A DNA stretch of 64,000 nt. It comes from Asticcacaulis sp. AND118. Lineage in GTDB: Bacteria; Pseudomonadota; Alphaproteobacteria; Caulobacterales; Caulobacteraceae. The position numbers and the translations under genes were made by a program. This document shows, piece after piece, positions 1 to 64,000 of this stretch. The notes beneath the pieces were generated by a model, which was given only the letters and a program-made list of their open reading frames with translations, was not told where the DNA came from and made no database searches. The DNA lies in assembly GCF_020535245.1 (NCBI RefSeq), contig NZ_CP084911.1:907001-971000 (forward strand), in the 5' to 3' direction. The first letter of the stretch is position 1. Each line of letters starts with the position of its first letter.

Positions 1-720
1 ACCGGCATTGAGGGTTACGCCGCCGCTGTCGAGGCCGTCGCTGCTGGCCGGAACCTCCATGCCGTTCAGCGTGGTGCGGGTGAAGTCCGGCCCGAAGCCG
101 CGCAGGGTGATGTTGCGTCCTTCACCGCCTTCGCGCGACATGGCCACGCCCGGCACGCGCTGAATGGATTCGGCCAGGTTGAGGTCGGGCATCTTGCCGA
201 TGTCTTCGGCGACGATGCTTTCGACCGAATTGGCCGCGCGGCGTTTTATGGCGCGTGCCTTGCTGAGCGAGCCGCGAATACCCCTGACGACGACGACCGT
301 TTCCTCAGGCGCGGCGGCGGGGCTTTCGGATGCCGTGGCGTCCGCCACGTAGGCCGTGCGCGTAATGGGCATGGGATTGTCGCGCGACGTCGGAATCTGT
401 TCAGCCAGCAGGATGATGCCGTTGGACTGGGTAACCGGTGTCAGATTGGTGCCTGCCAAAAGGCGCGACAGGCCCTCGCGCACCGGCATATTGCCTTGCA
501 CGGCGGCGGTCTGCTTGCCCTTTACGACCTTTTCCGGCGCCATGAGCTGGATATTGGCCTGCTGGGCGAACTGGGGGATACCCCGTTCGGCGGCCTGCGC
601 CGGTACGTTGAACGCCTTGACGGCGTCCTGTGCCTGAACAGGCGCGGCGGAGACCATGAGCAACGTACCGCCAGCGAGCAGCAACGGTCCATTGAATGCG
701 CGCATGAATGCATTCGTCAT
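1..720 (-). CDS. TonB-dependent receptor with N-terminal STN signalling domain (3' end outside window)
   Basis: Only the first 240 codons are present; the gene runs off the left edge. Translating the minus strand from the ATG at 720 gives a signal peptide (about residues 1-30, cleavage after VQA), then a secretin/TonB short N-terminal (STN) domain at about 37-107, a TonB box near 139-146 (EETVVVV) and the start of the plug (AEDIGKMPDLNLAESIQRVPG). Receptors with an STN domain import a ligand across the outer membrane and also signal to an inner-membrane FecR anti-sigma factor. The fecR and ECF sigma genes directly upstream on the same strand fit that circuit. The ligand (siderophore, sugar or other) cannot be told from this part. 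The family is clear; the substrate is unknown. Confidence 0.93.
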   Translation of the reverse strand, partial: MTNAFMRAFNGPLLLAGGTLLMVSAAPVQAQDAVKAFNVPAQAAERGIPQFAQQANIQLMAPEKVVKGKQTAAVQGNMPVREGLSRLLAGTNLTPVTQSNGIILLAEQIPTSRDNPMPITRTAYVADATASESPAAAPEETVVVVRGIRGSLSKARAIKRRAANSVESIVAEDIGKMPDLNLAESIQRVPGVAMSREGGEGRNITLRGFGPDFTRTTLNGMEVPASSDGLDSGGVTLNAG

Positions 721-827
721 CAAAATAATCCCTGTATGTTTGCGCCCGTGGTGCGCATTATTATTGTCGAAGGTCTGCGCCTTCCTGAATTACGATGTTT
801 GGTAAACGCACTTCCGTACGCGAAGTG

Positions 828-1790
828 TTATTTTTTTGTGCCGATGAGGATCGCCTTGTCCGTCCGCGCGATTTCGACGCCGAAGGCCTGAACGATGGCG
901 CTGGAAAAGGCCTCCGGATCGTTGGCGCTCAGCCGCCCGATCAGGCGCTCGCTGCCCAGGGCTTCATCCTGAATGACGATCTGGATACGGTTGTAACGGT
1001 TGAACTCCGCGGCCACCTCGGACAGACTCTTGCCGTTGAGCGCGATCTGACCTTCGCGCCAGGCCAGATCTTCATCGATATCGTCGGGTGCGTGACGGAT
1101 TTTAACGGGCGCCTGTTCGCTGAGGATCGTCCGGTCGCCGGCGTGCAGCAGTACGGGATCACCGGTCTTGCCGGCCCAGGCCTGCACCGTGCCCTCGGTA
1201 ACCAGCACCTCGATGCCGTCTTTGCGTTTCTTGACCGAAAAGGCGGTGCCGACGGCCTTCACGCGGGCGCTGCCGGCGCTGACGATAAAGGGGCGTTCCC
1301 GATTGTGCGCGACCTTGAACCAGGCTTCGCCCTCGACCAATTCGATCCGGCGCTCGCTTTCGGCCATGTCGATGCGCAGGCGGCTGTCGGTATTGAGGGT
1401 GGCGATCGAGCCGTCGTTCATCGGCAGGCGGCGGATTTCCCCCATACGTGTCACCGTCTCGTCCTGTCTCAGGCCGAAGACGGCCAGAAGGCTGGCGGCG
1501 ACCAGACCGCCACCGGCGGCGGCCGCGGCGAAAAAGTGCCGGCGCGACGGCAGACGCTTCACGGTGGAGACGGCATCCTGCCATTCGTGGGACGGACCGA
1601 GCGCCCGCGCCCGCTCCAGCCCCTGCCACGCAGCCTGCGCGCGCAGGAGCGCGCCGCGCCGGCGCGGGTCGCCGGACAGCCAGTCGCTGAGACCGGCCTC
1701 GTCCTCAGGGGTGAGGGGACGTTCCTTCACCGCCCACAGGCTGGCCGCGCGCTCGATCTGCTCGCTAGTTTCGACCGGCGTCGGTGCCAC
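828..1790 (-). CDS. FecR-family anti-sigma / sigma regulator
   Basis: 320 residues. The N-terminal cytoplasmic DUF4880-type region (about 9-50, with AASLWAVKERPLTPED and a W-L-S-G-DP motif) would hold the ECF sigma factor. A single membrane helix lies at about 85-107 after the basic RLPSRRH. The periplasmic FecR domain follows (about 112-205, GEIRRLPMNDGSIATLNT), then a C-terminal DUF4974-like domain (about 245-315) that would contact the receptor STN domain. The start overlaps the end of the sigma gene by 26 bp, suggesting translational coupling. The TonB receptor gene lies 107 bp downstream. Together they form a standard cell-surface signalling unit, in which ligand binding outside releases or activates the sigma factor. 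Confidence 0.95.
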   Translation of the reverse strand: MAPTPVETSEQIERAASLWAVKERPLTPEDEAGLSDWLSGDPRRRGALLRAQAAWQGLERARALGPSHEWQDAVSTVKRLPSRRHFFAAAAAGGGLVAASLLAVFGLRQDETVTRMGEIRRLPMNDGSIATLNTDSRLRIDMAESERRIELVEGEAWFKVAHNRERPFIVSAGSARVKAVGTAFSVKKRKDGIEVLVTEGTVQAWAGKTGDPVLLHAGDRTILSEQAPVKIRHAPDDIDEDLAWREGQIALNGKSLSEVAAEFNRYNRIQIVIQDEALGSERLIGRLSANDPEAFSSAIVQAFGVEIARTDKAILIGTKK

Positions 1791-2340
1791 GCATAAACTC
1801 CTTCTGAGGCTGGAAGCGGATGTCGTCGGAGGCCATAGCCTTCAGGATCAGCCGAAGGGCCTTGGCCGCGTCGTTTTCGACCATGTGTTCGCTGAGCCCC
1901 ATGCGGCGGGCGATCTCCTTTTGGGGCAGGCCCTGAATCTTGCGCATCTCGAAGACCTGTCGGCAGCGCGCCGGCAGGTCGGCAATCACTCGTTTGAGAC
2001 GGGCAAGATCGGAGCGGGCGACGCTGACCTGTTCGGGGGAGGGCATGTCGCTGCTGATCTCCAGCCGATCGATTTCGTCGACGCTCTCGATGCGCACGAT
2101 GCGGGCGCGGCGCAGTCGCATCAGGGCGATATTGCGCGCGACCGTGAAGAAGTAGGCGCGCGGGGAGGAAATGTGCTCGACGCTGGCCAGTTCCGCCATG
2201 CGGCAATAGGATTCTTGCAGGATGTCCTCGGCATCTTCGCGCCCCAGACGGGCACGCAGCAGCCAGGCGCGCACATCCGCCTCATGCGGCAAAATCTGCG
2301 AACCTACCCAACTGATGATGTGATCCGGCGCGGATTGCAT
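1765..2340 (-). CDS. FecI-like ECF RNA polymerase sigma factor
   Basis: 191 residues from the ATG at 2340, which has an AGGAGG ribosome site 7 bases upstream. The open frame extends further upstream, but that part has no ribosome site and no family character. Region 2 is seen in REDAEDILQESYCRMA and SPRAYFFTVARNIALMRLRR. Region 4 is seen in LPARCRQVFEMRKIQGLPQ and the helix-turn-helix KEIARRMGLSEHMVEND. The protein would direct RNA polymerase to the promoter of the adjacent receptor gene when the FecR partner signals. It is first in the operon sigma-fecR-receptor. Autoregulation is common in the family but no promoter could be read here. Confidence 0.94.
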   Translation of the reverse strand: MQSAPDHIISWVGSQILPHEADVRAWLLRARLGREDAEDILQESYCRMAELASVEHISSPRAYFFTVARNIALMRLRRARIVRIESVDEIDRLEISSDMPSPEQVSVARSDLARLKRVIADLPARCRQVFEMRKIQGLPQKEIARRMGLSEHMVENDAAKALRLILKAMASDDIRFQPQKEFMRGTDAGRN

Positions 2341-2815
2341 GCGAGCCTCCTGCAGATACGATGCCTGAGACGCGCGGTTCCGTAAATTTATCTTTGCGAG
2401 ATGGCAAGAGGTGCCATGTAGAAAGACTTGGAACGTCCGCTTGTGAGGTATTCGCAATCTCCGGCGCCCAATGAGACGGATGTCGCATTTGAAGGGAAGT
2501 GCGCCCGCATTTCAACCGTTCGGACCCAAGGCGTTGGCGGGACTCTACTCAGCCGCGGCAGCCACTTGATCGGCCTGCCAATCTGCCGAGACAGGTCGGG
2601 GCCGATCCGAGGATCAGCCCCTTTTTCACCTATACGACGGAGCCGGAATAGGTTTCCATTTTGTCCCGACGCTAGTCGTAACCGGCGACAAGGCTTCGTT
2701 TTTTGACGGTCTGAAAATCCGCCAGGGACCGGCTCGGCTACCCGTACCCTTCGTCTCGCTCACGCTCGCCGACCCACAGTCGTGGCCTTTTTGGGGGGGT
2801 AATGAGCGCGCTGCT
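2341..2815. other. Intergenic region, no gene recognised
   Basis: This is 475 bp between the sigma gene and the phasin gene. A 92-codon frame on the plus strand (2428-2706) has no ribosome site, no family resemblance and irregular composition, so it is not called. The region must hold the promoter of the minus-strand sigma operon near 2341-2420, but no clear -35/-10 pair was identified. Confidence 0.5.
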
Positions 2816-3343
2816 TTAAGCGGGAACCATACCGCGTTGCGATTTTACTGCCTGTTCGGTGATTGGCTGCATGATCTTGCCCAGACCGTCGACATAGAGG
2901 CTGTAGACGCGAGCGAAGGCGCCCATATGTTCCTGCATACCCTGCACCGCCGCCGTCTGGAGGTTTACCGCGTCCTGCACCGTGCGTACGCTCAGCGCCT
3001 GACGCGACAGGGTGTCGTAGCGGGCGATCGACTGGTTGCCCAGCTCGGTCATGGCCTGATTGATTTCGGACAGCAAATCGGCGGTCTGGTGGCCGGCGCT
3101 GACGCAGGCCTTTATCGCTTCGCTGCCCATCTCGACGCTGCGTTGCGTGAGGCGCTGGGTTTCGGCCTGAGTGCGCTGGAGGGCGTCCTGACCGGCGGCC
3201 AGCCCGTGCTCGGCAGAATCCTTGATGGTGTCCTGCGTGCGGCGCATAGCGTCCGACGCGGTGGATGTAGCCGTGCTGGCGGCTGCGGTGAGAGTGTCGG
3301 TGGTCTTTTGGGCGGTTTTTTCTGTGGTGCTGAGCGTGTCCAT
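2816..3343 (-). CDS. Phasin family protein
   Basis: 175 residues, almost wholly helical and rich in Ala, Thr and Gln. The N-terminal 45 residues are low complexity (repeated TTEK/TAAASTATSTASD). The phasin domain follows, seen in SAGHQTADLLSEINQAMTEL and VQGMQEHMGAFARVYSLYVDG. Phasins coat polyhydroxyalkanoate granules and control their size and number. The length and heptad-like pattern fit. The gene is monocistronic, between the sigma operon and a tetR gene. It could instead be a general granule- or membrane-associated amphipathic protein of the same family. Confidence 0.85.
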   Translation of the reverse strand: MDTLSTTEKTAQKTTDTLTAAASTATSTASDAMRRTQDTIKDSAEHGLAAGQDALQRTQAETQRLTQRSVEMGSEAIKACVSAGHQTADLLSEINQAMTELGNQSIARYDTLSRQALSVRTVQDAVNLQTAAVQGMQEHMGAFARVYSLYVDGLGKIMQPITEQAVKSQRGMVPA

Positions 3344-3507
3344 GGTCGCATCCTTATAGGCGGCTGCGCGTCGCGGCCGGTTTTAGGGGGGGGGTAATGA
3401 GCGGAAGGCCTTTTTTTACGGCCACTGTTCTATACCCCTTTAACCGTAAGGATGTTGCGGCGCTTCCAAGCGGCGACGGCAAGGATTACGTAAGGAAAGC
3501 GTTTACC

Positions 3508-4131
3508 TTAGGCGCGTGGGGCATAGGCCGCATAGAAGGTTGTCATGGCGGCTTCGACCTCGGCCTCGACCTCGGCATCCGAGGGTTCCGGCAGGTAGTT
3601 GAGGAATCGCGCTTTCTGATAGCGGCTTTGGCACAGGGCGATGAACTGATGTGCGGCCCGCAGCGTGTCGTCGATGATAAATTCGCCGGCATCGGCGGCG
3701 CGTTCCAGAAAGTTGGCCACATTGCGCGCGCCGCGCAGGGGGCCATTTTCATAGAAGGCCCTGCCGATGTCGGGCCAGCGTTCGGACACGGCCATGATAA
3801 CGCGGTAATTGCGCATGGTCTCATCCGAGGTGACGATCCTGAGATAGCGGCGGGCCCAGCCGCGCAGGGCTTCGCGATAGCCGCCGCCATCGACCTCGAA
3901 CGAGTCGATCAGCGCCGCGTGCAGGGCACAGTGACGGTCAACAAATGCTTCGAACAGCTCTTCCTTGTTCTTGAAGTAGTTGTACAGCGTGCCTTTCGAT
4001 CCGCCCAGTTTCGCGGCGATGGCCGACATCGATGCCGCGTCGAACCCTTCTTCAAGGAAGATCCGACTGGCCACATCCAATATGGCCTCACGGCGGGCGT
4101 CCTTGTCGGGACGGGATTTTAACTCTTGCAT
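3508..4131 (-). CDS. TetR/AcrR-family repressor, probable regulator of the divergent efflux operon
   Basis: 207 residues from the ATG at 4131 (GAGG about 8 bases upstream); the longer frame to 4221 lacks support. The DNA-binding domain lies at about 14-62, with the TetR signature FDAASMSAIAAKLGGSKGTLYNYFKNKEELFEAF. The C-terminal ligand-binding part is of the AefR-like type (RGWARRYLRIVTSDETMRNYRVIMAVSERWPD). It is transcribed away from the NodT-EmrA-EmrB-like operon. Two identical palindromic sites in the shared region (4250-4268 and 4313-4331) are its likely operators. By analogy with AcrR/TtgR-type proteins it would release DNA when a toxic substrate of the pump binds. Confidence 0.93.
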   Translation of the reverse strand: MQELKSRPDKDARREAILDVASRIFLEEGFDAASMSAIAAKLGGSKGTLYNYFKNKEELFEAFVDRHCALHAALIDSFEVDGGGYREALRGWARRYLRIVTSDETMRNYRVIMAVSERWPDIGRAFYENGPLRGARNVANFLERAADAGEFIIDDTLRAAHQFIALCQSRYQKARFLNYLPEPSDAEVEAEVEAAMTTFYAAYAPRA

Positions 4132-4249
4132 CTTAACCTCGGTGTCGGCGCAATTAGCCAATCTTTTGGCATTTGCAAACTTTTTTGCGGGCCGCGTTTT
4201 GAATATGTGTCGCCGGTACATCAGAATTTTCGCACTGCGAAAAAATTTC

Positions 4250-4268
4250 TGACCGTACCGTACGGTTC
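4250..4268. promoter_or_regulatory. Palindromic operator copy 1, upstream of the -35
   Basis: The 19-bp sequence TGACCGTACCGTACGGTTC contains the 15-bp dyad ACCGTAC-C-GTACGGT (4252-4266). An identical copy sits 63 bp downstream, about six helical turns away and so on the same DNA face. This copy ends two bases before the -35 hexamer of the efflux promoter. Binding by the adjacent TetR protein is inferred. Confidence 0.7.
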
Positions 4269-4270
4269 GA

Positions 4271-4299
4271 TTGACAATATAGCGACGGCGGCGTATAGG
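4271..4299 (+). promoter_or_regulatory. Sigma-70-type promoter of the efflux operon
   Basis: TTGACA at 4271-4276, a 17-bp spacer, then TATAGG at 4294-4299. This is a near-consensus housekeeping promoter, about 54 bp before the NodT-like start codon. It is bracketed by the two identical palindromes, which would let a repressor block both polymerase binding and early elongation. Confidence 0.75.
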
Positions 4300-4312
4300 C
4301 GCAACCCATAAA

Positions 4313-4331
4313 TGACCGTACCGTACGGTTC
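4313..4331. promoter_or_regulatory. Palindromic operator copy 2, downstream of the -10
   Basis: Exact second copy of the 19-bp site at 4250-4268. It lies 13 bp after the -10 hexamer, over the start of the transcript, and ends 21 bp before the ATG of the efflux lipoprotein gene. Confidence 0.7.
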
Positions 4332-4352
4332 AAGAAACAGAAGGCGTTCCTG

Positions 4353-5765
4353 ATGTTTGTTTTTCGAGCGCAGGCCAGAAAGTGTGCAGCGGTTTTTGGC
4401 GACACATGCGCGAAGAGTCGAAAATTCCCCGCACGTGTGGTGCTTCTCGGCGTTTCCGCTCTGGCCCTGACGGCCTGCGCGGCCCTTCCGAAGTCCGAGT
4501 CCGTCTCCGCCGTGCCGACGGCCAGCGCCGTATCGCAGGACATGCTGATCGGCCGCTGGTGGGAAGGCTATAATGACGCCCAACTCACCGATCTGGTCGA
4601 AACGGCGCTGCGCGATTCCCCGAGCCTGTCCGCCGCCGCCGGCCGTCTGCTGAAGGCGCGGGCGCTTGAAGACACCCAGAAGGCGACGCTCTATCCGACG
4701 GCGACGGCCTTGGGCGCGACGCTCCAAATGGGTGGTAACGATCCTGCAATCGATTCGCTGACCATCGGTGGCATCAATTTCGGCTGGGAACTGGACTTCT
4801 GGGGCAAGAACCGCGCCGGCGTGAAGGCTGCGACCTCGGCGTCCGAAGCCGCCCGCGCCGACGGCCAGCAAGCCGTGCTGGTGCTCTCCACCTCGCTCGT
4901 CAATGCCTGGTTCGAACTGGGGCATCTTTACAAGGACCTCGACGTCGCCGAGCGTAATCTGGCCATCCGCACTGATACGCAGTCCCTGGTCGGGCAGAAG
5001 GTCGAGGGCGGTCTTCGCCCGCGCGCCGAAGCCGAACAGGCCCGCGCCAATGTCGCCAACAGCAGGGGCGAAGTGGCCGCGCTCAATGAGCGCATCCTCA
5101 TCCAGCGCCATCTGATCGCCGCTCTGGCCGGTCAGGCTCCGGCCTTCGGTGACGCCCTGCCGAAGCCCGTCCTGCCCGACACGCACGACTTCAAGGCTCC
5201 GGCGCGCATCGATCTGGAACTGGTCGCCCGTCGTCCCGACGTCGCCGCTGCCCGCGCCCGCGCCGAGCAGGCCGTGCACGGCACGCGGCGCGCCAAGGCC
5301 TCCTTCTATCCCAACGTCAATCTGATGGCTTTTGCGGGTAAGGTGTTCCTCAACGACCTGTCCGGGTCGGGCATGGACGCTGTCAACGCCGGTCCGGTGA
5401 TCAGCCTGCCCCTGTTCGAAGGCGGCAAGCTGCGCGCAAACCTGCGCGGGGCCGAGGCCGATCAGGCGGTGGCTCTGGCCAGCTATAACCAGTCCGTCAT
5501 CAACGCCATGCAGGAGGTCGCCGATGCGGGCGCCAGCCAGCGCGCGCTGAGCGAACGCCTCAGTCTGTCCAACGAGGCCTTGACCGCCAGCGAGGAGGCC
5601 TATCGCATGGCCCGCCTGCGCTACGATGCGGGCCTCAGCGACTATGCCAGCCTGCTGGTGGTCGAACAAAATCTCCTGACGCAGCGGACCACCAATACGG
5701 CCCTGCAAAGCCGCGCCCTGACCCTCGAAGTCGCCATGGTCAAGGCGCTTGGCGGTTCTTACTGA
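4353..5765 (+). CDS. NodT-family outer membrane efflux lipoprotein
   Basis: 470 residues. The N-terminus is a lipoprotein signal with lipobox LALTAC, giving the lipidated Cys at about position 42. Two OEP repeats follow. Family motifs include WWEGYNDAQLTDLVETAL, INFGWELDFWGKNRAGV, the RRPDVAAARARAEQA segment and GPVISLPLFEGGKLRANL. Such proteins trimerise into the outer-membrane channel of a tripartite pump. The gene is first in an operon with an EmrA-like adaptor (29 bp gap) and an EmrB-like MFS pump. The start at 4353 has AGAAGG about 7 bases upstream. Control by the divergent TetR protein is inferred from the paired operators. Confidence 0.94.
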   Translation: MFVFRAQARKCAAVFGDTCAKSRKFPARVVLLGVSALALTACAALPKSESVSAVPTASAVSQDMLIGRWWEGYNDAQLTDLVETALRDSPSLSAAAGRLLKARALEDTQKATLYPTATALGATLQMGGNDPAIDSLTIGGINFGWELDFWGKNRAGVKAATSASEAARADGQQAVLVLSTSLVNAWFELGHLYKDLDVAERNLAIRTDTQSLVGQKVEGGLRPRAEAEQARANVANSRGEVAALNERILIQRHLIAALAGQAPAFGDALPKPVLPDTHDFKAPARIDLELVARRPDVAAARARAEQAVHGTRRAKASFYPNVNLMAFAGKVFLNDLSGSGMDAVNAGPVISLPLFEGGKLRANLRGAEADQAVALASYNQSVINAMQEVADAGASQRALSERLSLSNEALTASEEAYRMARLRYDAGLSDYASLLVVEQNLLTQRTTNTALQSRALTLEVAMVKALGGSY

Positions 5766-5794
5766 TTTCCACGCTGAAGAAAAAGTTACGCACC

Positions 5795-6952
5795 ATGTCC
5801 GATACTGAAAACGCTCCCGTGACGCCTGCTCAGACGTCTTCTGCCCAAAATTACTCTACAAAGCCCAACGATCGCCGCCGTCAGCTTCTGACCGGCCTGG
5901 CCGCCGTGGTCGCCGTCGGCGTCATCGGTTACGGCGCCTACTACCTGCTGGTAGGCTCGCACTACGTTTCGACCGACAATGCCTATGTCGGGGCCGAAAC
6001 GGCGCAGGTCAACGCGCTGGTGGCCGGCCCGGTCGCGCGCATCCTCGTCAACGAAACACAGACCGTGAAGGCCGGCGACGTGCTGATGGTCATCGACGAC
6101 GCCGACGCCAAGATCAATGTCGCTGCGGCTCAGGCCGCACTGGCCACCGCCGAACGCCGCGTTATGGGCTACTATGCCAACGACAAGGCGCTGGGCGGCC
6201 AGATGGGCGCCCGCGAAGCCGACATCGCCCGCGCCGAAGCCGGCATCAAGGCTGCCGAAGCCGAGGTCAACCGCACGAAGTTCGAGTTTGAGCGCCGCAA
6301 GAACCTCGCCACGACCGGCGCGGTATCGCAGGAAGAGGTGATCACGACCGAGAGCGCCTATGCGTCGGCCGTCGCCAACCTGACCGCCGCCCGCGCCGCC
6401 CGCATTCAGGCGACCGCCGCTCTGGCTTCGGCCGAGGGTAACCGTCAGACCAACGCCACCCTGATCGCCGGCGTTCAGCCCGGCGAAAACCCCGAAGTCA
6501 TGGCCGCCCGCGCCCGTCTGGCCTCGGCGGAACTGGCGCTGGAACGCACCGTGGTGCGTGCGCCGATGGCGGGCGTCGTCACGCGCAAGGCCGTCCAGAT
6601 CGGTCAGCAGGTGCAGATGGGCACGCCGCTGATGGCGGTGGTGCCAATTTCGCAGGCCTATGTCGACGCCAACTTCAAGGAAGTGCAGCTCAAGAAGGTG
6701 CAGCCGGGTCAGGAGGTCGAGCTGACATCGGACCTCTACGGCGAAGGCGTCAAGTACAAGGGCAAGGTCGTCGGTGTTTCCGGCGGCACGGGCTCGGCCT
6801 TCTCGCTCATCCCGGCCCAGAACGCTTCGGGCAACTGGATCAAGGTCGTGCAGCGTCTGCCGGTGCGCATCCAGATCGACGAGAAGGACCTTAAGGCCCA
6901 TCCGCTGCGCGTCGGCTTGTCGATGAAGGCCAAGATCGACGTGTCGAAGTAG
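5795..6952 (+). CDS. HlyD/EmrA-family periplasmic adaptor subunit
   Basis: 385 residues. There is a short cytoplasmic N-terminus, one membrane helix at about 30-50 (LLTGLAAVVAVGVIGYGAYY), then the biotinyl-lipoyl half motif (YVGAETAQVNALVAGPVARI). A long Ala/Glu-rich coiled-coil hairpin spans about 95-225. The second lipoyl half and beta-barrel follow (RTVVRAPMAGVVTRKAVQIG, AYVDANFKEVQLKKVQPGQ). This is the EmrA/FarA type that links an MFS pump to an outer-membrane channel. It sits between genes for exactly those partners, so a complete EmrAB-TolC-like drug exporter is predicted. Confidence 0.95.
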   Translation: MSDTENAPVTPAQTSSAQNYSTKPNDRRRQLLTGLAAVVAVGVIGYGAYYLLVGSHYVSTDNAYVGAETAQVNALVAGPVARILVNETQTVKAGDVLMVIDDADAKINVAAAQAALATAERRVMGYYANDKALGGQMGAREADIARAEAGIKAAEAEVNRTKFEFERRKNLATTGAVSQEEVITTESAYASAVANLTAARAARIQATAALASAEGNRQTNATLIAGVQPGENPEVMAARARLASAELALERTVVRAPMAGVVTRKAVQIGQQVQMGTPLMAVVPISQAYVDANFKEVQLKKVQPGQEVELTSDLYGEGVKYKGKVVGVSGGTGSAFSLIPAQNASGNWIKVVQRLPVRIQIDEKDLKAHPLRVGLSMKAKIDVSK

Positions 6953-6961
6953 TTTGAAAAG

Positions 6962-7085
6962 ACCCTCTCTCCATTCAGTGGGGAGAGGGTGACGCGAAAC
7001 GGCGGGTGAGGGGCATATCCGCCGGTTTTTAGTTGCCCGTCATCCGGCCCAAAGTCTGCGACTTTGCGCCACCTTCTCCCCGCCG
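6962..7085. repeat. Dispersed-repeat-like intergenic palindromic element inside the efflux operon
   Basis: The 200 bp between the adaptor and pump genes starts with a hairpin (ACCCTCTCTCC paired with GGGGAGAGGGT, 6962-6990, one mismatch). It continues with the phrase gcgaaacggcgggtgagggg. From general knowledge, CCCTCTCC...GGAGAGGG followed by GGGTGAGGGG is typical of extragenic palindromic elements scattered through alphaproteobacterial genomes. Only one copy is in the window, so repetition is not shown here. The hairpin may reduce readthrough into the pump gene. Confidence 0.5.
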
Positions 7086-7152
7086 CGCTCAAATAGCAAC
7101 GCGGTAGCGCATTAGAAATGCCGGAGAGAAGGGCAAGCTTCTGGAGCGCCTC

Positions 7153-8700
7153 ATGGCCTCAGCCTCCCCAAATACCGCACCAGCGCCCCTGACCGGCGTG
7201 TCGCTGGCGCTCGCCGCTGTGGCGCTGGCGCTCGGCACCTTCATGCAGGTGCTCGACTCGACCATCGCCAATGTCGCCCTGCCGACCATCGCCGGTAATC
7301 TCGGCGTCGCCTCCGATCAGGGCACCTGGGTCATCACCTCGTTCGCCGTCGCCAACGGCATCTCCGTGCCGCTGACCGGCTGGCTGATGATGCGCTTCGG
7401 CGTGGTGCGGACCTTCGTCGTTTCGGTGGCGCTGTTTACGCTGGCCTCGTTCCTCTGCGGCATCGCGTGGAACCTGCCGTCGCTTATCCTCTTCCGTATC
7501 CTGCAAGGGGCGGTGTCCGGACCGATGATCCCCGGCTCGCAGGCCCTCTTGATCATGATCTTCCCGCCCAACAAACGCGCCACGGCGCTGGGCGTCTGGT
7601 CGATGACCACGCTGGTCGCCCCCGTTCTGGGGCCGATCCTTGGCGGCTGGATCTCCGATAATTTTGCGTGGGAATGGATTTTCCTGATCAACGTGCCGGT
7701 GGGTATCGCCTGTACGTGGATTTGCTGGCGCTTCATGCACAACCGCGAAACCCCGACCGTGGCGCGCAAGCTGAACATGGTCTCGTTCTCGCTGCTGGTC
7801 TTCTGGGTCGGCACCCTGCAACTGGTGCTTGACACCGGTAAGGACGCCGACTGGTTCAACTCGGCCCAAATCGTCATCCTGTCGATCATGGTGGTCATCG
7901 GCTTTGTCGCCTGGCTGATCTGGGAACTGAACGAAAAGAACCCGGTCGTCGATCTGTCGCTTTTCAGGAGCCGCAACTTCGCCTTCGGCGTCATCGCCCT
8001 GTGCGCAGCCTATGCGATCTTCTTCGGCAACAACCTGCTGATGCCGTTGTGGCTACAGACGAACATGGGCTATGTGGCCACCTGGGCCGGCCTCGCCGCC
8101 GCGCCGTCGGGCATGGTGGCGGTCTTCCTGACGCCGTTCGTGGCGCAGATATCCAACCGCATCGACGCCCGCATCATGGCGACAATCTCGCTGCTCCTGT
8201 TCGCCCTGTCCTTCTACATGCGCTCGCTTTACGCCCCGGACACCGATTTCGGCAACCTGATCGTGCCCATGTTCGTGATGGGCGCGGCGATGAGCACCTT
8301 CTTTACCTCGATGATCACCGTGTCGTTCCGCGACGTAGCCCCGCACCAGATGCCCGCAGCGTCGGGCCTGTCGAACTTCGCCCGCATCACCGCCGGCTCG
8401 TTCGCGGCCTCGCTGGCCACCACCCTGTGGGACAATTACGAGACCCACGCCCAGAGCAATATCGCCGCCGCCATGTCCGGCGGAAGGGGTGTCGAGCAGG
8501 CTATCCATCAACTGATGCAGATGGGCATGTCCCAGGCGCAGGCCGTCGCCGCCATCACGCGTCAGGTCACTCAGCAGGCCTATCTGCTGGCCACCGTAGA
8601 TATCTTCCGCATCTCGTCGATCATCATCGTGTGCCTGATCCCGCTGATCTGGCTGAGCCGCAAGGCGATGGCCAATGGACAGGTCCACGCGGCGGATTAG
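7153..8700 (+). CDS. DHA2-family MFS multidrug exporter (EmrB-like)
   Basis: 515 residues with about 14 predicted membrane helices, as usual for DHA2 drug:H+ antiporters. Motifs include the helix-1 signature LDSTIANVALPTIAGNLG, motif A-like GWLMMRFGVVRT, the motif C-like APVLGPILGGWISDNFAWEW and RAPHQ-type late-loop residues (FRDVAPHQMPAASGLSNF). It is last in the tripartite efflux operon, 200 bp after the adaptor gene. The start at 7153 has GGAG about 9 bases upstream. Substrates are probably hydrophobic antimicrobials or uncouplers, judging from the EmrB family. Confidence 0.95.
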   Translation: MASASPNTAPAPLTGVSLALAAVALALGTFMQVLDSTIANVALPTIAGNLGVASDQGTWVITSFAVANGISVPLTGWLMMRFGVVRTFVVSVALFTLASFLCGIAWNLPSLILFRILQGAVSGPMIPGSQALLIMIFPPNKRATALGVWSMTTLVAPVLGPILGGWISDNFAWEWIFLINVPVGIACTWICWRFMHNRETPTVARKLNMVSFSLLVFWVGTLQLVLDTGKDADWFNSAQIVILSIMVVIGFVAWLIWELNEKNPVVDLSLFRSRNFAFGVIALCAAYAIFFGNNLLMPLWLQTNMGYVATWAGLAAAPSGMVAVFLTPFVAQISNRIDARIMATISLLLFALSFYMRSLYAPDTDFGNLIVPMFVMGAAMSTFFTSMITVSFRDVAPHQMPAASGLSNFARITAGSFAASLATTLWDNYETHAQSNIAAAMSGGRGVEQAIHQLMQMGMSQAQAVAAITRQVTQQAYLLATVDIFRISSIIIVCLIPLIWLSRKAMANGQVHAAD

Positions 8701-8777
8701 GAAAAGTGACGGCCTCTTGACGATTGTGGCAAAAAAAGGCTCATTGGAAACCAAACTGATAAGTTCCGGAGTCTTCC

Positions 8778-10787
8778 ATGCTCAAATCCCCTGCCTCCAA
8801 AACCGTTCCGTCGCTGCGCAAGGCCCTTTTGTGTCTGTCAGCGGCGGCGGTCGCGGGCCTTGCCCTGCCATTGATGTCAACCCGCGCGCTGGCCGAACCG
8901 GTCAGTATTGAGGCGCTGGCACAATATGAACAGACGAGCGGCGTGACCATTTCGCCTGACGGGAAACACATAGCGGCCCTGGTGGCCGCCAAGGGGCAGA
9001 AGTGGCCCGTCATTTCCATTTGGCAGGCGGATGACCTGTCCAAGCCGCCGGTGTGGATTCCTTCGGCCACCAACCGCATTACGGGCGTTGGCTTTTTCGG
9101 CAATGACAAGATCATCTTTCGTGCCGAGCAGGAAATCACCCGTTCGGATGGTCGCTTGAGCTTCACTGTCAAGACCTATACGGCCGACATAGACGGTAAG
9201 AATATTACCGAACCCTTCAAGACCGGTGGCCGCAGCGAGGCAAACACCGTCGGTGACGCCGCCGCCGTATGGCATAACGGGTTATACGATGAGGACAAGG
9301 TCATCATCAGAAAACCGAATGCGGCGGGTGCATCCGAATATTACGAATTGAGTCGTAAGACCGGTGCGACGCGACTGGTGGCTAAGGACAGCGAAAAGTG
9401 GTCGTTCCTCCCCGCGGGCGTCAACCTTACGACGGGTGAGCCGTTGATACGTCAGTCGGTCGACGTACGTGACGGCGGTAAATTTTACCTGATTACTCAG
9501 GTCAAAGACATCGCCACCGGTCAATGGATCGACCATCCCGAACTGGGTTTCGTACTGGAGCAGCGCGTCGACCTCGAAATTCTCGGCTATGACTCGGACC
9601 CGAACAAATTGTTCGTGCGGACCAATCGCGGTCGCGACCATAGCGCGATTTACAGCTACGATATCCGCGCGAAGAAGTTCACCGAAGAGCCGCTCTACGC
9701 TAACGAGAAGTACGACATCGTAAATATCGGCTTCAAACACGATTTTACCAATAAGAAGCTGGAATATGTGTCGGCTTTGTATGTTGGTGGTCCATCGCAA
9801 ATTCAGGTTTTACTGGATGAAAAGTGGGCCGGGCTTCAGCGCCAGGTCAAGGCGTCCTTTCCGGGTAAGAATGTCAATTTCCGTATGAACCGTGCCTATG
9901 ACAAGGCCGTGATCACGGTCGATGCGGTAGACTTCCCGACCGAATACTACATCTTCCAGGACGGCAAACTGGCCAAGATCGGTAGCGAACGCCCATGGAT
10001 AGATCCCAAGACGCTCGGTAAAGGGGAGTTCGTTACCTACAAAGCGCGCGACGGGTTGGAGATACCGGCTATCGTCACCTATCCGCCGCAATGGACGCCG
10101 GAAAAGGGGCCCGTGCCTTTGATTGTGCTGCCCCACGGCGGTCCGTGGGCGCGTGATTATATGGACTGGGACGGCAGCGGCTGGCCGCAGTTCCTCGCCA
10201 CACGCGGTATTGCCGTGATTCAACCTCAATATCGCGGGTCCGAAGGCTGGGGTGACAAGTTGTGGAAGGCCGGTGATAAGGAATGGGGGCAGAAGATGTC
10301 GGATGACAACGACGACGCGGCGGCCTTCATGGTATCCAAGGGCGTTGCTGATCCTAAGCGTCTCGCGATTTTCGGCTATTCTTACGGTGGCTTTGCCGCC
10401 ATTGCTGCCAGTGTCCGACCGGACAGCCCCTATCGCTGCGCCATTGCCGGCGCGGGGGTTTCCAGTCTGGAGCGTCTCGGGAATTTCTGGGGGAGCAATC
10501 ATATCCAGCGCGATATTCAGGGTCATACCGTCAAGGGGATGGATCCTATGAAGAACATAGATAAGGCCAATATCCCCATTCTGCTCTACCATGGCGACCG
10601 GGATCGTCAGGCCGATACGGATCATTCGCGTATGTTCTATCGCGCTATGAAGGCGGCCGGTAAGGATGTGCAATATGTCGAAATCAAGGACATGTGGCAT
10701 ACCCTGCCGTGGCGTCCGGCATGGCATACCGAAACACTCACCTTGATTGAAAACTACTTAAAGTCAGACAAATGTGGCCTTATGTAA
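8778..10787 (+). CDS. Secreted S9-family (prolyl oligopeptidase-type) peptidase
   Basis: 669 residues. The signal peptide is about 1-40 (KALLCLSAAAVAGLALPL, cleavage after ALA). A beta-propeller-like region with a TISPDGKHIAAL motif comes next, then the alpha/beta-hydrolase catalytic domain. The nucleophile is Ser535 in GYSYGGF, the acid is probably in HGDRDRQAD and the base is the His in DMWHTLPW. The oxyanion-side motif HGGPWARDYMDWDG is also present. These enzymes cleave short peptides, here in the periplasm or outside the cell. The TonB receptor gene downstream on the same strand suggests joint peptide uptake and digestion (inference). A ribosome site CGGAG precedes the ATG. Confidence 0.92.
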   Translation: MLKSPASKTVPSLRKALLCLSAAAVAGLALPLMSTRALAEPVSIEALAQYEQTSGVTISPDGKHIAALVAAKGQKWPVISIWQADDLSKPPVWIPSATNRITGVGFFGNDKIIFRAEQEITRSDGRLSFTVKTYTADIDGKNITEPFKTGGRSEANTVGDAAAVWHNGLYDEDKVIIRKPNAAGASEYYELSRKTGATRLVAKDSEKWSFLPAGVNLTTGEPLIRQSVDVRDGGKFYLITQVKDIATGQWIDHPELGFVLEQRVDLEILGYDSDPNKLFVRTNRGRDHSAIYSYDIRAKKFTEEPLYANEKYDIVNIGFKHDFTNKKLEYVSALYVGGPSQIQVLLDEKWAGLQRQVKASFPGKNVNFRMNRAYDKAVITVDAVDFPTEYYIFQDGKLAKIGSERPWIDPKTLGKGEFVTYKARDGLEIPAIVTYPPQWTPEKGPVPLIVLPHGGPWARDYMDWDGSGWPQFLATRGIAVIQPQYRGSEGWGDKLWKAGDKEWGQKMSDDNDDAAAFMVSKGVADPKRLAIFGYSYGGFAAIAASVRPDSPYRCAIAGAGVSSLERLGNFWGSNHIQRDIQGHTVKGMDPMKNIDKANIPILLYHGDRDRQADTDHSRMFYRAMKAAGKDVQYVEIKDMWHTLPWRPAWHTETLTLIENYLKSDKCGLM

Positions 10788-10807
10788 GAGTTTAAATTAA
10801 TCCTCTA

Positions 10808-10836
10808 AAGCCCGCCGTTACCTCGGCGGGCTTTTT
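10808..10836 (+). terminator. Rho-independent terminator of the S9 peptidase gene
   Basis: Stem AAGCCCGCCG paired with CGGCGGGCTT around a short loop, followed by a T run. It begins about 20 bp after the peptidase stop codon. Confidence 0.85.
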
Positions 10837-11100
10837 ATATCGTTGTTATAAATTGAGTAAATTTAAAATAAAGCCAAGGATTGAAATGGCTTATTCCCCC
10901 TTTATGTTTTAAAGCGGTATTTTTGGTTGAAAATTATGACTGTGGCGTAGTGGCAACATCGATATGTTTTTGTTGCATTGCCAACGATTATAGCATTGCG
11001 TCCCAAATGTGACGGGATAGTGTCGCTTAGTCTCAGTTTTGATGAATGTGTCATCACTTGGGTGAAAAGTAGGCTGGTTCGTATCCTTAAGGAGGCCGTG
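10837..11100. other. AT-rich leader region before the TonB receptor
   Basis: About 260 bp, clearly richer in A+T than its neighbours. It holds the putative promoter and untranslated leader of the receptor gene. An upstream in-frame extension of the receptor (from 10978) is open but lacks a ribosome site and would bury the signal peptide, so it is treated as untranslated. GATTATAGC near 10984 could be a -10 element; no confident -35 was seen. Confidence 0.4.
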
Positions 11101-14073
11101 TTGACCAACCCCGTATCCCTAACCCGCAAATGGCTTTTAGCTGGCACCGTGCTGACAGGGGCCCTGTTCGGGCTGGCCCCGGCGCATGCACAGGAGGTCG
11201 CCCCGGTCCCGGCCGATGAACCGGCTGCCGACGAGCCCACCGAAATTGTCATCACCGGCTCGCGTATCCGCAGCAAGGAATACACCTCTGCTTCGCCGGT
11301 AACGATTATCACCGCCGAAAAGTCGTCTGCCGCAGGCCTGATGTCGGCGTCCGAAATCTTGCAAAGCTCGACGGCGGCTGCCAGCTCGGGTCAAATCAAC
11401 AACACCTTCACCGGCTATGTCGTCGGCGGCGGCGCGGGCATCAGCACCATTTCGCTCCGTGGTTTGGGCGCTCAGCGTTCGCTGGTGCTGCTCAACGGAC
11501 GTCGTATGCCTCCGGCCGGCGTGGGCGGTACGGTCGGTCCCGTCGATCTCAACACCATCCCGAATAGTTTCGTCGCCCGTTACGAAATCTTGAAGGATGG
11601 TGCATCGTCGATCTACGGCTCCGACGCTGTCGCCGGTGTCGTCAATGTTATTACGCGCTCTAACTTCGAAGGCCTGCAGGTCGATGGTTCAACCAACATC
11701 ACGGAGCAGGGCGGTGGTGAAAGCTATACGCTGAGCGGTATCTGGGGTAAGTCGTTCGATCAGGGGCACCTGTCGGTCGCGCTCGAAGGGTATGAGCAAA
11801 AGGCCCTCGTTGCCGGCGATCGCGACGCTTTTGCGTGCCCCACCGACAACTATTACATTAATGGTCAACGTGCCGACGCCATCGACCCTACCACTGGCAA
11901 GTACAAGTGCTATACCCATGGCGTAGAAGGCTATGTCGGCACCTATGGGCCGATCGAGGCCTTCGGTGGTCTGGCCTTCTACGGTAGCCGCGCGATCACG
12001 CCCGGCGCCACGACTGACGGTGTTCCGGGCTGGGCCTTCATTCCGTATGAGCGCCGCAGTTTCTCGGACCCTCGTGGCATGAGTGCGACCATCCTGTCGC
12101 CGGTCAAGCGTGCAAGCCTGTTCGTTCAGGGCGAGTATCGTCCGGCAGGGCTGGGCGGTGCAGAGCTGTATACCGAAATCATGGCTACCAAGCGTGAGTC
12201 GGAGCAGGTCGGCTGGGCGCAGTTCTTCCCGTACTATCATGAACAATCCACGGCTAACCCGTTCCGGGTCGGCACTGCACCTGTTCGCTCGTTTATTCCA
12301 TCCTGGCCGAACAATGCGACGCTCGCGCAACTGGGGTATCCGGGCCTCATCGCTAACCCGATCGTGCTGTATCGTGTTGCGGCAGATCAGGATGTCAGCA
12401 CCTATCGCGTCTTGGGCGGCGTGCGTGGCGACTGGGGCAACTGGTCTTATGACGCTTACGTTTCGCATTCGAAATCTACGGGTGATTACTCCACCACGGC
12501 CATTATCAAGGACCGCGTCGATTACGGTACGGGCACCAACCAACTCGACATCTCGTTGATGCCGGGCGGTGTCTGCGGCACCGGCGCTCCGGCGGGCTGC
12601 GTGCCTCTGAATCTCTTCACAAAAGAAACGCTGGAAGACGGTGTCTTCTCGCAAGCCATTCTGGACTACTACTTCACCACTGATCGGGGTTCGACTGAGT
12701 ACACCCAGACGATCGTCGAAGGGTCCATAACGGGCGATCTCTTCACGCTGCCCGCCGGACCGGTGGGTTCGGCCTTTGGTATTTCGCTCCGTAAGGATGA
12801 AATCAATGACGTGCCTGGTCCCCTGTCACGGACGCAAAACATCTGGGGCCGCACCACTGCAGGCATTACCGCGGGCGAAGACACTCTGAAGGAAGTCTAC
12901 GCCGAATTGGAAGTGCCGCTGATCCAGAACGTAACGCCGTTCGTTAAGGACTTGAAGCTGAACGTTTCTGCGCGTTACTCCGACTACGACAGTGTGGGTT
13001 CGGACACGACCTACAAGGTCGGCCTGAACTGGGCGGTTGATGATCGCTTCCGTATCCGCGCCACTCACGGCACTTCATTCCGGGCTCCGGCGCTCTACGA
13101 ACTGTACCTCAAAGATCAGTCGGGCTTCCTCAGCCAGGCGTCTGTTGATCCCTGCATCAACTGGGGCGCTACCGGCGAAGGCGGTCAACCTGTCAAGAGC
13201 CAACAGGTTCGGGAAAACTGTGCTGCCGATGGTATCGATCCCGATTTCTCCGGCGGTTCGTCTTCGGCCGAAATCTTCACCGGCGGCGGTCTGGACCTGA
13301 AGCCGGAAACCTCGCAGGCGACGACCTTCGGTTTCGTTCTGACTCCGCCCGAAACCGGCTTCAAACTGGCAGTCGATTTCTGGAAGATTAAGGTCGAGGA
13401 GCAAATCTCGGCCTCCGGTTCGGCGGTTGTCGGCGCCTGTTATTCGGCCTTTGATTTCCCGACGAACCGCTTCTGTTCGCTGTTCGAGCGTGGTCCGGAT
13501 GGCGGCATCGCCACCATCGACGCTTCCTATCGCAACATCCCGTCGCAGGAAACGAAGGGGATCGACTTCACAGCCAATTACGAGAAGGAGTTCAATCTCG
13601 GTACTCTTTCCATGGATTTCGAAGCCACCTGGATCAAGGAATATCTGTCGCAGCTCTTCCCCGGCGACGTCGTGTATGACTATCAGGGTCTGGTGGGTGA
13701 GCCGGAGTGGACGGGCCGCTTGCAAACGCGCTTCTCGCGCAATGACTGGCGCGTGACCTACACCGTCAACTATACCGGTCCTACCAACAACGTTGGTCGC
13801 TTCGGTGAAGATGGTGTCACGGATGTGTTCTATGCCCTTGGCGCCAGCTATAAGGCATGGACCGAAGCCTGGTACTCTCATGACCTGTCGTTCCAATATA
13901 ATGGCAAAAACTGGGGCGTGATCACCGGCATCTCGAATCTGCTTGATGAGGAACCTCCCGTCGTCGGCGCGGGTGACACGGTAAGCCGTCTCGGCAACTA
14001 TCCGCTGTCGAGCCAGTATTACGAAGGTTACCTTGGACGTCAGTTCTTCCTGCGTCTGACCAAAACCTTCTAA
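11101..14073 (+). CDS. TonB-dependent receptor (TTG start)
   Basis: 990 residues from a TTG at 11101. That TTG has a perfect AAGGAGG ribosome site five bases upstream, and the start puts the signal peptide (LTRKWLLAGTVLTGALFGLA, cleavage after AHA) at the N-terminus. A TonB box (TEIVITGSRI) is followed by the plug (ISLRGLGAQRSLVLLNGRRM, KDGASSIYGSDAVAGVVNV). A large 22-strand barrel ends in the typical aromatic C-terminus (FFLRLTKTF). It belongs to the group of big Caulobacterales and Xanthomonas receptors that often import sugars or peptides. The upstream secreted peptidase favours a peptide substrate (inference). Confidence 0.95.
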   Translation: MTNPVSLTRKWLLAGTVLTGALFGLAPAHAQEVAPVPADEPAADEPTEIVITGSRIRSKEYTSASPVTIITAEKSSAAGLMSASEILQSSTAAASSGQINNTFTGYVVGGGAGISTISLRGLGAQRSLVLLNGRRMPPAGVGGTVGPVDLNTIPNSFVARYEILKDGASSIYGSDAVAGVVNVITRSNFEGLQVDGSTNITEQGGGESYTLSGIWGKSFDQGHLSVALEGYEQKALVAGDRDAFACPTDNYYINGQRADAIDPTTGKYKCYTHGVEGYVGTYGPIEAFGGLAFYGSRAITPGATTDGVPGWAFIPYERRSFSDPRGMSATILSPVKRASLFVQGEYRPAGLGGAELYTEIMATKRESEQVGWAQFFPYYHEQSTANPFRVGTAPVRSFIPSWPNNATLAQLGYPGLIANPIVLYRVAADQDVSTYRVLGGVRGDWGNWSYDAYVSHSKSTGDYSTTAIIKDRVDYGTGTNQLDISLMPGGVCGTGAPAGCVPLNLFTKETLEDGVFSQAILDYYFTTDRGSTEYTQTIVEGSITGDLFTLPAGPVGSAFGISLRKDEINDVPGPLSRTQNIWGRTTAGITAGEDTLKEVYAELEVPLIQNVTPFVKDLKLNVSARYSDYDSVGSDTTYKVGLNWAVDDRFRIRATHGTSFRAPALYELYLKDQSGFLSQASVDPCINWGATGEGGQPVKSQQVRENCAADGIDPDFSGGSSSAEIFTGGGLDLKPETSQATTFGFVLTPPETGFKLAVDFWKIKVEEQISASGSAVVGACYSAFDFPTNRFCSLFERGPDGGIATIDASYRNIPSQETKGIDFTANYEKEFNLGTLSMDFEATWIKEYLSQLFPGDVVYDYQGLVGEPEWTGRLQTRFSRNDWRVTYTVNYTGPTNNVGRFGEDGVTDVFYALGASYKAWTEAWYSHDLSFQYNGKNWGVITGISNLLDEEPPVVGAGDTVSRLGNYPLSSQYYEGYLGRQFFLRLTKTF

Positions 14074-14093
14074 TAAAAAAACGCATGCTCAAG

Positions 14094-14126
14094 AGCCCCA
14101 CCTGATCCATCAGGTGGGGCTTTTTT
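14094..14126 (+). terminator. Rho-independent terminator of the TonB receptor gene
   Basis: A perfect 12-bp stem, AGCCCCACCTGA with TCAGGTGGGGCT, has a 4-base loop and a T run, 20 bp after the receptor stop codon. It separates the receptor from the histidine kinase gene that follows on the same strand. Confidence 0.92.
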
Positions 14127-14199
14127 ACGTTGAAAGCTTGGAAAACACCGGGAATGACGTATCACTGGCACAACCGCTTTCTCCAGACTTGAGAGGTTC

Positions 14200-17100
14200 A
14201 TGTTCAGTCCGTCTGAAAGTTCGATAAGTGGCTACGTATTGCTTCTGGCTGCCGCCGCTTACGTAGTGGGATTGGGGTGGATTGGCGTTCGAGCGGAGAA
14301 ATCCACAGCACTTAAACGTTTTCGCCTTCCGGCCTATGCCTTGTCGCTGGGCGTCTATTGCACCAGTTGGACCTTTTTCGGCGCGGTGGGGTCGGCGGCA
14401 GGCGAGGGGTGGAACTTCGTCCCCATCTATTTGGGCCCGATATTGGTCTGGGTGCTGGCGTCCGGCTTTCTCAGCCGTCTGATTGCCGCGGTGCGGGCCG
14501 AAGGCGCGACTTCGATTTCCGACTTCATCGGCGCGCGTTTCGGCAAGAGCCGGGGCGTGGCGGCGCTGGTCACCCTGCTGGCCCTGTTCGGCACTATCCC
14601 TTACGTCGCCCTGCAACTGCGTTCGGTCGGCACCAGCTTCGCGGCGGTGGCCGGCGGCGGACGTCTCTGGCCCATGGCTCTGACGGCGCTGGCCCTGGCG
14701 CTGTTCGCCATGCTGTTCGGCACGCGGCACTATGTGGCGTCGAGCCGCAACGAAGGCATATTATATGTCGTCGCCTCGGAATCTCTGGTCAAGCTGGTGG
14801 CGCTGATCGCCGTGTCGGGCTTCGCCATACTGAGTTTTATGGCCGCGCCGGCAGGCGTCCGAGAAGCCGGCTGGACGCATTTTTCGGCCAATTTCGCGCC
14901 GTCCCAGCTCAATCTCGACTTTGTCATTATCACGCTCTTGTCCATGGCGGCGGTCGTGTGCCTGCCGCGTCAGTTCTATACGGGCGTCATCGGCGCCGAC
15001 CGTCCGGAGGATGCAGCCAAAGCCCGGTGGCCGTTCGCCGCCTATCTGCTGTTGACGCTGCTCGTCATCCCGCCCATTACCCTGGCCGGGCTGACGCTTC
15101 TGGGGCCGGACGTGCCGCGTGACCTGTTCGTGCTCAACCTGCCCTATGCGGCGGGGCTGAACGGCCTGACCCTGTTGGTCTTCATCGGCGGGTTCGCGGC
15201 GGCCACCGGCATGGTGCTGGTTGAAACCATCGCCCTGTCGACCATGATTTCCAACGATCTGATCGCACCCTTCCTGCTGCGTAACCGCAGCGCTTCGGGA
15301 GCGGCGGATTTCGGGCGATTGATGCTGTGGGTGCGCCGCGCGTCGATCGGCGGCGTGATGGGCGCGGCCCTGACCTACGCCCTGTGGGTGCCGCCGGGGC
15401 AGCAACTGGCGGTTATCGGCCATATCGCCTTTGCCGCCATCGCGCAGTTCACGCCGGCCCTGTTGCTGGCCGTCAGCGGCCGGGGTCGCGACGCCGTGGC
15501 GGTGCAGGCCGGTTTGCTGGCCGGGCTGATCGTGTGGGCCTACACCCTGTTCTGGCCGACGGTGGCGCCGCGTGCGTTATTGGATGCCGCCGCCTATGGG
15601 TGGTTCGATCCGCAAGGGTTGTTCGGGGTGCGGGCCTGGCTCGGCGATCTCAGCCCGCTGGTCCACGGCGTGACGGCGTCGCTGGGAGCGAACTTTGCCG
15701 CCTGGGGTCTGGCCACCGTCTTCGGGCGCACGCGACCCGGCCTGTCCCTGCGGCTGGCCCCGGCGGTCCGCGAAGGGGCGGTGCACAATCTGGGGCAATT
15801 GACGGCCCTGACCGCACGCTTCGCCGGCCCGGAAGCCGTGGCCGAAGCCTTTGGACGCGTGCAGGACAATGCGCCCGTCGACCGCGCCGCCGCCCGCCTC
15901 GCCGAACGGCTCATCGCCGGGGTGGTCGGCGCGCCGTCGGCGCACGCCATCGTCTCCTCCGCCCTGTCCGGCACGTCCATCAGCGTCGACGAGGTGGCGC
16001 GACTGCTCGACCGATCGGGCCAGAGCCTGCAGTTTTCGCGCGGTCTTCTGGCGGCGACTTTGGAAAATATCGATCCCGGCGTCAGCGTGGTCGATCAGAA
16101 CCTGCGCCTCGTGGCGTGGAATTCGCGCTATCTGAAGCTGTTCCAGTATCCGCCGGAACTGGTGCGCGTCGGCACGCCGGTGGCTGATCTGATCCGCTTC
16201 AATGCCGAGCGTGGCGAATGCGGGCCGGGCGAGGTCGAAAGCCACGTCGCGCGCCGCCTCGATCACATGCGGCGGGGCACACATCACGCCTTTCAGCGCC
16301 GCCGCAACGACGAACGGGTGATCCGCACGGTCGGCGGTCCCATGCCCGGCGGCGGCTATGTAATGTGCTTCACAGACGTGACGGGCGAGGCCGATGCGTT
16401 GGCCGCGCTGGAGACCGCGCGCGTCGAACTGGAAAGCCGCGTCGAGCGACGCACGGCGGAGCTACGGGCCGCCAATGCGGCGCTGGCGCGCGCCACCGAA
16501 GAAAAGACGCGCTTTCTGGCGGCGGCCAGTCACGATCTGCTGCAACCGCTGCACGCCGCTCGCCTGTTCACCGCCGCGCTGGCCGAAGAGACGGAAGGCG
16601 CATCGAAGGCGCTGGTCGGCAATGTCGAACGCTCGATCGAAGCCGCCGACGCTCTGCTGCGTTCGCTGCTGGATATTTCGAAGCTCGATGCCGGGGGCGT
16701 CGTGCCGTGCCCGGTGCGCTTCGACCTGTCGCTGTTGGCGCGCGATCTCGGCCTCATCTTCACGCCGCTGGCAGCGGAAAAGGGGCTCGAACTGCGCGTG
16801 ATCGCACCGCCGGTCTGGGTCGAGACCGACCGTAACCTGCTGCGCTCGATCCTGCAGAACTTCCTGTCCAATGCCGTGCGCTATACCCAAACCGGCGGCG
16901 TGCTGCTGGTCCTGCGGCTGCGTGCGGCGACCGTGCGGGCGGAGGTCTACGACACCGGGGTCGGCATCGCCGAAGTCGATCAGGCGGTGATTTTCCGCGA
17001 GTTCGAGCGACTGGGGACGTCTGGCGAAGCCGGGGTCGGGCTGGGGCTGGCCATTGTCGAGCGGACGGCGCGACTGCTGGACCTGCCGGTCGATCTGAGG

Positions 17101-17550
17101 TCGCGGGCTGGACGGGGCAGCCGCTTTGCTGTGACCCTGCCGCGCATAGCGCCGGCCGCGCCCGAACCATCCTCGTCGCCACAGGCGCAGGCTCCGGCCC
17201 CCGTGCGTACGGTACTGATCGTCGATGACCAGCCCTCGGTGCGCGAAGCCATGCAAGCCCTGTTGCCGCAATGGGGGTGCGAGGTGCTGTCCGCCGCCAA
17301 CGCCGAAGACGCGTTGCACCTGTCGGTCGAGGCCGAATGCGGGCTGATCGATTGCGATCTGGGCGGCGAGACCAACGGGCTGGATCTGATCGCGCGTTTG
17401 AAAGCGCGCCGGCCCGCCATGCGTCTGGCTCTGATCACCGCTGACCGCAGCCCGGCCATCGAAGCCGCGGCCGAAACCCTGAACGTTCCGGTCTTCGCCA
17501 AGCCTGTGGACCCGAAAACCTTGCGGCAGTGGTTAGGAGCTGGGGGTTAG
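14200..17550 (+). CDS. Hybrid sensor histidine kinase with N-terminal sodium:solute symporter domain (CrbS-like)
   Basis: 1116 residues. An SSS-type transporter domain of about 13 helices (about 1-500; TSISDFIGARFGKSRG) comes first. A PAS domain follows (about 617-730; LENIDPGVSVVDQNLRLVAWNSRYL), then HisKA with phospho-acceptor His778 in ASHDLLQPL, HATPase (LQNFLSNAVRY, DTGVGI, GVGLGLAIVERTARLL) and a C-terminal receiver whose Asp is probably 1051 (GLIDCDLGG). This layout matches CrbS/MxtR-type kinases, which with a LuxR-type regulator control acetate and related carbon use. A gene for such a regulator lies tail to tail with it. Whether the symporter part transports or only senses is unknown. 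Confidence 0.92.
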   Translation: MFSPSESSISGYVLLLAAAAYVVGLGWIGVRAEKSTALKRFRLPAYALSLGVYCTSWTFFGAVGSAAGEGWNFVPIYLGPILVWVLASGFLSRLIAAVRAEGATSISDFIGARFGKSRGVAALVTLLALFGTIPYVALQLRSVGTSFAAVAGGGRLWPMALTALALALFAMLFGTRHYVASSRNEGILYVVASESLVKLVALIAVSGFAILSFMAAPAGVREAGWTHFSANFAPSQLNLDFVIITLLSMAAVVCLPRQFYTGVIGADRPEDAAKARWPFAAYLLLTLLVIPPITLAGLTLLGPDVPRDLFVLNLPYAAGLNGLTLLVFIGGFAAATGMVLVETIALSTMISNDLIAPFLLRNRSASGAADFGRLMLWVRRASIGGVMGAALTYALWVPPGQQLAVIGHIAFAAIAQFTPALLLAVSGRGRDAVAVQAGLLAGLIVWAYTLFWPTVAPRALLDAAAYGWFDPQGLFGVRAWLGDLSPLVHGVTASLGANFAAWGLATVFGRTRPGLSLRLAPAVREGAVHNLGQLTALTARFAGPEAVAEAFGRVQDNAPVDRAAARLAERLIAGVVGAPSAHAIVSSALSGTSISVDEVARLLDRSGQSLQFSRGLLAATLENIDPGVSVVDQNLRLVAWNSRYLKLFQYPPELVRVGTPVADLIRFNAERGECGPGEVESHVARRLDHMRRGTHHAFQRRRNDERVIRTVGGPMPGGGYVMCFTDVTGEADALAALETARVELESRVERRTAELRAANAALARATEEKTRFLAAASHDLLQPLHAARLFTAALAEETEGASKALVGNVERSIEAADALLRSLLDISKLDAGGVVPCPVRFDLSLLARDLGLIFTPLAAEKGLELRVIAPPVWVETDRNLLRSILQNFLSNAVRYTQTGGVLLVLRLRAATVRAEVYDTGVGIAEVDQAVIFREFERLGTSGEAGVGLGLAIVERTARLLDLPVDLRSRAGRGSRFAVTLPRIAPAAPEPSSSPQAQAPAPVRTVLIVDDQPSVREAMQALLPQWGCEVLSAANAEDALHLSVEAECGLIDCDLGGETNGLDLIARLKARRPAMRLALITADRSPAIEAAAETLNVPVFAKPVDPKTLRQWLGAGG

Positions 17551-18167
17551 GCCCCGATCCCCAGGGCCTTGGCCGCCAGCACTGCCTGCGTCCGGTTATG
17601 CACGTCGAGCTTGCGCATGATCGCCGTCATATGGGCCTTCACCGTGGCTTCCGAAATACTCAGGTCGAAAGCGATTTGTTTGTTGAGTCGGCCTGCCAGT
17701 ACCCCCAGCAACACACGCAACTGCGTCGGCGTCAGATCGGCGACCTTGGCCGCCACCGTATCGACGGCCTCGTCTTCCGGCGCCGTCTCGGCGAACCGCC
17801 CCTCCAGCGCATCCAGAATGGCCTGCTGCATGTGGGGCAGCGACTGGTCCTTGCCGATAAAGCCCACCGCCCCGAACCGACGGGCCTCACGCGCCGCCTT
17901 CTCGGCTTCGGCCGCGGACACCACCAGAATCGGCACCTCCGGGGCTTCGGCATGCAATAAGGCCACGCCGGAAAATCCTTCCGCGCCGGGCATCTTCAGA
18001 TCGAGCAGGGTCAGGCTGAGATTCTGCGCCCCGCGCACTGCCTCCAGCGCCGTATCCAGTGTACCCGCCTCGATGATCTCGGCCCCCGGCCGCACCTTGC
18101 GCGCAGCCATCGTCAGGGCCTGCCGGAACAGCGGGTGGTCGTCGGCGATAAGAATGGACTCGGACAT
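17547..18167 (-). CDS. NarL/LuxR-family response regulator (CrbR-like), probable partner of the hybrid kinase
   Basis: 206 residues. The receiver domain carries acidic DD at 9-10, phospho-acceptor Asp56 in LTLLDLKMPG and the conserved Lys in GFIGKDQ. A linker follows, then a LuxR-type helix-turn-helix at about 140-200 (LTPTQLRVLLGVLAGRLNKQIAFDLSISEATVKAHM). Its stop codon overlaps that of the kinase by 4 bp on the opposite strand (TTAG), so the two genes are convergent. CrbR/ErdR-type regulators activate acetyl-CoA synthetase genes. That role is inferred here from architecture and neighbourhood, since no target gene lies in the window. Confidence 0.88.
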   Translation of the reverse strand: MSESILIADDHPLFRQALTMAARKVRPGAEIIEAGTLDTALEAVRGAQNLSLTLLDLKMPGAEGFSGVALLHAEAPEVPILVVSAAEAEKAAREARRFGAVGFIGKDQSLPHMQQAILDALEGRFAETAPEDEAVDTVAAKVADLTPTQLRVLLGVLAGRLNKQIAFDLSISEATVKAHMTAIMRKLDVHNRTQAVLAAKALGIGA

Positions 18168-18711
18168 GCGTCGTTCTGAACCTCCGCCGCGCTCTTTTTA
18201 TTATTGAAAGCGCTGGCGGCTGCAATCTGTACCGGCAGGCGGTGCATGTCCAGACGCAAGTGCGGCACGGCGTTATCCGGGTGATTTGGTGAAGGGAAGG
18301 GAAGAGCCTCCGGCGGGCAGGGGCACGGCCCCTGCACCCGATAGTTTGGCCATCCTCCCGCTGGATGCCGGTTAAACAAGAAAGGGTTTTGGCCACGGAA
18401 AACACAGAAAGCACGGAAAGGGAGCAAATGGTCTCTCCGGCGCGTAGCGCCCCTCATCCAGTCTGTTCCACTATGATCAAGGCCCTTTGGGCAGGATCGT
18501 TTCTATAGCGCCTTTCCGTGCTTTCTGTGTTTTCCGTGGTCAACATTCCTTGCTTCCGCACACTCAGTCGATGCGCCTTCACGCGCCCACTAATGGGGTC
18601 CGGGGTCGGCTGACCCCGGAATCTGCTCCGCCTTCGCGCGAATAGATTTGCAGATTGACCCCAATGGGACTCGGTGATTAGGCTCGGCGATCCTTTCGCC
18701 TGAGTACCCGC
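18168..18711. other. Intergenic region with repeat-like elements, no gene recognised
   Basis: This is 544 bp between the response regulator gene and the nucleoside transporter gene. It holds the phrase GGGCAGGGGCACGGCCCCTG (near 18317-18336), a long perfect inverted repeat (18393-18539) and a GGGGTC...GACCCC palindrome near 18602-18618. Such elements are typical of dispersed extragenic repeats. The short frames here lack ribosome sites and resemble nothing known. Confidence 0.5.
18393..18539. repeat. 29-bp perfect inverted repeat with 89-bp centre
   Basis: The left arm is 18393-18421 (begins CCACGGAAAACACAG) and the right arm 18511-18539 is its exact reverse complement. The centre encodes nothing. 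Perfect arms of this length spaced by under 100 bp suggest a MITE-like or REP-like element or a long RNA hairpin. No terminal transposase gene is present. Confidence 0.75.
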
Positions 18712-19995
18712 ATGGCCGTTTCCGCCTCTGCTTCCCTGTCATTGCCGCCGGCTGCGGCCAGCCTGTCCACCAACCATTGGGTCGTCGGCATAGGCGGCAT
18801 CATCGTCCTGCTGCTGATCGCCGTGCTGGTGTCGGCAGACCGCAAAGCGATCCGTCTGCGCATGGTGACTTGCGCCTTTGCGCTTCAGGTGCTGATCGGT
18901 GTGCTGGTCCTGCATACAAGCTGGGGCAAGGTCGGGGTTCAGGCCATTGCGCACGGGGTCGAGGCCCTGATGAGCTATTCCAAAGGCGCCATCGAGATGC
19001 TGTTCGGCGGGCTGCTCAATGTCGAGGGCGGCGCGGGCTTCGCCATTAATGTGTTGCCGGTGATCGTATTTTTCGCGGCGCTGGCGTCGGTGCTCTACTA
19101 TCTCAAGGTCATGCAGGTGATCATCAAGGTGATCGGCGGGGGGCTCGGCTTCATCATCGGCATCAGCCGCGTCGAGGCGCTGGCGGCGGCGGCCAACGTC
19201 CTGGTGGGCCAAAGCGAGTCGCCGCTGGTGGTGCGGCCCTATCTGGCGGGCCTGACCAAGGCGCAACTGTTCGCCATCATGGCGTCGGGCATGGCCGGCG
19301 TGGCGGGGACGATTCTGGCGGCCTATGCGCAGATCGGCATCAAGATCGACTACCTGCTGGCGGCCAGCTTCATGTCGGCGCCCGGCGGTTTGCTGATGGC
19401 CAAGCTGATCATCCCGGACCCCAGAGGTGCAGCGATTCACTCGCCCGAACCGATCATGGAGGATGCCGACCACCACCCCAAAAGCCTGCTGGGGGCCATT
19501 TCCGACGGCGTGCAGGACGGGTTGAAGATCGCCGTATCGGTGGGCGGCATGATCCTCGCCTTCGTGGCGCTGATCGCGCTGGTCAATGGTATATTGGGCG
19601 GGATCGGCGGGCTGTTCGGCTATCCGGACGTGACGCTGCAGGGGATGCTGGGGTTTGTCTTCGCGCCGGTGATGTTCCTGATCAATATTCCGTGGAACGA
19701 GGCGGTGACGGCGGGCGGGCTGTTCGGCGAAAAGCTGATCATGAACGAGTTCGTCGCCTATCTGCACCTGATGGAGGAGGGCGGGCAGCTTTCCGCGCGT
19801 TCGACGGCAATCATGAGCTTCGCCCTGTGCGGCTTCGCCAACTTGTCGTCCATCGCTATTCAGTTGGCGGTTATCGGCGGCCTGGCGCCCAATCAGCGCG
19901 ACATGATCGTCAAGCTGGGGCCGCGGGCGCTTCTGGCGGCGACCCTGGCCAATCTGATGAACGCGGCGATTGCGGGGCTTTTGATCTTCCACTGA
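18712..19995 (+). CDS. nupC: Concentrative nucleoside transporter (NupC/CNT family)
   Basis: 427 residues. The N-terminal helix is followed by the CNT core and gate domains. Family motifs are GQSESPLVVRPYLAGLTKAQ, MASGMAGVAGTILAAYAQIG, the IPWNEA segment and NEFVAYLHL. CNT proteins import nucleosides with H+ or Na+ across the inner membrane. It lies 110 bp upstream of rutB on the same strand and may feed pyrimidine nucleosides into the uracil degradation genes, taking the place of the uracil permease RutG, which is absent here (inference). The ribosome site before the ATG is weak. Confidence 0.93.
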   Translation: MAVSASASLSLPPAAASLSTNHWVVGIGGIIVLLLIAVLVSADRKAIRLRMVTCAFALQVLIGVLVLHTSWGKVGVQAIAHGVEALMSYSKGAIEMLFGGLLNVEGGAGFAINVLPVIVFFAALASVLYYLKVMQVIIKVIGGGLGFIIGISRVEALAAAANVLVGQSESPLVVRPYLAGLTKAQLFAIMASGMAGVAGTILAAYAQIGIKIDYLLAASFMSAPGGLLMAKLIIPDPRGAAIHSPEPIMEDADHHPKSLLGAISDGVQDGLKIAVSVGGMILAFVALIALVNGILGGIGGLFGYPDVTLQGMLGFVFAPVMFLINIPWNEAVTAGGLFGEKLIMNEFVAYLHLMEEGGQLSARSTAIMSFALCGFANLSSIAIQLAVIGGLAPNQRDMIVKLGPRALLAATLANLMNAAIAGLLIFH

Positions 19996-20105
19996 GGCCT
20001 TACATAGCAACGGCCTAAACGTTTCACTGCCCTGTGAAAGATTTTTGTTGCGCGTGCGAATAATGCCTGATTACCTCATGTTTTGCCTTTGCACCTGAGG
20101 CGATC

Positions 20106-20804
20106 ATGACCGAGCCGAACCGCGCTTTCGAACTGCCCGCGCGCCCTGAACCGATGGTGTTCAAGGCGGCTGAAACGGCGGTCGTCGTCATCGACATGCA
20201 GAACGCCTATGCCAGCCTCGGCGGTTATGTCGATCTGGCCGGGTTCGACATTTCGGGCGCGCAATCCACCATAGAGAACATCGCCCGCACGCTGAGCGCC
20301 GCGCGTGAGGCGGGGATTCAGGTCGTCTATCTGCAGAACGGTTGGGACCCTGACTATATCGAGGCGGGGACGCCTCTGTCGCCCAACTGGCATAAGTCGA
20401 ACGCGCTCAAGACCATGCGCCGCAATCCTAACCTCAAAGGACAGTTGCTGGCGCGCGGCACCTGGGACTATGAGATCGTCGATGCCCTGACGCCGGAGGA
20501 CGGCGATATTCGCGTGCACAAGCCGCGCTATTCGGCCTTCTTCAACTCGCAGCTCGACACCATTCTGCGGTCGCGCGGCATCCGCAATCTGGTCTTTGTC
20601 GGCATCGCCACCAATGTCTGCGTCGAAAGCACGCTGCGCGACGGTTTTCACCTCGAATATTTCGGGGTGATGCTGGAAGACGCCACGCATCAGCTCGGCC
20701 CCGACTTCATCCAGAAGGCCACGGTCTACAATATCGAGACCTTCTTCGGCTGGGTCGCAACGGTCAATGATTTTTGTAACTCCATCAAACACCTGCAGCC
20801 ATAA
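20106..20804 (+). CDS. rutB: Ureidoacrylate amidohydrolase RutB
   Basis: 232 residues, isochorismatase-like (cysteine hydrolase) fold. The catalytic triad is visible as Asp30 ([10 protein letters not shown]), Lys139 ([10 protein letters not shown]) and Cys172 ([11 protein letters not shown], with the cis-peptide motif). RutB hydrolyses ureidoacrylate made by RutA, releasing carbamate and aminoacrylate. A good ribosome site (TGAGGCG) precedes the ATG. The gene opens a tight run rutB-rutC-rutD-rutA, with 16 bp to rutC. The enzyme is cytoplasmic. Confidence 0.95.
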
Positions 20805-20820
20805 ATTCGAAGAGAGCGTC

Positions 20821-21207
20821 ATGCCCAAGGAAGCGATCAATCCGCCCGGATTCCCGAAACCGCTGGCCCCTTATTCGTCGGGGACCAGGGCCGATGGCGT
20901 GATCTACGTATCGGGTACGCTGGCCATCGATCCGGACGGTTCGATCCATGCGCCGAATGATGCCACGGCTCAGACCCGTCATATCCTTGAGACGATCAAA
21001 AAAGTGGTCGAGGCCGGCGGCGGCACGATGGACGATGTCACCTTCAACCACATCTTCCTCACCGACTGGGCGCACTATGCGGCGATGAACGCCGTCTATG
21101 CCGAGTATTTCCCGGGCGAAAAGCCCGCGCGATTCTGCATCCAGTGCGGTCTCGTCAAGCCCGGCCTGGTGGTCGAGATCGCCTCTGTCGCGCATGTCGG
21201 CAAGTAG
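20821..21207 (+). CDS. rutC: Aminoacrylate peracid reductase / aminoacrylate deaminase RutC (Rid/YjgF family)
   Basis: 128 residues from the ATG at 20821 ([10 protein letters not shown]). Rid-family features are [20 protein letters not shown] and the C-terminal [21 protein letters not shown], whose Arg lies in the inter-subunit active site. RutC was first proposed to reduce peroxy intermediates; later work on the family favours deamination of aminoacrylate to malonic semialdehyde. It lies between rutB and rutD in the same cluster. The open frame extends 18 codons upstream inside rutB, but that part is not family-like. Confidence 0.94.
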
Positions 21208-21232
21208 CGCCGTGAGTTTATCACAAGCCGAA

Positions 21233-22024
21233 ATGATTGAGATATCCGGACTGGCCGTCAGCCTGTTTGGCAAACCGGCCGGTGTGCCCATCATCCTGTC
21301 ATCGGGCCTGGGCGGGCACGGCGCCTACTGGATGCCGCAGGTCGAGGCGCTAGGCCGGCGCTACCGCGTCATCCTCTACGATCACCGCGGCACCGGGGCC
21401 AGCAGCCGCGAGGAACTGTCGGCCAGCTATCACGCCCGCCACATGGCCGAAGACATCGCCCTGATCCTCGACGGGTTGGATTACGAAGGCGCGCACATTG
21501 TCGGCCATGCCGCCGGGGCCATCGCCGGGCTGCAACTGGCGCTCGATCAGCCGAATCGTGTGCTGAGTGTCACCAGCGTCAATGGCTGGGCCTATGCTGA
21601 CCGCTATTTCAAGCGCTGCTTCGACATCCGGCTGGGCATCTACGCGGCGGGCGGGGCCGAGGCCTATCTCAAGGCGCAGCCCGTGTTTCTCTATCCGGCG
21701 GAATGGATCGCCGACCACCTTGAAGAACTGGATGCGCAGGCCGAGCACCACGCGCCGGGCTTTCAGTCCGAGGCCAATCTGCGCGCGCGCATCCATGCGC
21801 TCAGCACATTCGACATCAGCCAGCGGTTGGAAGAGATCGGCTGCCCGGCGCTGGTGGTCGGGGCGCTGGACGACATGCTGGTGCCGGTGCGGTCGTCGGC
21901 CTATCTGGCCGAAAACCTGCCCAACGCCCAATGCCGAATCCTCGGCTGGGGCGGGCACGCGGTGAATCTCACCGTGCCGGACGAATTCAACGGTGTACTG
22001 ACAGGCTTTTTAGGGGGCTTATAA
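21233..22024 (+). CDS. rutD: RutD-type alpha/beta hydrolase (aminoacrylate hydrolysis)
   Basis: 263 residues if started at the ATG at 21233. In-frame GTG 21212 and ATG 21194 (inside rutC) are alternatives, and none has a good ribosome site. It has the alpha/beta-hydrolase fold (LSSGLGGHGAYWMPQVEALG, LYDHRGTGAS, C-terminal GWGGHAVNL His). The usual nucleophile-elbow Ser is missing: the motif reads GHAAGA. That is as expected for RutD, which is described as lacking the canonical nucleophile. RutD speeds breakdown of toxic aminoacrylate to malonic semialdehyde. Its TAA is directly followed by the rutA ATG, so translation is coupled. Confidence 0.92.
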   Translation: MIEISGLAVSLFGKPAGVPIILSSGLGGHGAYWMPQVEALGRRYRVILYDHRGTGASSREELSASYHARHMAEDIALILDGLDYEGAHIVGHAAGAIAGLQLALDQPNRVLSVTSVNGWAYADRYFKRCFDIRLGIYAAGGAEAYLKAQPVFLYPAEWIADHLEELDAQAEHHAPGFQSEANLRARIHALSTFDISQRLEEIGCPALVVGALDDMLVPVRSSAYLAENLPNAQCRILGWGGHAVNLTVPDEFNGVLTGFLGGL

Positions 22025-23107
22025 ATGAGCGGTTTCGAGATCGGCGTCTTCATTCCTATCGGCAATAACGGCTGGCTCATCTCGGAGAATTCGCCGCAAT
22101 ACATGCCGAGTTTCGACCTCAACAAGGCAATCGTGCAAAAGGCCGAGGGCTACGGTCTCGACTTCGCCCTGTCGATGATTAAGCTGCGCGGCTTCGGCGG
22201 CAAGACGCAGTTCTGGGAGCACAATCTCGAAAGCTTCACCCTGATGGCCGGGCTGGCGGCGGTGACGTCGAAGATCAAGATCTTCGCCACGGCGGCGACC
22301 CTGACCCTGCCGCCGGCGATCGTGGCGCGCATGGCCTCGACCATCGATTCGATCAGCCATGGCCGCTTCGGCATCAACCTCGTCACCGGCTGGCAGAAGG
22401 CCGAATACGATCAGATGGGCCTGTGGCCAGGCGAGCAACACTACCTGAAGCGCTACGACATGCTGAGCGAGTACGCCCAGATCCTGCGCGACCTGTTCGA
22501 CACGGGAGTCTCGGATTTCAAAGGCGAATATTTCGAGATGACGGACTGCCGCGTCAGCCCGAAACCGAGCGTGCCGCCCAAGATCATTTGCGCCGGATCG
22601 TCGGATGACGGACTGGCCTTTTCGGCGAAATACGCCGACTACGCCTTCTGTCTGGGGGTGGGCGTCAATACGCCAAAGGCCTTTGAATTCAATAACAAGC
22701 GCCTGAAAGCGGCCACCGACAAAACCGGGCGAGACGTCAAGACCTTCGTGCTGATGATGGTCATTGCCGACGAGACGGACGAAGCCGCCGAAGCCAAATG
22801 GCAGTCCTACCGCGACGGCGTAGACGAAGACGCCGTCAAGTGGCTCAAGGCCCAGTCGGCCCCCAATGCGGTCAACAAGACGACCAATGTGGTGCAGTTG
22901 TCCGACACGGTGTCGGCGGTGAATATCAATATGGGGACGCTGGTCGGCTCCTATGCCAAGATCGCCGCCATGCTCGACGAAATGGCCGAGGTCGAAGGCA
23001 CGGGCGGCGTGCTCCTGACCTTCGACGACTTTATCAAGGGCATGGACGACTTCGGGCAGAAGATCCAGCCGCTGATGAAGACGCGGACACATATTCAAGG
23101 CGTGTAA
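22025..23107 (+). CDS. rutA: Pyrimidine monooxygenase RutA (flavin-dependent, luciferase-like)
   Basis: 360 residues, bacterial luciferase-like TIM barrel. It starts right after the rutD stop (TAAATG). Typical segments are [54 protein letters not shown] and [11 protein letters not shown]. RutA uses FMNH2 and O2 to open the uracil ring between N3 and C4, giving ureidoacrylate. It needs a flavin reductase (RutF), which is not encoded nearby. The 3' end overlaps the convergent oxidoreductase gene by 13 bp. The order B-C-D-A differs from the E. coli order rutABCDEFG. Confidence 0.95.
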
Positions 23108-24516
23108 TAGGCTTCCCACAACCGGTTGCGGAACTTGTAGGTCGGATCAACGCGTCGCTTAAGCGCGAAGAAGTCCTCTGCGCGAGGATAGGCCGCGCGG
23201 AACTGTTCGGGCGTGGCGTGAATCTGATAAGGCAGGTAATAGCTGCCGTCTTCGCCTATGGCCGCATCGATCAGTTCGCGCGTCCACACGCCGACGGCTT
23301 CGCGATCTGCCGAGTCTACGCCCTGCTCGTAATAGAGGACGAAGGAAAAGACATCCGAACGCGCCCAACTCAGCAGGGTATCGGTATCGGCGCGAGCGTG
23401 GCGGATGGAAACGTTCAGCACATTAACCTTGTAACGACGCAGTATCTCGCGCAGGCGCGGCACGAAGGCGTCGAAATGCGCCTCCGGGATGAAATATTCC
23501 TGCAGGGCGTAGGTGCTTTGGGTGCGTGAGGCGGGTTCAATGCTGGCGACGTCCTGACTGGCGTCGTAGTTGCGCCAGGCGACGCGCGACGGACCATTGA
23601 CCAGCGGATCGTAGACATGTTCCTTGATCTGCTTGCCGAAGGGCCAGCGCGTGGCCCATTCGATCAGCATTCGACGGCGGCTGTCGGCGGGGTTACGCGG
23701 CGACAGACGGTCGGTGATGTCCAGCGGCTTGTCCGTGTGGCTGAAAGTCAGGACGCTGACGTTCTTGTATTCGGGCGAAAACAGGGTGGCGTTGTGAAAG
23801 ACGGCGTCTTCCGACGGCTTGACCGTGGTCTCGAAAAAGGCCTTGTAGTCCTTCACCTTCATGCGCTTCGATGTGCGCTCGATGCGCACATTTTCGGTCA
23901 GGTTCAGCGTCACGTCCGTGATGACGCCGATGCCGCCATAGCCGCCTATGGCCCCGAAGAAGAGGTCGGGGTTTTCCTGCCGGCTGGCGTTTTTCAGGCT
24001 GCCGTCGGCCAGCACCAGACGCAACGACTCGACCGAATGGACGATGGGGCCTTCGCCAACATAGCGACCGTGGGCGTTGACGCTGAGAGAGCCGCCGACC
24101 GTGAAATTCGAGAAACTCTGCATGATGCGCAGCGACAGGTTTTCGCGATCGACCACCTCCTGCACGGCCCGCCAGGTTATGCCGGCCTCGACCGTGATCT
24201 GTTTCTTCGCCGGGCTGAAATCGAGCACCCGGTTCATCTGGCGCATGTCGATGAACAGGCAGCCGGTGCAGGCGGTCTGGCCGCCCTGACTGTAGCGTCC
24301 GCCGCCGATAGATACAGGCCCCTGATGATCGCGCACCCGCGTCGCTATTTCCGATGCTGAAACGGGTGCGACGACCCTTTCCACCTGGATCGGATTGAGC
24401 TGAGTGATGTCATTGACCGTCTCTGCGGCGCGCGAATGAGCGGGCATAAGGATGGCGGCGAAAGCCGCGGCCCCGACTATGGCGGTTTTATAAATGGAGC
24501 GTAAGAGCGGCATCAC
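23095..24516 (-). CDS. Secreted FAD-binding (VAO-type) oxidoreductase
   Basis: 473 residues. The N-terminal signal peptide is hydrophobic ([12 protein letters not shown], cleavage near SRAA). An FAD_binding_4 domain follows ([65 protein letters not shown]). The C-terminal part has a Tyr/Trp-rich end ([13 protein letters not shown]) like sugar-lactone oxidases (ALO type). Such enzymes oxidise alcohols or lactones with O2 or another acceptor. The signal peptide places it in the periplasm, which is less common for the family. The substrate is unknown. Either of two adjacent ATG codons (24516, 24513) could start it. Confidence 0.85.
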
Positions 24517-24592
24517 ACCAGAAGTTTATCTGTATTATCATCCCGTACGTCTCTTATCACAGAGACATGTCACGTGCATTACGGTAACGCCC

Positions 24593-25003
24593 ATGATCCG
24601 TCCTGTTTTAGGTTTTATACCCGTTCTGGCCCTTATTGCCTGTTCGCCCAAAAGCGAAGCGCCACCGCCGACCGAAGCCGAAACCTCCGCTTCCAGTTCG
24701 GCGTCGATCAGCGCGTCCAAGGCGGCCGATGTCGCCGCCGGCTATGTCGGGCGCTGGACCGGACCGGAAGCTACCTCGCTGGAGATCGTGGCCCGTCAGC
24801 ACGATTATGAGGTCACAGTCAGCGGCACGCAGACGCCGGGCGTCTTTACCGGGACGGTCAATGGCGACGCGCTCCAGATCGAGCGTAATGGCGAGGTGCA
24901 GCTCATCCGCCATACGACCGGTGCGCGCACCGGGGTCAAGTTTCTGGCCGACAAAAACGACTGCGTCAGCGTGGGGCAGGGCGAAGGTTATTGCCGCGAT
25001 TAA
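24593..25003 (+). CDS. Small putative lipoprotein
   Basis: 136 residues from the ATG at 24593. A short hydrophobic signal ends in lipobox LALIAC, so the mature protein would start at Cys with Ser next (CSPKSEAPPP). A Pro/Glu/Ser/Ala-rich linker of about 30 residues leads to a beta-rich domain (GRWTGPEATSLEIVARQHDYEVTVSG) ending in a region with two Cys (NDCVSVGQGEGYCRD). No family was recognised. The domain pattern (GRWTGPE...L.I) resembles small secreted beta-barrel lipoproteins that bind ligands. It is transcribed away from the FAD oxidoreductase gene. Confidence 0.75.
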   Translation: MIRPVLGFIPVLALIACSPKSEAPPPTEAETSASSSASISASKAADVAAGYVGRWTGPEATSLEIVARQHDYEVTVSGTQTPGVFTGTVNGDALQIERNGEVQLIRHTTGARTGVKFLADKNDCVSVGQGEGYCRD

Positions 25004-25072
25004 ATCCATATAGATGTTGTGGAATTGAATCCGATCGTTTAGGCAGGGCGCGCTGGTATAAGGAGCCCCGCC

Positions 25073-25303
25073 ATGTCCGATGAAGAACTGATCGTAAAGG
25101 ACGCCAACGGCGCGCGTCTGGCCGACGGCGACAATGTCACCCTGATCAAGGACCTCAAGGTCAAGGGTTCGGGCGGAGTGACGCTCAAGCGCGGCACGCT
25201 GATCAAGAATATCCGTCTGACCTACGACGAAGACGAGATCGAGTGCAACCACGAGAAGGTGCGCGGCCTGGTTCTGCGCACCGAATTCGTCAAGAAGGCC
25301 TGA
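25073..25303 (+). CDS. PhnA/YjdM-like domain protein (short form)
   Basis: 76 residues: LIVKDANGARLADGDNVTLI, KDLKVKGSGGVTLKRGTLIK and VRGLVLRTEFVKKA. These correspond to the C-terminal domain of the PhnA/YjdM family. The N-terminal zinc ribbon of full-length members is absent, as in many alphaproteobacterial short versions. PhnA was once linked to phosphonoacetate use by name, but the role of YjdM-type proteins is unclear. GGAG lies 8 bases before the ATG. The gene appears monocistronic. Confidence 0.88.
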   Translation: MSDEELIVKDANGARLADGDNVTLIKDLKVKGSGGVTLKRGTLIKNIRLTYDEDEIECNHEKVRGLVLRTEFVKKA

Positions 25304-25388
25304 TCGAAGCCTTATCAAAGCGTCGGGTGAACGAAATTTCCTTCCTGTGCGTATCAGCCTAGGCTCAACCGGCACAGGGAGTTTCGTC

Positions 25389-26168
25389 ATGGCGCTGACC
25401 ACCATATCGACAGAACCTTTGGCGCGGGAACGCGCGCCGCTGACCGGCTGGCTGATGCTGGGTTTAGGGGCGGCGCAGATCGTGGCGTCACAAGTCCCTG
25501 AGTGGTTCGGCATCGGGCGCAGCGTGGCCGAGCAGTCCGCCGCCACCTCGCACCCGCTAGTACCTTCGGGGCCGGCCTTCGCTATCTGGGGGCTGATTTT
25601 CCTCTTTGGGCTCATCGGTGCGATCTGGGCCATCCGCCATCCCGACAGCGAGGCGGTAAAAGCCGCCGGACCGCAGACCGCGCTGATCTGGGGGATGAAT
25701 GCCGTGTGGTCGGTATGGGTACCCCTCAACGGCATCGATTGGGTCAGCTTCGCCATTATCGTCGTTTCGGTCGTGGCCGGACTGACCGGGCTGATGCGCC
25801 TTAAACGCCTGAATCTCAACCGCGCGGAGAAGGGTTTTGTGCTCGCGCCGCTGGCCTTGGTCAGCGGGTGGATTTCAGCGGCGATGGTGGTCAATCTGAC
25901 CTCGGCCATGGTGGCGAGCGGCGTAGAGCCCGATCCGCGGGTGATGACGGTGTCGCTGGGCTTCCTGCTGGCGCTGATCGCTTTCGGCGGCGTGATGCTG
26001 AGGCTGACGCGCTCATCGACCTATGCGCTGCCGCTGGTCTGGGCGCTCGGCTGGATCGCCGCCGCCAATGTTCAGCGCCAGAACGAACCCCTGATGGCCT
26101 TCACCGCAGTGATCGGCATGGGACTCCTTCTGGCCCTGCTGCTCACTATCAGACGTCGCGACGTCTGA
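25389..26168 (+). CDS. TspO/MBR-like multi-helix membrane protein
   Basis: 259 residues from the ATG at 25389, with GGGAG upstream (the frame is open from 25347). About seven membrane helices are seen. The motif SGPAFAIWGLIFLFGLIGAIW resembles the helix-1/2 region of tryptophan-rich sensory proteins, here in the longer (about 260-residue) bacterial form. TspO-family proteins bind porphyrins and affect tetrapyrrole and stress responses. Function in this longer group is not established. Its 3' end overlaps the convergent acyltransferase gene by 20 bp. Confidence 0.7.
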   Translation: MALTTISTEPLARERAPLTGWLMLGLGAAQIVASQVPEWFGIGRSVAEQSAATSHPLVPSGPAFAIWGLIFLFGLIGAIWAIRHPDSEAVKAAGPQTALIWGMNAVWSVWVPLNGIDWVSFAIIVVSVVAGLTGLMRLKRLNLNRAEKGFVLAPLALVSGWISAAMVVNLTSAMVASGVEPDPRVMTVSLGFLLALIAFGGVMLRLTRSSTYALPLVWALGWIAAANVQRQNEPLMAFTAVIGMGLLLALLLTIRRRDV

Positions 26169-27303
26169 GCGGCAAACCGAACAGGGGCCGTAGGGGCGGG
26201 ATGGCTCGCACGATCAGATAGGTCAGCAGGCATCCCCCGGCGGTAATGGCCACCAGTATGGCGAACTCCAGTCCGACCGGCAGATTCTGTTGCGCCAGAT
26301 TATAGGCGGCAACCACGATAATCGTCTGATGCACCAGATAGAAGGGGAAGATGGCTTCGGTCAGGGTGCGCCGCAGGGGGCCGTCCTTGCCGGAAAGGTG
26401 CTGACGGGCAAAGCCGATCAGGGCGAGGATGGCGAACCAGGCCTGCGCCTCGCGCGCCCCGCGCAGCAGGTTCATCGCGATCGGGCTCATGTCTCCGGGG
26501 GACCACAAGGCCATGGGCATGTAGAGGGCATAGGCCAGCGTGGCGGCACAAAGCCATATCCAGCGTCCCTTGCGCGCGGCTTCGAACAGGCGCTCGGACT
26601 TGGCGATCAGCGCGCCGAGGACGAACAGGAAGCCATACAGGGCATGGAGGTAGAAATCGTCGGTCAGGCCGTGCGTGTCGCCGAAGATCGGGAAGAGGGT
26701 GGCGCGCAGGCCCCACATGATCAGCCACGGCCCCATGATGAAGGTCCAGACCGGCCAGCCGCCTTTCAAACGTTTCAGCAATGGCCACAACAGGGCGATC
26801 AGTAGCGAATAGACCAGGAGATAGGCCACGAACCACATGTGATTCCAGGTTGGCACGCTGAGGCAGCCCCCGGCGTCACACCAGCCCTCGAAGCCGGAAG
26901 CGTATTTCAGATAAAAGGTCGCGTAGTCGTCGCTGAATGACGGAATTTGCCCCAGCCGCACGGCGTCGATTAGTTCGTAATAGGCTTGTGGCGGCACGAT
27001 GACAAACATGGCGAACAGCAGCGGCCAGAACAGGCGGTTGAAGCGCGAACCGGAAAAGGCGGGCAGGGACATCTTATCGAGCATGAAGCGCGCGCCGACG
27101 CCTGAAATCAGGAACAGAAGGTCGAGTCGCCACGGCCTGGTGATGAGCATCAGCGGCTCGGCCCAGGTTGAGCTGTGCGGGCTTTTGACGTGCCAGTCCC
27201 ACGTCACGTAGAACATGCCGATATGATAGAAGATCAGCAGACCAAAGGCGATAATGCGCAACCAGTCGAGATCGTAGCGGCGGGCAGGAGGCTGTGGTGT
27301 CAT
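26149..27303 (-). CDS. Membrane acyltransferase, family 3 (OafA/YrhL-like)
   Basis: 384 residues from the ATG at 27303 (AGGGA upstream). About ten membrane helices are present, with the family N-terminus RRYDLDWLRIIAFGLLIFYH, whose catalytic His follows the first helix. WRLDLLFLISGVGARFML and the C-terminal FPFYLVHQTIIVVAAYNLAQ are also typical. These proteins transfer acetyl or succinyl groups onto surface glycans, glucans or antibiotics. The acceptor cannot be told. It is divergent from the LytTR regulator gene, from which it is separated by 66 bp, and overlaps the TspO-like gene at its 3' end. Confidence 0.9.
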   Translation of the reverse strand: MTPQPPARRYDLDWLRIIAFGLLIFYHIGMFYVTWDWHVKSPHSSTWAEPLMLITRPWRLDLLFLISGVGARFMLDKMSLPAFSGSRFNRLFWPLLFAMFVIVPPQAYYELIDAVRLGQIPSFSDDYATFYLKYASGFEGWCDAGGCLSVPTWNHMWFVAYLLVYSLLIALLWPLLKRLKGGWPVWTFIMGPWLIMWGLRATLFPIFGDTHGLTDDFYLHALYGFLFVLGALIAKSERLFEAARKGRWIWLCAATLAYALYMPMALWSPGDMSPIAMNLLRGAREAQAWFAILALIGFARQHLSGKDGPLRRTLTEAIFPFYLVHQTIIVVAAYNLAQQNLPVGLEFAILVAITAGGCLLTYLIVRAIPPLRPLFGLPLRRRDV

Positions 27304-27369
27304 GTGGTGTTTTCCCTGAAACTGTGCCACTGTTAGGCAAAGAGGCCTGTGCATCGCCATGCGTAAGCC

Positions 27370-28233
27370 TTGAGCGGACAAGCGGTTGGGACGGACGGGG
27401 AATGGCCTGTGACGGGCGGTGACGGGGCAGGGACGAGCGGGGAAGGGTTCGCCGGGCTAAACCGGTTGGGCCGGGTCTATCTGGCGGTCGGCTTGCTGGT
27501 CGGGCTGAGTTGCACCATCAATATCGGCTCCGTCCTGATCGAACACCCACCTGGCCATCGCAATTTCGAGCTTTGGGAGCCCGTTGTCTGGGAGACCAGC
27601 AGCATGATCATGACCCTGGCCGGTCTGTGGGCGTGGGTGCTGATCTATCATCGCTTTCCGCTGCATCGCGTCGGGCGTCTGCGCTTTGCCGCTACGCAAT
27701 TGTGCGGCTTTCTGGCCTATACCGTGTCGCACGTCAGCGGCATGGTGGCCTTGCGTGAGCTGGCTTACGGGCTCGACGGCAGCCCTTATGATTTCAGTCA
27801 GGGCGACCTTGGGCTGCGCTTCATCTATGAGGCGCGCAAGGATGCGCTCGGTTATCTGCTGATGCTGGCCATCATCTGGGCCGAAGACCGCTTCAGCCGC
27901 TCTTCGCATGTCTCCGTCCGGACGCACCGCAAACTGGAAATTCGCGATGGGGGGCGCACGGTCTTTGTCGATCCACACGAGGTGCTGTGGATCGAGGCGG
28001 CGGGCAACTATGTCGAAGTGCATACGGCGGACAAGAACTGGCTGACGCGCGGCGTCCTGTCGGCGTGGGAGACGCAACTGAGCGAGGAGGGCTTCGTGCG
28101 CGTGCACCGTTCACGGCTGGTCAATCGCCGCCATATCCGCGCCATCGAGCCCGTGCCGTCGGGCGATGTGCTGATCCGTCTGACGGATGGGCGCAGCCTC
28201 AGCGGCAGCCGACGGTATAAGGCCGCGTTGTGA
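27370..28233 (+). CDS. Membrane-anchored LytTR-family transcriptional regulator
   Basis: 287 residues if started at TTG 27370. GTG 27409 is an alternative, and neither has a strong ribosome site. Four membrane helices lie at about 35-55, 75-92, 105-125 and 155-172. A LytTR DNA-binding domain follows at about 185-285 (VDPHEVLWIEAAGNYVEVHTADKNWLTRGVLSAWE, GFVRVHRSRLVNRRHIRAIE). The layout suggests a one-component sensor that binds DNA from the membrane. The divergent acyltransferase gene is a possible target (inference). A terminator for the convergent catalase gene lies just downstream. Confidence 0.88.
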   Translation: MSGQAVGTDGEWPVTGGDGAGTSGEGFAGLNRLGRVYLAVGLLVGLSCTINIGSVLIEHPPGHRNFELWEPVVWETSSMIMTLAGLWAWVLIYHRFPLHRVGRLRFAATQLCGFLAYTVSHVSGMVALRELAYGLDGSPYDFSQGDLGLRFIYEARKDALGYLLMLAIIWAEDRFSRSSHVSVRTHRKLEIRDGGRTVFVDPHEVLWIEAAGNYVEVHTADKNWLTRGVLSAWETQLSEEGFVRVHRSRLVNRRHIRAIEPVPSGDVLIRLTDGRSLSGSRRYKAAL

Positions 28234-28287
28234 TTTTGTGTATCGCGCATCCCAAAAACCGCTTCACCCTTTTGGGTACGCGCTTTG

Positions 28288-28315
28288 AAAAAACCCCGCA
28301 TCCGGGGATGCGGGG
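28288..28315 (-). terminator. Rho-independent terminator of the catalase gene
   Basis: Read on the minus strand: a 10-bp stem CCCCGCATCC / GGATGCGGGG with a 2-base loop, followed by six T. It starts about 37 bp after the catalase stop codon, between the two convergent genes. Confidence 0.88.
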
Positions 28316-28351
28316 CAGGTGTCCGGATATCTGGTGAGGTCTATCCGAAGC

Positions 28352-29812
28352 TCAGGCCTTCAGCGCCGCCCGGATGCCATGGGCATAGTCCGGGTGGATG
28401 CGCTCGAAATGGCCCAGCGCGCGCTCGACGATAAAGTCTGGCACGCCGGCCATCGAGGCCGCGATATTGCTGAACAGGCGCGCCTTCTGACCGTCATCGA
28501 ACAGGTTGAACAGGGCGCGCGGCTGGCTGTAGTCGTCATTTCCCTCACGATGATCGAAGCGGTCGGCATCGCCGGTGATCCGCAGCGGCGGCTCGCGGTA
28601 TTGCGGCGCCTCCTTCGGCCCGCCGAAGCTGTTGGGCTCGTAATAGGCGTCCGGGTTCGACTGAAAATTATCGAAGAAACGCATCGATCCGTCGCGGTGA
28701 TAGTGGTTCACCGGACATTTCGGCGCATTGACCGGGAGGGCCTCATAGTGCGTTCCCAACCGATAGCGGTGAGCGTCGGCGTGGGCAAACAGGCGCGCCT
28801 GCAGCACCTTGTCGGGCGAATAGCCGATGCCCGGCACGATGTTCGACGGCGAAAACGCCGCCTGCTCGATTTCGGCGAAATAGTTGGACGCATTTTGGTT
28901 CAACTCGATCACGCCGACATCGATCAGCGGGTAATCGGCGTGCGGCCACACCTTGGTCAGGTCAAACGGATTGTAGGGCGTGGTGTCGGCCTCCAGTTCG
29001 GGCATGATCTGCACCTTGACGTCCCACTTCGGGTACTGATGCGCCTCGATGGCCCCGAAAAGCGCCTCCTGATAGGTTTCGCGCGACTGACCGATAACAT
29101 CGGCGGCCTGGGCATTGGTGTAATGGGCGTGGCCCTGACGGGTTTTGAAGTGGAACTTGACCCAGAAGCGCTCGCCATCCGCATTGAGGAAGCTGTAGGT
29201 GTGAGAGCCAAAGCCGTCCATATGCATGGGGTCGGTGGGGATGCCGCGATCCGACATCAGGATGGTCACCTGATGCAGGGCTTCGGGCGACAGCGACCAG
29301 AAGTCCCAGGCGGCGGTCGAAGAGCGCAGATTGGTGCGGGGGTGGCGCTTCTGCGTGTGGATAAAGTCGGGGAATTTCAGCGGGTCGCGGATGAAGAAGA
29401 CCGGCGTATTGTTGCCGACCAAGTCCCAGTTGCCCTCCGACGTGTAGAATTTCAACGCAAAGCCGCGCACGTCGCGCTCGGCATCCGCGGCGCCCATCTC
29501 ACCGGCGACGGTCGAGAAGCGCGCCAACAACGGCGTGGTCGCGCCCCGTTCGAACACGCGGGCGCGGGTGTATTTCGAGATGTCATGAGTGACGGTGAAG
29601 GTGCCGAACGCGCCCCAGCCCTTGGCGTGGACCACGCGCTCAGGGATGCGCTCGCGATTCTGGTGCGCCAGCTTTTCGATGAGCTGATAGTCCTGCAACA
29701 ATACCGGCCCGCGCGGTCCGGCGGTCAGACTGTTCTGGTTGTCCGCCACCGGCGCGCCGGCCGTGGTGGTCAGAGTGTTGCCGTGCATGACGGGGCACTT
29801 GCTCTCGCTCAT
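28352..29812 (-). CDS. katA: Monofunctional haem catalase (KatA, small-subunit clade)
   Basis: 486 residues, the normal length for clade 3 catalases. Catalytic His62 is in [14 protein letters not shown], the Asn in [10 protein letters not shown] and the haem-ligand Tyr in [14 protein letters not shown]. The proximal active-site signature and the NADPH-region [21 protein letters not shown] are present. It degrades H2O2 in the cytoplasm. The N-terminus carries a CPVMHG motif, and no signal peptide is seen. The gene stands alone with its own terminator. Control by OxyR is usual in the family, but I could not read a confident site upstream. Confidence 0.97.
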
Positions 29813-30063
29813 CGCCTTGTATCCTTTGTCTTTTTACCCTCAGTGAGGCTCGAAAGGACTATGACGCGGCGTGCGAGATAAATGAAATAGATAGTCTTTG
29901 TATTTTCGATAAAGAAAACTTAGGCAGGATGACACCTGCTGACGCTGGCTGGCAGGATAGATGCGGTGAATGGCGGCCGCCCCGCTGGACTTGAAATCGT
30001 TTCCGACGCAAGAAACGGGGCGCAATGCGCATAGCATATGGGGTCGTTATCCGGGAACTGTCT

Positions 30064-30972
30064 ATGTCCACCGCCAGTCTTATCCGTCTGTTGTCGCTTG
30101 CCGCCGTGTGGGGCGGGTCGTTCCTGTTCATGCGCGTCAGCGTGCCGGCGCTGGGTCCGGTATGGCTGATCGGGATTCGCGTGTTTCTGGCGGCGGTGTT
30201 CCTGACCGGGCTGGGGCTGGCGACGCGCAAGGCGTTGCAGATCAAGGGCTTTTACAAATATTTTCTCATCATCGGCCTGTTCAATTCCGCTGTGCCTTTC
30301 CTGCTGTTCGCCTTTGCCGCCAAGACCCTGTCGGCGTCGATGCTGTCGATCCTCAATGCGCAGGCCCCGCTGTTCGGCGTCATCCTGTCGGCCATCGTTT
30401 CGCGTCAGTTGCCGTCGCTTAAGGTCGTCTGCGGCCTGGCGCTCGGCGTGGTGGGGGTAGGGGTGCTGGTCGGGCTCGATGCCGCGCACCTCAATGCCGA
30501 GAGCCTGCTGGCCATCGGCGCGGCCATACTGGCGGCCCTGTGCTACGCCATCGCCTCGGTGTGGGCCCGCCACGCGCCGCGCACGCCCGACCCCCTGTCG
30601 AACGCCCACGGCAGCATGTGGGCCTCGGTCCTGCTGATCGTACCGGCCATGCCCTTTTTCATGCCGCAGCCCGACCAACTGACGCTGCTGACGCCCTGGG
30701 TGGCTCTGAGCGTCGTGGCGCTGGGCGTGGTGTCGAGCGGTGTGGCCTATATCCTGTATTTCAAGCTGATCGACGATATCGGCGCCGCTCCGGCCCTGAC
30801 CGTGACCTTCCTCATCCCGGTCTTCGGCACGCTATGGGGCTATCTGTTCCTGCACGAGGCGGTAGGCCTTAGCACCTTGATCGGCGGGGTGCTGGTCCTG
30901 TGGGGCACGGCGCTGGTGGTCGGTTTCGACCCGGGCGCCCTGCTCCGCCGGCGTCAGGCCACCCTGGAATAG
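30064..30972 (+). CDS. EamA-family (DMT superfamily) transporter
   Basis: 302 residues from the ATG at 30064 (an upstream ATG at 30025 is less likely). Ten predicted membrane helices form two EamA repeats (LAAVWGGSFLFMRVSVPALGP; LGVVSSGVAYILYFKLIDDIGAAPALTVTFLIPVFGTLWGYLFL). DMT exporters move amino acids or other metabolites out of the cell. No substrate can be named. It is divergent from the catalase gene (251 bp apart), and its end overlaps hemN by 19 bp. Confidence 0.92.
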   Translation: MSTASLIRLLSLAAVWGGSFLFMRVSVPALGPVWLIGIRVFLAAVFLTGLGLATRKALQIKGFYKYFLIIGLFNSAVPFLLFAFAAKTLSASMLSILNAQAPLFGVILSAIVSRQLPSLKVVCGLALGVVGVGVLVGLDAAHLNAESLLAIGAAILAALCYAIASVWARHAPRTPDPLSNAHGSMWASVLLIVPAMPFFMPQPDQLTLLTPWVALSVVALGVVSSGVAYILYFKLIDDIGAAPALTVTFLIPVFGTLWGYLFLHEAVGLSTLIGGVLVLWGTALVVGFDPGALLRRRQATLE

Positions 30973-32339
30973 CGGTTCTGCGCCTCGGACTGCCGCGCAT
31001 AGGCATCGAAGGCGCAGGCGACGTTGCGCACCAGCATCTTCAGCGGCGAATGGAAGCGCACGCGGCGATCTTCGACCGTCACCAGCCCGGCCGCCACGAA
31101 GTCGCTCAAGGCCTCGATGTCGCCGTCGAGATAGTCCGCCGCATAACCGTGCTGTTCAAGGAGGACCGGAATGTCGGCTTCGAAATAGCACATCAGGTCA
31201 CTGATCACCGCCTTGCGCAATTTGTCGTCACCCCGATAGCCCCAGCCGCGCAGGGTCGCCCATTCGCCGGACAGAATGTGGTTCTGGTAGGTGGTCGATT
31301 GCGGGATGTTCTGCACAATACCGCCGTCGAGTTCGCCGATAGACGACGCCCCCAGCCCAAGCAGGTTGTCATTGGGCAGGGTCGAATAGCCCATGAAGTT
31401 GCGGCGCAAGGTGCGGGCGTCGAAGGCCGTCGTCATATCGTCGTCCGGCTTGGCGAAATGGTCGATGCCGAGGGCGCGATAGCCGTGCGTCGTCAGATAA
31501 TCCGACAGGCGCAGGAACATCGCCACCTTGTCTACGGTGTCAGGCAGGGCCGATTCGTCGATCAGGGTCTGGTGCTTCTTCACCCACGGCACATGGCCGT
31601 AGGAAAAGGCCGAGATGCGGTGGGGATCGAGTTCGGAGACGTGCCCCAGCGTCGTCTCAAGACTGCGCAAGGTCTGGCCGGGCAGGCCGTAGACCAGATC
31701 GATGCCGATGCGCGTCAGGCCATTGTCGCGCAGGTGGCCCAGTACGGCCTTGACCTGCTCCAGCGGCTGGATGCGGTTGATGGCCGCCTGCACGGCCGGG
31801 TCGGTATCCTGCACCCCCAGCGACACGCGGTTGAAACCGAAGGCGGCATAGGCCCTGATTTGGCTTAAGGAGGCGCGGCGCGGGTCCAGTTCGATGCTGA
31901 TTTCGGCGTCAGGGAGGAGATTGAAGCCGTCGTGCAGCGCTTCGAAAATGCGCCCCATATCGGCGGGCGTCAGCATGGAGGGCGAGCCGCCGCCGAAGTG
32001 CACGCTGTGGACTCTGGGGCGGAAACCGAGATGCGCGCCGACCATCCGGATTTCCGCGACCAGCGCGCCGACATAGGCTTCGACCGGTGCGTATTTCAGG
32101 GTCGCGCGCGTGTTGCAGCCGCAGAAGTGGCACATCTGCTCGCAGAAGGGGATGTGCAAATAGAGCGCGATGGGCTGATCGGTACGCAGGGCGGACAGCC
32201 AGCTTTTATAGGTCTGCGGCGTGAGCGCGTCGAAATGATGCGCCGACGGATAGGAGGTGTAGCGCGGCGCTTCCCGCCCCATGAAGCGCATCACATCGTG
32301 ATCTTGCCAGGATTTTTGGGGGAATGAGGTATCGGGCAT
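30954..32339 (-). CDS. hemN: Oxygen-independent coproporphyrinogen III oxidase HemN
   Basis: 461 residues. It is a radical SAM enzyme with the cluster motif C66xxxC70xxC73 plus Cys75 (FCEQMCHFCGC), as in true HemN rather than HemW. Also seen are YTSYPSAHHF at the N-terminus, FGGGSPSML, RVSLGVQDTDPAVQAAINRIQ and the HemN C-terminal domain. It converts coproporphyrinogen III to protoporphyrinogen IX when oxygen is low. Its presence suggests haem synthesis under microaerobic conditions. An FNR-type site (TTGAT-N4-ATCAA) was looked for upstream and not found. Confidence 0.96.
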   Translation of the reverse strand: MPDTSFPQKSWQDHDVMRFMGREAPRYTSYPSAHHFDALTPQTYKSWLSALRTDQPIALYLHIPFCEQMCHFCGCNTRATLKYAPVEAYVGALVAEIRMVGAHLGFRPRVHSVHFGGGSPSMLTPADMGRIFEALHDGFNLLPDAEISIELDPRRASLSQIRAYAAFGFNRVSLGVQDTDPAVQAAINRIQPLEQVKAVLGHLRDNGLTRIGIDLVYGLPGQTLRSLETTLGHVSELDPHRISAFSYGHVPWVKKHQTLIDESALPDTVDKVAMFLRLSDYLTTHGYRALGIDHFAKPDDDMTTAFDARTLRRNFMGYSTLPNDNLLGLGASSIGELDGGIVQNIPQSTTYQNHILSGEWATLRGWGYRGDDKLRKAVISDLMCYFEADIPVLLEQHGYAADYLDGDIEALSDFVAAGLVTVEDRRVRFHSPLKMLVRNVACAFDAYARQSEAQNRYSRVA

Positions 32340-32538
32340 GGGCGGGCTCCTTACGCGGCGCCCCCGGTTCTTACGCCTTTTTACCCTTTGGATTTATGTG
32401 GTCTTTCGTCGCAGTCAGGGTGTGTATCCGGGCGTCGTATATGGTTGCATTCTGTTGTATTGTAAGGAATGCGCGGTCGCGCCCCTTGGAATGCGGATCG
32501 AATAAATGACACTTGCCCGGCAAACCGTGGAGGTGTCG

Positions 32539-33693
32539 ATGCGCAAGATTAAGGGTTCTGTTTCCGGGCTGGCCGTCGGAATGTTGTTGGCGGGAAGCGT
32601 TCAGGCGGCACCGCCGGTCGCGGTGATCGACGCACCGTCCTCTATGCCGGTGAAGACGCGCTTCACCATCATGGCCAATCGCTCAAGCGATTCCGACGGT
32701 CAGATTACCGGCTATCTGTGGCGCATCGGCGGCGGGGCCGAGGTATTTACCGAAGGCCCATCGATCGACGTACGTATCCCGACGCCGGGGTCCGTGGAGT
32801 TCAGCCTGACGGCCATCGATAATCAGTGGCAGTTGTCTGCGCCGGTCACCGCACGCGTCATCGCCCGCGACCAGACACCGCCGGTCGCCGTTATGGATTT
32901 GCCTACCGGTGGACGCGTCGGAGGCACTTACACGCTCGATGCGCGCCGCTCCAGCGATGACGGACGGATTACCCGCTATCAGTGGACGATCGGCACGGCG
33001 GCTCCGATCGTGACGGATCAGCCGCAATTGCGGCAGACCTTCCCGACCGCTGGCAATCAGACGATACGTCTCACCGTCATCGATGAGTCAGGTAACTCAT
33101 CCGCACCGGTGGAGGGTGCGCTGAACATCGTTTCGCCTCCGGTCGCCGTCGTGCGCGCACCGAGAATCGTGCCGTTCGGGCAGGCTGTAAATCTGGATGG
33201 ACAAGCGTCGTTTGCCTATGGCGCGCGCATTATCGCCTATCGCTGGCAGGTCAATGCCGCCGCCCCACGCACCACGACCGAGCCGGTCTTTGTGCATCCC
33301 GCCTTGCCGATAGGGCGGCACTCGGCCACCCTGACGGTAGAGGATGATAGCGGGCTCGTTTCAACCGCGGACACTTATATTTTCATCGTAGCGGACCAGA
33401 CCCCGCCGGTCGCCGTCTTTCAGGGGCCGGCTGTAACCCAGACCGGCGCCATTGTGGAATTTTTCGCGCACGCGTCATCGGATATAGGCGGAAGGGTACG
33501 CGAGTTCAGATGGCAGATTGGTGGCCAAACCCTAAGCACGGACCAGCCGAATCTGAGACATACCTTCACGGTCGCCGGTGTTCAGCCGGTTACGCTCACT
33601 GTGGTGGATGATTCCGGGAATGAATCGGCTCCGGTGATGCAGCGCGTTGTGGTGCAGCCGTCCATTCCCGTGCGTGTGCCAACCAAGCCTTAA
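32539..33693 (+). CDS. Secreted protein with four tandem PKD/Ig-like repeats
   Basis: 384 residues from the ATG at 32539 (GGAGG 6-7 bases upstream; an upstream in-frame start at 32506 is less likely). The signal peptide is 1-24 (GLAVGMLLAGSVQA). Four repeats of about 85-95 residues follow, each opening with a PPVAV motif (two as DQTPPVAV) and containing an S-S-D...I..Y.WxI core, as in PKD or K319-type beta-sandwich domains. No catalytic domain follows, so a binding or spacing role at the cell surface is likely. Its stop overlaps that of the convergent lipoprotein gene (shared TTAA). Confidence 0.8.
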   Translation: MRKIKGSVSGLAVGMLLAGSVQAAPPVAVIDAPSSMPVKTRFTIMANRSSDSDGQITGYLWRIGGGAEVFTEGPSIDVRIPTPGSVEFSLTAIDNQWQLSAPVTARVIARDQTPPVAVMDLPTGGRVGGTYTLDARRSSDDGRITRYQWTIGTAAPIVTDQPQLRQTFPTAGNQTIRLTVIDESGNSSAPVEGALNIVSPPVAVVRAPRIVPFGQAVNLDGQASFAYGARIIAYRWQVNAAAPRTTTEPVFVHPALPIGRHSATLTVEDDSGLVSTADTYIFIVADQTPPVAVFQGPAVTQTGAIVEFFAHASSDIGGRVREFRWQIGGQTLSTDQPNLRHTFTVAGVQPVTLTVVDDSGNESAPVMQRVVVQPSIPVRVPTKP

Positions 33694-34298
33694 GGCAGCT
33701 TGGCGCTGTCCATCGTCGCCAGAACGTCCTTCAGGCTGGCGTCGTAATAGTGCTCCGCCGGCGCGATATAGACGATGTAGTAGCCCAGGCCGCCCTTGGA
33801 GGCGGCCTGCGCCACGCCCTTGAGGTTCAGGCCTTCGGACGTCTTGGCCGTGATGTCGAAGCGCACGGCGCGCTGACCGTTGAGGTCGACCGGCTTGGGC
33901 GCGGAGGTTTCGATCTTCTGATAGTCGAGCGCCGCCAGCGAGTGCGAGACGAACTCGATCTGTTCCGAATAGGACATGCTGCCCTTGCCGCGCGGGGCCG
34001 GGGCGTTCTTGTTGTCGCCCTTGGTCGGGTGGACCATCAGCGGGTCGGCCGCGCCCAGACCTTCAGAGACGAACAGGCGGTTGAGGCCCGGTCCGTCGAT
34101 CGACAGGATTTTCACCTTCTTGGCGCGGTTGTAATAGAGCGGCGACACGTCGGACCAGTCGCGGCTGAGGCTGACGCTATAGCCCGCGCCGACGGCCAGA
34201 GCGCCCTTGGGTGCCAGGGTCGCGCCGCCGCACCCGGCGAGCAGGGCGGCCGCCAGCGTGGCGGCGGCGATGGTTTTCAGAGCAGTGAGTTTACGCAT
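33690..34298 (-). CDS. Putative lipoprotein, last gene of the M48 operon
   Basis: 202 residues. The lipoprotein signal ends in LLAGC (Cys at about 23), then GG. The mature part has a pattern of alternating strands (SVSLSRDWSDVSPLYY, KVKILSIDGPGLNRLFVSEG, GQRAVRFDITAKTSEGLNLKG, GYYIVYIAPAEHYYDASL). It resembles small proteins that report on or stabilise the envelope, but no family was recognised. It lies 18 bp after the M48 protease gene on the same strand, third in a run with the 242-residue periplasmic protein. Confidence 0.75.
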   Translation of the reverse strand: MRKLTALKTIAAATLAAALLAGCGGATLAPKGALAVGAGYSVSLSRDWSDVSPLYYNRAKKVKILSIDGPGLNRLFVSEGLGAADPLMVHPTKGDNKNAPAPRGKGSMSYSEQIEFVSHSLAALDYQKIETSAPKPVDLNGQRAVRFDITAKTSEGLNLKGVAQAASKGGLGYYIVYIAPAEHYYDASLKDVLATMDSAKLP

Positions 34299-34316
34299 GA
34301 TCTTTCCCCCGATGAA

Positions 34317-35636
34317 TCAATTGGTGACAGGCGCTGGCGGGGCCGCGGGTGCGGGCGCCGCCTTCAGGCTGTTGAGCAGGTCCTCGACCATCCAGGCGTC
34401 TTCCGCCTGCGGAAAGGTCTTGAGATAGGTGTCATAGGCCGCGATGGCGTCCTGTGTGCGGCCCATGCGGCGATAGACTTCGCCGAGTTGACGCCGCGTT
34501 TCGGGCGGCGCGTCGGGCAGGGCGGCGGCCTCCGTGTAGGCGTTGGCGGCGGCCAGCAGATCCGGCGAACCGATATTGTCCTTGGCGCGCAGACGATAGG
34601 CTTCGCCGGCGTAGAAGTTCAGCAGCCCCGTATCGAGGCCGTCCTGTTGCAGGTGACCGATTAGGAACAGAGTCTGACCGTAATCCTGACGGCGCAGATC
34701 GTCCTTGAGCCACCGGCCGAGATAAGGACGGATGCGCTCGCGATAGGCGGCGCGCTTCTGCTTCTGCGCCTCGTCGTCGTCGCCCGCGACCTTGAAGCCA
34801 TCGGCCTGCTTGCTCAGGGCGTCGACGCGCTCGCTTTCCAGCGGGTGCGAGCCGAAGACATTGATGCGGCCGCCGCGCTTGCGCGTCCGCTCGTAATCGG
34901 ACGCCTTGGTCTCTTCGATCAGGTAGGACCAGATGCGCACTGAAGCGTAGGGATCGTAGTGTGCGTTCAACGCGTAGCTATTCCCGAACCGGTCGGCCTC
35001 GGTTTCATTGTCGCGCGAATAGGCGAAGTAGGAGGCGATGGCCCCCAGATAGACGGCGTCGATCAGGCCGCCGGTCAGGTTGGAAATGTCGCGCGCCGCC
35101 GAATAGCTGCCGGCATTGGCGGCGGCTCCGGCCCCGATAATGGCGATGACCATGCCCGCCGCCGCCGCCGCGTTCTGGTTCGACTTGACGTTCTCGAAGG
35201 CCTCGGTCGAATGGTTATGGCGATAATGGGCGAATTCGTGGCCCAGCACGAAGGCCACCTCGTCCTCGGTCTGGGCACGCAGCAGAAGGCCGGTCCACAC
35301 TTCGGTATAGCCGTTGGGGCCCATGGAGGCGTTGAAGAAGGGGCGGTCCATCACATAGAGGCGCAGGTCGCCTTTGTAATCGCCGGCCACCTTGTCCAGC
35401 ACGCCGCGCACATAGGCGTTGAGCGCTTCGTCGTGATTGCGCTCGCCCGAGGTGCGGGCGTCGCGTTCGGCCTTCTTCGTCTCTTCCCAGATGGAAAATT
35501 CCAGCGTCCCGGCGGCCGGAGTCTGACCCGGCTTACGCTCCGGATACTTGTCGACGGCCGCAGCAGGCTGCGCCGCCGTCATCAGGAGCGCGGCCGTCAG
35601 GGCCGCCAGAGAAGGACGCACCAGAGAGGGGCGCAT
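34317..35636 (-). CDS. Periplasmic M48-family metalloprotease with C-terminal TPR region (BepA/LoiP-like)
   Basis: 439 residues from the ATG at 35636, which overlaps the stop of the gene before it (TGATG). The open frame runs on to 35996 but that part overlaps the upstream gene. The signal peptide ends near PAAAV. The zinc site is HEFAH at 133-137, with the third ligand in the later ETEADRFG motif. TPR-like helices cover roughly the last 100 residues (YTEAAALPDAPPETRRQLGEVYRRMGRTQDAIAAYDTYL). BepA-type enzymes degrade or chaperone misassembled outer-membrane proteins. Context with a lipoprotein and another secreted protein supports an envelope quality-control role (inference). Confidence 0.9.
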   Translation of the reverse strand: MRPSLVRPSLAALTAALLMTAAQPAAAVDKYPERKPGQTPAAGTLEFSIWEETKKAERDARTSGERNHDEALNAYVRGVLDKVAGDYKGDLRLYVMDRPFFNASMGPNGYTEVWTGLLLRAQTEDEVAFVLGHEFAHYRHNHSTEAFENVKSNQNAAAAAGMVIAIIGAGAAANAGSYSAARDISNLTGGLIDAVYLGAIASYFAYSRDNETEADRFGNSYALNAHYDPYASVRIWSYLIEETKASDYERTRKRGGRINVFGSHPLESERVDALSKQADGFKVAGDDDEAQKQKRAAYRERIRPYLGRWLKDDLRRQDYGQTLFLIGHLQQDGLDTGLLNFYAGEAYRLRAKDNIGSPDLLAAANAYTEAAALPDAPPETRRQLGEVYRRMGRTQDAIAAYDTYLKTFPQAEDAWMVEDLLNSLKAAPAPAAPPAPVTN

Positions 35637-36364
35637 CAGAGCGGCAGGTCCTTGAACAGTTTTTCGACCGCCGAGACAGCGCCTTCGGCTTCGCGGATAT
35701 CGGTGCCCGAAGCCACGCCGCTGAACTGATACCACACGACCTGACCGGTATTGAGGTCGACCAGCGTCGCCTGAAGGCCCTGGCCGCCGAACTGCATCGG
35801 CCCGCCCAGCAGGGCCATGCCGACGTTCAGCGCCGCCTTGGCCGAGCTTTGGTAGCTGCCCTTGCAGTTGAGAAACAGGGCGTAGCGCGGCGGATTGCCG
35901 GCCAGAGACGCCGGGACGAGGGTCTGAATGCCGCTGCCCAGGGTCCAGTCGAAGGTGGTCTTGGTCGGCAGGCGCAGCGCCGGTACCTGCTGCCACGCGA
36001 TAGCCGAGACGACCTCGTCATTGAGCTTGAGCATCTGAAGGGCGCGCGGGTCTTCGTAGGTGTCGAGCGCGACCTCGCTGACGGCGTATTTCTTACCCTT
36101 GAGCGCGGCGGTCATGGCGGTGGACAGGTGGCCCTGCGCGGCCTTCGACCAGTCCGAGCGCGGCTCCTGCACGCCGCCGGCGGTCAGAAGCGACAGGCTA
36201 ACCTCAGGGGTGACCAGCAGCAGCGGCGCGCCTTCAGCGGGTTTGTCGATCTTGACGAAGGATTTGATCGTCTCGGCCTGCGCCGTGACAGGGGCAACAG
36301 CGACGGACAGCGCGCACGCACCCATGACGGCGGCCATGGCCACCGCAACAAACGGTTTTTTCAT
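35636..36364 (-). CDS. Conserved periplasmic protein of unknown function, first gene of the M48 operon
   Basis: 242 residues from the ATG at 36364, which has a strong GGGAGGG site. The signal peptide is about 1-31 (VAVAMAAVMGACALSVAVAPV). The mature part contains VTPEVSLSLLTAGGVQEPR, then SDWSKAAQGHLSTAMTAALK, and ends VWYQFSGVASGTDIREAEG. It has the look of secreted proteins that form or modify outer-membrane assemblies, but no named family was recognised. Translation is coupled to the M48 protease gene by a 1-bp overlap, so the two products probably act together. Confidence 0.72.
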   Translation of the reverse strand: MKKPFVAVAMAAVMGACALSVAVAPVTAQAETIKSFVKIDKPAEGAPLLLVTPEVSLSLLTAGGVQEPRSDWSKAAQGHLSTAMTAALKGKKYAVSEVALDTYEDPRALQMLKLNDEVVSAIAWQQVPALRLPTKTTFDWTLGSGIQTLVPASLAGNPPRYALFLNCKGSYQSSAKAALNVGMALLGGPMQFGGQGLQATLVDLNTGQVVWYQFSGVASGTDIREAEGAVSAVEKLFKDLPL

Positions 36365-36531
36365 CTGAATCCCTCCCCCGAAGGCAAAAGCAGCCTGGTC
36401 GGACACATTTCCGACACGATACAATCATGGTTAAAAATGATTGCAGCGCGGACGCTAATCGAAAACGGACGACCGCGCAAGAGGTCATCCGCTCCCGAAA
36501 AACTTTTCAACTACAAGGTATTGTGGATGCT

Positions 36532-37470
36532 CTATTTTTGCAGCGCGGCATCCAGCGCTGCGGCGAAGGCCTGCGGCTGATCGTACATAATAAAGTGCCG
36601 GCTTGCCTCAATGCGGACAATATTCAGTCGGGCGGCGCCCGCATACTGTTCCGTGTAAAAGGCGGCGGTCTGTTCCGCCGTGTAGGGCATGGAGGCGTGG
36701 TGGGGCACGAAGACATGCACCGGGACCGCGATCTTCGGCAGATCCGGGCGCAGGTCCATGACCATGTCGTCATATAAGGCCTGAGCCGAGACGCGGCGGT
36801 CGCTGGCCGCGCCCCACAGGGCGATGCGGCGCTGGTTCCTGTCGGCTTCGGTTTTGGATTCGGGCAGGGCAGCGACAATCGCATCCTGCTGCGCCCTGTA
36901 GGCCGCGTCGTCGAGCCTGAGCAGGCGGTCACGCATCTGGGCGGCCTGCGGGGCGATGGTTTCGGCGGTGGCGGCGGGGTTGAACAGCACGCCGATAAAG
37001 GGCAGGGCGTCGACGACGATCAGCCTGGACAGGGATTGCGGATGGTCGGCGGCCAGTTTCAGGCCCATCAGCCCGCCCAGGGAGTGGCCGACGACGACGG
37101 GGTCTTTCAGCCCGTTCTGCGCGATATAGGCGTTGAGTGCCTCGACCGTCGGGACGATGACCGGGCCCTGCGCATTGGCGGCGGCGGGCTCACCGGCGAA
37201 ACCGGCGATGTTGACGAGGTGAAGCCGATAGCGGGCCTTGAGCCGATCTGCGGTCGCTTCGCACACCTCGCGCGAGCAGTTGAGGCCGGGGATGAGGATA
37301 AGGTCAGGGCCGTTGCCGACGACCTCGACCGAGAAGCGCGCGGTCAGGGCGTCAGGGAAGGGTGTGGCCGCTCTGGCCCCTGACGCACAGGCGATGATGA
37401 TGGCGAAAGCGATGGTCAGCCAGACGGCAAGGGAGGGGCGCGAACGCGCGAAACGGCTGCGTTTGAACAT
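36532..37470 (-). CDS. Secreted alpha/beta hydrolase
   Basis: 312 residues. There is an N-terminal signal or anchor helix (AVWLTIAFAIIIACASGARA). The hydrolase fold follows: LILIPGLNCSREVCEATADRL (oxyanion region), nucleophile Ser130 in VVGHSLGGLMG, an acid in the MVMDLRPDLPKI region and the C-terminal His in EASRHFIMYDQP. The substrate is unknown; esterase or lactonase activity is typical. It lies 24 bp downstream of the XRE regulator gene on the same strand and is probably the last gene of that operon. AAGGAC precedes the ATG. Confidence 0.88.
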   Translation of the reverse strand: MFKRSRFARSRPSLAVWLTIAFAIIIACASGARAATPFPDALTARFSVEVVGNGPDLILIPGLNCSREVCEATADRLKARYRLHLVNIAGFAGEPAAANAQGPVIVPTVEALNAYIAQNGLKDPVVVGHSLGGLMGLKLAADHPQSLSRLIVVDALPFIGVLFNPAATAETIAPQAAQMRDRLLRLDDAAYRAQQDAIVAALPESKTEADRNQRRIALWGAASDRRVSAQALYDDMVMDLRPDLPKIAVPVHVFVPHHASMPYTAEQTAAFYTEQYAGAARLNIVRIEASRHFIMYDQPQAFAAALDAALQK

Positions 37471-37494
37471 GGAATGTCCTTATGGATTAGGGGC

Positions 37495-37707
37495 TTATTG
37501 GCCGGAAATCAGGCGGTGCGGATTGTCGAAGATCGTTTCGACGGGCAGATCGAAGATGGCGGCGATGCGATAGGCCAGATCGAGCGACGGGTCGTGTTTA
37601 TCGGATTCGATGGCGATGACGGCCTGACGCGAGACGCTGAGGCGCGCGGCCAGATCGGCCTGGGTCAGACCGGCCTCGGTGCGCAATTCTTTCAGACGGT
37701 TCTTCAT
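37495..37707 (-). CDS. Small XRE-family transcriptional regulator
   Basis: 70 residues: one Cro/C1-type helix-turn-helix (LKELRTEAGLTQADLAARLSVSRQAVIAIESDKHDPSL) and a short tail (AYRIAAIFDLPVETIFDN). This is the compact YozG-like type that commonly pairs with a small membrane protein gene. Its ATG overlaps the stop of the upstream membrane gene by 4 bp (ATGA), so they are co-translated. Dyads in the operon promoter region (38134-38206) are probable binding sites, implying autoregulation. Confidence 0.93.
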   Translation of the reverse strand: MKNRLKELRTEAGLTQADLAARLSVSRQAVIAIESDKHDPSLDLAYRIAAIFDLPVETIFDNPHRLISGQ

Positions 37708-38093
37708 TTAACGGTGCGGATGAAGGCGCAGGTGACGCCATAACAGCCCCAGAACAGGGCGTAGACGAGATAAAGCGGCATAATCTGTACCTCAGCGAAG
37801 TTTTCGATAAAGCCTATGGCCGTGCAGATAAACAGGGTCAGCCCTGTGGCTACGATGAACCGCTTGCTCAAAAGAAGGCGGAAATACTCATCGACCCGAT
37901 CCAGAAAGCGCAGCGCCGTAAAAATGGTGCCGCCGATGGGCAGGGCGGGCAGGGCGGCCACGGTGTACAGAAACGGCCCTTGCGGATGGACGTTACGGAT
38001 AAACAGGATCACGCCGACCAGAACGGCGGCATACAGGGCCATCCAGAAAACCAGGTGGACATTGTATTCTACGGCAGGCGTTTTCAGGTTCAT
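37704..38093 (-). CDS. Small four-helix membrane protein paired with the XRE regulator
   Basis: 129 residues with four predicted membrane helices (LVFWMALYAAVLVGVILFI; FLYTVAALPALPIGGTIF; FIVATGLTLFICTAIGFIE; IMPLYLVYALFWGCYGVTCAF). No named family was recognised. Such proteins are often found in front of small XRE regulators and may modulate them or sense membrane state; this is a genomic pattern, not a shown function. It is first in the operon membrane protein - XRE - hydrolase. Confidence 0.82.
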   Translation of the reverse strand: MNLKTPAVEYNVHLVFWMALYAAVLVGVILFIRNVHPQGPFLYTVAALPALPIGGTIFTALRFLDRVDEYFRLLLSKRFIVATGLTLFICTAIGFIENFAEVQIMPLYLVYALFWGCYGVTCAFIRTVK

Positions 38094-38133
38094 GGGTGTC
38101 GTCCTCGATTGAAATGAAAGGACATCGGGCCGG

Positions 38134-38206
38134 ATGTAAGGTTTAGCTTACATTGTGCAAATGTAATGTCAACCTGACATCATCAAAAAAGTCAGGTCAA
38201 CCTGAC
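38134..38206. promoter_or_regulatory. Three dyad sites around the XRE operon promoter
   Basis: Three perfect dyads: ATGTAAG-N6-CTTACAT (38134-38153), ATGTCA-ACC-TGACAT (38166-38180) and GTCAGGT-CA-ACCTGAC (38191-38206). The last two share TCAACCTGACA, 28 bp apart. On the minus strand TTGACA (38172-38167) could be a -35 element overlapped by the middle dyad. Binding by the XRE protein encoded in the operon is inferred. The promoter -10 is only weakly matched. Confidence 0.6.
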
Positions 38207-38254
38207 ACGCCATTTTGCCGCACTTGCGACCGGCATGATGCTGTGATATTTAGT

Positions 38255-38268
38255 ACTGACCGGTCAGT
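38255..38268. promoter_or_regulatory. Palindromic operator before the second tetR gene
   Basis: ACTGACCGGTCAGT is a perfect 14-bp palindrome ending 13 bp before the tetR ATG, with a further CAGTA half repeat after it. CTGACCGGTCAG-type sites are typical operators of TetR-family regulators, so autoregulation of the exporter operon is likely. Confidence 0.75.
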
Positions 38269-38281
38269 CAGTAATTAAGCC

Positions 38282-38908
38282 ATGTCTATCCTGCCTAAGA
38301 AAAGAGTGCGCCTGTCGCCCGATGTCCGCCGTGACGCCTTGCTGCAGGCGGCCTACGATCTGTTCAGCCGACACGGCTACGCCGATACGCGTATGGATGA
38401 TGTGGCGGCGGCGGCGGGCGTGTCGAAGGGTACGGTCTATCTGTATTTCCCAACCAAGGAAGCGCTGTTCGAGGCCCTGTTGCGACGCGACGTACTGCCG
38501 CGTATCGGGCGGCTGTTGTTCGTGCTGGAGCACTATAACGGCCCCGTCGGCTGGCTGTTGAAGCGCGTGGCGGGGTTTGTGGGCGGCAAGCTCGATTCGG
38601 GCAATGTGCCGCTCTACCCCAAGCTTCTGATCCGCGAAGCGGCACGCTTTCCGGAGCTGGCGCGTTTCTATCACGAAGAGGTGGTGACGCGGGTTCTGGC
38701 GGCGCTGGAGGCGCTGTTTGCGCGGGCCATCGCGCGCGGCGAACTGCGGGCCGGAGACGCGAAGCTTTATGCCCATCTGTTTATCGCCCCGGTGGTCAAG
38801 GCCGCCCTGTGGCACTTCACCTTCGGCGAGGTGGCCGAACCGGCGGTGAAAGCGCGGCCCTATCTGAAGGCCCATGTCGAGACGTTTCTGAGGGGATTGA
38901 AGCCATGA
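38282..38908 (+). CDS. TetR-family regulator of the ABC exporter operon
   Basis: 208 residues. The N-terminal helix-turn-helix (about 14-62) has the TetR signature YADTRMDDVAAAAGVSKGTVYLYFPTKEALFEALL. The C-terminal domain (PKLLIREAARFPELARFYHEEV) is of the type seen with efflux regulators. It is first in the run tetR-HlyD-ATPase-permease, and its TGA overlaps the ATG of the adaptor gene (ATGA). Being cotranscribed with the exporter and having a palindrome at its own start, it probably represses the whole operon until a substrate appears. Confidence 0.93.
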   Translation: MSILPKKRVRLSPDVRRDALLQAAYDLFSRHGYADTRMDDVAAAAGVSKGTVYLYFPTKEALFEALLRRDVLPRIGRLLFVLEHYNGPVGWLLKRVAGFVGGKLDSGNVPLYPKLLIREAARFPELARFYHEEVVTRVLAALEALFARAIARGELRAGDAKLYAHLFIAPVVKAALWHFTFGEVAEPAVKARPYLKAHVETFLRGLKP

Positions 38909-39855
38909 GGATTGAAGCCAAGGCCGGCCGTTACGCGCTCCTATGCTTGCCATTGCTCCTGACGGCGTGCGCCAAAGAAGAGGCCGGCCACTATACCGGC
39001 TATGTCGAGGCACAGTCGGTCGCCGTGGCCGCGCCGCAGTCCGGCTGGCTGACCGAGGTCTATGTCGACGATGGCGCGGCTGTGGCCGAAGGGCAGCCGC
39101 TGTTCACCCTCGACGCCACGCAGCAGCAACAGGCGCTGACCGGGGCGCAAAGCCGCGTGCAGGCGGCGGAAGCCACGGCGACCGACCTGACCAAGGGCGC
39201 ACGCGAGGCGGATATTGCGCCGCTGCTGAAAGAGCGCGATCAGGCCCGCGCCTCGCTCGACCTGGCCCGTTCCGAAGAGGCGCGCTACGCCAGACTGGCG
39301 CCGCAGGGCTATGTGTCGCAGGCCAAGCTCGATCAGTTGCGCGCTACGCGAAAGGCGGCGGAGGCCAGCGTCGCGGCCATCGAGCGCAATATAGACGCCC
39401 AGCGTCAGGCGGCGCGCAGCGATCAACGGGTTGCCGCCCGTGCGCAGGCGCAGGCCGCCGGGGCCGATGCCGCTCAGGCGCAATGGGCGCTGGACGAGCG
39501 CGCGGTGCGCTCGCGCCTGAACGGGCAGGTCGAGCGCCGGTTGCGCGAAGCCGGTGAGTTCGTCACCGCCGGAACACCGGTGATCAGCGTCTATCCCAAG
39601 GGACGCAAATTCGTGCGCTTCTACGTGCCGCAGGCCGATCTGGCCAAGTTCAAGGTCGGGCAGTCGATCCGCGTGACCTGTGACGGCTGCGCGGGGCAAA
39701 CGGCCAAGGTGCGCTACATCTCGCCGGAGGCTGAGTTTACGCCGCCGGTCATCTATTCGGTGCGCGAGCGCAAGAAGCTGGTCTTCCTGATCGAGGCGAC
39801 GCCGCAAAAGCCCGAAACGCTGAAGGCCGGTCAGCCGGTGGACGTGGCGCTGTGA
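38905..39855 (+). CDS. HlyD-family adaptor lipoprotein of an ABC exporter
   Basis: 316 residues from the ATG at 38905 (4-bp overlap with tetR). The lipobox-like LLLTACAK gives a lipidated Cys near 19. The lipoyl half motif (SVAVAAPQSGWLTEVYVDDGAAVAEGQPLFTLD) leads into an Ala/Gln-rich coiled coil at about 75-195, then the second half and barrel (RSRLNGQVERRLREAGEFV, VRFYVPQADLAKFKVGQS). This is the YhiI/YbhG type that works with ABC-2 exporters. The ATPase gene overlaps its end (GTGA). Confidence 0.92.
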   Translation: MRIEAKAGRYALLCLPLLLTACAKEEAGHYTGYVEAQSVAVAAPQSGWLTEVYVDDGAAVAEGQPLFTLDATQQQQALTGAQSRVQAAEATATDLTKGAREADIAPLLKERDQARASLDLARSEEARYARLAPQGYVSQAKLDQLRATRKAAEASVAAIERNIDAQRQAARSDQRVAARAQAQAAGADAAQAQWALDERAVRSRLNGQVERRLREAGEFVTAGTPVISVYPKGRKFVRFYVPQADLAKFKVGQSIRVTCDGCAGQTAKVRYISPEAEFTPPVIYSVRERKKLVFLIEATPQKPETLKAGQPVDVAL

Positions 39856-40766
39856 CCGATCTCGCTATCGACGTTCACGGCCTGACCAAGCGCTTCGGCG
39901 ATCGCACGGCGGTCGACAATGTCGCGATCCGGATGCCAAGAGGGCAGGTCTGGGGCTTTCTGGGCCCCAACGGGTCTGGCAAGACCACGACCATCCGTAT
40001 GCTGTGCGGGCTGTTGCGGCCCGATGCCGGGCAGGGGACGTGTCTGGGCCACGACATCATCGCCGAGAGCCGTCAGATCAAGCGGCAGGTCGGTTACATG
40101 ACGCAGAAGTTTTCCTTTTGGGAAGACCTGTCGATCCGCGAAAATCTGGAGTTCGTGGCGCGGCTCTACGAGTTGAAAAACGTCAGGCACGTCATTGACC
40201 GGACGCTGGAAACCCTCGGCCTGACCAGCCGTCAGAAACAACTGGCCGGCACCCTGTCCGGCGGCTGGAAGCAGCGGCTGGCGCTGGCGGCGTGCACCCT
40301 GCACAATCCGTCCATGCTGCTGCTGGACGAGCCGACGGCAGGCGTCGATCCGCAGGCGCGGCGCGACTTCTGGGACCAGATCCACCGGCTGGCCGGCGAA
40401 GGCCTGACCGTGCTGGTCTCGACCCACTACATGGACGAGGCGGAACGCTGCGACGAGATCGTCTATATCGCCTACGGCAAGCTGATGACGCAGGGGCCGG
40501 TGACACGCATCATCGACGAAAGCGGCCTGCACACCTGGGTGGCGGAGGGTTCCGGGGTGCGCGGTTTGGCCGAACGCCTGCGCGGGCGCGATGGCGCCGA
40601 ACACGTCGCCTATTTCGGCTCGGCCCTGCACGTGTCAGGCGGCGATGCGGCCACACTCGACGCCCTGATCGCCAGCGAAGGGGGCGGGACGCAATGGCGG
40701 CGCGAACGCCCCAGCCTCGAAGACGTGTTCATCCATCTAATGAGTAAAGCGGAGGACAAGTCATGA
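39852..40766 (+). CDS. ABC exporter ATP-binding protein
   Basis: 304 residues from a GTG at 39852 overlapping the adaptor stop codon. Walker A is GPNGSGKTTT, the Q-loop is in VGYMTQKFSFWEDLS, the signature is LSGGWKQRLA, Walker B is MLLLDEPTAGVDP and the H-loop His is in VLVSTHYMDEAERCDE. The C-terminal extension is typical of ABC-2/DrrA-type drug exporters. It would energise the single permease encoded downstream. Only one ATPase domain is present, unlike the double-domain YbhF. Confidence 0.95.
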   Translation: MTDLAIDVHGLTKRFGDRTAVDNVAIRMPRGQVWGFLGPNGSGKTTTIRMLCGLLRPDAGQGTCLGHDIIAESRQIKRQVGYMTQKFSFWEDLSIRENLEFVARLYELKNVRHVIDRTLETLGLTSRQKQLAGTLSGGWKQRLALAACTLHNPSMLLLDEPTAGVDPQARRDFWDQIHRLAGEGLTVLVSTHYMDEAERCDEIVYIAYGKLMTQGPVTRIIDESGLHTWVAEGSGVRGLAERLRGRDGAEHVAYFGSALHVSGGDAATLDALIASEGGGTQWRRERPSLEDVFIHLMSKAEDKS

Positions 40767-40861
40767 AAAGAGACTCCGTGCCAGCCACTCCGCCTTCCCA
40801 TTCCAGGTTTTGTCCGTTTCTCCTCGCGGAAAAAGCGGACGGGGCGGAGGACAGGTCATGA
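40763..40861 (+). CDS. Possible 32-codon linker ORF between ATPase and permease genes
   Basis: An ATG overlapping the ATPase stop (ATGA, 40763) opens a frame of 32 codons. It ends with a TGA (40859-40861) overlapping the permease ATG. The GGAGGACAAGTCATGA around its start is echoed by GGAGGACAGGTCATGA at the permease start. The frame's last residues (AEKADGAEDRS) also echo the ATPase C-terminus (SKAEDKS). This looks like a local duplication whose product is a coupling ORF; it need not make a functional peptide. Confidence 0.4.
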   Translation: MKRDSVPATPPSHSRFCPFLLAEKADGAEDRS

Positions 40862-41988
40862 TCGCCCCGCTGAAGCGCATCCTCGCCATACTGGCCAAGG
40901 AATTTATCCAGATGCGGCGCGACCGCATGACCTTCGGCATGATGATCATGGTGCCGATCATCCAGTTGACCCTGTTCGGTTTCGCCATCAATTCCGATCC
41001 GCGCCGCCTGCCGACGGCCCTGTACCTTGAAGAGACCAGCCCCGTCGTTCGTTCGATCGCCGCCGCCATGGCCGAGTCGACCTATTTCGACGTGCGTACT
41101 CAGGTCTCCGACCCTGCTAAGGCCGACCGCCTGCTGGAAGCCGGCGAGGTGGCTTTCGTCGTCGAAGTGCCGTCGGGCTTTACGAGAAGCCTTTTGCGCG
41201 GCGAGCGGCCGCAACTGCTGCTGTCGGCGGATGCGTCCGATCCGGCGGCGACATCCGGGGCGGTGGGGCAGATGAACGAGATCGTCCGGCGCGCGCTCAG
41301 CCATGACCTTGGGCGTGGCTGGTCGGGTTTGCAGGCCGCTCCGCCGCCGGTCGAGGTCATCGTGCATCGCCGCTACAATCCCGAAGGCATCACTCAGTAC
41401 AATATCGTGCCGGGCCTGCTGGGCGTTATTCTGACCATGACCATGATCATGATCACCTCCATGGCCATGACACGGGAACGCGAGCGCGGCACGCTGGAAA
41501 ACCTGCTGGCCATGCCCGCCCGCCCGTGGGAGGTGATGGTGGGGAAGATCACGCCCTATGTCGGGGTTGGGCTGATCCAGACGGGCATTGTGCTGATGGC
41601 CTCGACCTGGGTGTTTGGCGTGCCGTTTCTGGGCTCCCCGTGGCTGCTGATGGCCTGCGTGGGGCTGTTCATCATCGCCAATCTGGCGGTGGGCTTCACC
41701 TTTTCCACCGTGGCCCGCACCCAGATGCAGGCCATGCAGATGACCTTTTTCTTCTTCCTGCCGTCGATCCTGTTGTCGGGTTTCATGTTCCCGTTCCGGG
41801 GGATGCCCGACTGGGCGCAGTGGATCGGCTCGGTATTCCCGTTGACCCACTTCCTGCGCGCCGTGAGGGGCATCATGCTCAAAGGGGCCGATGCGGCGGC
41901 GGTATGGCATAATATCTGGCCGCTGCTGATCTTCATCACCTTCGCCAGTTTTATCGCTCTCAAGCGTTATCGGGTGACGCTGGATTGA
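40858..41988 (+). CDS. ABC-2 type permease of the exporter
   Basis: 376 residues from the ATG at 40858 (GGAGG upstream). The N-terminal helix (MTFGMMIMVPIIQLTLFGFAI) is followed by a large periplasmic loop (about 45-175), then five more helices. Family motifs are MAMTRERERGTLENLLAMPARPWEVMVGKI and LPSILLSGFMFPFRGMPDWAQWIGSVFPLTHFLRAVRGIMLKG. It is of the YbhR/YbhS type. Systems of this kind often have two permeases; only one is here, so it probably works as a homodimer. Confidence 0.94.
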   Translation: MIAPLKRILAILAKEFIQMRRDRMTFGMMIMVPIIQLTLFGFAINSDPRRLPTALYLEETSPVVRSIAAAMAESTYFDVRTQVSDPAKADRLLEAGEVAFVVEVPSGFTRSLLRGERPQLLLSADASDPAATSGAVGQMNEIVRRALSHDLGRGWSGLQAAPPPVEVIVHRRYNPEGITQYNIVPGLLGVILTMTMIMITSMAMTRERERGTLENLLAMPARPWEVMVGKITPYVGVGLIQTGIVLMASTWVFGVPFLGSPWLLMACVGLFIIANLAVGFTFSTVARTQMQAMQMTFFFFLPSILLSGFMFPFRGMPDWAQWIGSVFPLTHFLRAVRGIMLKGADAAAVWHNIWPLLIFITFASFIALKRYRVTLD

Positions 41989-42016
41989 GCATGAATTTTT
42001 TTTACACGACGCAAAA

Positions 42017-42032
42017 TTAACCTAAATTAACC
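42017..42032. promoter_or_regulatory. Possible CtrA-like site before the chemoreceptor gene
   Basis: Two TTAACC half sites spaced 10 bp start to start (TTAACC-N4-TTAACC) lie about 50 bp before the MCP ATG. The known CtrA site is TTAA-N7-TTAA; here the spacer between TTAA units is 6, so the match is imperfect. CtrA control of motility genes is well known in Caulobacterales, which is the only further support. Confidence 0.3.
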
Positions 42033-42081
42033 GATCGGGCCTTACAACCATCCTCAGTTTCTTTTCAAGACGAGACGGAAG

Positions 42082-43533
42082 ATGACGGTTCAGGGTATCA
42101 AGCCCCTGCGCGACGGCGTGCTGGCGGGCGCATTGGTGTTCGGCGTGGCGTTGGTGGCGTCGCTGGCGGTTTATATGACGGCGCAGCATGGCATGAAGAC
42201 CGAGATTCGCGACAATCTGAGCGGGCTCTCGAATCAGGCCGCGGTGCTGCTGGATGCCGAAACCCTTTCGACCTTCACATCCGGGACGGACAAGGCGGGC
42301 GCCGATTATCAGAAGGTCGCTGCGCCGTTTCAGAAACTGGTCGATGCCGACAAGCGTCTGGCCTTCATCTACGCCATGGTCGAGCGCGAGGGTAAGGTCT
42401 ATTTCGTCATGGATGTGCAGCCGACCGGCAGCGCCAGTGAACCCTCGGCGGTCATGGAGGAGTATAAAGACGCCTCGCCCCTTCTGGTTCAGGCCTTCCG
42501 CGACCGCAAGGCTGCGACCGAAAGCGAACCGGTTACCGATAAATGGGGCACCTTCCTGTCCGGTTATGCGCCCTATACCGATGCTTCGGGGCAGTTTGCC
42601 GGTCTGGTCGGGGTGGACATCACGCTTAAAGAATATCAGGCCAGCCTCAATCGCATCCGCCTGGCGCTGCTGATCGGTCTGGGGCTGGCCGCCCTGTGCG
42701 CGGTCGGCGTCGGCCTTGGCGTCTATCGGGCGCGTCAGGTCATGGCCCGCTCGCGTCAGGCCGCGGCGGAACAGGCGCAGCGCATCAGCGACATGGAGCG
42801 TCAGCGTCAGGAAACCGAAGCGGACGAGGCCGAACGTGCTGCGCAACTGCGCCGCCGCACGCTGAATACGCTGGCTGACGAACTGGAGGCTTCGGTAACG
42901 ACGGTGGTCAGCGAAGTGGTATCGGCCACGGCTCTGCTGAAAGGCGAAGCCGATAATGTCACCCACATTGCGCAGGACACCAAAACGCGCACCCAACGCG
43001 TTTCTGGTATTTCGCAGGATGCCGCCTCCAACTCCGCTCAGGTGGCGGCCGCCGCTGAAGAACTGACGGCCTCCATCGCCGCCATCCGCGAACAGGCCGA
43101 ACACGCCGCCGCCGTGGTGAAGGTGGCCTCGGATAAGGGCGATACGGCCAAGTCGGTTATTCAACGCTTAAGCGAATCGTCGGGTCGTATCGGCGATGTC
43201 GTCGGCCTGATCAACACGATTGCTGGGCAAATCAACCTCCTGTCGCTCAATGCAACGATTGAGGCGGCGCGCGCGGGTGAGGCGGGTCGCGGCTTTGCCG
43301 TTGTGGCCTCTGAGGTCAAGGCCCTGTCCAATCAGGTGTCAAAAGCGCTGGGCGATATTTCGGCGCTGGTCGGCGCGATCCAGTCGGAAACCCAGTTGTC
43401 GGTCGAGGCGATGAACGACATCCTCCATACCATTGCCGAGATTGAGGCCGGCACCGGTGTCATTGCCGAAGCCGTGGGTCAGCAGTCGCAGGTGACAGCG
43501 GAAATTTCGCACACTATTTCGATGTCGGCATAG
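42082..43533 (+). CDS. Methyl-accepting chemotaxis protein, 3' end truncated at a deletion junction
   Basis: 483 residues. Helix 1 is at about 12-34. A periplasmic Cache-like sensor domain follows ([40 protein letters not shown]), then helix 2 at about 196-215 and a cytoplasmic signalling domain with hairpin tip [32 protein letters not shown]. The last residues ([13 protein letters not shown], then stop) end abruptly: from about 43519 the DNA matches the antisense of a TonB receptor gene. The usual last helix turns and tail are missing, although the signalling tip is intact. Function may be partly retained. The ribosome site is GACGGAAG. Confidence 0.85.
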
Positions 43534-44642
43534 GACCGCGAGCCTTCAAACGGCGTAAAGTCGCCGTCGGACTTCGACACCTGACGACCATTGTCCGCAG
43601 CTGTGATCGAGGTCAGGGTGTAGTCGCCGCGCGACCAGTTAAGTGTCAGCGTTGCGCCTGTCTGATCGGTCTTGGAAGAGCCATCCACATTGGACGCACC
43701 GACATCGGGAGCCTTGGTTGCGGCGTTCCCGTAGTCATCAAAGGCCGCGCTGGCGCCTTTGAAGGTCGCATTGTCGGGATAGGCCGGCTCGATATAGCGC
43801 GCAATCGGCGTACCGTCCGAGTTGCGGGCCCGCAGCGACAATAGCGCTTCGAAATCGTCGTTCGGACGATAGAGCAACTGGAAGCGGACGGCGGAGTCGT
43901 TCACCTTGCCGAAATCATCTTCCCCCGTGACTTTGTTGGTCGCTATGCCGCCGCGCTTTTCTGTACTGAACGAGAGACGTGCCGCCAGTGTTTCGGACAA
44001 CGGACCCGTCACGGCGCCCTGTGCGTTATAGCTGTCGAAATTACCCAGCCCCACGCGCGCAAAGCCGCCCGGCGTAAACTGCGGCTTGCGCGAGACGTAG
44101 TGGATCGCCCCGCCGACCGTATTCTTGCCCCACAGCGTGCCTTGCGGCCCCCTGAGCACTTCGACGCGATCAAGATCGAAGGCCGGAAAGGCCTGAAACC
44201 AAGGCGCGTTCAGATAGACTTCGTCTATATAGACACCGACCGGGTTGACGACATTGGCCGCCGGATCGTTGGAGCCGATGCCGCGGATGAACCAGCGCGG
44301 GCGATTGCGCGACTCGGTCTGCGCGGCAGAGGCGTTGGGGATAAAGCGCACCACGTCACCGGCCGAGCGGATTTCCTGCCGCTCCAGCGCGATGCCTGAA
44401 ACCACGCTGAGGGCGGTCGGCACCTTCTGGGCGCTTTCCGAACGTTTGTTGGCCGTGACCACTACGGTTTCAACGCTGCCGGCCTTGTCATTGCGGCGCA
44501 GGGCGGCTTCTTCGGCGGCTTGACGTGTGATCGACTGATCGTCCGCCGGTGTCGTCTCATCTGCAAAGGCGGGGACCGTAAAGGCAAGGAGAGTCGTGGA
44601 GGCGAGCCACAGCGCGCGCCGTCCGATAAGGGAGGTCGTCAT
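43479..44642 (-). pseudogene. TonB-dependent receptor, truncated to its N-terminal half
   Basis: Reads 387 residues: signal peptide (ending AFA), TonB box (ETVVVTANKR), complete plug (SAGDVVRFIPNAS, RGIGSNDPAANVVNPVGVYIDEV, DRVEVLRGPQGTLWGKNTVGGAIHYVS) and the first few barrel strands. Homology stops at about SRSYADIE. The last 11 or so residues ([11 protein letters not shown]) are antisense of the chemoreceptor gene. Receptors of this type have about 700-800 residues, so roughly half the barrel is gone and no pore can form. It lies 27 bp after the DszB-like gene on the same strand and probably once imported that protein's substrate. Confidence 0.85.
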
Positions 44643-44669
44643 AAGAAAAGCTTCTTTTTATCTGTCGGG

Positions 44670-45737
44670 TTATTGCGCGGCGATCGCGCTTTCGAGGGCT
44701 TCAAAGCCCGTGTAGGAAATCCACTTGTGAACGTCGAAATCGGTCTTCAGGAAGCCATGGCGGAACAGGAAGTCCTTGAAATCCCCCAGAGCTGCGATCG
44801 CCTCCTCATTCAGGAAGGTGTCGAGGTTTTGATGCACGTTTTCGCCATAGGCCGCGCGGACCAGATCGGGGTAACTCGACGTTTCCCGCGCGATGAAATC
44901 ATGGGTTTCGGCGGGGTGCTGACGCGCCCATTCCCCAGCCTGCACCACACGACGGAGAAAGCGCGCGACGATGTCGGGACGGGCATCGAGCAGGGCCTGA
45001 TCGACCGTCAGGGTGCGTGGCGCGCCATTGTTGATGCGGACCTTCGGATCGGGGTGGAAGCCAATATCTGTGACCACGTGGGCGGCAAGGGCGCGCGTAA
45101 TTTCAAGACCGGCGACACCCTTGACGAAGATGGCGTCAACGTCACCGTTGAGCAGGGCCTTGATCTCCGCAAAATAGCCCGAACGGCGGCGAATCCGGCG
45201 CCCTGAGCCGTCGATGTCGGCCCCGGCATCGGAAAGGGCCGGCGCCACTACATCGACGAGTTCGACATCTGTCAGCCCAAGGCCTTCCAGTCGCAGCACC
45301 TGATCGTAGGCCCGCAGCGCCGTGGCCCGGTTGAAGTCGATAGAACCGGGGTTTACGGGCAGGGCGAGGCGACGCCCCTTGAGGTCCTTGCTCGTGGAAA
45401 TGCGGGAACCGGGCAGAGTAATCACCAGCAGGGACTCATCTGTCCAGTTCAGGCCGATAACGCGCGTTTCGCGTCCATTGGCCTTGGCCCAGATGGCCGG
45501 TATATTTCCTCCTTGTCGGAAGGAGTTTTTCAGGGTGTGATCGAAGTGCGATTCCTTTACCGTCGGATCGAGACTTTCCTGAAGGGATTTCAATTCCAGC
45601 CCTTCGGCGGCAAATTCATCGCGAAAATAGCCGAGTTGAACCGCAAGACCCAGTGGCGTCGGGACGGGGCAACGCGTGTACCAGAGGTTTGGAATTGTCT
45701 CTGAAAAAGCAGAATTTTGTGGTATATCAGCGCTCAT
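44670..45737 (-). CDS. SsuA/NrtA-fold protein of the DszB (sulfinate desulfinase) type
   Basis: 355 residues from the ATG at 45737 (GAAAGG upstream); no signal peptide from this start. The fold is that of ABC sulfonate/nitrate-binding proteins. Three sites match the catalytic residues known for 2'-hydroxybiphenyl-2-sulfinate desulfinase (DszB Cys27, His60, Arg70): Cys23 in YTRCPVPTP, His64 in KESHFDHT and Arg74 in NSFRQGGNIP, with the same His-Arg spacing. GDVDAIFVKG also matches GDVDALYSW of DszB. It may cleave a C-S bond of an organosulfur compound or be a cytoplasmic or anchored binding protein. It is cotranscribed with the broken TonB receptor gene. Family fold sure; enzyme activity is an inference. 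Confidence 0.7.
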   Translation of the reverse strand: MSADIPQNSAFSETIPNLWYTRCPVPTPLGLAVQLGYFRDEFAAEGLELKSLQESLDPTVKESHFDHTLKNSFRQGGNIPAIWAKANGRETRVIGLNWTDESLLVITLPGSRISTSKDLKGRRLALPVNPGSIDFNRATALRAYDQVLRLEGLGLTDVELVDVVAPALSDAGADIDGSGRRIRRRSGYFAEIKALLNGDVDAIFVKGVAGLEITRALAAHVVTDIGFHPDPKVRINNGAPRTLTVDQALLDARPDIVARFLRRVVQAGEWARQHPAETHDFIARETSSYPDLVRAAYGENVHQNLDTFLNEEAIAALGDFKDFLFRHGFLKTDFDVHKWISYTGFEALESAIAAQ

Positions 45738-46292
45738 CTGATGAGCCTTTCTGAAGAAAATGGCAAGGCGGGAGCGACGCGCAGCCCCGTCTGCTGGTGG
45801 CGCGCAATCAGACTTGTCGTGGAATTCGGTGGGTCGCGGCGTTGACGTCAAGCGATACCTAACCTGCGCCTCGCTGCGTGCGTCGGCGTTGATTAATTCC
45901 TACTAATATAATTTTATATAAGCAAATTAGAAATTCTAGCGTCACTCGCGACTGGGGCTAATGGTCCGCGGGATATCTCTACACCCCGTGCCGTGAGTGG
46001 CTAATTTAGCGCAGGCATGGCTGGATTACAGATTGTGCGAAAAGTTAAACAGGCCCGGAGCGATCGCGCCCAGACAAATAATTCCGCCTTGATCAGATGT
46101 CCGTTTTCGGCATCACAACTGTACGCGGCAACGAATGTCCGCTGGGGGCGCTCAGGTGCCAACTAACAATTATGGCTTATCCTGTTGCGCGACTGGGCCC
46201 GCATTATGAATTGAGACGATTCCGCTAGGCTGCGTAAAGCCTAGCTTCAATGCACTCGTCACCCGGACAAACACATTTGAACCTTTGGTTTT
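45738..46292. other. Intergenic region with AT-rich block, no gene recognised
   Basis: 555 bp. A strongly AT-rich block at about 45890-45935 probably carries the promoter of the DszB-like operon. An open frame of about 60 codons on the minus strand (stop near 46001) has no start signal and no resemblance I can name; it could be a gene remnant. A small hairpin (GCTAGGCT / AGCCTAGC, 46224-46245) lies after the peptidase stop but has no T run. Confidence 0.45.
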
Positions 46293-48290
46293 TCATTTTA
46301 CAGGAAGGTACTTTTCGAACCAGGCAACGACGCGCTGCAGGGCGTCGGCGGCATTTTCCTTCTTGCGAAACCCATGTCCCTCGGCCGGGTAGTATATGGC
46401 CTCGGTGACCGTTCCGTTGGCTTTGACGCGTTCAGCCACCTCTTCAGCCTGGTTCTTCGGTACGCGAGCGTCATTCTCGCCTTGGAGGGTGAGCAGAGGC
46501 GTCTTGATGTTCTTGGCGTAGGTCAGGGGCGAGGCGGCGTCGTATAAAGCCTTATCCTTGACGGGATCGCCGAGAAGAGCGCGCTGATATTCGCGCAAGC
46601 CTGCGTCTCCATTTTCCCACATGGTGTACCAGTTGATGATCCCGAACTGCTGTACGGCGGCGGCGAAGACGTCCGGATATTTGCCTATTGCCATAAGGGT
46701 CATGTAGCCGCCGTAGGAACCACCGGTAATGCCGATCTTCTTCGCATCGACATATCCGGTGGCCTTGAGGAAATCGACGGCGGCCATCACATCTTTCAGA
46801 TCGCCATTGCCGAGGTCCTTCTGATTGGCCAGCTGAAACGGCAGACCATAGCCGGTGGAGCCACGGAAGTTGGGCTGAATGACGATATAGCCTCGCGAGG
46901 CGAGGGCCGTGGTGTATTTCGAGAAGTAGTCCTGCGACTGGCCCGTCGGTCCGCCGTGCGGCATGACAATGGCCGGGTTCGAGCCGTCGCGCTTGAGATT
47001 AAAGGGGAGAGTAAGGACCGCGCTAATCGGCGTGCCGTCGAAGCTCTTGTAATGGACGATGCTGTTTTTCGGCAGATTGACCGGATCGAGGCTGGCGATC
47101 GCCAGCCGCGTCACGCGCTTCGCCGGCTCTGCCCCGGTCAGATCGATCGTCCAGTAGTCGAGCGGCGAATCTCCGGCGTCACGATTGACCAGAAGCTTAC
47201 CCGTTATCGGATTAAAATTGCTTTGGGTCGACGTCGCCAGACCGACAAAGCCCGGATCGATGCGCAGAGGTGTCTCAGTCAGGGTGGCCAGTTCGACGCG
47301 ATCCAGCGTACTGCGGCCGTCGGCGTTATTAGAGACTACGAGGTATTTCCCATCCGGAGAAAACTGCTGAGCCATCTGCTCCCAGGGCGTCGGCTTGAGG
47401 CGCTTCGTCTCACCCGTTTCGCGATTATAGATCAGCGCGTGGAACTGCCCCGTCCCGGCATTGGTGGAAACCGCCAGCCATTTGCCGTCCGGCGACACGT
47501 CCGCCACATAGGTCGCCTCGCTATCCTTCGATGGAACGGCTTGAACCGCCTTGCCCGTCGTCACCTCGATCAACCACGCCGTACCGGCAGAATCGTCCGA
47601 ACGATTGCGATGAGCGACGATATGCCGGCCATCCGGCGTAAATCCGCTGACGAACCAGAACCAGTTACCGTCCTTTTCGTCGGTGAGGGTGCGCACCTTT
47701 TGCGTCGATAAGTCCATCACGGCGACGTTCGAGATGCTGCCGTCGCGCGGCCTCACAGAAAACGCCACCTGTTTACCGTCGGGCGACAATCGGGCACCGC
47801 GCTCGGTAATCTCCGGCGTATCGGTCAGGTTGACCACCTCGCCACCCGTGATCGGTAAGGCGTAGAGATCGAAGATTTCCTTGCCGTCTATGTCTGACAG
47901 GAAATAGACCGTCGCCCCGTCCGGACTGATGAACAGGTTGCTCTGAGGGTTTTCGGACTCGCTGAGTTGCACCGGCGTCATCTCGCCTTCGCTCAGTCGC
48001 CAGATATTGATCCGACCCGCGATATTGGTCGCCATCACGATATGTTTGCCGTCCGGCGTCCAGATAGCTTCGGGGGCGGCGCGCACGGCCGTCAAGTCGC
48101 GTAGAGGGACGGCTTTTGCCCCCGGATTGGACACAGAGATTACAGACTTCGGATCGGTGATGTCCCTGACCGGCGTAGCTACGGACTTAGCTTTCTGAGG
48201 CTTAGCGACCGCGACGGGGGCAAGTGCAAAGCCGGTTAGCAGCGCGGCAAGTGTGAAGGCATGAAGGCGCGCGGAAGGGCGAACGGGCAT
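46293..48290 (-). CDS. Secreted S9-family peptidase (acylaminoacyl/dipeptidyl peptidase type)
   Basis: 665 residues from the ATG at 48290 (GGAG upstream); an upstream ATG at 48314 is less likely. The signal peptide ends after VAVA. Beta-propeller (WD40-like, repeated SPDGK/TPDGK motifs: IWTPDGKHIVMA, RLSPDGKQVAFS, DVSPDGKWLAVS, QFSPDGKYLVVS) and C-terminal hydrolase domains follow. The catalytic Ser is in GGSYGGYMTL, the Asp in GENDARVPKNQ and the His in EGHGFRK. It would trim oligopeptides in the periplasm. It is the second secreted S9 peptidase in the window and lies just outside the integrated element. Confidence 0.95.
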   Translation of the reverse strand: MPVRPSARLHAFTLAALLTGFALAPVAVAKPQKAKSVATPVRDITDPKSVISVSNPGAKAVPLRDLTAVRAAPEAIWTPDGKHIVMATNIAGRINIWRLSEGEMTPVQLSESENPQSNLFISPDGATVYFLSDIDGKEIFDLYALPITGGEVVNLTDTPEITERGARLSPDGKQVAFSVRPRDGSISNVAVMDLSTQKVRTLTDEKDGNWFWFVSGFTPDGRHIVAHRNRSDDSAGTAWLIEVTTGKAVQAVPSKDSEATYVADVSPDGKWLAVSTNAGTGQFHALIYNRETGETKRLKPTPWEQMAQQFSPDGKYLVVSNNADGRSTLDRVELATLTETPLRIDPGFVGLATSTQSNFNPITGKLLVNRDAGDSPLDYWTIDLTGAEPAKRVTRLAIASLDPVNLPKNSIVHYKSFDGTPISAVLTLPFNLKRDGSNPAIVMPHGGPTGQSQDYFSKYTTALASRGYIVIQPNFRGSTGYGLPFQLANQKDLGNGDLKDVMAAVDFLKATGYVDAKKIGITGGSYGGYMTLMAIGKYPDVFAAAVQQFGIINWYTMWENGDAGLREYQRALLGDPVKDKALYDAASPLTYAKNIKTPLLTLQGENDARVPKNQAEEVAERVKANGTVTEAIYYPAEGHGFRKKENAADALQRVVAWFEKYLPVK

Positions 48291-48506
48291 AGGAGCTCCG
48301 AAGGAAGATTTCAAAATGAGGGGAAATCAAAACGCGAACGCAGATATTTGAATTATCATGATACAGTGGTCGCTATTGCGCAAGCGTGTAATTCATCGCT
48401 GAGCGCCGATCCAACTGACTGTGTGGAAGATGGCTTTGGCCTCTAGCTAGTCATGACCGAGGGTCTTGAAAAGACTCCACCACCAGTTCTCACTTTTGTT
48501 CGTGGA

Positions 48507-48555
48507 TGGCGCACCCGACAGGATTCGAACCTGTGACCTTTGCCTTCGGAGGGCA
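48507..48555 (-). pseudogene. Displaced 3' half of the original tRNA-Arg(CCG) gene (attL side)
   Basis: 49 nt on the minus strand running from the anticodon loop through the T arm to CCA. The T stem is ACAGG/CCTGT around TTCGAAT, and the acceptor strand is CGGGTGC plus G and CCA. The 5' half is absent: beyond 48555 the sequence is unrelated. Joined to the 5' half at 63932-63959 it would make a complete tRNA-Arg(CCG), so it is the chromosomal 3' end pushed aside by integration. Confidence 0.9.
48535..48555. other. attL core, 21-bp direct repeat
   Basis: Exactly repeated at 63911-63931. It covers the anticodon stem and loop and the variable region of tRNA-Arg(CCG). This is the usual crossover segment for integrases that use the anticodon region of tRNA genes. 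Confidence 0.9.
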
Positions 48556-48644
48556 GGGGTTTAGTGATTTCCCGAGTTTACTGAAGATGGATTGAGGTGG
48601 ATATTTTCTTTGTGAGTTAAGGGGTTTGCGTCTTTCGGCAAATC

Positions 48645-48702
48645 CGGGTAATCTCGGGAAATTACCCGTTTTGACCCGATTTTGCTTACCCCTTGCTTAC
48701 CC
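48645..48702. repeat. Left arm-type integrase sites
   Basis: A CGGGTAAT / ATTACCCG inverted pair (48645-48668) is followed by the tandem TTGCTTACCCC-TTGCTTACCC (48682-48702). The tandem, with one more T in front (48681-48702), recurs exactly at 63814-63835 near the other end. Repeated TTACCC units at both ends, close to the core, are what arm-type integrase or excisionase binding sites look like. Confidence 0.65.
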
Positions 48703-48725
48703 GAAGGGGCGCATGTGAGTCCACT

Positions 48726-49982
48726 ATGCCCAAGCTGTCCGAGTTCAAGATCACCAAGGAAGCCGTTGATGCGCTGCCTGCCACAGACGCTGTCTATTTC
48801 GACAGCGAGTTGAAGGGCTTCGGGCTTCGAGTGAAGAACGGTCGCAAAACCTACATCATCCAGTACCGGAACAGGGATGGCCGGTCTTGTCGCCTGACCC
48901 TTGGTCAGCATGGTGCGTTGACACCGAAGGAGGCCCGCGTAGAGGCTAGAAAACACCTCGGACAGGTGGCTACTGGTTCAGATCCGGTTCAGGAGGCCAG
49001 GCAAAGAAAACTGGCCGAGACTGTCGAGGAGTTGTGTGTCTCCTACATGATCGCAGTTCGGAACGGCTTGATCCTGGGCAAAGGGGGCAAGCCGAAGAAG
49101 GCCAGCACGATCTACACCGATGAAGGCCGGATCAAACGCCACATCGTTCCTCTGCTGGGCAAGCGCAAGGTCCGCGACGTCACTACGCCGGACATCAATA
49201 AGTTTCTACGCGATGTCATGGCCGGAAAGACGGCTGACGATGTGAAGACCGGGCCGCACGGACGTGCTATTGTTGAGGGTGGCGCCGGCACTGCTGCGCG
49301 CACCGTCGGCCTATTGGGAGGCATCTTCTCCTTCGCGGTTTCCGAGGGCATCATCGACCGGAACCCGTGCCAGGGAGTGAAGCGGCCGGCAGATAAGAAA
49401 GCCAAGGTCAGATTGACGCCCGACCACTACAAGGCCTTTGGTGCCGCGCTGCGGAAGTCGGACGAAGATGGGGAGTTCTGGCAGGTCACGACGGCTCTGC
49501 GGGCCATTGCGCTGTCCGGATGTCGCTATACGGAGATAACTAAGCTACAACCCCGCGAACTCGACGCAGAGGGGCACGCACTTCGCCTTCAGGACACCAA
49601 GACCGGTGAGAGCGTCCGCCCCCTCGGTCAGGCCGCAATAGACGTCCTGAAGCCGCGCGTCGGCAACACACACTATGTCATCTATGGCGTGAAAAGCCCT
49701 GAAGGTCCATATTCCGGTCTCCCCAAGGCCCTGAAGCGCGTCCTCAAGAACCTGCCTCCTCATTCGAAGAAGGACTTCCCACCTTTGACGTTGAAGGGGC
49801 TGCGTCACTCCTACGCCTCGGTGGCGGGCGATCTCGGCTATTCTGAAATTACCATCGCCGCCCTCATCGGGCACTCATCGGCGAGCGTGACGGGCCGGTA
49901 TATCCATCATCTCGACGCAACTCTGATTGCAGCGGCCGATACGGTCTCAGCTTCCATCTGGAATTTCATGGAGCCGGCATGA
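48726..49982 (+). CDS. int: Tyrosine-type site-specific integrase
   Basis: 418 residues from the ATG at 48726 (a TTG at 48693 is also in frame). The N-terminal arm-binding DUF4102-type domain (DAVYFDSELKGFGLRVKNGRKTYIIQYRNRDGR) is followed by a core-binding domain and the catalytic domain. Catalytic residues are Arg in ALSGCRYTEI, His-x-x-Arg-type KGLRHSYASVAGD (LRHS), His in IGHSSASVTGRY and the nucleophile Tyr in GRYIHH. It catalyses integration and, with a directionality factor, excision at the tRNA-Arg cores. Its stop overlaps the ATG of the next gene (ATGA). Confidence 0.96.
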   Translation: MPKLSEFKITKEAVDALPATDAVYFDSELKGFGLRVKNGRKTYIIQYRNRDGRSCRLTLGQHGALTPKEARVEARKHLGQVATGSDPVQEARQRKLAETVEELCVSYMIAVRNGLILGKGGKPKKASTIYTDEGRIKRHIVPLLGKRKVRDVTTPDINKFLRDVMAGKTADDVKTGPHGRAIVEGGAGTAARTVGLLGGIFSFAVSEGIIDRNPCQGVKRPADKKAKVRLTPDHYKAFGAALRKSDEDGEFWQVTTALRAIALSGCRYTEITKLQPRELDAEGHALRLQDTKTGESVRPLGQAAIDVLKPRVGNTHYVIYGVKSPEGPYSGLPKALKRVLKNLPPHSKKDFPPLTLKGLRHSYASVAGDLGYSEITIAALIGHSSASVTGRYIHHLDATLIAAADTVSASIWNFMEPA

Positions 49983-50884
49983 CGGATAAGCAAGAGCAAG
50001 TGATTCTGCGGCTGGTCTCTGGAATTTCCGACACTTTTTCAGCCGAAGATGCGCCGGTCATAACAACACCCGATCTAAGCGCACCAGAAAACGGAGAGTA
50101 TGTGAATTTGGACTCACCCAACCCTCGATTCAGGGTGGATGGACCCATGACAAATGAACAGTTTGAAGCGTTGCGTAGGCACATAGAAGCTGACAATCCT
50201 CGCTTTGAAGACGTCTTGCAGTTCCCAATACTGGACAATATTATCAAGTGGCTCGCAGAGTGTGGACTGCCAGAGACGCTGTTTTATATTGCGGGGGATG
50301 ACGGAATAGTCCCGTGCACGACACCCGATTTGATTTCAGCATTCAATGAAACTCCTCCTCATCGGAGGATTTTTGCGCATCATCTCTTGAACACTGAATT
50401 ATCAAGTGGTTCAACTACCAAGCAAAATCATTTGAAAGAGGTAATAGTCGCCTTTCTTGCCGTACAAGGGCAGCTGGGAAAAGCGACGTATTCAAACGGT
50501 GAGGCGATGGCTTTGTGCATGGAAGTCGCAAGCTTGATTTCCACATGGCGCCGAATGCAGATGTCAACCAAAGCTGATGTCACTTCGACAGTGCTAACCG
50601 GTAAAAGGTCAAAACAAGCCACTCATTCAGGTGGTGTAAAACGCGGCAATCAGAAGCGTGAAGAAGCCGAGATGTGGACGGATCGTGCCCTTCCTCTGGC
50701 AATCGAAATTAGAACCAGCCAGCCGCACATTTCGCAAAAGGACCTAGCTGGTAGCATCGTCGCGAACTGGAAAGGTGCCAAAAGCGTCTTACCTAACCAG
50801 GAACGTATAGCTCAATGGATTAGGGCCCAAGAGAGGGCCAGTGACCCAACGAAGCGCATACCGCCGAAGCAGAAACGAAATTAA
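49979..50884 (+). CDS. Unknown protein co-encoded with the integrase
   Basis: 301 residues; the ATG overlaps the integrase TGA by 4 bp. No signal peptide or membrane helix. The N-terminal half is acidic. The middle has VIVAFLAVQGQLGKATYSNGEAMALCMEVASLIS. The C-terminal third is basic and helical (KRSKQATHSGGVKRGNQKREEAEMW, HISQKDLAGSIVANWKGAK, PNQERIAQWIRAQERASDP) and looks like a helix-turn-helix DNA-binding tail. Tight coupling to the integrase suggests a role in integration, excision or its control. No family was recognised. Confidence 0.75.
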   Translation: MTDKQEQVILRLVSGISDTFSAEDAPVITTPDLSAPENGEYVNLDSPNPRFRVDGPMTNEQFEALRRHIEADNPRFEDVLQFPILDNIIKWLAECGLPETLFYIAGDDGIVPCTTPDLISAFNETPPHRRIFAHHLLNTELSSGSTTKQNHLKEVIVAFLAVQGQLGKATYSNGEAMALCMEVASLISTWRRMQMSTKADVTSTVLTGKRSKQATHSGGVKRGNQKREEAEMWTDRALPLAIEIRTSQPHISQKDLAGSIVANWKGAKSVLPNQERIAQWIRAQERASDPTKRIPPKQKRN

Positions 50885-50956
50885 CTAGCTAACGGTTTTC
50901 CAATTGGGAAAACTTGGGATTATTAGAGGGGTCGTCTTCAACTTGGAGCGACCACT

Positions 50957-51202
50957 ATGAGCGCCAACATATTGAAAAATAGGCCACTTCGCCGTGACGA
51001 AGCAAGCCGATATCTTCACGAAGCATATGGCATAACGCGATCACCGCGAACGCTGGCAAAATACGCTACGATTGGCGGCGGGCCTCGTTTCCGCCATGCC
51101 GGCCGCTTCCCCTTGTACGACATTCCCGAATTGGATGCGTGGGCTTCAAGCCTGATGTCGGGCCTCAAATCATCCACCAGCGATGTCGGGGAGGCTGCGT
51201 AA
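50957..51202 (+). CDS. AlpA-like excisionase/regulator (MerR-type winged helix)
   Basis: 81 residues. RPLRRDEASRYLHEAYGITRSPRTLAKYATIGGGPRFRHAGRFPLYDIPELDAWASSLM is the usual HTH_17/AlpA layout: a recognition helix region, then G(G)GPRFR and a Y..pELD.Wa wing end. AlpA proteins act as directionality factors and as activators of integrase in P4-like elements. TTGGAG lies 9 bases before the ATG. The genes that follow are tightly packed, and this may be the first gene of the replication operon. Confidence 0.85.
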   Translation: MSANILKNRPLRRDEASRYLHEAYGITRSPRTLAKYATIGGGPRFRHAGRFPLYDIPELDAWASSLMSGLKSSTSDVGEAA

Positions 51203-51206
51203 CAAC

Positions 51207-51479
51207 ATGACCTCCAAACACGAAACCCGCCACGCGGGCGACGTGACGGGCTCGAAACTTGGTGTTCAGCTTGCCGGCCAGAACAGCGGAGACAATAGCC
51301 CCAACGTCACTTTTGTTCAAGGTCTGATTGACCTCCGCCAATTTCACGAGCGCAAGGCTCGTGTGCTGTTCCGAATGGCCGGCGCTGCTGAGACCGCCGA
51401 GGATCGTCGCGTTATCACCGGTCAGGCTCAGGTTCACCTCGCCGCCGCCCGCACCGTGGCGATTGGAGGTGCATTCTAA
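51207..51479 (+). CDS. Small unknown protein before the DnaB-like gene
   Basis: 90 residues from the ATG at 51207, four bases after the AlpA-like stop. The C-terminal half is helical (TFVQGLIDLRQFHERKARVLFRMAGAAETAEDRRVITGQAQVHLAAARTVAIGG). No known motif. Its TAA overlaps the ATG of the DnaB-like gene (TAATG), so it is translated with it. A helicase loader or accessory role is possible from position only. Confidence 0.65.
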   Translation: MTSKHETRHAGDVTGSKLGVQLAGQNSGDNSPNVTFVQGLIDLRQFHERKARVLFRMAGAAETAEDRRVITGQAQVHLAAARTVAIGGAF

Positions 51480-52156
51480 TGGATGCGCCTACCGAATTTC
51501 AATCCATCGAGCCAGTCTATGACGCCGTTTACGGCCTCATGGGCTTGGCCATGATGTGGCCCGGTGATGTGATCCCGCGCTATGCCGATATGTCGCCGGA
51601 GCTGTTTCCCGATGCCCTGACTGCGGCAATGTGGCAGGCAATCATTGACGCTCACAAAGCCGGTCACCGGCCCGCGCCGCCGCTCATTGCGCAGCGAATG
51701 TCCGGCAGCCCGGATTTCGCCGCATTGGGTGGCGCCGGCTTCCTGATCACCCTCATCGACCGGGCCACTGCGCCGGACCACGCTGAGACCTATGCTGAGG
51801 TCGTAACGCGGGGGTGGCAAGGGCGCCGACTGTCCACATTGATTGCCTCTGTGGGCGATGTCACTGCTGATCCTTTGAAGGCGTTGCAAAACATTAAGTT
51901 TGAAGTCGAAGCAATTGAACGGCATGGGAATTATATAGGTCGCGGAATTGACCTGATCTCTGCCGCCACGGCTTATCTGGATGAATTGGACAGCGGGCGA
52001 ACGCGCGGCCTGATGACCGGCCTGACCTGCATCGATCGTCGGTTGGGTGGGCTGAAACCAGGCGCTCTTGTCGTGCTCGCTGGTCGGCCTTCAATTGGCA
52101 AGACAGCCCTTGCCAGGAATGTGCTTCACGGTGCGGCCGTGCGGACGTATTGCTGA
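51479..52156 (+). pseudogene. DnaB-like replicative helicase, truncated after Walker A
   Basis: 225 residues. The N-terminal DnaB domain (EPVYDAVYGLMGLAMMWPGDVIPRYADMSPELFPD, HAETYAEVVTRGWQGRRLS) and the linker are complete. The RecA-like domain begins (TGLTCIDRRLGGLKPGALVVLAGRP) with Walker A SIGKTALARN, then the frame stops at 52156. Walker B, the arginine finger and the DNA loops (about 200 residues) are absent. Reading past the stop in the same frame gives 51 more codons with no helicase motifs, so the 3' part was replaced, not just stopped. It cannot be an active helicase. Confidence 0.85.
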
Positions 52157-52578
52157 CTAGCCGCGGGCGGGAACTTCTTCGTCTGGTGGGATAAAAGGAC
52201 ATTCGGAAACCGCCCTATCCCCTGCGAAATAACGCGGTTTATCGGGATCAGGCTCGATGGCCCCGACGCTGTTAATACAGCGAGAAAACAGCGTGGAGGG
52301 GATAGGCGTCGTAACTGATAATACGGTTGGAAGACGGTTGTAGTCATCCCGGCGCCAATATCCTGTAGACGAGATTGCGGCATTTTATAATCCCAGGACA
52401 ATGCTCGTGTCAGAACCAGTTAACTCGCTTCATTCTGGAAACCCGTCGACTCGTAAAGTGATCGCTCATGTTCCCACAGCAGTAGACTGATTTTTGCGTA
52501 TGGTGGCTGCGAAAGAACTCTGAAATTTGCGTTCACCCCGCTTCCTGCTAAACCGGAGCGATAGCGGGAGGGTTTGCA
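52157..52578. other. Junction region between broken helicase and the two-gene cassette
   Basis: 422 bp without a called gene. The first 155 bp stay open in the helicase frame after its stop (LAAGGNFFVWWDKRTFGNRP...), possibly the end of another lost gene. The rest is non-coding, of mixed composition, and must hold the promoter for the cassette at 52579. No terminator, repeat or target duplication was seen. Confidence 0.45.
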
Positions 52579-53595
52579 GTGATTCCAAAAAAGCGGCAGC
52601 GTCGTATCTATCAGTGGAAGGTAGAGTTTCGCGCGTTTCCCAGCGAAGCGGCAAAGAGCGGTAAGACGACCAGCTTGGACGAGTACGTCGGCGTTCTGGA
52701 GGCAGAACTCGGCCGAGGTCGGGCGCGTTGGTACCTCGGGTCAGAAAGCAAGCCTCTCGATGTCGGCGATGCATCGCAGGATGAAAAAAATCAGATATAC
52801 ATCGCTGAAATTCGGCGCGAAAATCCGAAGGGCTACATAGCTATTCTCTTTAATAGAGGAGACCCCAGCGCTAGCAATCCGGTATTCCTAAATCCTGTCT
52901 CCAACCAAACACGGGAATCAAAGGCGGACCCCGCTGAGAGCCTTGGGTGGTCTGCGCACTTACTTATCGCTACCACCCAAACCGATGGGAAGCACAAAGC
53001 CTGCCTTGAGCAGATGCACCATGTGCCCAGTGATCTGCTGATGAATGCGCTAGATAGGATTGTCACGCGAGCGTTGGAGAACAACCCGCACTACACGTAT
53101 GAAAAGACAATAAGTAAGAAGATAGAGCATAGAGACTACAGGCCGCGTATGGACGTATATAAGGTTCCATCGGTAGATTTGCTTCAGGACATTAAAGATG
53201 GAACGTTAAGCAAGATTAGTCTTGTGAAGAAAATACCAAAATACCAAGGTCCGGGTGCTGAGGACATGATCAAGAGGCAGAATCAGCAAGTAGTAATTTC
53301 TGTGTCCCCTGAGAAAGATAAGGGGAAAGTGCAGGCTCTGGTTAATGGAATTATAAATTACGCTAAGCAAAATGAATTTGAATCAATCCACTTTAAGGTG
53401 GATGATCTGCCCGGTGGAGGAACTGGAACGCCGTCAATAAACGTAGATTCGGGCAATGCTTTCGATCAGCTTTACGTTCGATCCCTTGTAATTGATGGCT
53501 TTACAAACGATTTGCTGCAATGCTACACCGAAATTTGCGACCCAATCGTCGACAGAATGGTTGCGATCATCGAGAACGCCGGAAAATGGAAGTGA
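52579..53595 (+). CDS. Unknown soluble protein, first gene of a candidate two-gene defence cassette
   Basis: 338 residues from a GTG at 52579 with GGGAGGG 6-7 bases upstream. No signal peptide or membrane helix. The N-terminal third is basic with a beta-rich pattern (RRIYQWKVEFRAFPSEAAKSG, NQIYIAEIRRENPKGYIAILFNRGD). The middle has AHLLIATTQTDGKHKACLEQMHHVPSD. The last part has VISVSPEKDKGKVQALVNGIINYAKQ and SIHFKVDDLPGGGTGTPSIN. No family was recognised. It is followed after one base by a membrane protein gene. G+C is low compared with the flanks. A sensor or regulator for that membrane protein is the simplest idea (inference). Confidence 0.8.
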   Translation: MIPKKRQRRIYQWKVEFRAFPSEAAKSGKTTSLDEYVGVLEAELGRGRARWYLGSESKPLDVGDASQDEKNQIYIAEIRRENPKGYIAILFNRGDPSASNPVFLNPVSNQTRESKADPAESLGWSAHLLIATTQTDGKHKACLEQMHHVPSDLLMNALDRIVTRALENNPHYTYEKTISKKIEHRDYRPRMDVYKVPSVDLLQDIKDGTLSKISLVKKIPKYQGPGAEDMIKRQNQQVVISVSPEKDKGKVQALVNGIINYAKQNEFESIHFKVDDLPGGGTGTPSINVDSGNAFDQLYVRSLVIDGFTNDLLQCYTEICDPIVDRMVAIIENAGKWK

Positions 53596-53596
53596 C

Positions 53597-54223
53597 ATGT
53601 GGTTCATCAGCCAAATCCTCGTTCCGTGCAAATATCTCGCGATAAAAGAGGGGCGAGGACTATTTGAATCTAAAGCAGTCTACGACTTCATACTCCCCTT
53701 GGCCGCTACTGCGGTAACCGGGGGGTTCACGTCGTACATTGGTCAGAAGCTTGCTATCCATGCACATCCCGGCTTAGCGGGCAGCTTATCGGATTTGCTC
53801 GCGCTTTTGATTGCGTTTTATATGGCGGCGCTCGCTGCGGTCGCCACTTTCACGCGCGAAGGGATCGATAATCCCCTGCCCGGAGAGGGGGCAGAGATAA
53901 AGAGGTGGAACAACGACGCCAGTGAAAAGCGCTGGACCCCACTTACATATCGGCAGTTTATTTCATACTTGTTTGGTTATTTATCGTTCGGCTCCCTTGT
54001 AGCCTTTGGATTGCTGCTCTTTCTTACGAAAGGCTGGCCTTATATCGAGAAGAAGGTTTCAACGGTATATAAGGTAGATGCGGTTTGGTTTGCGACCGCG
54101 GACGCCACATGGTTCCTTCTGATCTCATTTCTTTTATGGCAACTAATCTTCATATCGTGCCTTGGCATTTATTTCCTCGCTGAGCGAATGCAAAATCTTT
54201 CCCCGCAAAACCCCGAAACCTAG
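53597..54223 (+). CDS. Multi-helix membrane protein, second gene of the candidate defence cassette
   Basis: 208 residues from the ATG at 53597, one base after the stop of the gene before. An N-terminal amphipathic part (MWFISQILVPCKYLAIKEGRG) is followed by four membrane helices: about 36-56 (FILPLAATAVTGGFTSYIG), 65-85 (LSDLLALLIAFYMAALAAVA), 123-145 (YLFGYLSFGSLVAFGLLLFL) and 170-195 (WFLLISFLLWQLIFISCLGIYFL). A cytoplasmic loop contains FTREGIDNPLPGEGAEIKRW. No family was recognised. A membrane effector next to a soluble partner in an island is the common form of abortive-infection systems. Confidence 0.78.
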   Translation: MWFISQILVPCKYLAIKEGRGLFESKAVYDFILPLAATAVTGGFTSYIGQKLAIHAHPGLAGSLSDLLALLIAFYMAALAAVATFTREGIDNPLPGEGAEIKRWNNDASEKRWTPLTYRQFISYLFGYLSFGSLVAFGLLLFLTKGWPYIEKKVSTVYKVDAVWFATADATWFLLISFLLWQLIFISCLGIYFLAERMQNLSPQNPET

Positions 54224-54386
54224 TCACTATTTGCGAACGTGCCTCCGCTGGCAGCGGTGTTGGCCGTTATCGCCGCAGTTCCGATTTTGGATGATGTGGT
54301 GCGAGCGTGACGTGATGCCAACAAGATGAAATTTGGATGGTGAAAATGCGCTGTGCCAGAGGATATGTCTTACTGCGAGGTAGGCT

Positions 54387-55118
54387 TCAGCCCGCAGGGA
54401 AGACAATCTCCACGTTCGTTTGCCCATAACTTTGCACATATGGCCCACATTGCTGAAGTGCCAGAAGTGCGCGTTTTCCAGATGCAGAGATGAGTGGTTC
54501 GGATATCGCTCCGTCCTGTTGGTTAAGTAGTATAGGCGGCCCGCTGACATTTCCCATAGCCGAAAAACTGACCTTGAGTGTGACCGGCAGGGCTTCGCCA
54601 CCGAGCTTAAGCCAACACGGCTCAATTACTTTCCATAGGTCCGATCGAGCTTGCACACTTCCATCCGACTTGCCGGGCAGGCTGCTTAGAGAGGTTTGCC
54701 TTACTTCTGAATCTCCTCGTGGGGCGATGAGAGGAGGGGCGGAATTTCCGGCTGATGCGATAGCCTCTTTAGGCGCGCTTGCGACTGACTTATCGATTTC
54801 CGCTACTTGAGAAGCCTCTGTGGTAGTCGTCTGAATGTCTGGCGCCTGTTGCCTTACATCCAGGGAGGCGTGCGAGGTTCTTGTGGTATCGGGTGCGACC
54901 TGAAGAACCTCGATAACCATGCCCTCTGCCGTTCCGCGTGAAGACGCAAGCGTATAGCTTGAGGACAAACTGGATGTTCCGCCAAGCTGGCCGTGTTCTG
55001 CCCAGGATAAAAAGAAGAGCATGTGAAATGCCGTAGATAGACAGAGCACAGCAACACCTGTGCGGTGCTTGCCCAGGGTGTTAAAGCAATAGCGGGTAGT
55101 GTTTACGATTGAGAGCAT
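54387..55118 (-). CDS. TolA/TonB-like protein beside the Rhs gene
   Basis: 243 residues. One N-terminal membrane helix (about 22-40, VAVLCLSTAFHMLFFLSWA), then a long Ser/Thr/Ala/Gln-rich periplasmic spacer (about 45-155). The C-terminal domain is of TolA/TonB type (IEPCWLKLGGEALPVTLKVSFSAMGN, SASGKRALLALQQCGPYV, ending VEIVFPAG), with two Cys likely forming a disulphide. It would span the periplasm and touch outer-membrane partners. It lies 15 bp after the mini-YD gene on the same strand, and the two are divergent from the Rhs gene, so a role in placing or releasing the Rhs protein is plausible (inference). Confidence 0.75.
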   Translation of the reverse strand: MLSIVNTTRYCFNTLGKHRTGVAVLCLSTAFHMLFFLSWAEHGQLGGTSSLSSSYTLASSRGTAEGMVIEVLQVAPDTTRTSHASLDVRQQAPDIQTTTTEASQVAEIDKSVASAPKEAIASAGNSAPPLIAPRGDSEVRQTSLSSLPGKSDGSVQARSDLWKVIEPCWLKLGGEALPVTLKVSFSAMGNVSGPPILLNQQDGAISEPLISASGKRALLALQQCGPYVQSYGQTNVEIVFPAG

Positions 55119-55133
55119 GGGTGCGTTCAGACC

Positions 55134-55340
55134 CTATGGCGTTTTGGTCGCCTGCGTCCGGTTGCCGGATTTGTCGTATGTATAGGTAACGACCGTCCCA
55201 TTGGGGTAGGTGACCTGAATGACGCGCCCTTGAGTATCATAGACGTAAGCTGTCGTGCCTGCGGTTGCGCTCCCGGACCACAAGGCGGCAAGAGACATGC
55301 TTACTAAGGCAATGCGACGTGCTGAGATTTTCTTGGACAT
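55134..55340 (-). CDS. Miniature secreted YD-repeat protein
   Basis: 68 residues from the ATG at 55340 (GGGGAAGG upstream). The signal peptide (IALVSMSLAALWSGSATA) is followed by two YD repeats only: YVYDTQGRVIQVTYPNG and YTYDKSGNRTQATKTP. YD repeats normally occur by the dozen in Rhs shells; such a tiny free-standing form is unusual. It is divergent from the large Rhs gene (155 bp apart) and in front of the TolA-like gene. It may cap or seed the Rhs shell, or be a remnant of an older Rhs gene that kept its signal peptide. Confidence 0.75.
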   Translation of the reverse strand: MSKKISARRIALVSMSLAALWSGSATAGTTAYVYDTQGRVIQVTYPNGTVVTYTYDKSGNRTQATKTP

Positions 55341-55495
55341 AGCCTTCCCCTCGTTAATAGTCCTCAAAGTAGCGCAATGCGCTAAACTGGCAACAAGAAT
55401 TCTTCTCTAAGCTGAAAAGTGGGTTGTGGGCGCGCGCTATTCGTGTTTCGATGGTGCCGGGTGCGAGCGTGACGGCGCTAATGCAGGGGGAAAAC

Positions 55496-58400
55496 ATGAC
55501 ATTCAGATCGGTGACGTTGGCCAGCGCGGCTACCATTGCGCTCATGTATACGTTCTGCGGACCTGCCTACGCGCAATATCCTACAGCCCCCACGCCGCCG
55601 GTGGATGCTGCGATTGATGCGAATGGAGTGGACCTGATCAACAAAACCCGGCGATCTCAAGGGGCATCTTTAGGAATCGGTGCGGATGGCTTGAGAACAA
55701 GTTTCTCTGACTTCCTGATTAGAGATAATTGGGTTTGGACGCTTAATGCTAGCGGATCTTTATATACAATCAGCATTGACGGGGTTTCAGAGCAATTCAC
55801 CCTTAGTTTCGGCACCTTTACGGCTGTTCAGCCGAATGGATCAAAGCTGGAAGTAGGTAGTTCTCCTAACACGTACCTATATACCTCGTCGGATGGAACG
55901 CAGATTACATTTGACGGAACGCTCACAACCGCAGGCCTCGGACTCTTTTACACTGCTAACAAAGGTGTCGCAGTAAATGCTCTGCGCCCGGATGGCGAAA
56001 TACTCTCATTAAAGTGGTTGAGAGAGACAACGACGACCCAAGCCGAGCCCGGCGCTCCAGCATTCACCAGCACCACGGTCACATTGAGGTCTGTAAGCAG
56101 TTCGAAAGGATACTTACTTTTTTACGAGAATGGCGTGAAGGCCATAAACTCAGCCGTGGATTATTGTAACCCGAGCGCGACGTCCTGTCCCGGCCTAACC
56201 CAAAACTGGCCCTCAATGTCGTGGTCATATCCAGCTGGGGGAGGAGTGATCGTCAGTACATCGGACGGTAGATCCGTCACATATAATGGACTGGGAGACA
56301 GTTCAGCCAAGACGACTACCTTCGCGAATGGAGCAGCGGAAACGTTCACTGTAAGTGGCAATACAGCGACGTTCACCAATGGCGTTGGGACGTGGAACTA
56401 TGTGTGGTCGACCAGCGGTTCGACGGTAACAGCGACGGTGACTGACCCGCTCAGTCGCACGCGCTCAGTGACATACAATTCGACGCAAAAGAAAATTCTG
56501 ACCGACACGAATGCGCTGAATCAGACCAAGAGCTATCAATATGACAGCTTTGGTCGTGTAACGCGGGTTACCCAGCCAGAAGGTAACTATACGCAATTCA
56601 CCTACGATGGCCGTGGCAATGTCATTAATGAGCGCGTCGTCGCCAAACCCGGGTCGGGCCTGTCCGATCTCGTTACCGTCTACGACTATGACGCGGCCTG
56701 TGCAAATCCGAAGAAATGCAATAAACCCAATAGCGTAACGGACGTGGCAGGCAAGGTTACAGACTACACCTATAACGCCAATGGTTTTGTGAAGTCTGTC
56801 AAGTCGCCTGCACCTTACGCCGGCGCGGTCCGGCCGGAAACGCGCTACGATTACGCTTCTGTTGCCACCTTCTCCAAAGACAGCGGGGGGGCGTTGGTGC
56901 AAACGGGATCGATATGGAAACTGTCCAAGGTGTCGACCTGCCGGACATTGGCGTCTTGTGAGAATACGGCGGATGAGCTGGTTACCGAATATTCCTATGC
57001 GGGCTCCATTCACGCCGACGTCACGACCATTACGCAAAGGTCGGGCGACAACACCCTGATCGCGACCACGACGCTGACCTATGATATGTTCGGCAACGTC
57101 ACCAGCACGAATGGCCCATTGGCGGGTGACGGCGATAAGACAGTCTATTTCTATGATGCCATGCGCCGGACGACCGGCTCGGTCGGCGGTGACCCGGACG
57201 GCGGCGGCGCTCTGTCTTCACGCGCACAACGCATCACTTACGACAATATGGCTCGGGTTAGTAAGGTCGAAACCGGCGTGGCCGCTGCTCAGACCGATGC
57301 CGCGCTGGCAGCGATGTCGGTGATTAGCAAGCTGGATACGACGTATGATGGCATTGGTCGCGTCACCAAAAGCCAGCAGACCGTTTATGCGCCCGGTAAC
57401 CCCGATGGAAAGATTGTCGGCTTGAGCCAGGCAACCTACGACACTGCCAACCAGCTCACTTGTTCGGCAGAAAGGCTGAACCCCGGTACGTACGGGAGTT
57501 TGCCCCCGTCGGCCTGTACGCATGCGTCGCCGGGAACTTCAGGTTATGACCGCATCGCTTCCTATGTTTATGACAATCTGGGTCGGGTAACGAACGTGCG
57601 GACGGCGGACGGTACGGGAGATTATTCCGATACATCATCGACTTTTACGACCAATGGCGCTCTGCAAACCCTGGTCGATGGCCGTGGCAATAAAACCACC
57701 TACGAATATGATGGCTTCGATCGCCAACTGAAGGTCCGCTATCCGGAAGCATCGAACGGCGCGGTGAGTTCGACGACGGATTATGACGGCGTATCTTATG
57801 ACATCTATGGTCGAGCGACGACGATACGACGTCGGGACAGCCAAACCTACACGATCGGGTACGACGACCTGCATCGTATGGTCTCGACGTCGCTGGGCGA
57901 TGCGATCAGTTACAACAATATGGGTCAGAAGACGTCGATCAGCCGTAGCGGGCAGTCTGTCTCATGGGGGTATGACGGCTTTGGTCGTGTCTCTTCGGAA
58001 AATACCAACGGCCTGACCATGTGGTATCAGTATGATGTCGCGAACCAGCTAAAACGCGTTACCTGGCCGGACGGCTTTTTTGCTACCTACGATTACAACG
58101 ATGGCGGCATGCCGACCTATGTGCGCGAATACGGCGCTACAGATCTGGCAGCGTACAGCTACGACAATTATGGCCTGACCACGATCGCGCGTGGCAATGG
58201 CACCTCCACCTCGTTTGATCGAAATGCATCGCTTCTATTAAAGACGCTGACAAACAATGTGGCGGGCACCGCGTATGATAATGCGTTCGACCTGACCTAC
58301 ACGGATTCAAACCAGATCAAGAGCCGAACCTTATCGAACGCTGCTTTCGAATGGACCGGAACGCCCGCGCCGACAACGAGCTATGCGCACAACGGTCTTA

Positions 58401-59539
58401 ACCAGATGACGTCAGTCGGAGCCGGTGCCATCGGCTATGATCTGCGTGGCAATCTGAACTCTGACGGCTGGACGACCTATGGCTATGACATCCACAACCG
58501 TCTGACGGGGCTGTCCTCTGGTGCCAGCCTGTCCTACGATCCTGCGGGGCGCCTGTGGCAGGTTATCTCCGGAGCCAGTGTAACCACCCGTTTCCTGCAT
58601 AGCGGTTCGGTAGTTGCGGGTGAGTACGATGAAAACAACAACATTCGGCGCCGTTACGTTCATGGCCCGGGCACTGATGAGCCGCTGGTCTGGTACGAAG
58701 GTGCCGGCACAGCCACCCGGTATTATCTCCTGTCGGATGAACGTGGCTCAGTCGTCTCGGTGACCGACAATACTGGTAGTCAAAGTGCGACAAACACCTA
58801 TAATGAGTTCGGTGTGCCCGGTGCCACTAATGTCGGGCGTTTCCAATACACCGGTCAGATGTGGATGCCGGAAGTCGGCCTCTACTACTACAAAGCGCGC
58901 TTCTACTCCCCGACGATCGGCCGCTTCCTCCAACCTGATCCGATGGGCTATGACGATGGCATGAACCTCTATGCCTATGTGGGTAACGATCCGGTCAATT
59001 TAAGCGATCCAACTGGGTTGGCTGCTGAATACTATCGGCGGTACGACGACGAAGTTACTGAAGTTGTAGTTAAGGGGGAGAAGAAGAAAAACGACAAGTG
59101 TCCGAGTGGGCTAACCTGCCTATCATCATTGGAGCTAAGACCGGAAATTATCAACCCCGCGGATGAGATTATTGAGGTGGTGATAAATGCTAGGAAAAGC
59201 AGAGTTGAGATTAAAATTGGACACGGGAAGCCGATATACATTACATCAAGTGAGCTTTGTGAGTTCGCGTTAGGAACGATAGGGGCCGATCCGACTCAGA
59301 TCCTGTTAGATTTGGTCATTGGCGGCGTGGTAGGACATGTGGTTGGAAATACATCTGGTACAGTGATGGCGAAAGTCCTAGATTCCGGTCCCGTGATAGG
59401 ATCACGAGTTGGTCGATCAGCAATGGTAGGAGCTCGAGTGGGAAGAGTTGCTGGGCCACTTGGCGCCCTTGCTGGTGGCGCGGCGGCTCTATATTTTAAG
59501 CGCGACATAGAAAATGCCATAAAAGGAATTTGCAAATGA
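55496..59539 (+). CDS. Rhs-family polymorphic toxin with glycine-rich hydrophobic tip
   Basis: 1347 residues from the ATG at 55496 (AGGGGG upstream). The signal peptide ends at AYA. An N-terminal beta-rich region (to about 300) leads into many YD repeats (TYDGRGNVINE, SYDNYGLTT, GYDIHNRLTGL). The Rhs core ends with GLYYYKARFYSPTIGRFLQPDP and DPVNLSDPTG at about 1165-1174. The variable tip of about 175 residues has a charged stretch (KGEKKKNDKCPSG), then a long Gly/Ala/Val region (LVIGGVVGHVVG, GARVGRVAGPLGALAGGAAALYF). That suggests a membrane-inserting effector. The tip region is AT-rich, a sign of module exchange. The next gene overlaps its stop. Confidence 0.9.
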   Translation: MTFRSVTLASAATIALMYTFCGPAYAQYPTAPTPPVDAAIDANGVDLINKTRRSQGASLGIGADGLRTSFSDFLIRDNWVWTLNASGSLYTISIDGVSEQFTLSFGTFTAVQPNGSKLEVGSSPNTYLYTSSDGTQITFDGTLTTAGLGLFYTANKGVAVNALRPDGEILSLKWLRETTTTQAEPGAPAFTSTTVTLRSVSSSKGYLLFYENGVKAINSAVDYCNPSATSCPGLTQNWPSMSWSYPAGGGVIVSTSDGRSVTYNGLGDSSAKTTTFANGAAETFTVSGNTATFTNGVGTWNYVWSTSGSTVTATVTDPLSRTRSVTYNSTQKKILTDTNALNQTKSYQYDSFGRVTRVTQPEGNYTQFTYDGRGNVINERVVAKPGSGLSDLVTVYDYDAACANPKKCNKPNSVTDVAGKVTDYTYNANGFVKSVKSPAPYAGAVRPETRYDYASVATFSKDSGGALVQTGSIWKLSKVSTCRTLASCENTADELVTEYSYAGSIHADVTTITQRSGDNTLIATTTLTYDMFGNVTSTNGPLAGDGDKTVYFYDAMRRTTGSVGGDPDGGGALSSRAQRITYDNMARVSKVETGVAAAQTDAALAAMSVISKLDTTYDGIGRVTKSQQTVYAPGNPDGKIVGLSQATYDTANQLTCSAERLNPGTYGSLPPSACTHASPGTSGYDRIASYVYDNLGRVTNVRTADGTGDYSDTSSTFTTNGALQTLVDGRGNKTTYEYDGFDRQLKVRYPEASNGAVSSTTDYDGVSYDIYGRATTIRRRDSQTYTIGYDDLHRMVSTSLGDAISYNNMGQKTSISRSGQSVSWGYDGFGRVSSENTNGLTMWYQYDVANQLKRVTWPDGFFATYDYNDGGMPTYVREYGATDLAAYSYDNYGLTTIARGNGTSTSFDRNASLLLKTLTNNVAGTAYDNAFDLTYTDSNQIKSRTLSNAAFEWTGTPAPTTSYAHNGLNQMTSVGAGAIGYDLRGNLNSDGWTTYGYDIHNRLTGLSSGASLSYDPAGRLWQVISGASVTTRFLHSGSVVAGEYDENNNIRRRYVHGPGTDEPLVWYEGAGTATRYYLLSDERGSVVSVTDNTGSQSATNTYNEFGVPGATNVGRFQYTGQMWMPEVGLYYYKARFYSPTIGRFLQPDPMGYDDGMNLYAYVGNDPVNLSDPTGLAAEYYRRYDDEVTEVVVKGEKKKNDKCPSGLTCLSSLELRPEIINPADEIIEVVINARKSRVEIKIGHGKPIYITSSELCEFALGTIGADPTQILLDLVIGGVVGHVVGNTSGTVMAKVLDSGPVIGSRVGRSAMVGARVGRVAGPLGALAGGAAALYFKRDIENAIKGICK

Positions 59540-59760
59540 CGGAGAAATTGCACTCATTCGTCTCTAGATGTAACTTAGCGCTTATTATTGCGTCTCAGAT
59601 ATTATTTCTTTATTTTTCAATTTATTATGTATACGCCCATGTGGATGGAGAATTGCTTAGAAACGCTCTCTATCTACTATTTGTATGGATTGCATTTAAT
59701 GTAATTTCCTCATTTAGGTATTATCGGAAGGTGATTATTTCACTTTCTGAGGGCGAGTAG
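59536..59760 (+). CDS. Small membrane protein, candidate immunity protein for the Rhs tip
   Basis: 74 residues from the ATG at 59536, overlapping the Rhs stop codon (ATGA). Two membrane helices: ALIIASQILFLYFSIYYVY and LYLLFVWIAFNVISSF. Position directly after the toxin tip, the AT-rich composition shared with it, and small size are the classic features of immunity genes of polymorphic toxins. An integral-membrane immunity protein would fit a pore-forming or membrane-targeting tip. No homology was recognised. Confidence 0.7.
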   Translation: MTEKLHSFVSRCNLALIIASQILFLYFSIYYVYAHVDGELLRNALYLLFVWIAFNVISSFRYYRKVIISLSEGE

Positions 59761-59804
59761 TCAATATTGTGGGGAGGGGAGGCGCTCGAGCGTAAAGTCG
59801 ATGG

Positions 59805-60311
59805 CTAGCCGCTCACTAGCGCTTCCGGCGATTTATGCCCCGCTATTGCGACGACCCAGAACACAAGGCCCGCAAGCGCGCCTAGGGCCACTATCCACCC
59901 GCCCAAAACGAGAAAATCCAGCCACCCGGCTGCCGTGCGTGCACCACTGGAATGGACCGCAACGCCGTTTGCCTCGTCCTTGAACGGACCAAATAACATC
60001 TCTATGGCAACCCACGGAATAAGCGTTGAAATCACGCCGATGGACGCTGAATAGGAGGGTGTGGCTTTAACGAAGTGCCGCAGGGTCAAATATGAGGGCA
60101 GGCCCACAAAAAACATCAACGGGTAAAGTACCGCGTAAAGATAAATGGCTGCGGACTTGAACGCCACCGCGGCATTTGAAGGCGACTGTCCGTCGAATGG
60201 ATACATCCAGCCAAATCCTGCCGCTACTACAAAAGGAGCCGCCAAGAACGCCAACAGCACGCGCCAGATGGGCGGGAAGCGACGATCTCGTCTCACGGGC
60301 AACTCAATCAA
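59805..60311 (-). CDS. Four-helix membrane protein of unknown function
   Basis: 168 residues if started at TTG 60311, just after the stop of the upstream gene. Four helices: VLLAFLAAPFVVAAGFGWMYP, AAIYLYAVLYPLMFFVGLPSYL, ASIGVISTLIPWVAIEMLFGP and LDFLVLGGWIVALGALAGLVFWVV. A basic N-terminus (PVRRDRRFPP) suggests the N-terminus is inside. No family was recognised. It probably forms an operon with the 118-residue gene before it. Confidence 0.65.
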   Translation of the reverse strand: MIELPVRRDRRFPPIWRVLLAFLAAPFVVAAGFGWMYPFDGQSPSNAAVAFKSAAIYLYAVLYPLMFFVGLPSYLTLRHFVKATPSYSASIGVISTLIPWVAIEMLFGPFKDEANGVAVHSSGARTAAGWLDFLVLGGWIVALGALAGLVFWVVAIAGHKSPEALVSG

Positions 60312-60314
60312 AAT

Positions 60315-60671
60315 TCATCTGACGAACCCCATCCGCCGCAGCAGTCCAAGTAGGGCTGTGATGGCCGGTGTGTCCGGCTGGCACGACGCCTCATCGAAAT
60401 GGAAAGTGGCGTCAGCGTCCATCATATGCGGGGTGTTCGCCCGCCACCACTGAGCCACTTCTGGAGACTTTGCGTTCAGAGCCTCAAGTGCGGAGCCAAC
60501 ATAGACGAGGTAGCCAACTGAGTACCCCGGCTTGCGTGTCAGAACTTCTTCGACCGCCATTCCCAAAAGCCTCTTATCGGCAAGCGGCAGAGTCAACCCG
60601 ATCCACTCGTCCCTGACCCATTCGGGTGCTTCACCGGCAGGCCGGCGGACAATTTTGACAGATTTCGGCAT
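60315..60671 (-). CDS. Small soluble protein of unknown function
   Basis: 118 residues. Visible features: basic N-terminus (MPKSVKIVRRPAGEAPEWVRDEW), GLTLPLADKRLLGMAVEEVLTRK, a tyrosine-rich GYSVGYLVYVGSALEALN and a His/Asp-rich TPHMMDADATFHFDEASC. No family was recognised. GGGAG stands about 8 bases before the ATG. The next gene starts 3 bases after its stop, so the two are probably made together. Confidence 0.65.
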   Translation of the reverse strand: MPKSVKIVRRPAGEAPEWVRDEWIGLTLPLADKRLLGMAVEEVLTRKPGYSVGYLVYVGSALEALNAKSPEVAQWWRANTPHMMDADATFHFDEASCQPDTPAITALLGLLRRMGFVR

Positions 60672-60797
60672 ATCCCACTCCCCCTGAGTTGAATATTACC
60701 TATCGCGCTCCGAAGGAATCTCCAATGCCCTTTCCTTTGGAGCCTAAGCAGGCGGGCCGGATTTCTCCAGCCCTTTGGTGTCGTGTCCGAGTGTGAT

Positions 60798-61283
60798 TTA
60801 GGCAGCAGCCTCTGGTCGATAGTGCTCCAGCAGGATCAGCCGCCATTCCTCAGGCATGACGTTTAACGCTTCAAACGCTGGCGAGACATTCGTGCCCATG
60901 TGCTGCTTTTCATAGGCTTGGTACATCCCCTTCAGGTCTTCGTTATCAAGGTCGTGGTAGGCACCGATGCTGAACAACTCGACCGTTGCGGCAAGATAGC
61001 GATCATAAGCCGTGCCCCACTCACCGTTGGGCGTCTTTTGCGCAGTAAAGTCGTCCCGGTTGCTCAAAGCCTCCAAGCGGGCAAAAGCAATACGGTGGGC
61101 TTCAAGCGCAGAGATAAAACGTTCGGAGGGCTCAATCGTGAGCATCTCCGGTTTCACGAAAGCCCTTGCCAAAGCGGCAATCAGCATTGTCGGCAACTCG
61201 ATTACTTCCCGCAGTGTGCTGCTGTACCCCCATTTGAACGATCCGGAGCATGTCACGGCGGCACTGAGGGCGATATTTGACAC
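60798..61283 (-). CDS. Unknown helical protein in the island
   Basis: 161 residues if started at GTG 61283; the ribosome site is poor and a later ATG (61187) is possible. Mostly helical: MLIAALARAFVKPEML, RFISALEAHRIAFARLEALSNRDD, AYDRYLAATVELFSIGAYHDLDNEDLKGMYQAYEKQ. No membrane helix or known motif. An inverted repeat (61340-61370) about 60 bp upstream may control it. Confidence 0.55.
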   Translation of the reverse strand: MSNIALSAAVTCSGSFKWGYSSTLREVIELPTMLIAALARAFVKPEMLTIEPSERFISALEAHRIAFARLEALSNRDDFTAQKTPNGEWGTAYDRYLAATVELFSIGAYHDLDNEDLKGMYQAYEKQHMGTNVSPAFEALNVMPEEWRLILLEHYRPEAAA

Positions 61284-61339
61284 GTGATAAAGAAAGTTTC
61301 TGAAAATTAGCGACTTGATGGATTTGCAGCACAGGAGCC

Positions 61340-61370
61340 ATCCGGTCGTATCGACCGTTTACGACCGGAT
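61340..61370. repeat. Perfect 10-bp inverted repeat
   Basis: ATCCGGTCGT (61340-61349) and ACGACCGGAT (61361-61370) flank an 11-base centre that itself contains CGACCG. It could be an operator or an RNA hairpin before the 161-residue gene. Confidence 0.5.
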
Positions 61371-61445
61371 GCGCATAGTTAATTCACCGCATGGGGTCCG
61401 GGTCACGCATCCCCCCGCCCAGTGAACGGCCGTACGCGGAATGAT

Positions 61446-61482
61446 AGCCCCAGCTTTCCCCCGAAGCTGGGGCTTGTCGTTT
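61446..61482. terminator. Terminator-like hairpin
   Basis: Stem AGCCCCAGCTT / AAGCTGGGGCT (11 bp) with a 7-base loop, followed on the plus strand by TGTCGTTT. It is far from the end of any plus-strand gene, so it may end an unseen transcript or be the remains of a deleted gene's terminator. Confidence 0.55.
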
Positions 61483-61595
61483 CTAACGGTTGCTTAAATA
61501 GACTGTATTAATGCGAAATTTGGCTTGAACTCGCCCGGAAGCTGAGTCCATCATTGGTAGCCGGATGCGGCATTATCAACCAATGGGAGGCTTAA

Positions 61596-62024
61596 ATGAT
61601 ACGGAGTGTATTCATCCGCTTGCGCATGTTCTTGGTCGCATTTGCCGCGCTTATGGCAATAAGCGCGGCAGGGCCAGTTTTCGCGCAGGTAACTTACACA
61701 CAAAGTGAAATTGAGGAGCAAGCCGCCGTTGTCCAAACGGCATGGGAAGCCTATTTAGCGGCCGAGTCTGAATTTTTGAGCTTTGACTATAGCAGTAAAG
61801 TCGCTGAAGCTTATTCGGATTATCAACAGGCTTTATCGGGCTGTGTTGCGAGCGATCCTCATGAAAATACAGACTGTAGAGAAGGGCATCTTTTAGACTA
61901 CAACCAAGCTCTAAATAATATAGATTCGGAGTGGTCAGGTTTGTACTTCGCTGTGCAAGATGCATCGGGTGCCCACGGCGTTGAGGTTGCTTTGCTGAAT
62001 TATATGCAGCAAAACGCTGCGTAA
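61596..62024 (+). CDS. Small secreted protein of unknown function
   Basis: 142 residues with a strong GGGAGG ribosome site. The signal peptide is about 1-30 (FLVAFAALMAISAAGPVFA). The mature protein is acidic and helical (QSEIEEQAAVVQTAWEAYL, SKVAEAYSDYQQALSG), with two Cys that could pair (GCVASDPHENTDC). No family was recognised. It has its own terminator, so it is monocistronic. Periplasmic location is predicted. Confidence 0.75.
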   Translation: MIRSVFIRLRMFLVAFAALMAISAAGPVFAQVTYTQSEIEEQAAVVQTAWEAYLAAESEFLSFDYSSKVAEAYSDYQQALSGCVASDPHENTDCREGHLLDYNQALNNIDSEWSGLYFAVQDASGAHGVEVALLNYMQQNAA

Positions 62025-62050
62025 AAATAATATTTAAATTAACACATTCA

Positions 62051-62086
62051 AACTGCTCTGGCCTTTTAGGGCCAGAGCAGTTATTA
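62051..62086. terminator. Terminator between the secreted protein and the acidic protein
   Basis: A 13-bp perfect stem AACTGCTCTGGCC / GGCCAGAGCAGTT with a 6-base loop, in a T/A-rich setting on both sides. It can serve both convergent genes. Confidence 0.85.
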
Positions 62087-62090
62087 ATTT

Positions 62091-62291
62091 CTACTCTTCT
62101 TCATTGTCCTCTACGTCGAAGCCTTCGATATCCTCGCCGCCCTCGGCCGGGTCTTCGGCGGGGTCGTCGAGCTCCTCATCGTCCAACTCGTGCTCTTCGA
62201 TCTGAGTGTCCTGATCATCGAGTGTGTTGACAGGGTCAGCGTCGTCAACGCGGCCATTGTCAGCATAAGCCGGGGTGTTTTGTGCGGTCAT
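62091..62291 (-). CDS. Very acidic small protein
   Basis: 66 residues with AGGAGG 7 bases before the ATG. About 28 residues are Asp or Glu and only one is Arg, with no Lys, so the net charge is near -27. The acidic run is in the C-terminal two thirds (HELDDEELDDPAEDPAEGG). No family was recognised. Proteins this acidic on mobile elements include DNA mimics that block restriction or nucleoid proteins. A metal-binding or simply disordered protein is also possible. Confidence 0.7.
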   Translation of the reverse strand: MTAQNTPAYADNGRVDDADPVNTLDDQDTQIEEHELDDEELDDPAEDPAEGGEDIEGFDVEDNEEE

Positions 62292-62439
62292 GATAAGTCC
62301 TCCTGAGCAGAGGATATGCTGGACGACGTAAGCGAACGTTGCGGGAGGTGATGCCCTTCGTAAGGATGTGGCGGCGACAACTGGACAGGTAATATCTACG
62401 TGGGTGAGGAGGCTGCCGAATGGGCGGAGGTAGGCAAAG

Positions 62440-62466
62440 AAAAACCCCGCCGAAGCGGGGCTTTTT
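62440..62466. terminator. Bidirectional terminator after the toxin-antitoxin pair
   Basis: AAAAACCCCGC-cgaa-GCGGGGCTTTTT: a GC-rich stem with a tetraloop and A/T runs on both sides, just after the antitoxin stop on the minus strand. Confidence 0.88.
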
Positions 62467-62468
62467 GG

Positions 62469-62807
62469 CTAGGCACACTCAGCCTTTGTGAGTTGCATAT
62501 CATCGATTGGCTCATCAATATCCTGAAGCGCGCGCATTACGAGTTCATGGTGAGACTTGATCAGGAGTAAATAGGCGCGGGTGCCCTGCATGGGTCGTGA
62601 CCGCCCTTGCTCCCACTGTTTCAATTGATCTAGGCCGAAACCGAAGGTGCGCGCGAAATCTCGCTGCGACATGCCAGTGACAGCTCTGATTTCTTTCACA
62701 TCCATTTCGGGCGGCACGTGCAGCTTAAAGGGCTGGGCCTCGCCACGGGCGACAGCCAGCGCTTCCGTCAATCCTTCATGGATTAGATCGAATGCCTTAT
62801 TGCTCAT
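62469..62807 (-). CDS. XRE-family antitoxin (HigA/NadS-like)
   Basis: 112 residues. The N-terminal toxin-binding part (FDLIHEGLTEALAVARGEA) is followed by a helix-turn-helix (VKEIRAVTGMSQRDFARTFGFGLDQLKQWEQGRSRP), then a C-terminal helix (AYLLLIKSHHELVMRALQ). The start overlaps the toxin stop by 4 bp (ATGA), so the toxin gene comes first, the usual order for HigBA-type and NadS-type pairs. It would neutralise the RelE-like toxin and repress the pair. Confidence 0.92.
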   Translation of the reverse strand: MSNKAFDLIHEGLTEALAVARGEAQPFKLHVPPEMDVKEIRAVTGMSQRDFARTFGFGLDQLKQWEQGRSRPMQGTRAYLLLIKSHHELVMRALQDIDEPIDDMQLTKAECA

Positions 62808-63178
62808 GCTGTTGCTTCCACTTTCAACGGAGACACGCGTTTTGCGTAAGCCTCCACAATTTGTTCAGTCATCCCTTTTAGGGCGTTCCGGTTCGCTTTT
62901 GACAGATTGATGCGTTCGCTTTTGGCAAACACGGCAACCAGAAATATTGGCATATTCAAGCCGGTAAAGAACGTTACCACGCGCGCTCCACCACTCTTGC
63001 CTTTGTTGTTTGCTCCGATGGCTATGCGGATTTTCCGACAACCTCCAGTGCCTTCGATTACATCACCCGCCGTAGGGTCGCACGATATCATATCGATGAA
63101 ATCGTTGATTTCCTCGGCAGTCAGACCGGCCTTTTCAGCCGACCTACGGAATGAGTTAAGCTCGCAAACCGTATGCAT
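62804..63178 (-). CDS. RelE/HigB-family type II toxin
   Basis: 124 residues. The RelE-like fold is seen in SFRRSAEKAGLTAEEINDFIDMISCDPTAGDVIEGTGGCRKIRIAIGANNKGKSGGARVV and FFTGLNMPIFLVAVFAKSERINLSKANRNALK. The G.GG.RK.R.a..... GK.GG.RV.yf core and the final K.E..nLs...n.l segment are typical of the RelE/HigB2 subgroup. It would cut mRNA on the ribosome when the antitoxin is lost, thus stabilising the island. Confidence 0.92.
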   Translation of the reverse strand: MHTVCELNSFRRSAEKAGLTAEEINDFIDMISCDPTAGDVIEGTGGCRKIRIAIGANNKGKSGGARVVTFFTGLNMPIFLVAVFAKSERINLSKANRNALKGMTEQIVEAYAKRVSPLKVEATA

Positions 63179-63361
63179 TCCGTTAATGTATGTAAGTTAC
63201 GCACTCCGTCAAGCAACTTTATGGCAGCTATGCGGCATATTTGCGATTGTGGGCAAACTACAACATTCGCTTCCGATAATGCTGATTCTGCCAACCAGGA
63301 GAGTGTTCCCCCTTCTTCACCCCGCTCGATCTGCTCATCCATAGCCTGATTGGCATAGACC
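63179..63361. other. Promoter region of the toxin-antitoxin pair and spacer
   Basis: 183 bp. It contains GTAAGTTAC (63192-63200), a small palindrome about 15 bp before the toxin ATG, which may be the antitoxin's operator. The remaining sequence has no recognised gene. A minus-strand frame crossing it is judged antisense noise. Confidence 0.4.
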
Positions 63362-63531
63362 ATGGGGGTGCAGGTACGCCGACGCCTCGGTACGAGAGCA
63401 ACCGCGAGCAGCCATCGTCTCGCTGTCCGCCCCGACAATCTACCGTTTAGTGAAGGCGAGGGAATTTCCAGAGCCGTTTCCTCACGAACAACCGTGTCGC
63501 TTGGGAGCAGCAGGACGTCGTTAGGCGGATG
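63362..63531 (+). pseudogene. Frameshifted AlpA-family regulator
   Basis: Three frames read in turn give an AlpA protein. From the ATG at 63362: RRRLGTRATA. One frame on, from about 63408: AAIVSLSAPTIYRLVKAREF and PEPFP. A further frame on, from 63481: LTNNRVAWEQQDVVRRMM. The helix-turn-helix STIYRLVKA, EFP.P and NRVAW parts are the AlpA hallmarks. Two shifts of the same sign (near 63400-63408 and 63476-63481) break it. The last frame continues without a stop into the Rmf-like frame. It is a second, decayed directionality factor at the right end. Confidence 0.75.
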
Positions 63532-63747
63532 ATGTCCAAGCGCTTCCGTGAAAGGCCGAAATACGGAACGATTAAGAGTGAGGCCGGCAAGAGCACCGAG
63601 GAGGTGTTCAGCGAGGGGTATACGGCCTTTGGGGAGCGACTCCCGATGCATCTTGCTCCCTATCGTAAGGATCGTCTCCGGAAGTTGTGGGTAGACGGTT
63701 GGAAGCAAGCAGAAATCGATATGTTCGGTGAAGGACTGAGGGAGTGA
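63529..63747 (+). CDS. Rmf/CrpP-like domain protein (open extension of the broken AlpA frame)
   Basis: 72 residues if started at ATG 63529 (63532 is an alternative). The C-terminal part EGYTAFGERLPMHLAPYRKD and LWVDGWKQAEIDMF follows the ribosome modulation factor / CrpP pattern: GY.AF near the start, PY in the middle, then W..GW..A. Rmf-type proteins bind ribosomes in stationary phase; many short relatives sit on mobile elements with unknown roles. The frame is continuous with the AlpA wing upstream, so the original product may have been one AlpA-Rmf fusion. Confidence 0.65.
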   Translation: MMSKRFRERPKYGTIKSEAGKSTEEVFSEGYTAFGERLPMHLAPYRKDRLRKLWVDGWKQAEIDMFGEGLRE

Positions 63748-63813
63748 TAACCGCTAAAGGCCAGCGGTGGGTCCGCTTTCAGCAACGGACGACGAACCAA
63801 GCTGCGTTTCCGC

Positions 63814-63835
63814 TTTGCTTACCCCTTGCTTACCC
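63814..63835. repeat. Right arm-type integrase site
   Basis: An exact copy of the 22 bp at 48681-48702, made of two TTGCTTACCC units. It lies 75 bp inside the attR core. Confidence 0.65.
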
Positions 63836-63882
63836 AGCCATATTTGGGAGGGGTACTTTTTTCCGCAAAGCCTTATGAGGCC

Positions 63883-63959
63883 TGGCGCACCCGGTGCGAT
63901 TCGAACGCACGACCTTTGCCTTCGGAGGGCAACACTCTATCCAGCTGAGCTACGGGTGC
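63883..63959 (-). tRNA. tRNA-Arg (anticodon CCG)
   Basis: 77 nt with encoded CCA. Acceptor GCACCCG / CGGGTGC, D arm GCTC-AGCTGGATA-GAGT, anticodon stem TTGCC / GGCAA with loop CTCCGAA (anticodon CCG, reads CGG), and T arm GTGCG-TTCGAAT-CGCAC. The 5' part (63932-63959) is chromosomal. The 3' part up to the core comes from the element and differs from the displaced chromosomal copy (48507-48534) only in the T-stem pairs. The gene should be functional. Confidence 0.97.
63911..63931. other. attR core, 21-bp direct repeat
   Basis: Identical to 48535-48555. It covers the anticodon arm and variable region of the intact tRNA-Arg(CCG). Confidence 0.9.
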
Positions 63960-64000
63960 CCTATGGGGCGCAGACCATGCAGAGCGCGGTCGCGCGGAAC

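Follow-up and report, generated by a model that had tools for sequence, protein, structure and literature searches.

The gene dszB1, carried by the 64,000-nt stretch of DNA analysed here (the window), probably encodes a cofactor-free, cytoplasmic sulfinate desulfinase of the DszB type with a PBP fold, which would be fed by an intact operon in related genomes and left an orphan in the genome of the window. The protein is homologous to DszB, has the three catalytic residues of that enzyme in register and is closest to it in fold. The window holds just the 5′ end of a 12-gene operon that is intact in relatives; the rest, including the monooxygenases, is lost.

The DszB-like protein: frame, active site and fold

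The gene and two motifs within it are located as follows.

44670–45737, minus strand: dszB1, DszB-like gene for a putative cytoplasmic sulfinate desulfinase (phmmer against the PDB, fold, active-site alignment)
45663–45683, minus strand: motif WYTRCPV, residues 19–25, around Cys23 at the position of DszB Cys27 (alignments)
45507–45548, minus strand: motif HFDHTLKNSFRQGG, residues 64–77, with His64, His67 and Arg74-x-Gly-Gly (alignments)

The minus strand is open from an ATG at 45737 to a stop at 44670, which gives a protein of 355 aa; from an alternative TTG start at 45851 it would be 38 aa longer. On the plus strand, the translation of 44670–45737 contains two stops. The interval given in the earlier note, based on the sequence, is thus right, and the strand, unstated there, is minus.

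A phmmer search of all PDB chains at E ≤ 0.001 returns DszB as the sole match (2de2, 1.1e-13; 2de3, 3.5e-12). The alignment covers residues 16–340 and places Cys-Pro-Val-Pro, a His-Phe pair and Arg-x-Gly-Gly in register, while overall identity to DszB is 23–28% only. Cys23, His64, Arg74 and G76G77 align with Cys27, His60, Arg70 and the RXGG motif of DszB, exactly as had been proposed for the three catalytic positions, and the residues of HFDHTLKNSFRQGG correspond to DszB His60, Tyr63 and Arg70-x-Gly-Gly. In DszB itself, according to excerpts of PMC6100217, the replacement of C27 by Ser inactivates the enzyme, H60Q causes an about 17-fold loss, and R70 is part of an RXGG motif that is said to be conserved among homologs.

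By eye and by a simple hydropathy index, on which true DszB (M. yongonense) scores 1.8 and which therefore does not by itself decide the leader question, no secretion or lipoprotein leader is seen on dszB1, in line with the earlier claim that a signal peptide is lacking. The top 12-residue hydropathy is 1.02 in the first 35 residues and 0.12 within residues 1–30, against 1.57, 2.01, 2.24 and 2.62 in four true substrate-binding proteins (SBPs).

An AlphaFold2 model of the protein was built from 45 sequences (mean pLDDT 88.8, pTM 0.87), and Foldseek ranks DszB first among its matches (E 7e-21). The structural overlay that the earlier note had recommended was made with VIA-align and gives DszB as the nearest fold, with Z 32.9 and rmsd 2.9 over 316 residues for the substrate-bound form 2de3 and Z 31.2 for 2de2; the next entry is SsuA 2x26 with Z 26.3. 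The phylogeny it had also recommended separates two DszB and 60 family rows from seven SBPs (93/89) in an ML tree of 69 rows. The subsequent split of DszB from the family is less well supported (91/64), and the long branches urge caution. The rows comprise 50 of 157 DszB-like ORFs, kept at less than 72% mutual identity, nine genus or family sequences (three of which repeat kept rows), the window protein, two DszB, six SBPs and SsuA. The 157 ORFs are the 160 found in the fetched loci minus three that are duplicates by their last 300 residues.

The operon in Asticcacaulis and its truncation in the window

In a congeneric genome (G042), a gene 94% identical to dszB1 heads an operon in the order dszB1, TonB receptor (819 aa), SsuA-like SBP, MFS carrier, two permeases, ATPase, nitroreductase-family protein, dszB2, two SsuD-like luciferase-type monooxygenases and class II aldolase. 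The 12-gene operon occurs in the same order in six of 25 genomes of the genus (G042, G060, G068, G075, G141 and G153), the nitroreductase not being detected in the G075 stretch, and some DszB-like match at E ≤ 1e-10 is present in 19 of the 25. The SBP of the operon is separate from dszB1 and has a lipoprotein-like leader. No acyl-CoA-dehydrogenase-fold gene is found among the 12 genes of the intact operon. Against the SsuD subfamily model the two monooxygenases reach 106 and 277 bits, both far under the cut-off of 510, and they may therefore do something else.

The remnant of this operon in the window and its surroundings comprise the following features.

42082–43517, plus strand: 3′-truncated gene for a methyl-accepting chemotaxis protein (match to relatives over 482 residues)
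43517, no strand: rearrangement junction at which chemotaxis-receptor homology stops and operon homology starts (blastn, six chemotaxis-gene loci and the operon loci)
43517–44642, minus strand: stump of the TonB-dependent receptor gene, first 375 of 819 codons (Pfam, alignment to the intact G042 gene)
45738–46062, minus strand: upstream region in common with the intact G042 operon, which may hold a promoter (within 43517–46062, 91.4% identity)

Homology between the window and the G042 operon extends over 43517–46062 at 91.4% identity and then stops. The Plug is the only Pfam match of the TonB stump, with no barrel match, and the open frame of the stump continues to 43479 through foreign sequence. 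The chemotaxis gene has open frames of 545–549 in its five nearest relatives, and a blastn search with the relatives' genes reveals no second piece of it in the window. The junction at 43517 joins the two genes tail to tail, chemotaxis receptor and TonB receptor, each without its 3′ end. A search of the same genome with the G042 operon (L043 5600–17600) does not locate the missing part elsewhere: one long match, a piece of 1,226 bases, already lies in the window, and the other 14 are of at most 116 bases. Relocation of the lost part within the genome is rejected because there is no other long match. Nor was the second half of the TonB gene, which would mark the reciprocal junction of an inversion, found in this genome. 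The junction could conceivably be an assembly error. A tyrosine recombinase-like gene at 48693–49982 (429 aa), about 2.6 kb past the operon remnant, may mark the boundary of a mobile island.

The 64,000-nt window contains no homolog of dszA or dszC, as the earlier note had observed. Its sole luciferase-type gene (22025–23107) is RutA of pyrimidine utilisation, with 657 bits for a cut-off of 498, and is rejected on that ground as a partner of dszB1. The whole genome has two luciferase-type genes only, RutA being one of them, and the window has no acyl-CoA-dehydrogenase-type gene, the four of the genome all lying on another contig. A second DszB-like gene of the same genome (C2:985346–986317; L004 7305–8387) belongs to a distinct subfamily, with Tyr at the His64 position and REGD instead of RXGG. 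The two luciferase-type genes lie away from it, and its neighbours, judged by eye only, resemble a MarR regulator and an amidohydrolase.

The proposal that the gene is coupled to a TonB receptor, and that the pair imports and desulfinates an organosulfur compound, holds in part. The gene is indeed built in series with such a receptor and with sulfonate-type uptake genes, but the window copy of the receptor is truncated (375 of 819 aa) and there is no free-standing pathway without the monooxygenases. TonB receptor and desulfinase as a complete two-gene pathway are rejected because the receptor is a stump and the remaining operon is missing.

There is a considerable chance, if somewhat below even and weighed separately from the rivals discussed below, that the window copy is a non-functional remnant of the broken operon, whatever the chemistry of the family. 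The junction, the truncated receptor gene, the lack of another copy of the operon in the genome and the scarcity of luciferase-type genes all point in this direction. On the other hand, the frame and the active site are undamaged, as are 325 bases upstream, and the divergence of dszB1 from G042 is mostly synonymous (86 changed codons, 64 synonymous and 22 non-synonymous), although the greater part of it may have arisen before the break. The TonB stump differs from the G042 gene in 92 codons, 84 synonymously and eight non-synonymously. The larger non-synonymous share in dszB1 weighs, like the loss of the partner genes in this strain, against the desulfinase reading, and the codon changes do not by themselves decide whether dszB1 is still in use.

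Distribution, gene neighbourhoods and Cys-less copies of the family

The family is widespread but patchy. When genome contigs from 84,980 species were scanned with two motifs, one of which includes RxGGN, at least 569 related stretches matched. The best 80 were retained and represent Burkholderia, Paraburkholderia, Pseudomonas, Rhizobium, Agrobacterium, Sphingomonas, Massilia, methylotrophs and others. In an even draw of the phylum, 8 of 398 genomes have a match at E ≤ 1e-20, including the window's own genome and one partial match.

Neighbourhoods were counted by BLAST to 26 reference proteins (E ≤ 1e-8, 40% coverage) in 74 loci of at least 12 kb, the remaining six of the best 80 (of at least 569) being shorter and left out. 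The search for monooxygenases beside close homologs, which had been suggested earlier, was successful: 65 of these 74 loci have a luciferase-type monooxygenase nearby, whereas about 0.04 per locus would be expected, given that 12 carrier genomes have 148 such genes over 75.7 Mb (about 0.04 per 21 kb, with the scan loci themselves counted in). Among the best 80 of at least 569, the gap between the DszB-like and the luciferase-type gene is below 100 bases in 43 of the 70 loci with both. The same 74 loci, again from the best 80 of at least 569, have a permease in 69 cases, an SBP in 66, an ABC ATPase in 63, an operon-type TonB receptor in 34, a class II aldolase in 32, an acyl-CoA-dehydrogenase-fold gene in 31, a sigma-54-type regulator in 19 and a nitroreductase in 12.

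On a Sphingobium plasmid, the DszB-like gene is directly preceded by a monooxygenase of the NtaA/DmoA family (522 bits, cut-off 280), a family that also includes DszA. Plasmids of Sinorhizobium and Rhizobium show the order luciferase-type monooxygenase, DszB-like gene, acyl-CoA dehydrogenase, which is the dszA-dszB-dszC order by fold class. The rhizobial acyl-CoA-dehydrogenase-type genes score 104–110 bits for SfnB versus 36–44 for DszC, both under cut-off. The flanking enzymes in Sinorhizobium (SfnG 204 bits, SfnB 110, DszC 36, all under cut-off) are nearer SfnG and SfnB than DszC, and orthology to dszABC is therefore not claimed. These rhizobial cassettes (L061 10805–14206 and L063 8805–12213) adjoin dipeptide-type ABC transporters.

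The frequent permeases (69 of the 74 loci, best 80 of at least 569) would also suit a ligand-binding protein of the SsuA/NrtA type that serves transport or sensing and is not an enzyme, with the Cys shared by ancestry. Matches of dszB1 to Pfam NMT1 (41.5 bits) and NCBIfam SsuA_fam agree with such a role, as does the annotation of homologs, often as substrate-binding proteins only. However, the SsuA_fam score of 89 bits is below the curated cut-off of 163.5, fold and sequence are closer to DszB, the operon encodes a separate SBP that carries a leader whereas dszB1 has no obvious one, and the Arg of RXGG is missing in 16 of 16 SBPs compared. A purely ligand-binding role is thus unlikely. The earlier note had named three features of homologs as marks of a plain transporter binding protein, and the outcome is mixed. 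Permease neighbours are common, but 66 of the 74 loci (best 80 of at least 569) have an SBP gene of a different type. As to signal peptides, five further DszB-like proteins score 0.47 to 1.09 in hydropathy, under the four SBPs (1.57 to 2.62), on an index that is not decisive given the 1.8 of true DszB. The Cys is lacking in 32 of the 157 ORFs, 30 of them from scan loci with a Cys-bearing copy as well.

Across the 157 DszB-like ORFs of the fetched loci, Arg74, Gly76 and Gly77 are invariant, and the Cys23 position is occupied by Cys in 125, Ser in 27, Arg in three, Gly in one and Asp in one. His64 is kept in 139 of the 157; His67, the counterpart of DszB Tyr63, is the most conserved His of the family (151 of 157) and is invariant in a 24-row alignment. 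The Arg74 position is Ala in all 16 SBPs of the same alignment. All of the best 80 scan hits (of at least 569) have the Cys, His64, His67, Arg and Gly-Gly, although conservation of RxGGN among scan hits is partly due to selection, RxGGN being part of one of the two search patterns.

The higher conservation of His67 relative to His64 speaks against the desulfinase reading and would fit a DszB-fold family with other chemistry, such as cleavage of a sulfonated compound in a decarboxylase-like or hydrolytic manner, in which His67 would be the key residue. Structure comparison shows the same fold in Thi5, MqnA, MqnD and 4,5-dihydroxyphthalate decarboxylase, and the class II aldolase (32 of the 74 loci, best 80 of at least 569) points the same way; nevertheless, Cys and RXGG are retained as in DszB and the genes adjoin sulfonate-type importers and flavin monooxygenases, which makes a different chemistry improbable.

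Up to three DszB-like paralogs occur per locus, those within the scan loci having been found by BLAST alone. All 32 Cys-less copies retain the Arg and Gly-Gly, and 30 are in scan loci that also have a Cys-bearing copy. A Cys-less copy, mostly with Ser, is present in 30 of the 78 scan loci with DszB-like ORFs (best 80 of at least 569). Cys and Cys-less copies stand in tandem, 69 to 85 bases apart, in four Pseudomonas loci where the starts are clean (L109, L110, L121 and L139, about 10000–12200). An adjoining Pseudomonas pair, the first with Cys and the second with Ser, is also seen in L094, L097, L104, L105, L115, L119, L129 and L140. On the tree, Cys and other residues must have replaced one another at least six times, as counted over 53 rows with a noted state and with no state assigned to the nine extra tree rows and the SBPs. 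Evidence against a general partner rule comes from the 34 of 78 scan loci (best 80 of at least 569) with a single Cys copy only, and from the Asticcacaulis loci L051 (Gly) and L055 (Asp), which have no Cys copy in the fetched stretch.

Proposed function and comparison with known systems

For the dszB1 product we infer desulfinase activity, a cytoplasmic location and the following route. If the mechanism parallels that of DszB, the sulfinate would be held by Arg74 and the Gly-Gly turn, His64 would close over it, and Cys23 would drive C–S cleavage to yield bisulfite for sulfur assimilation. In the intact operons, the TonB receptor, the SsuA-like SBP and the ABC importer (or the MFS carrier) would import an organosulfur compound, presumably a sulfonate or sulfone as suggested by the importer and the partner genes. 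The SsuD-like FMNH2 monooxygenases would then make the sulfinate, which the two DszB-like proteins would desulfinate. In the genome of the window, the rearrangement removed everything past codon 375 of the TonB gene, which would leave an orphan enzyme that can act only on sulfinate from elsewhere or is heading to loss. Since SsuD-type enzymes liberate sulfite from sulfonates unaided, a desulfinase beside them is not obviously needed, which weighs against the desulfinase reading.

A broader reading is offered tentatively, as one that may well prove wrong: a large undescribed clade of DszB-type desulfinases may scavenge sulfur from sulfones and sulfonates in many Pseudomonadota (Rhizobium, Burkholderia, Pseudomonas, Sphingomonas and Asticcacaulis), in several lineages as a Cys copy together with a Cys→Ser (or Arg) partner of regulatory or substrate-holding function. 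The open-access literature, seen mostly as titles and the starts of abstracts, yielded no activity report or description of this clade. The clade seen here suggests that desulfination is a common bacterial sulfur-scavenging step beyond oil sites, and the recurring Cys-less copies next to intact ones lend themselves to a direct test of the role of the catalytic Cys. Under the broader reading, the rhizobial cassettes would become candidates for the benzothiophene desulfurisation genes of Sinorhizobium, whose strain KT55 is cited in excerpts of PMC3868597 for desulfurising benzothiophene. The clade is also a rich source of natural DszB-type sequences whose partners vary; in excerpts of PMC6100217, DszB has the lowest reaction rate of the dibenzothiophene pathway and is its bottleneck.

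DszB (2DE2, 2DE3) and the dszB1 product have in common the fold, the Cys-His-Arg-x-Gly-Gly site, the lack of an obvious leader and, in relatives of the latter, flavin monooxygenase neighbours. The two are only 23–28% identical, and Tyr63 and Ser25 of DszB are His and Thr in dszB1. In contrast to the dsz/bds 4S operon, the window has no DszA-type and DszC-type neighbours; the Asticcacaulis operon departs from the dsz operon by its TonB receptor, ABC importer and SsuD-like enzymes, and the family by its up to three paralogs per locus. Desulfination is not the sole route, since a dibenzothiophene-desulfurising Gordonia is reported to be without a DszB analog (excerpts of PMC11852219).

The E. coli SsuEADCB operon has neither a desulfinase nor a TonB receptor, and shares with the Asticcacaulis operon an ABC importer and an SsuD-type monooxygenase. 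The bdsABC genes of Gordonia terrae C-6, the closest experimentally tested parallel, convert benzothiophene to o-hydroxystyrene and comprise a desulfinase, a DszC-analogous enzyme and an enzyme annotated as alkanesulfonate monooxygenase (excerpts of PMC3868597). The likeness, drawn from the description and not from sequence, lies in the desulfinase and the alkanesulfonate-monooxygenase-annotated enzyme beside sulfonate ABC transporter genes; unlike bdsABC, the Asticcacaulis operon has no DszC-analogous enzyme, and the excerpted text of PMC3868597 names no TonB receptor. In Rhodococcus IGTS8, according to excerpts of PMC8557817, the protein peg4802, annotated "SsuA/DszB" and encoded in a chromosomal ssu cluster, is among those raised on dibenzothiophene. 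By annotation rather than sequence, this cluster resembles the intact operon in that genes annotated as DszB, SsuA, SsuB and SsuD are numbered alongside each other (PMC8557817).
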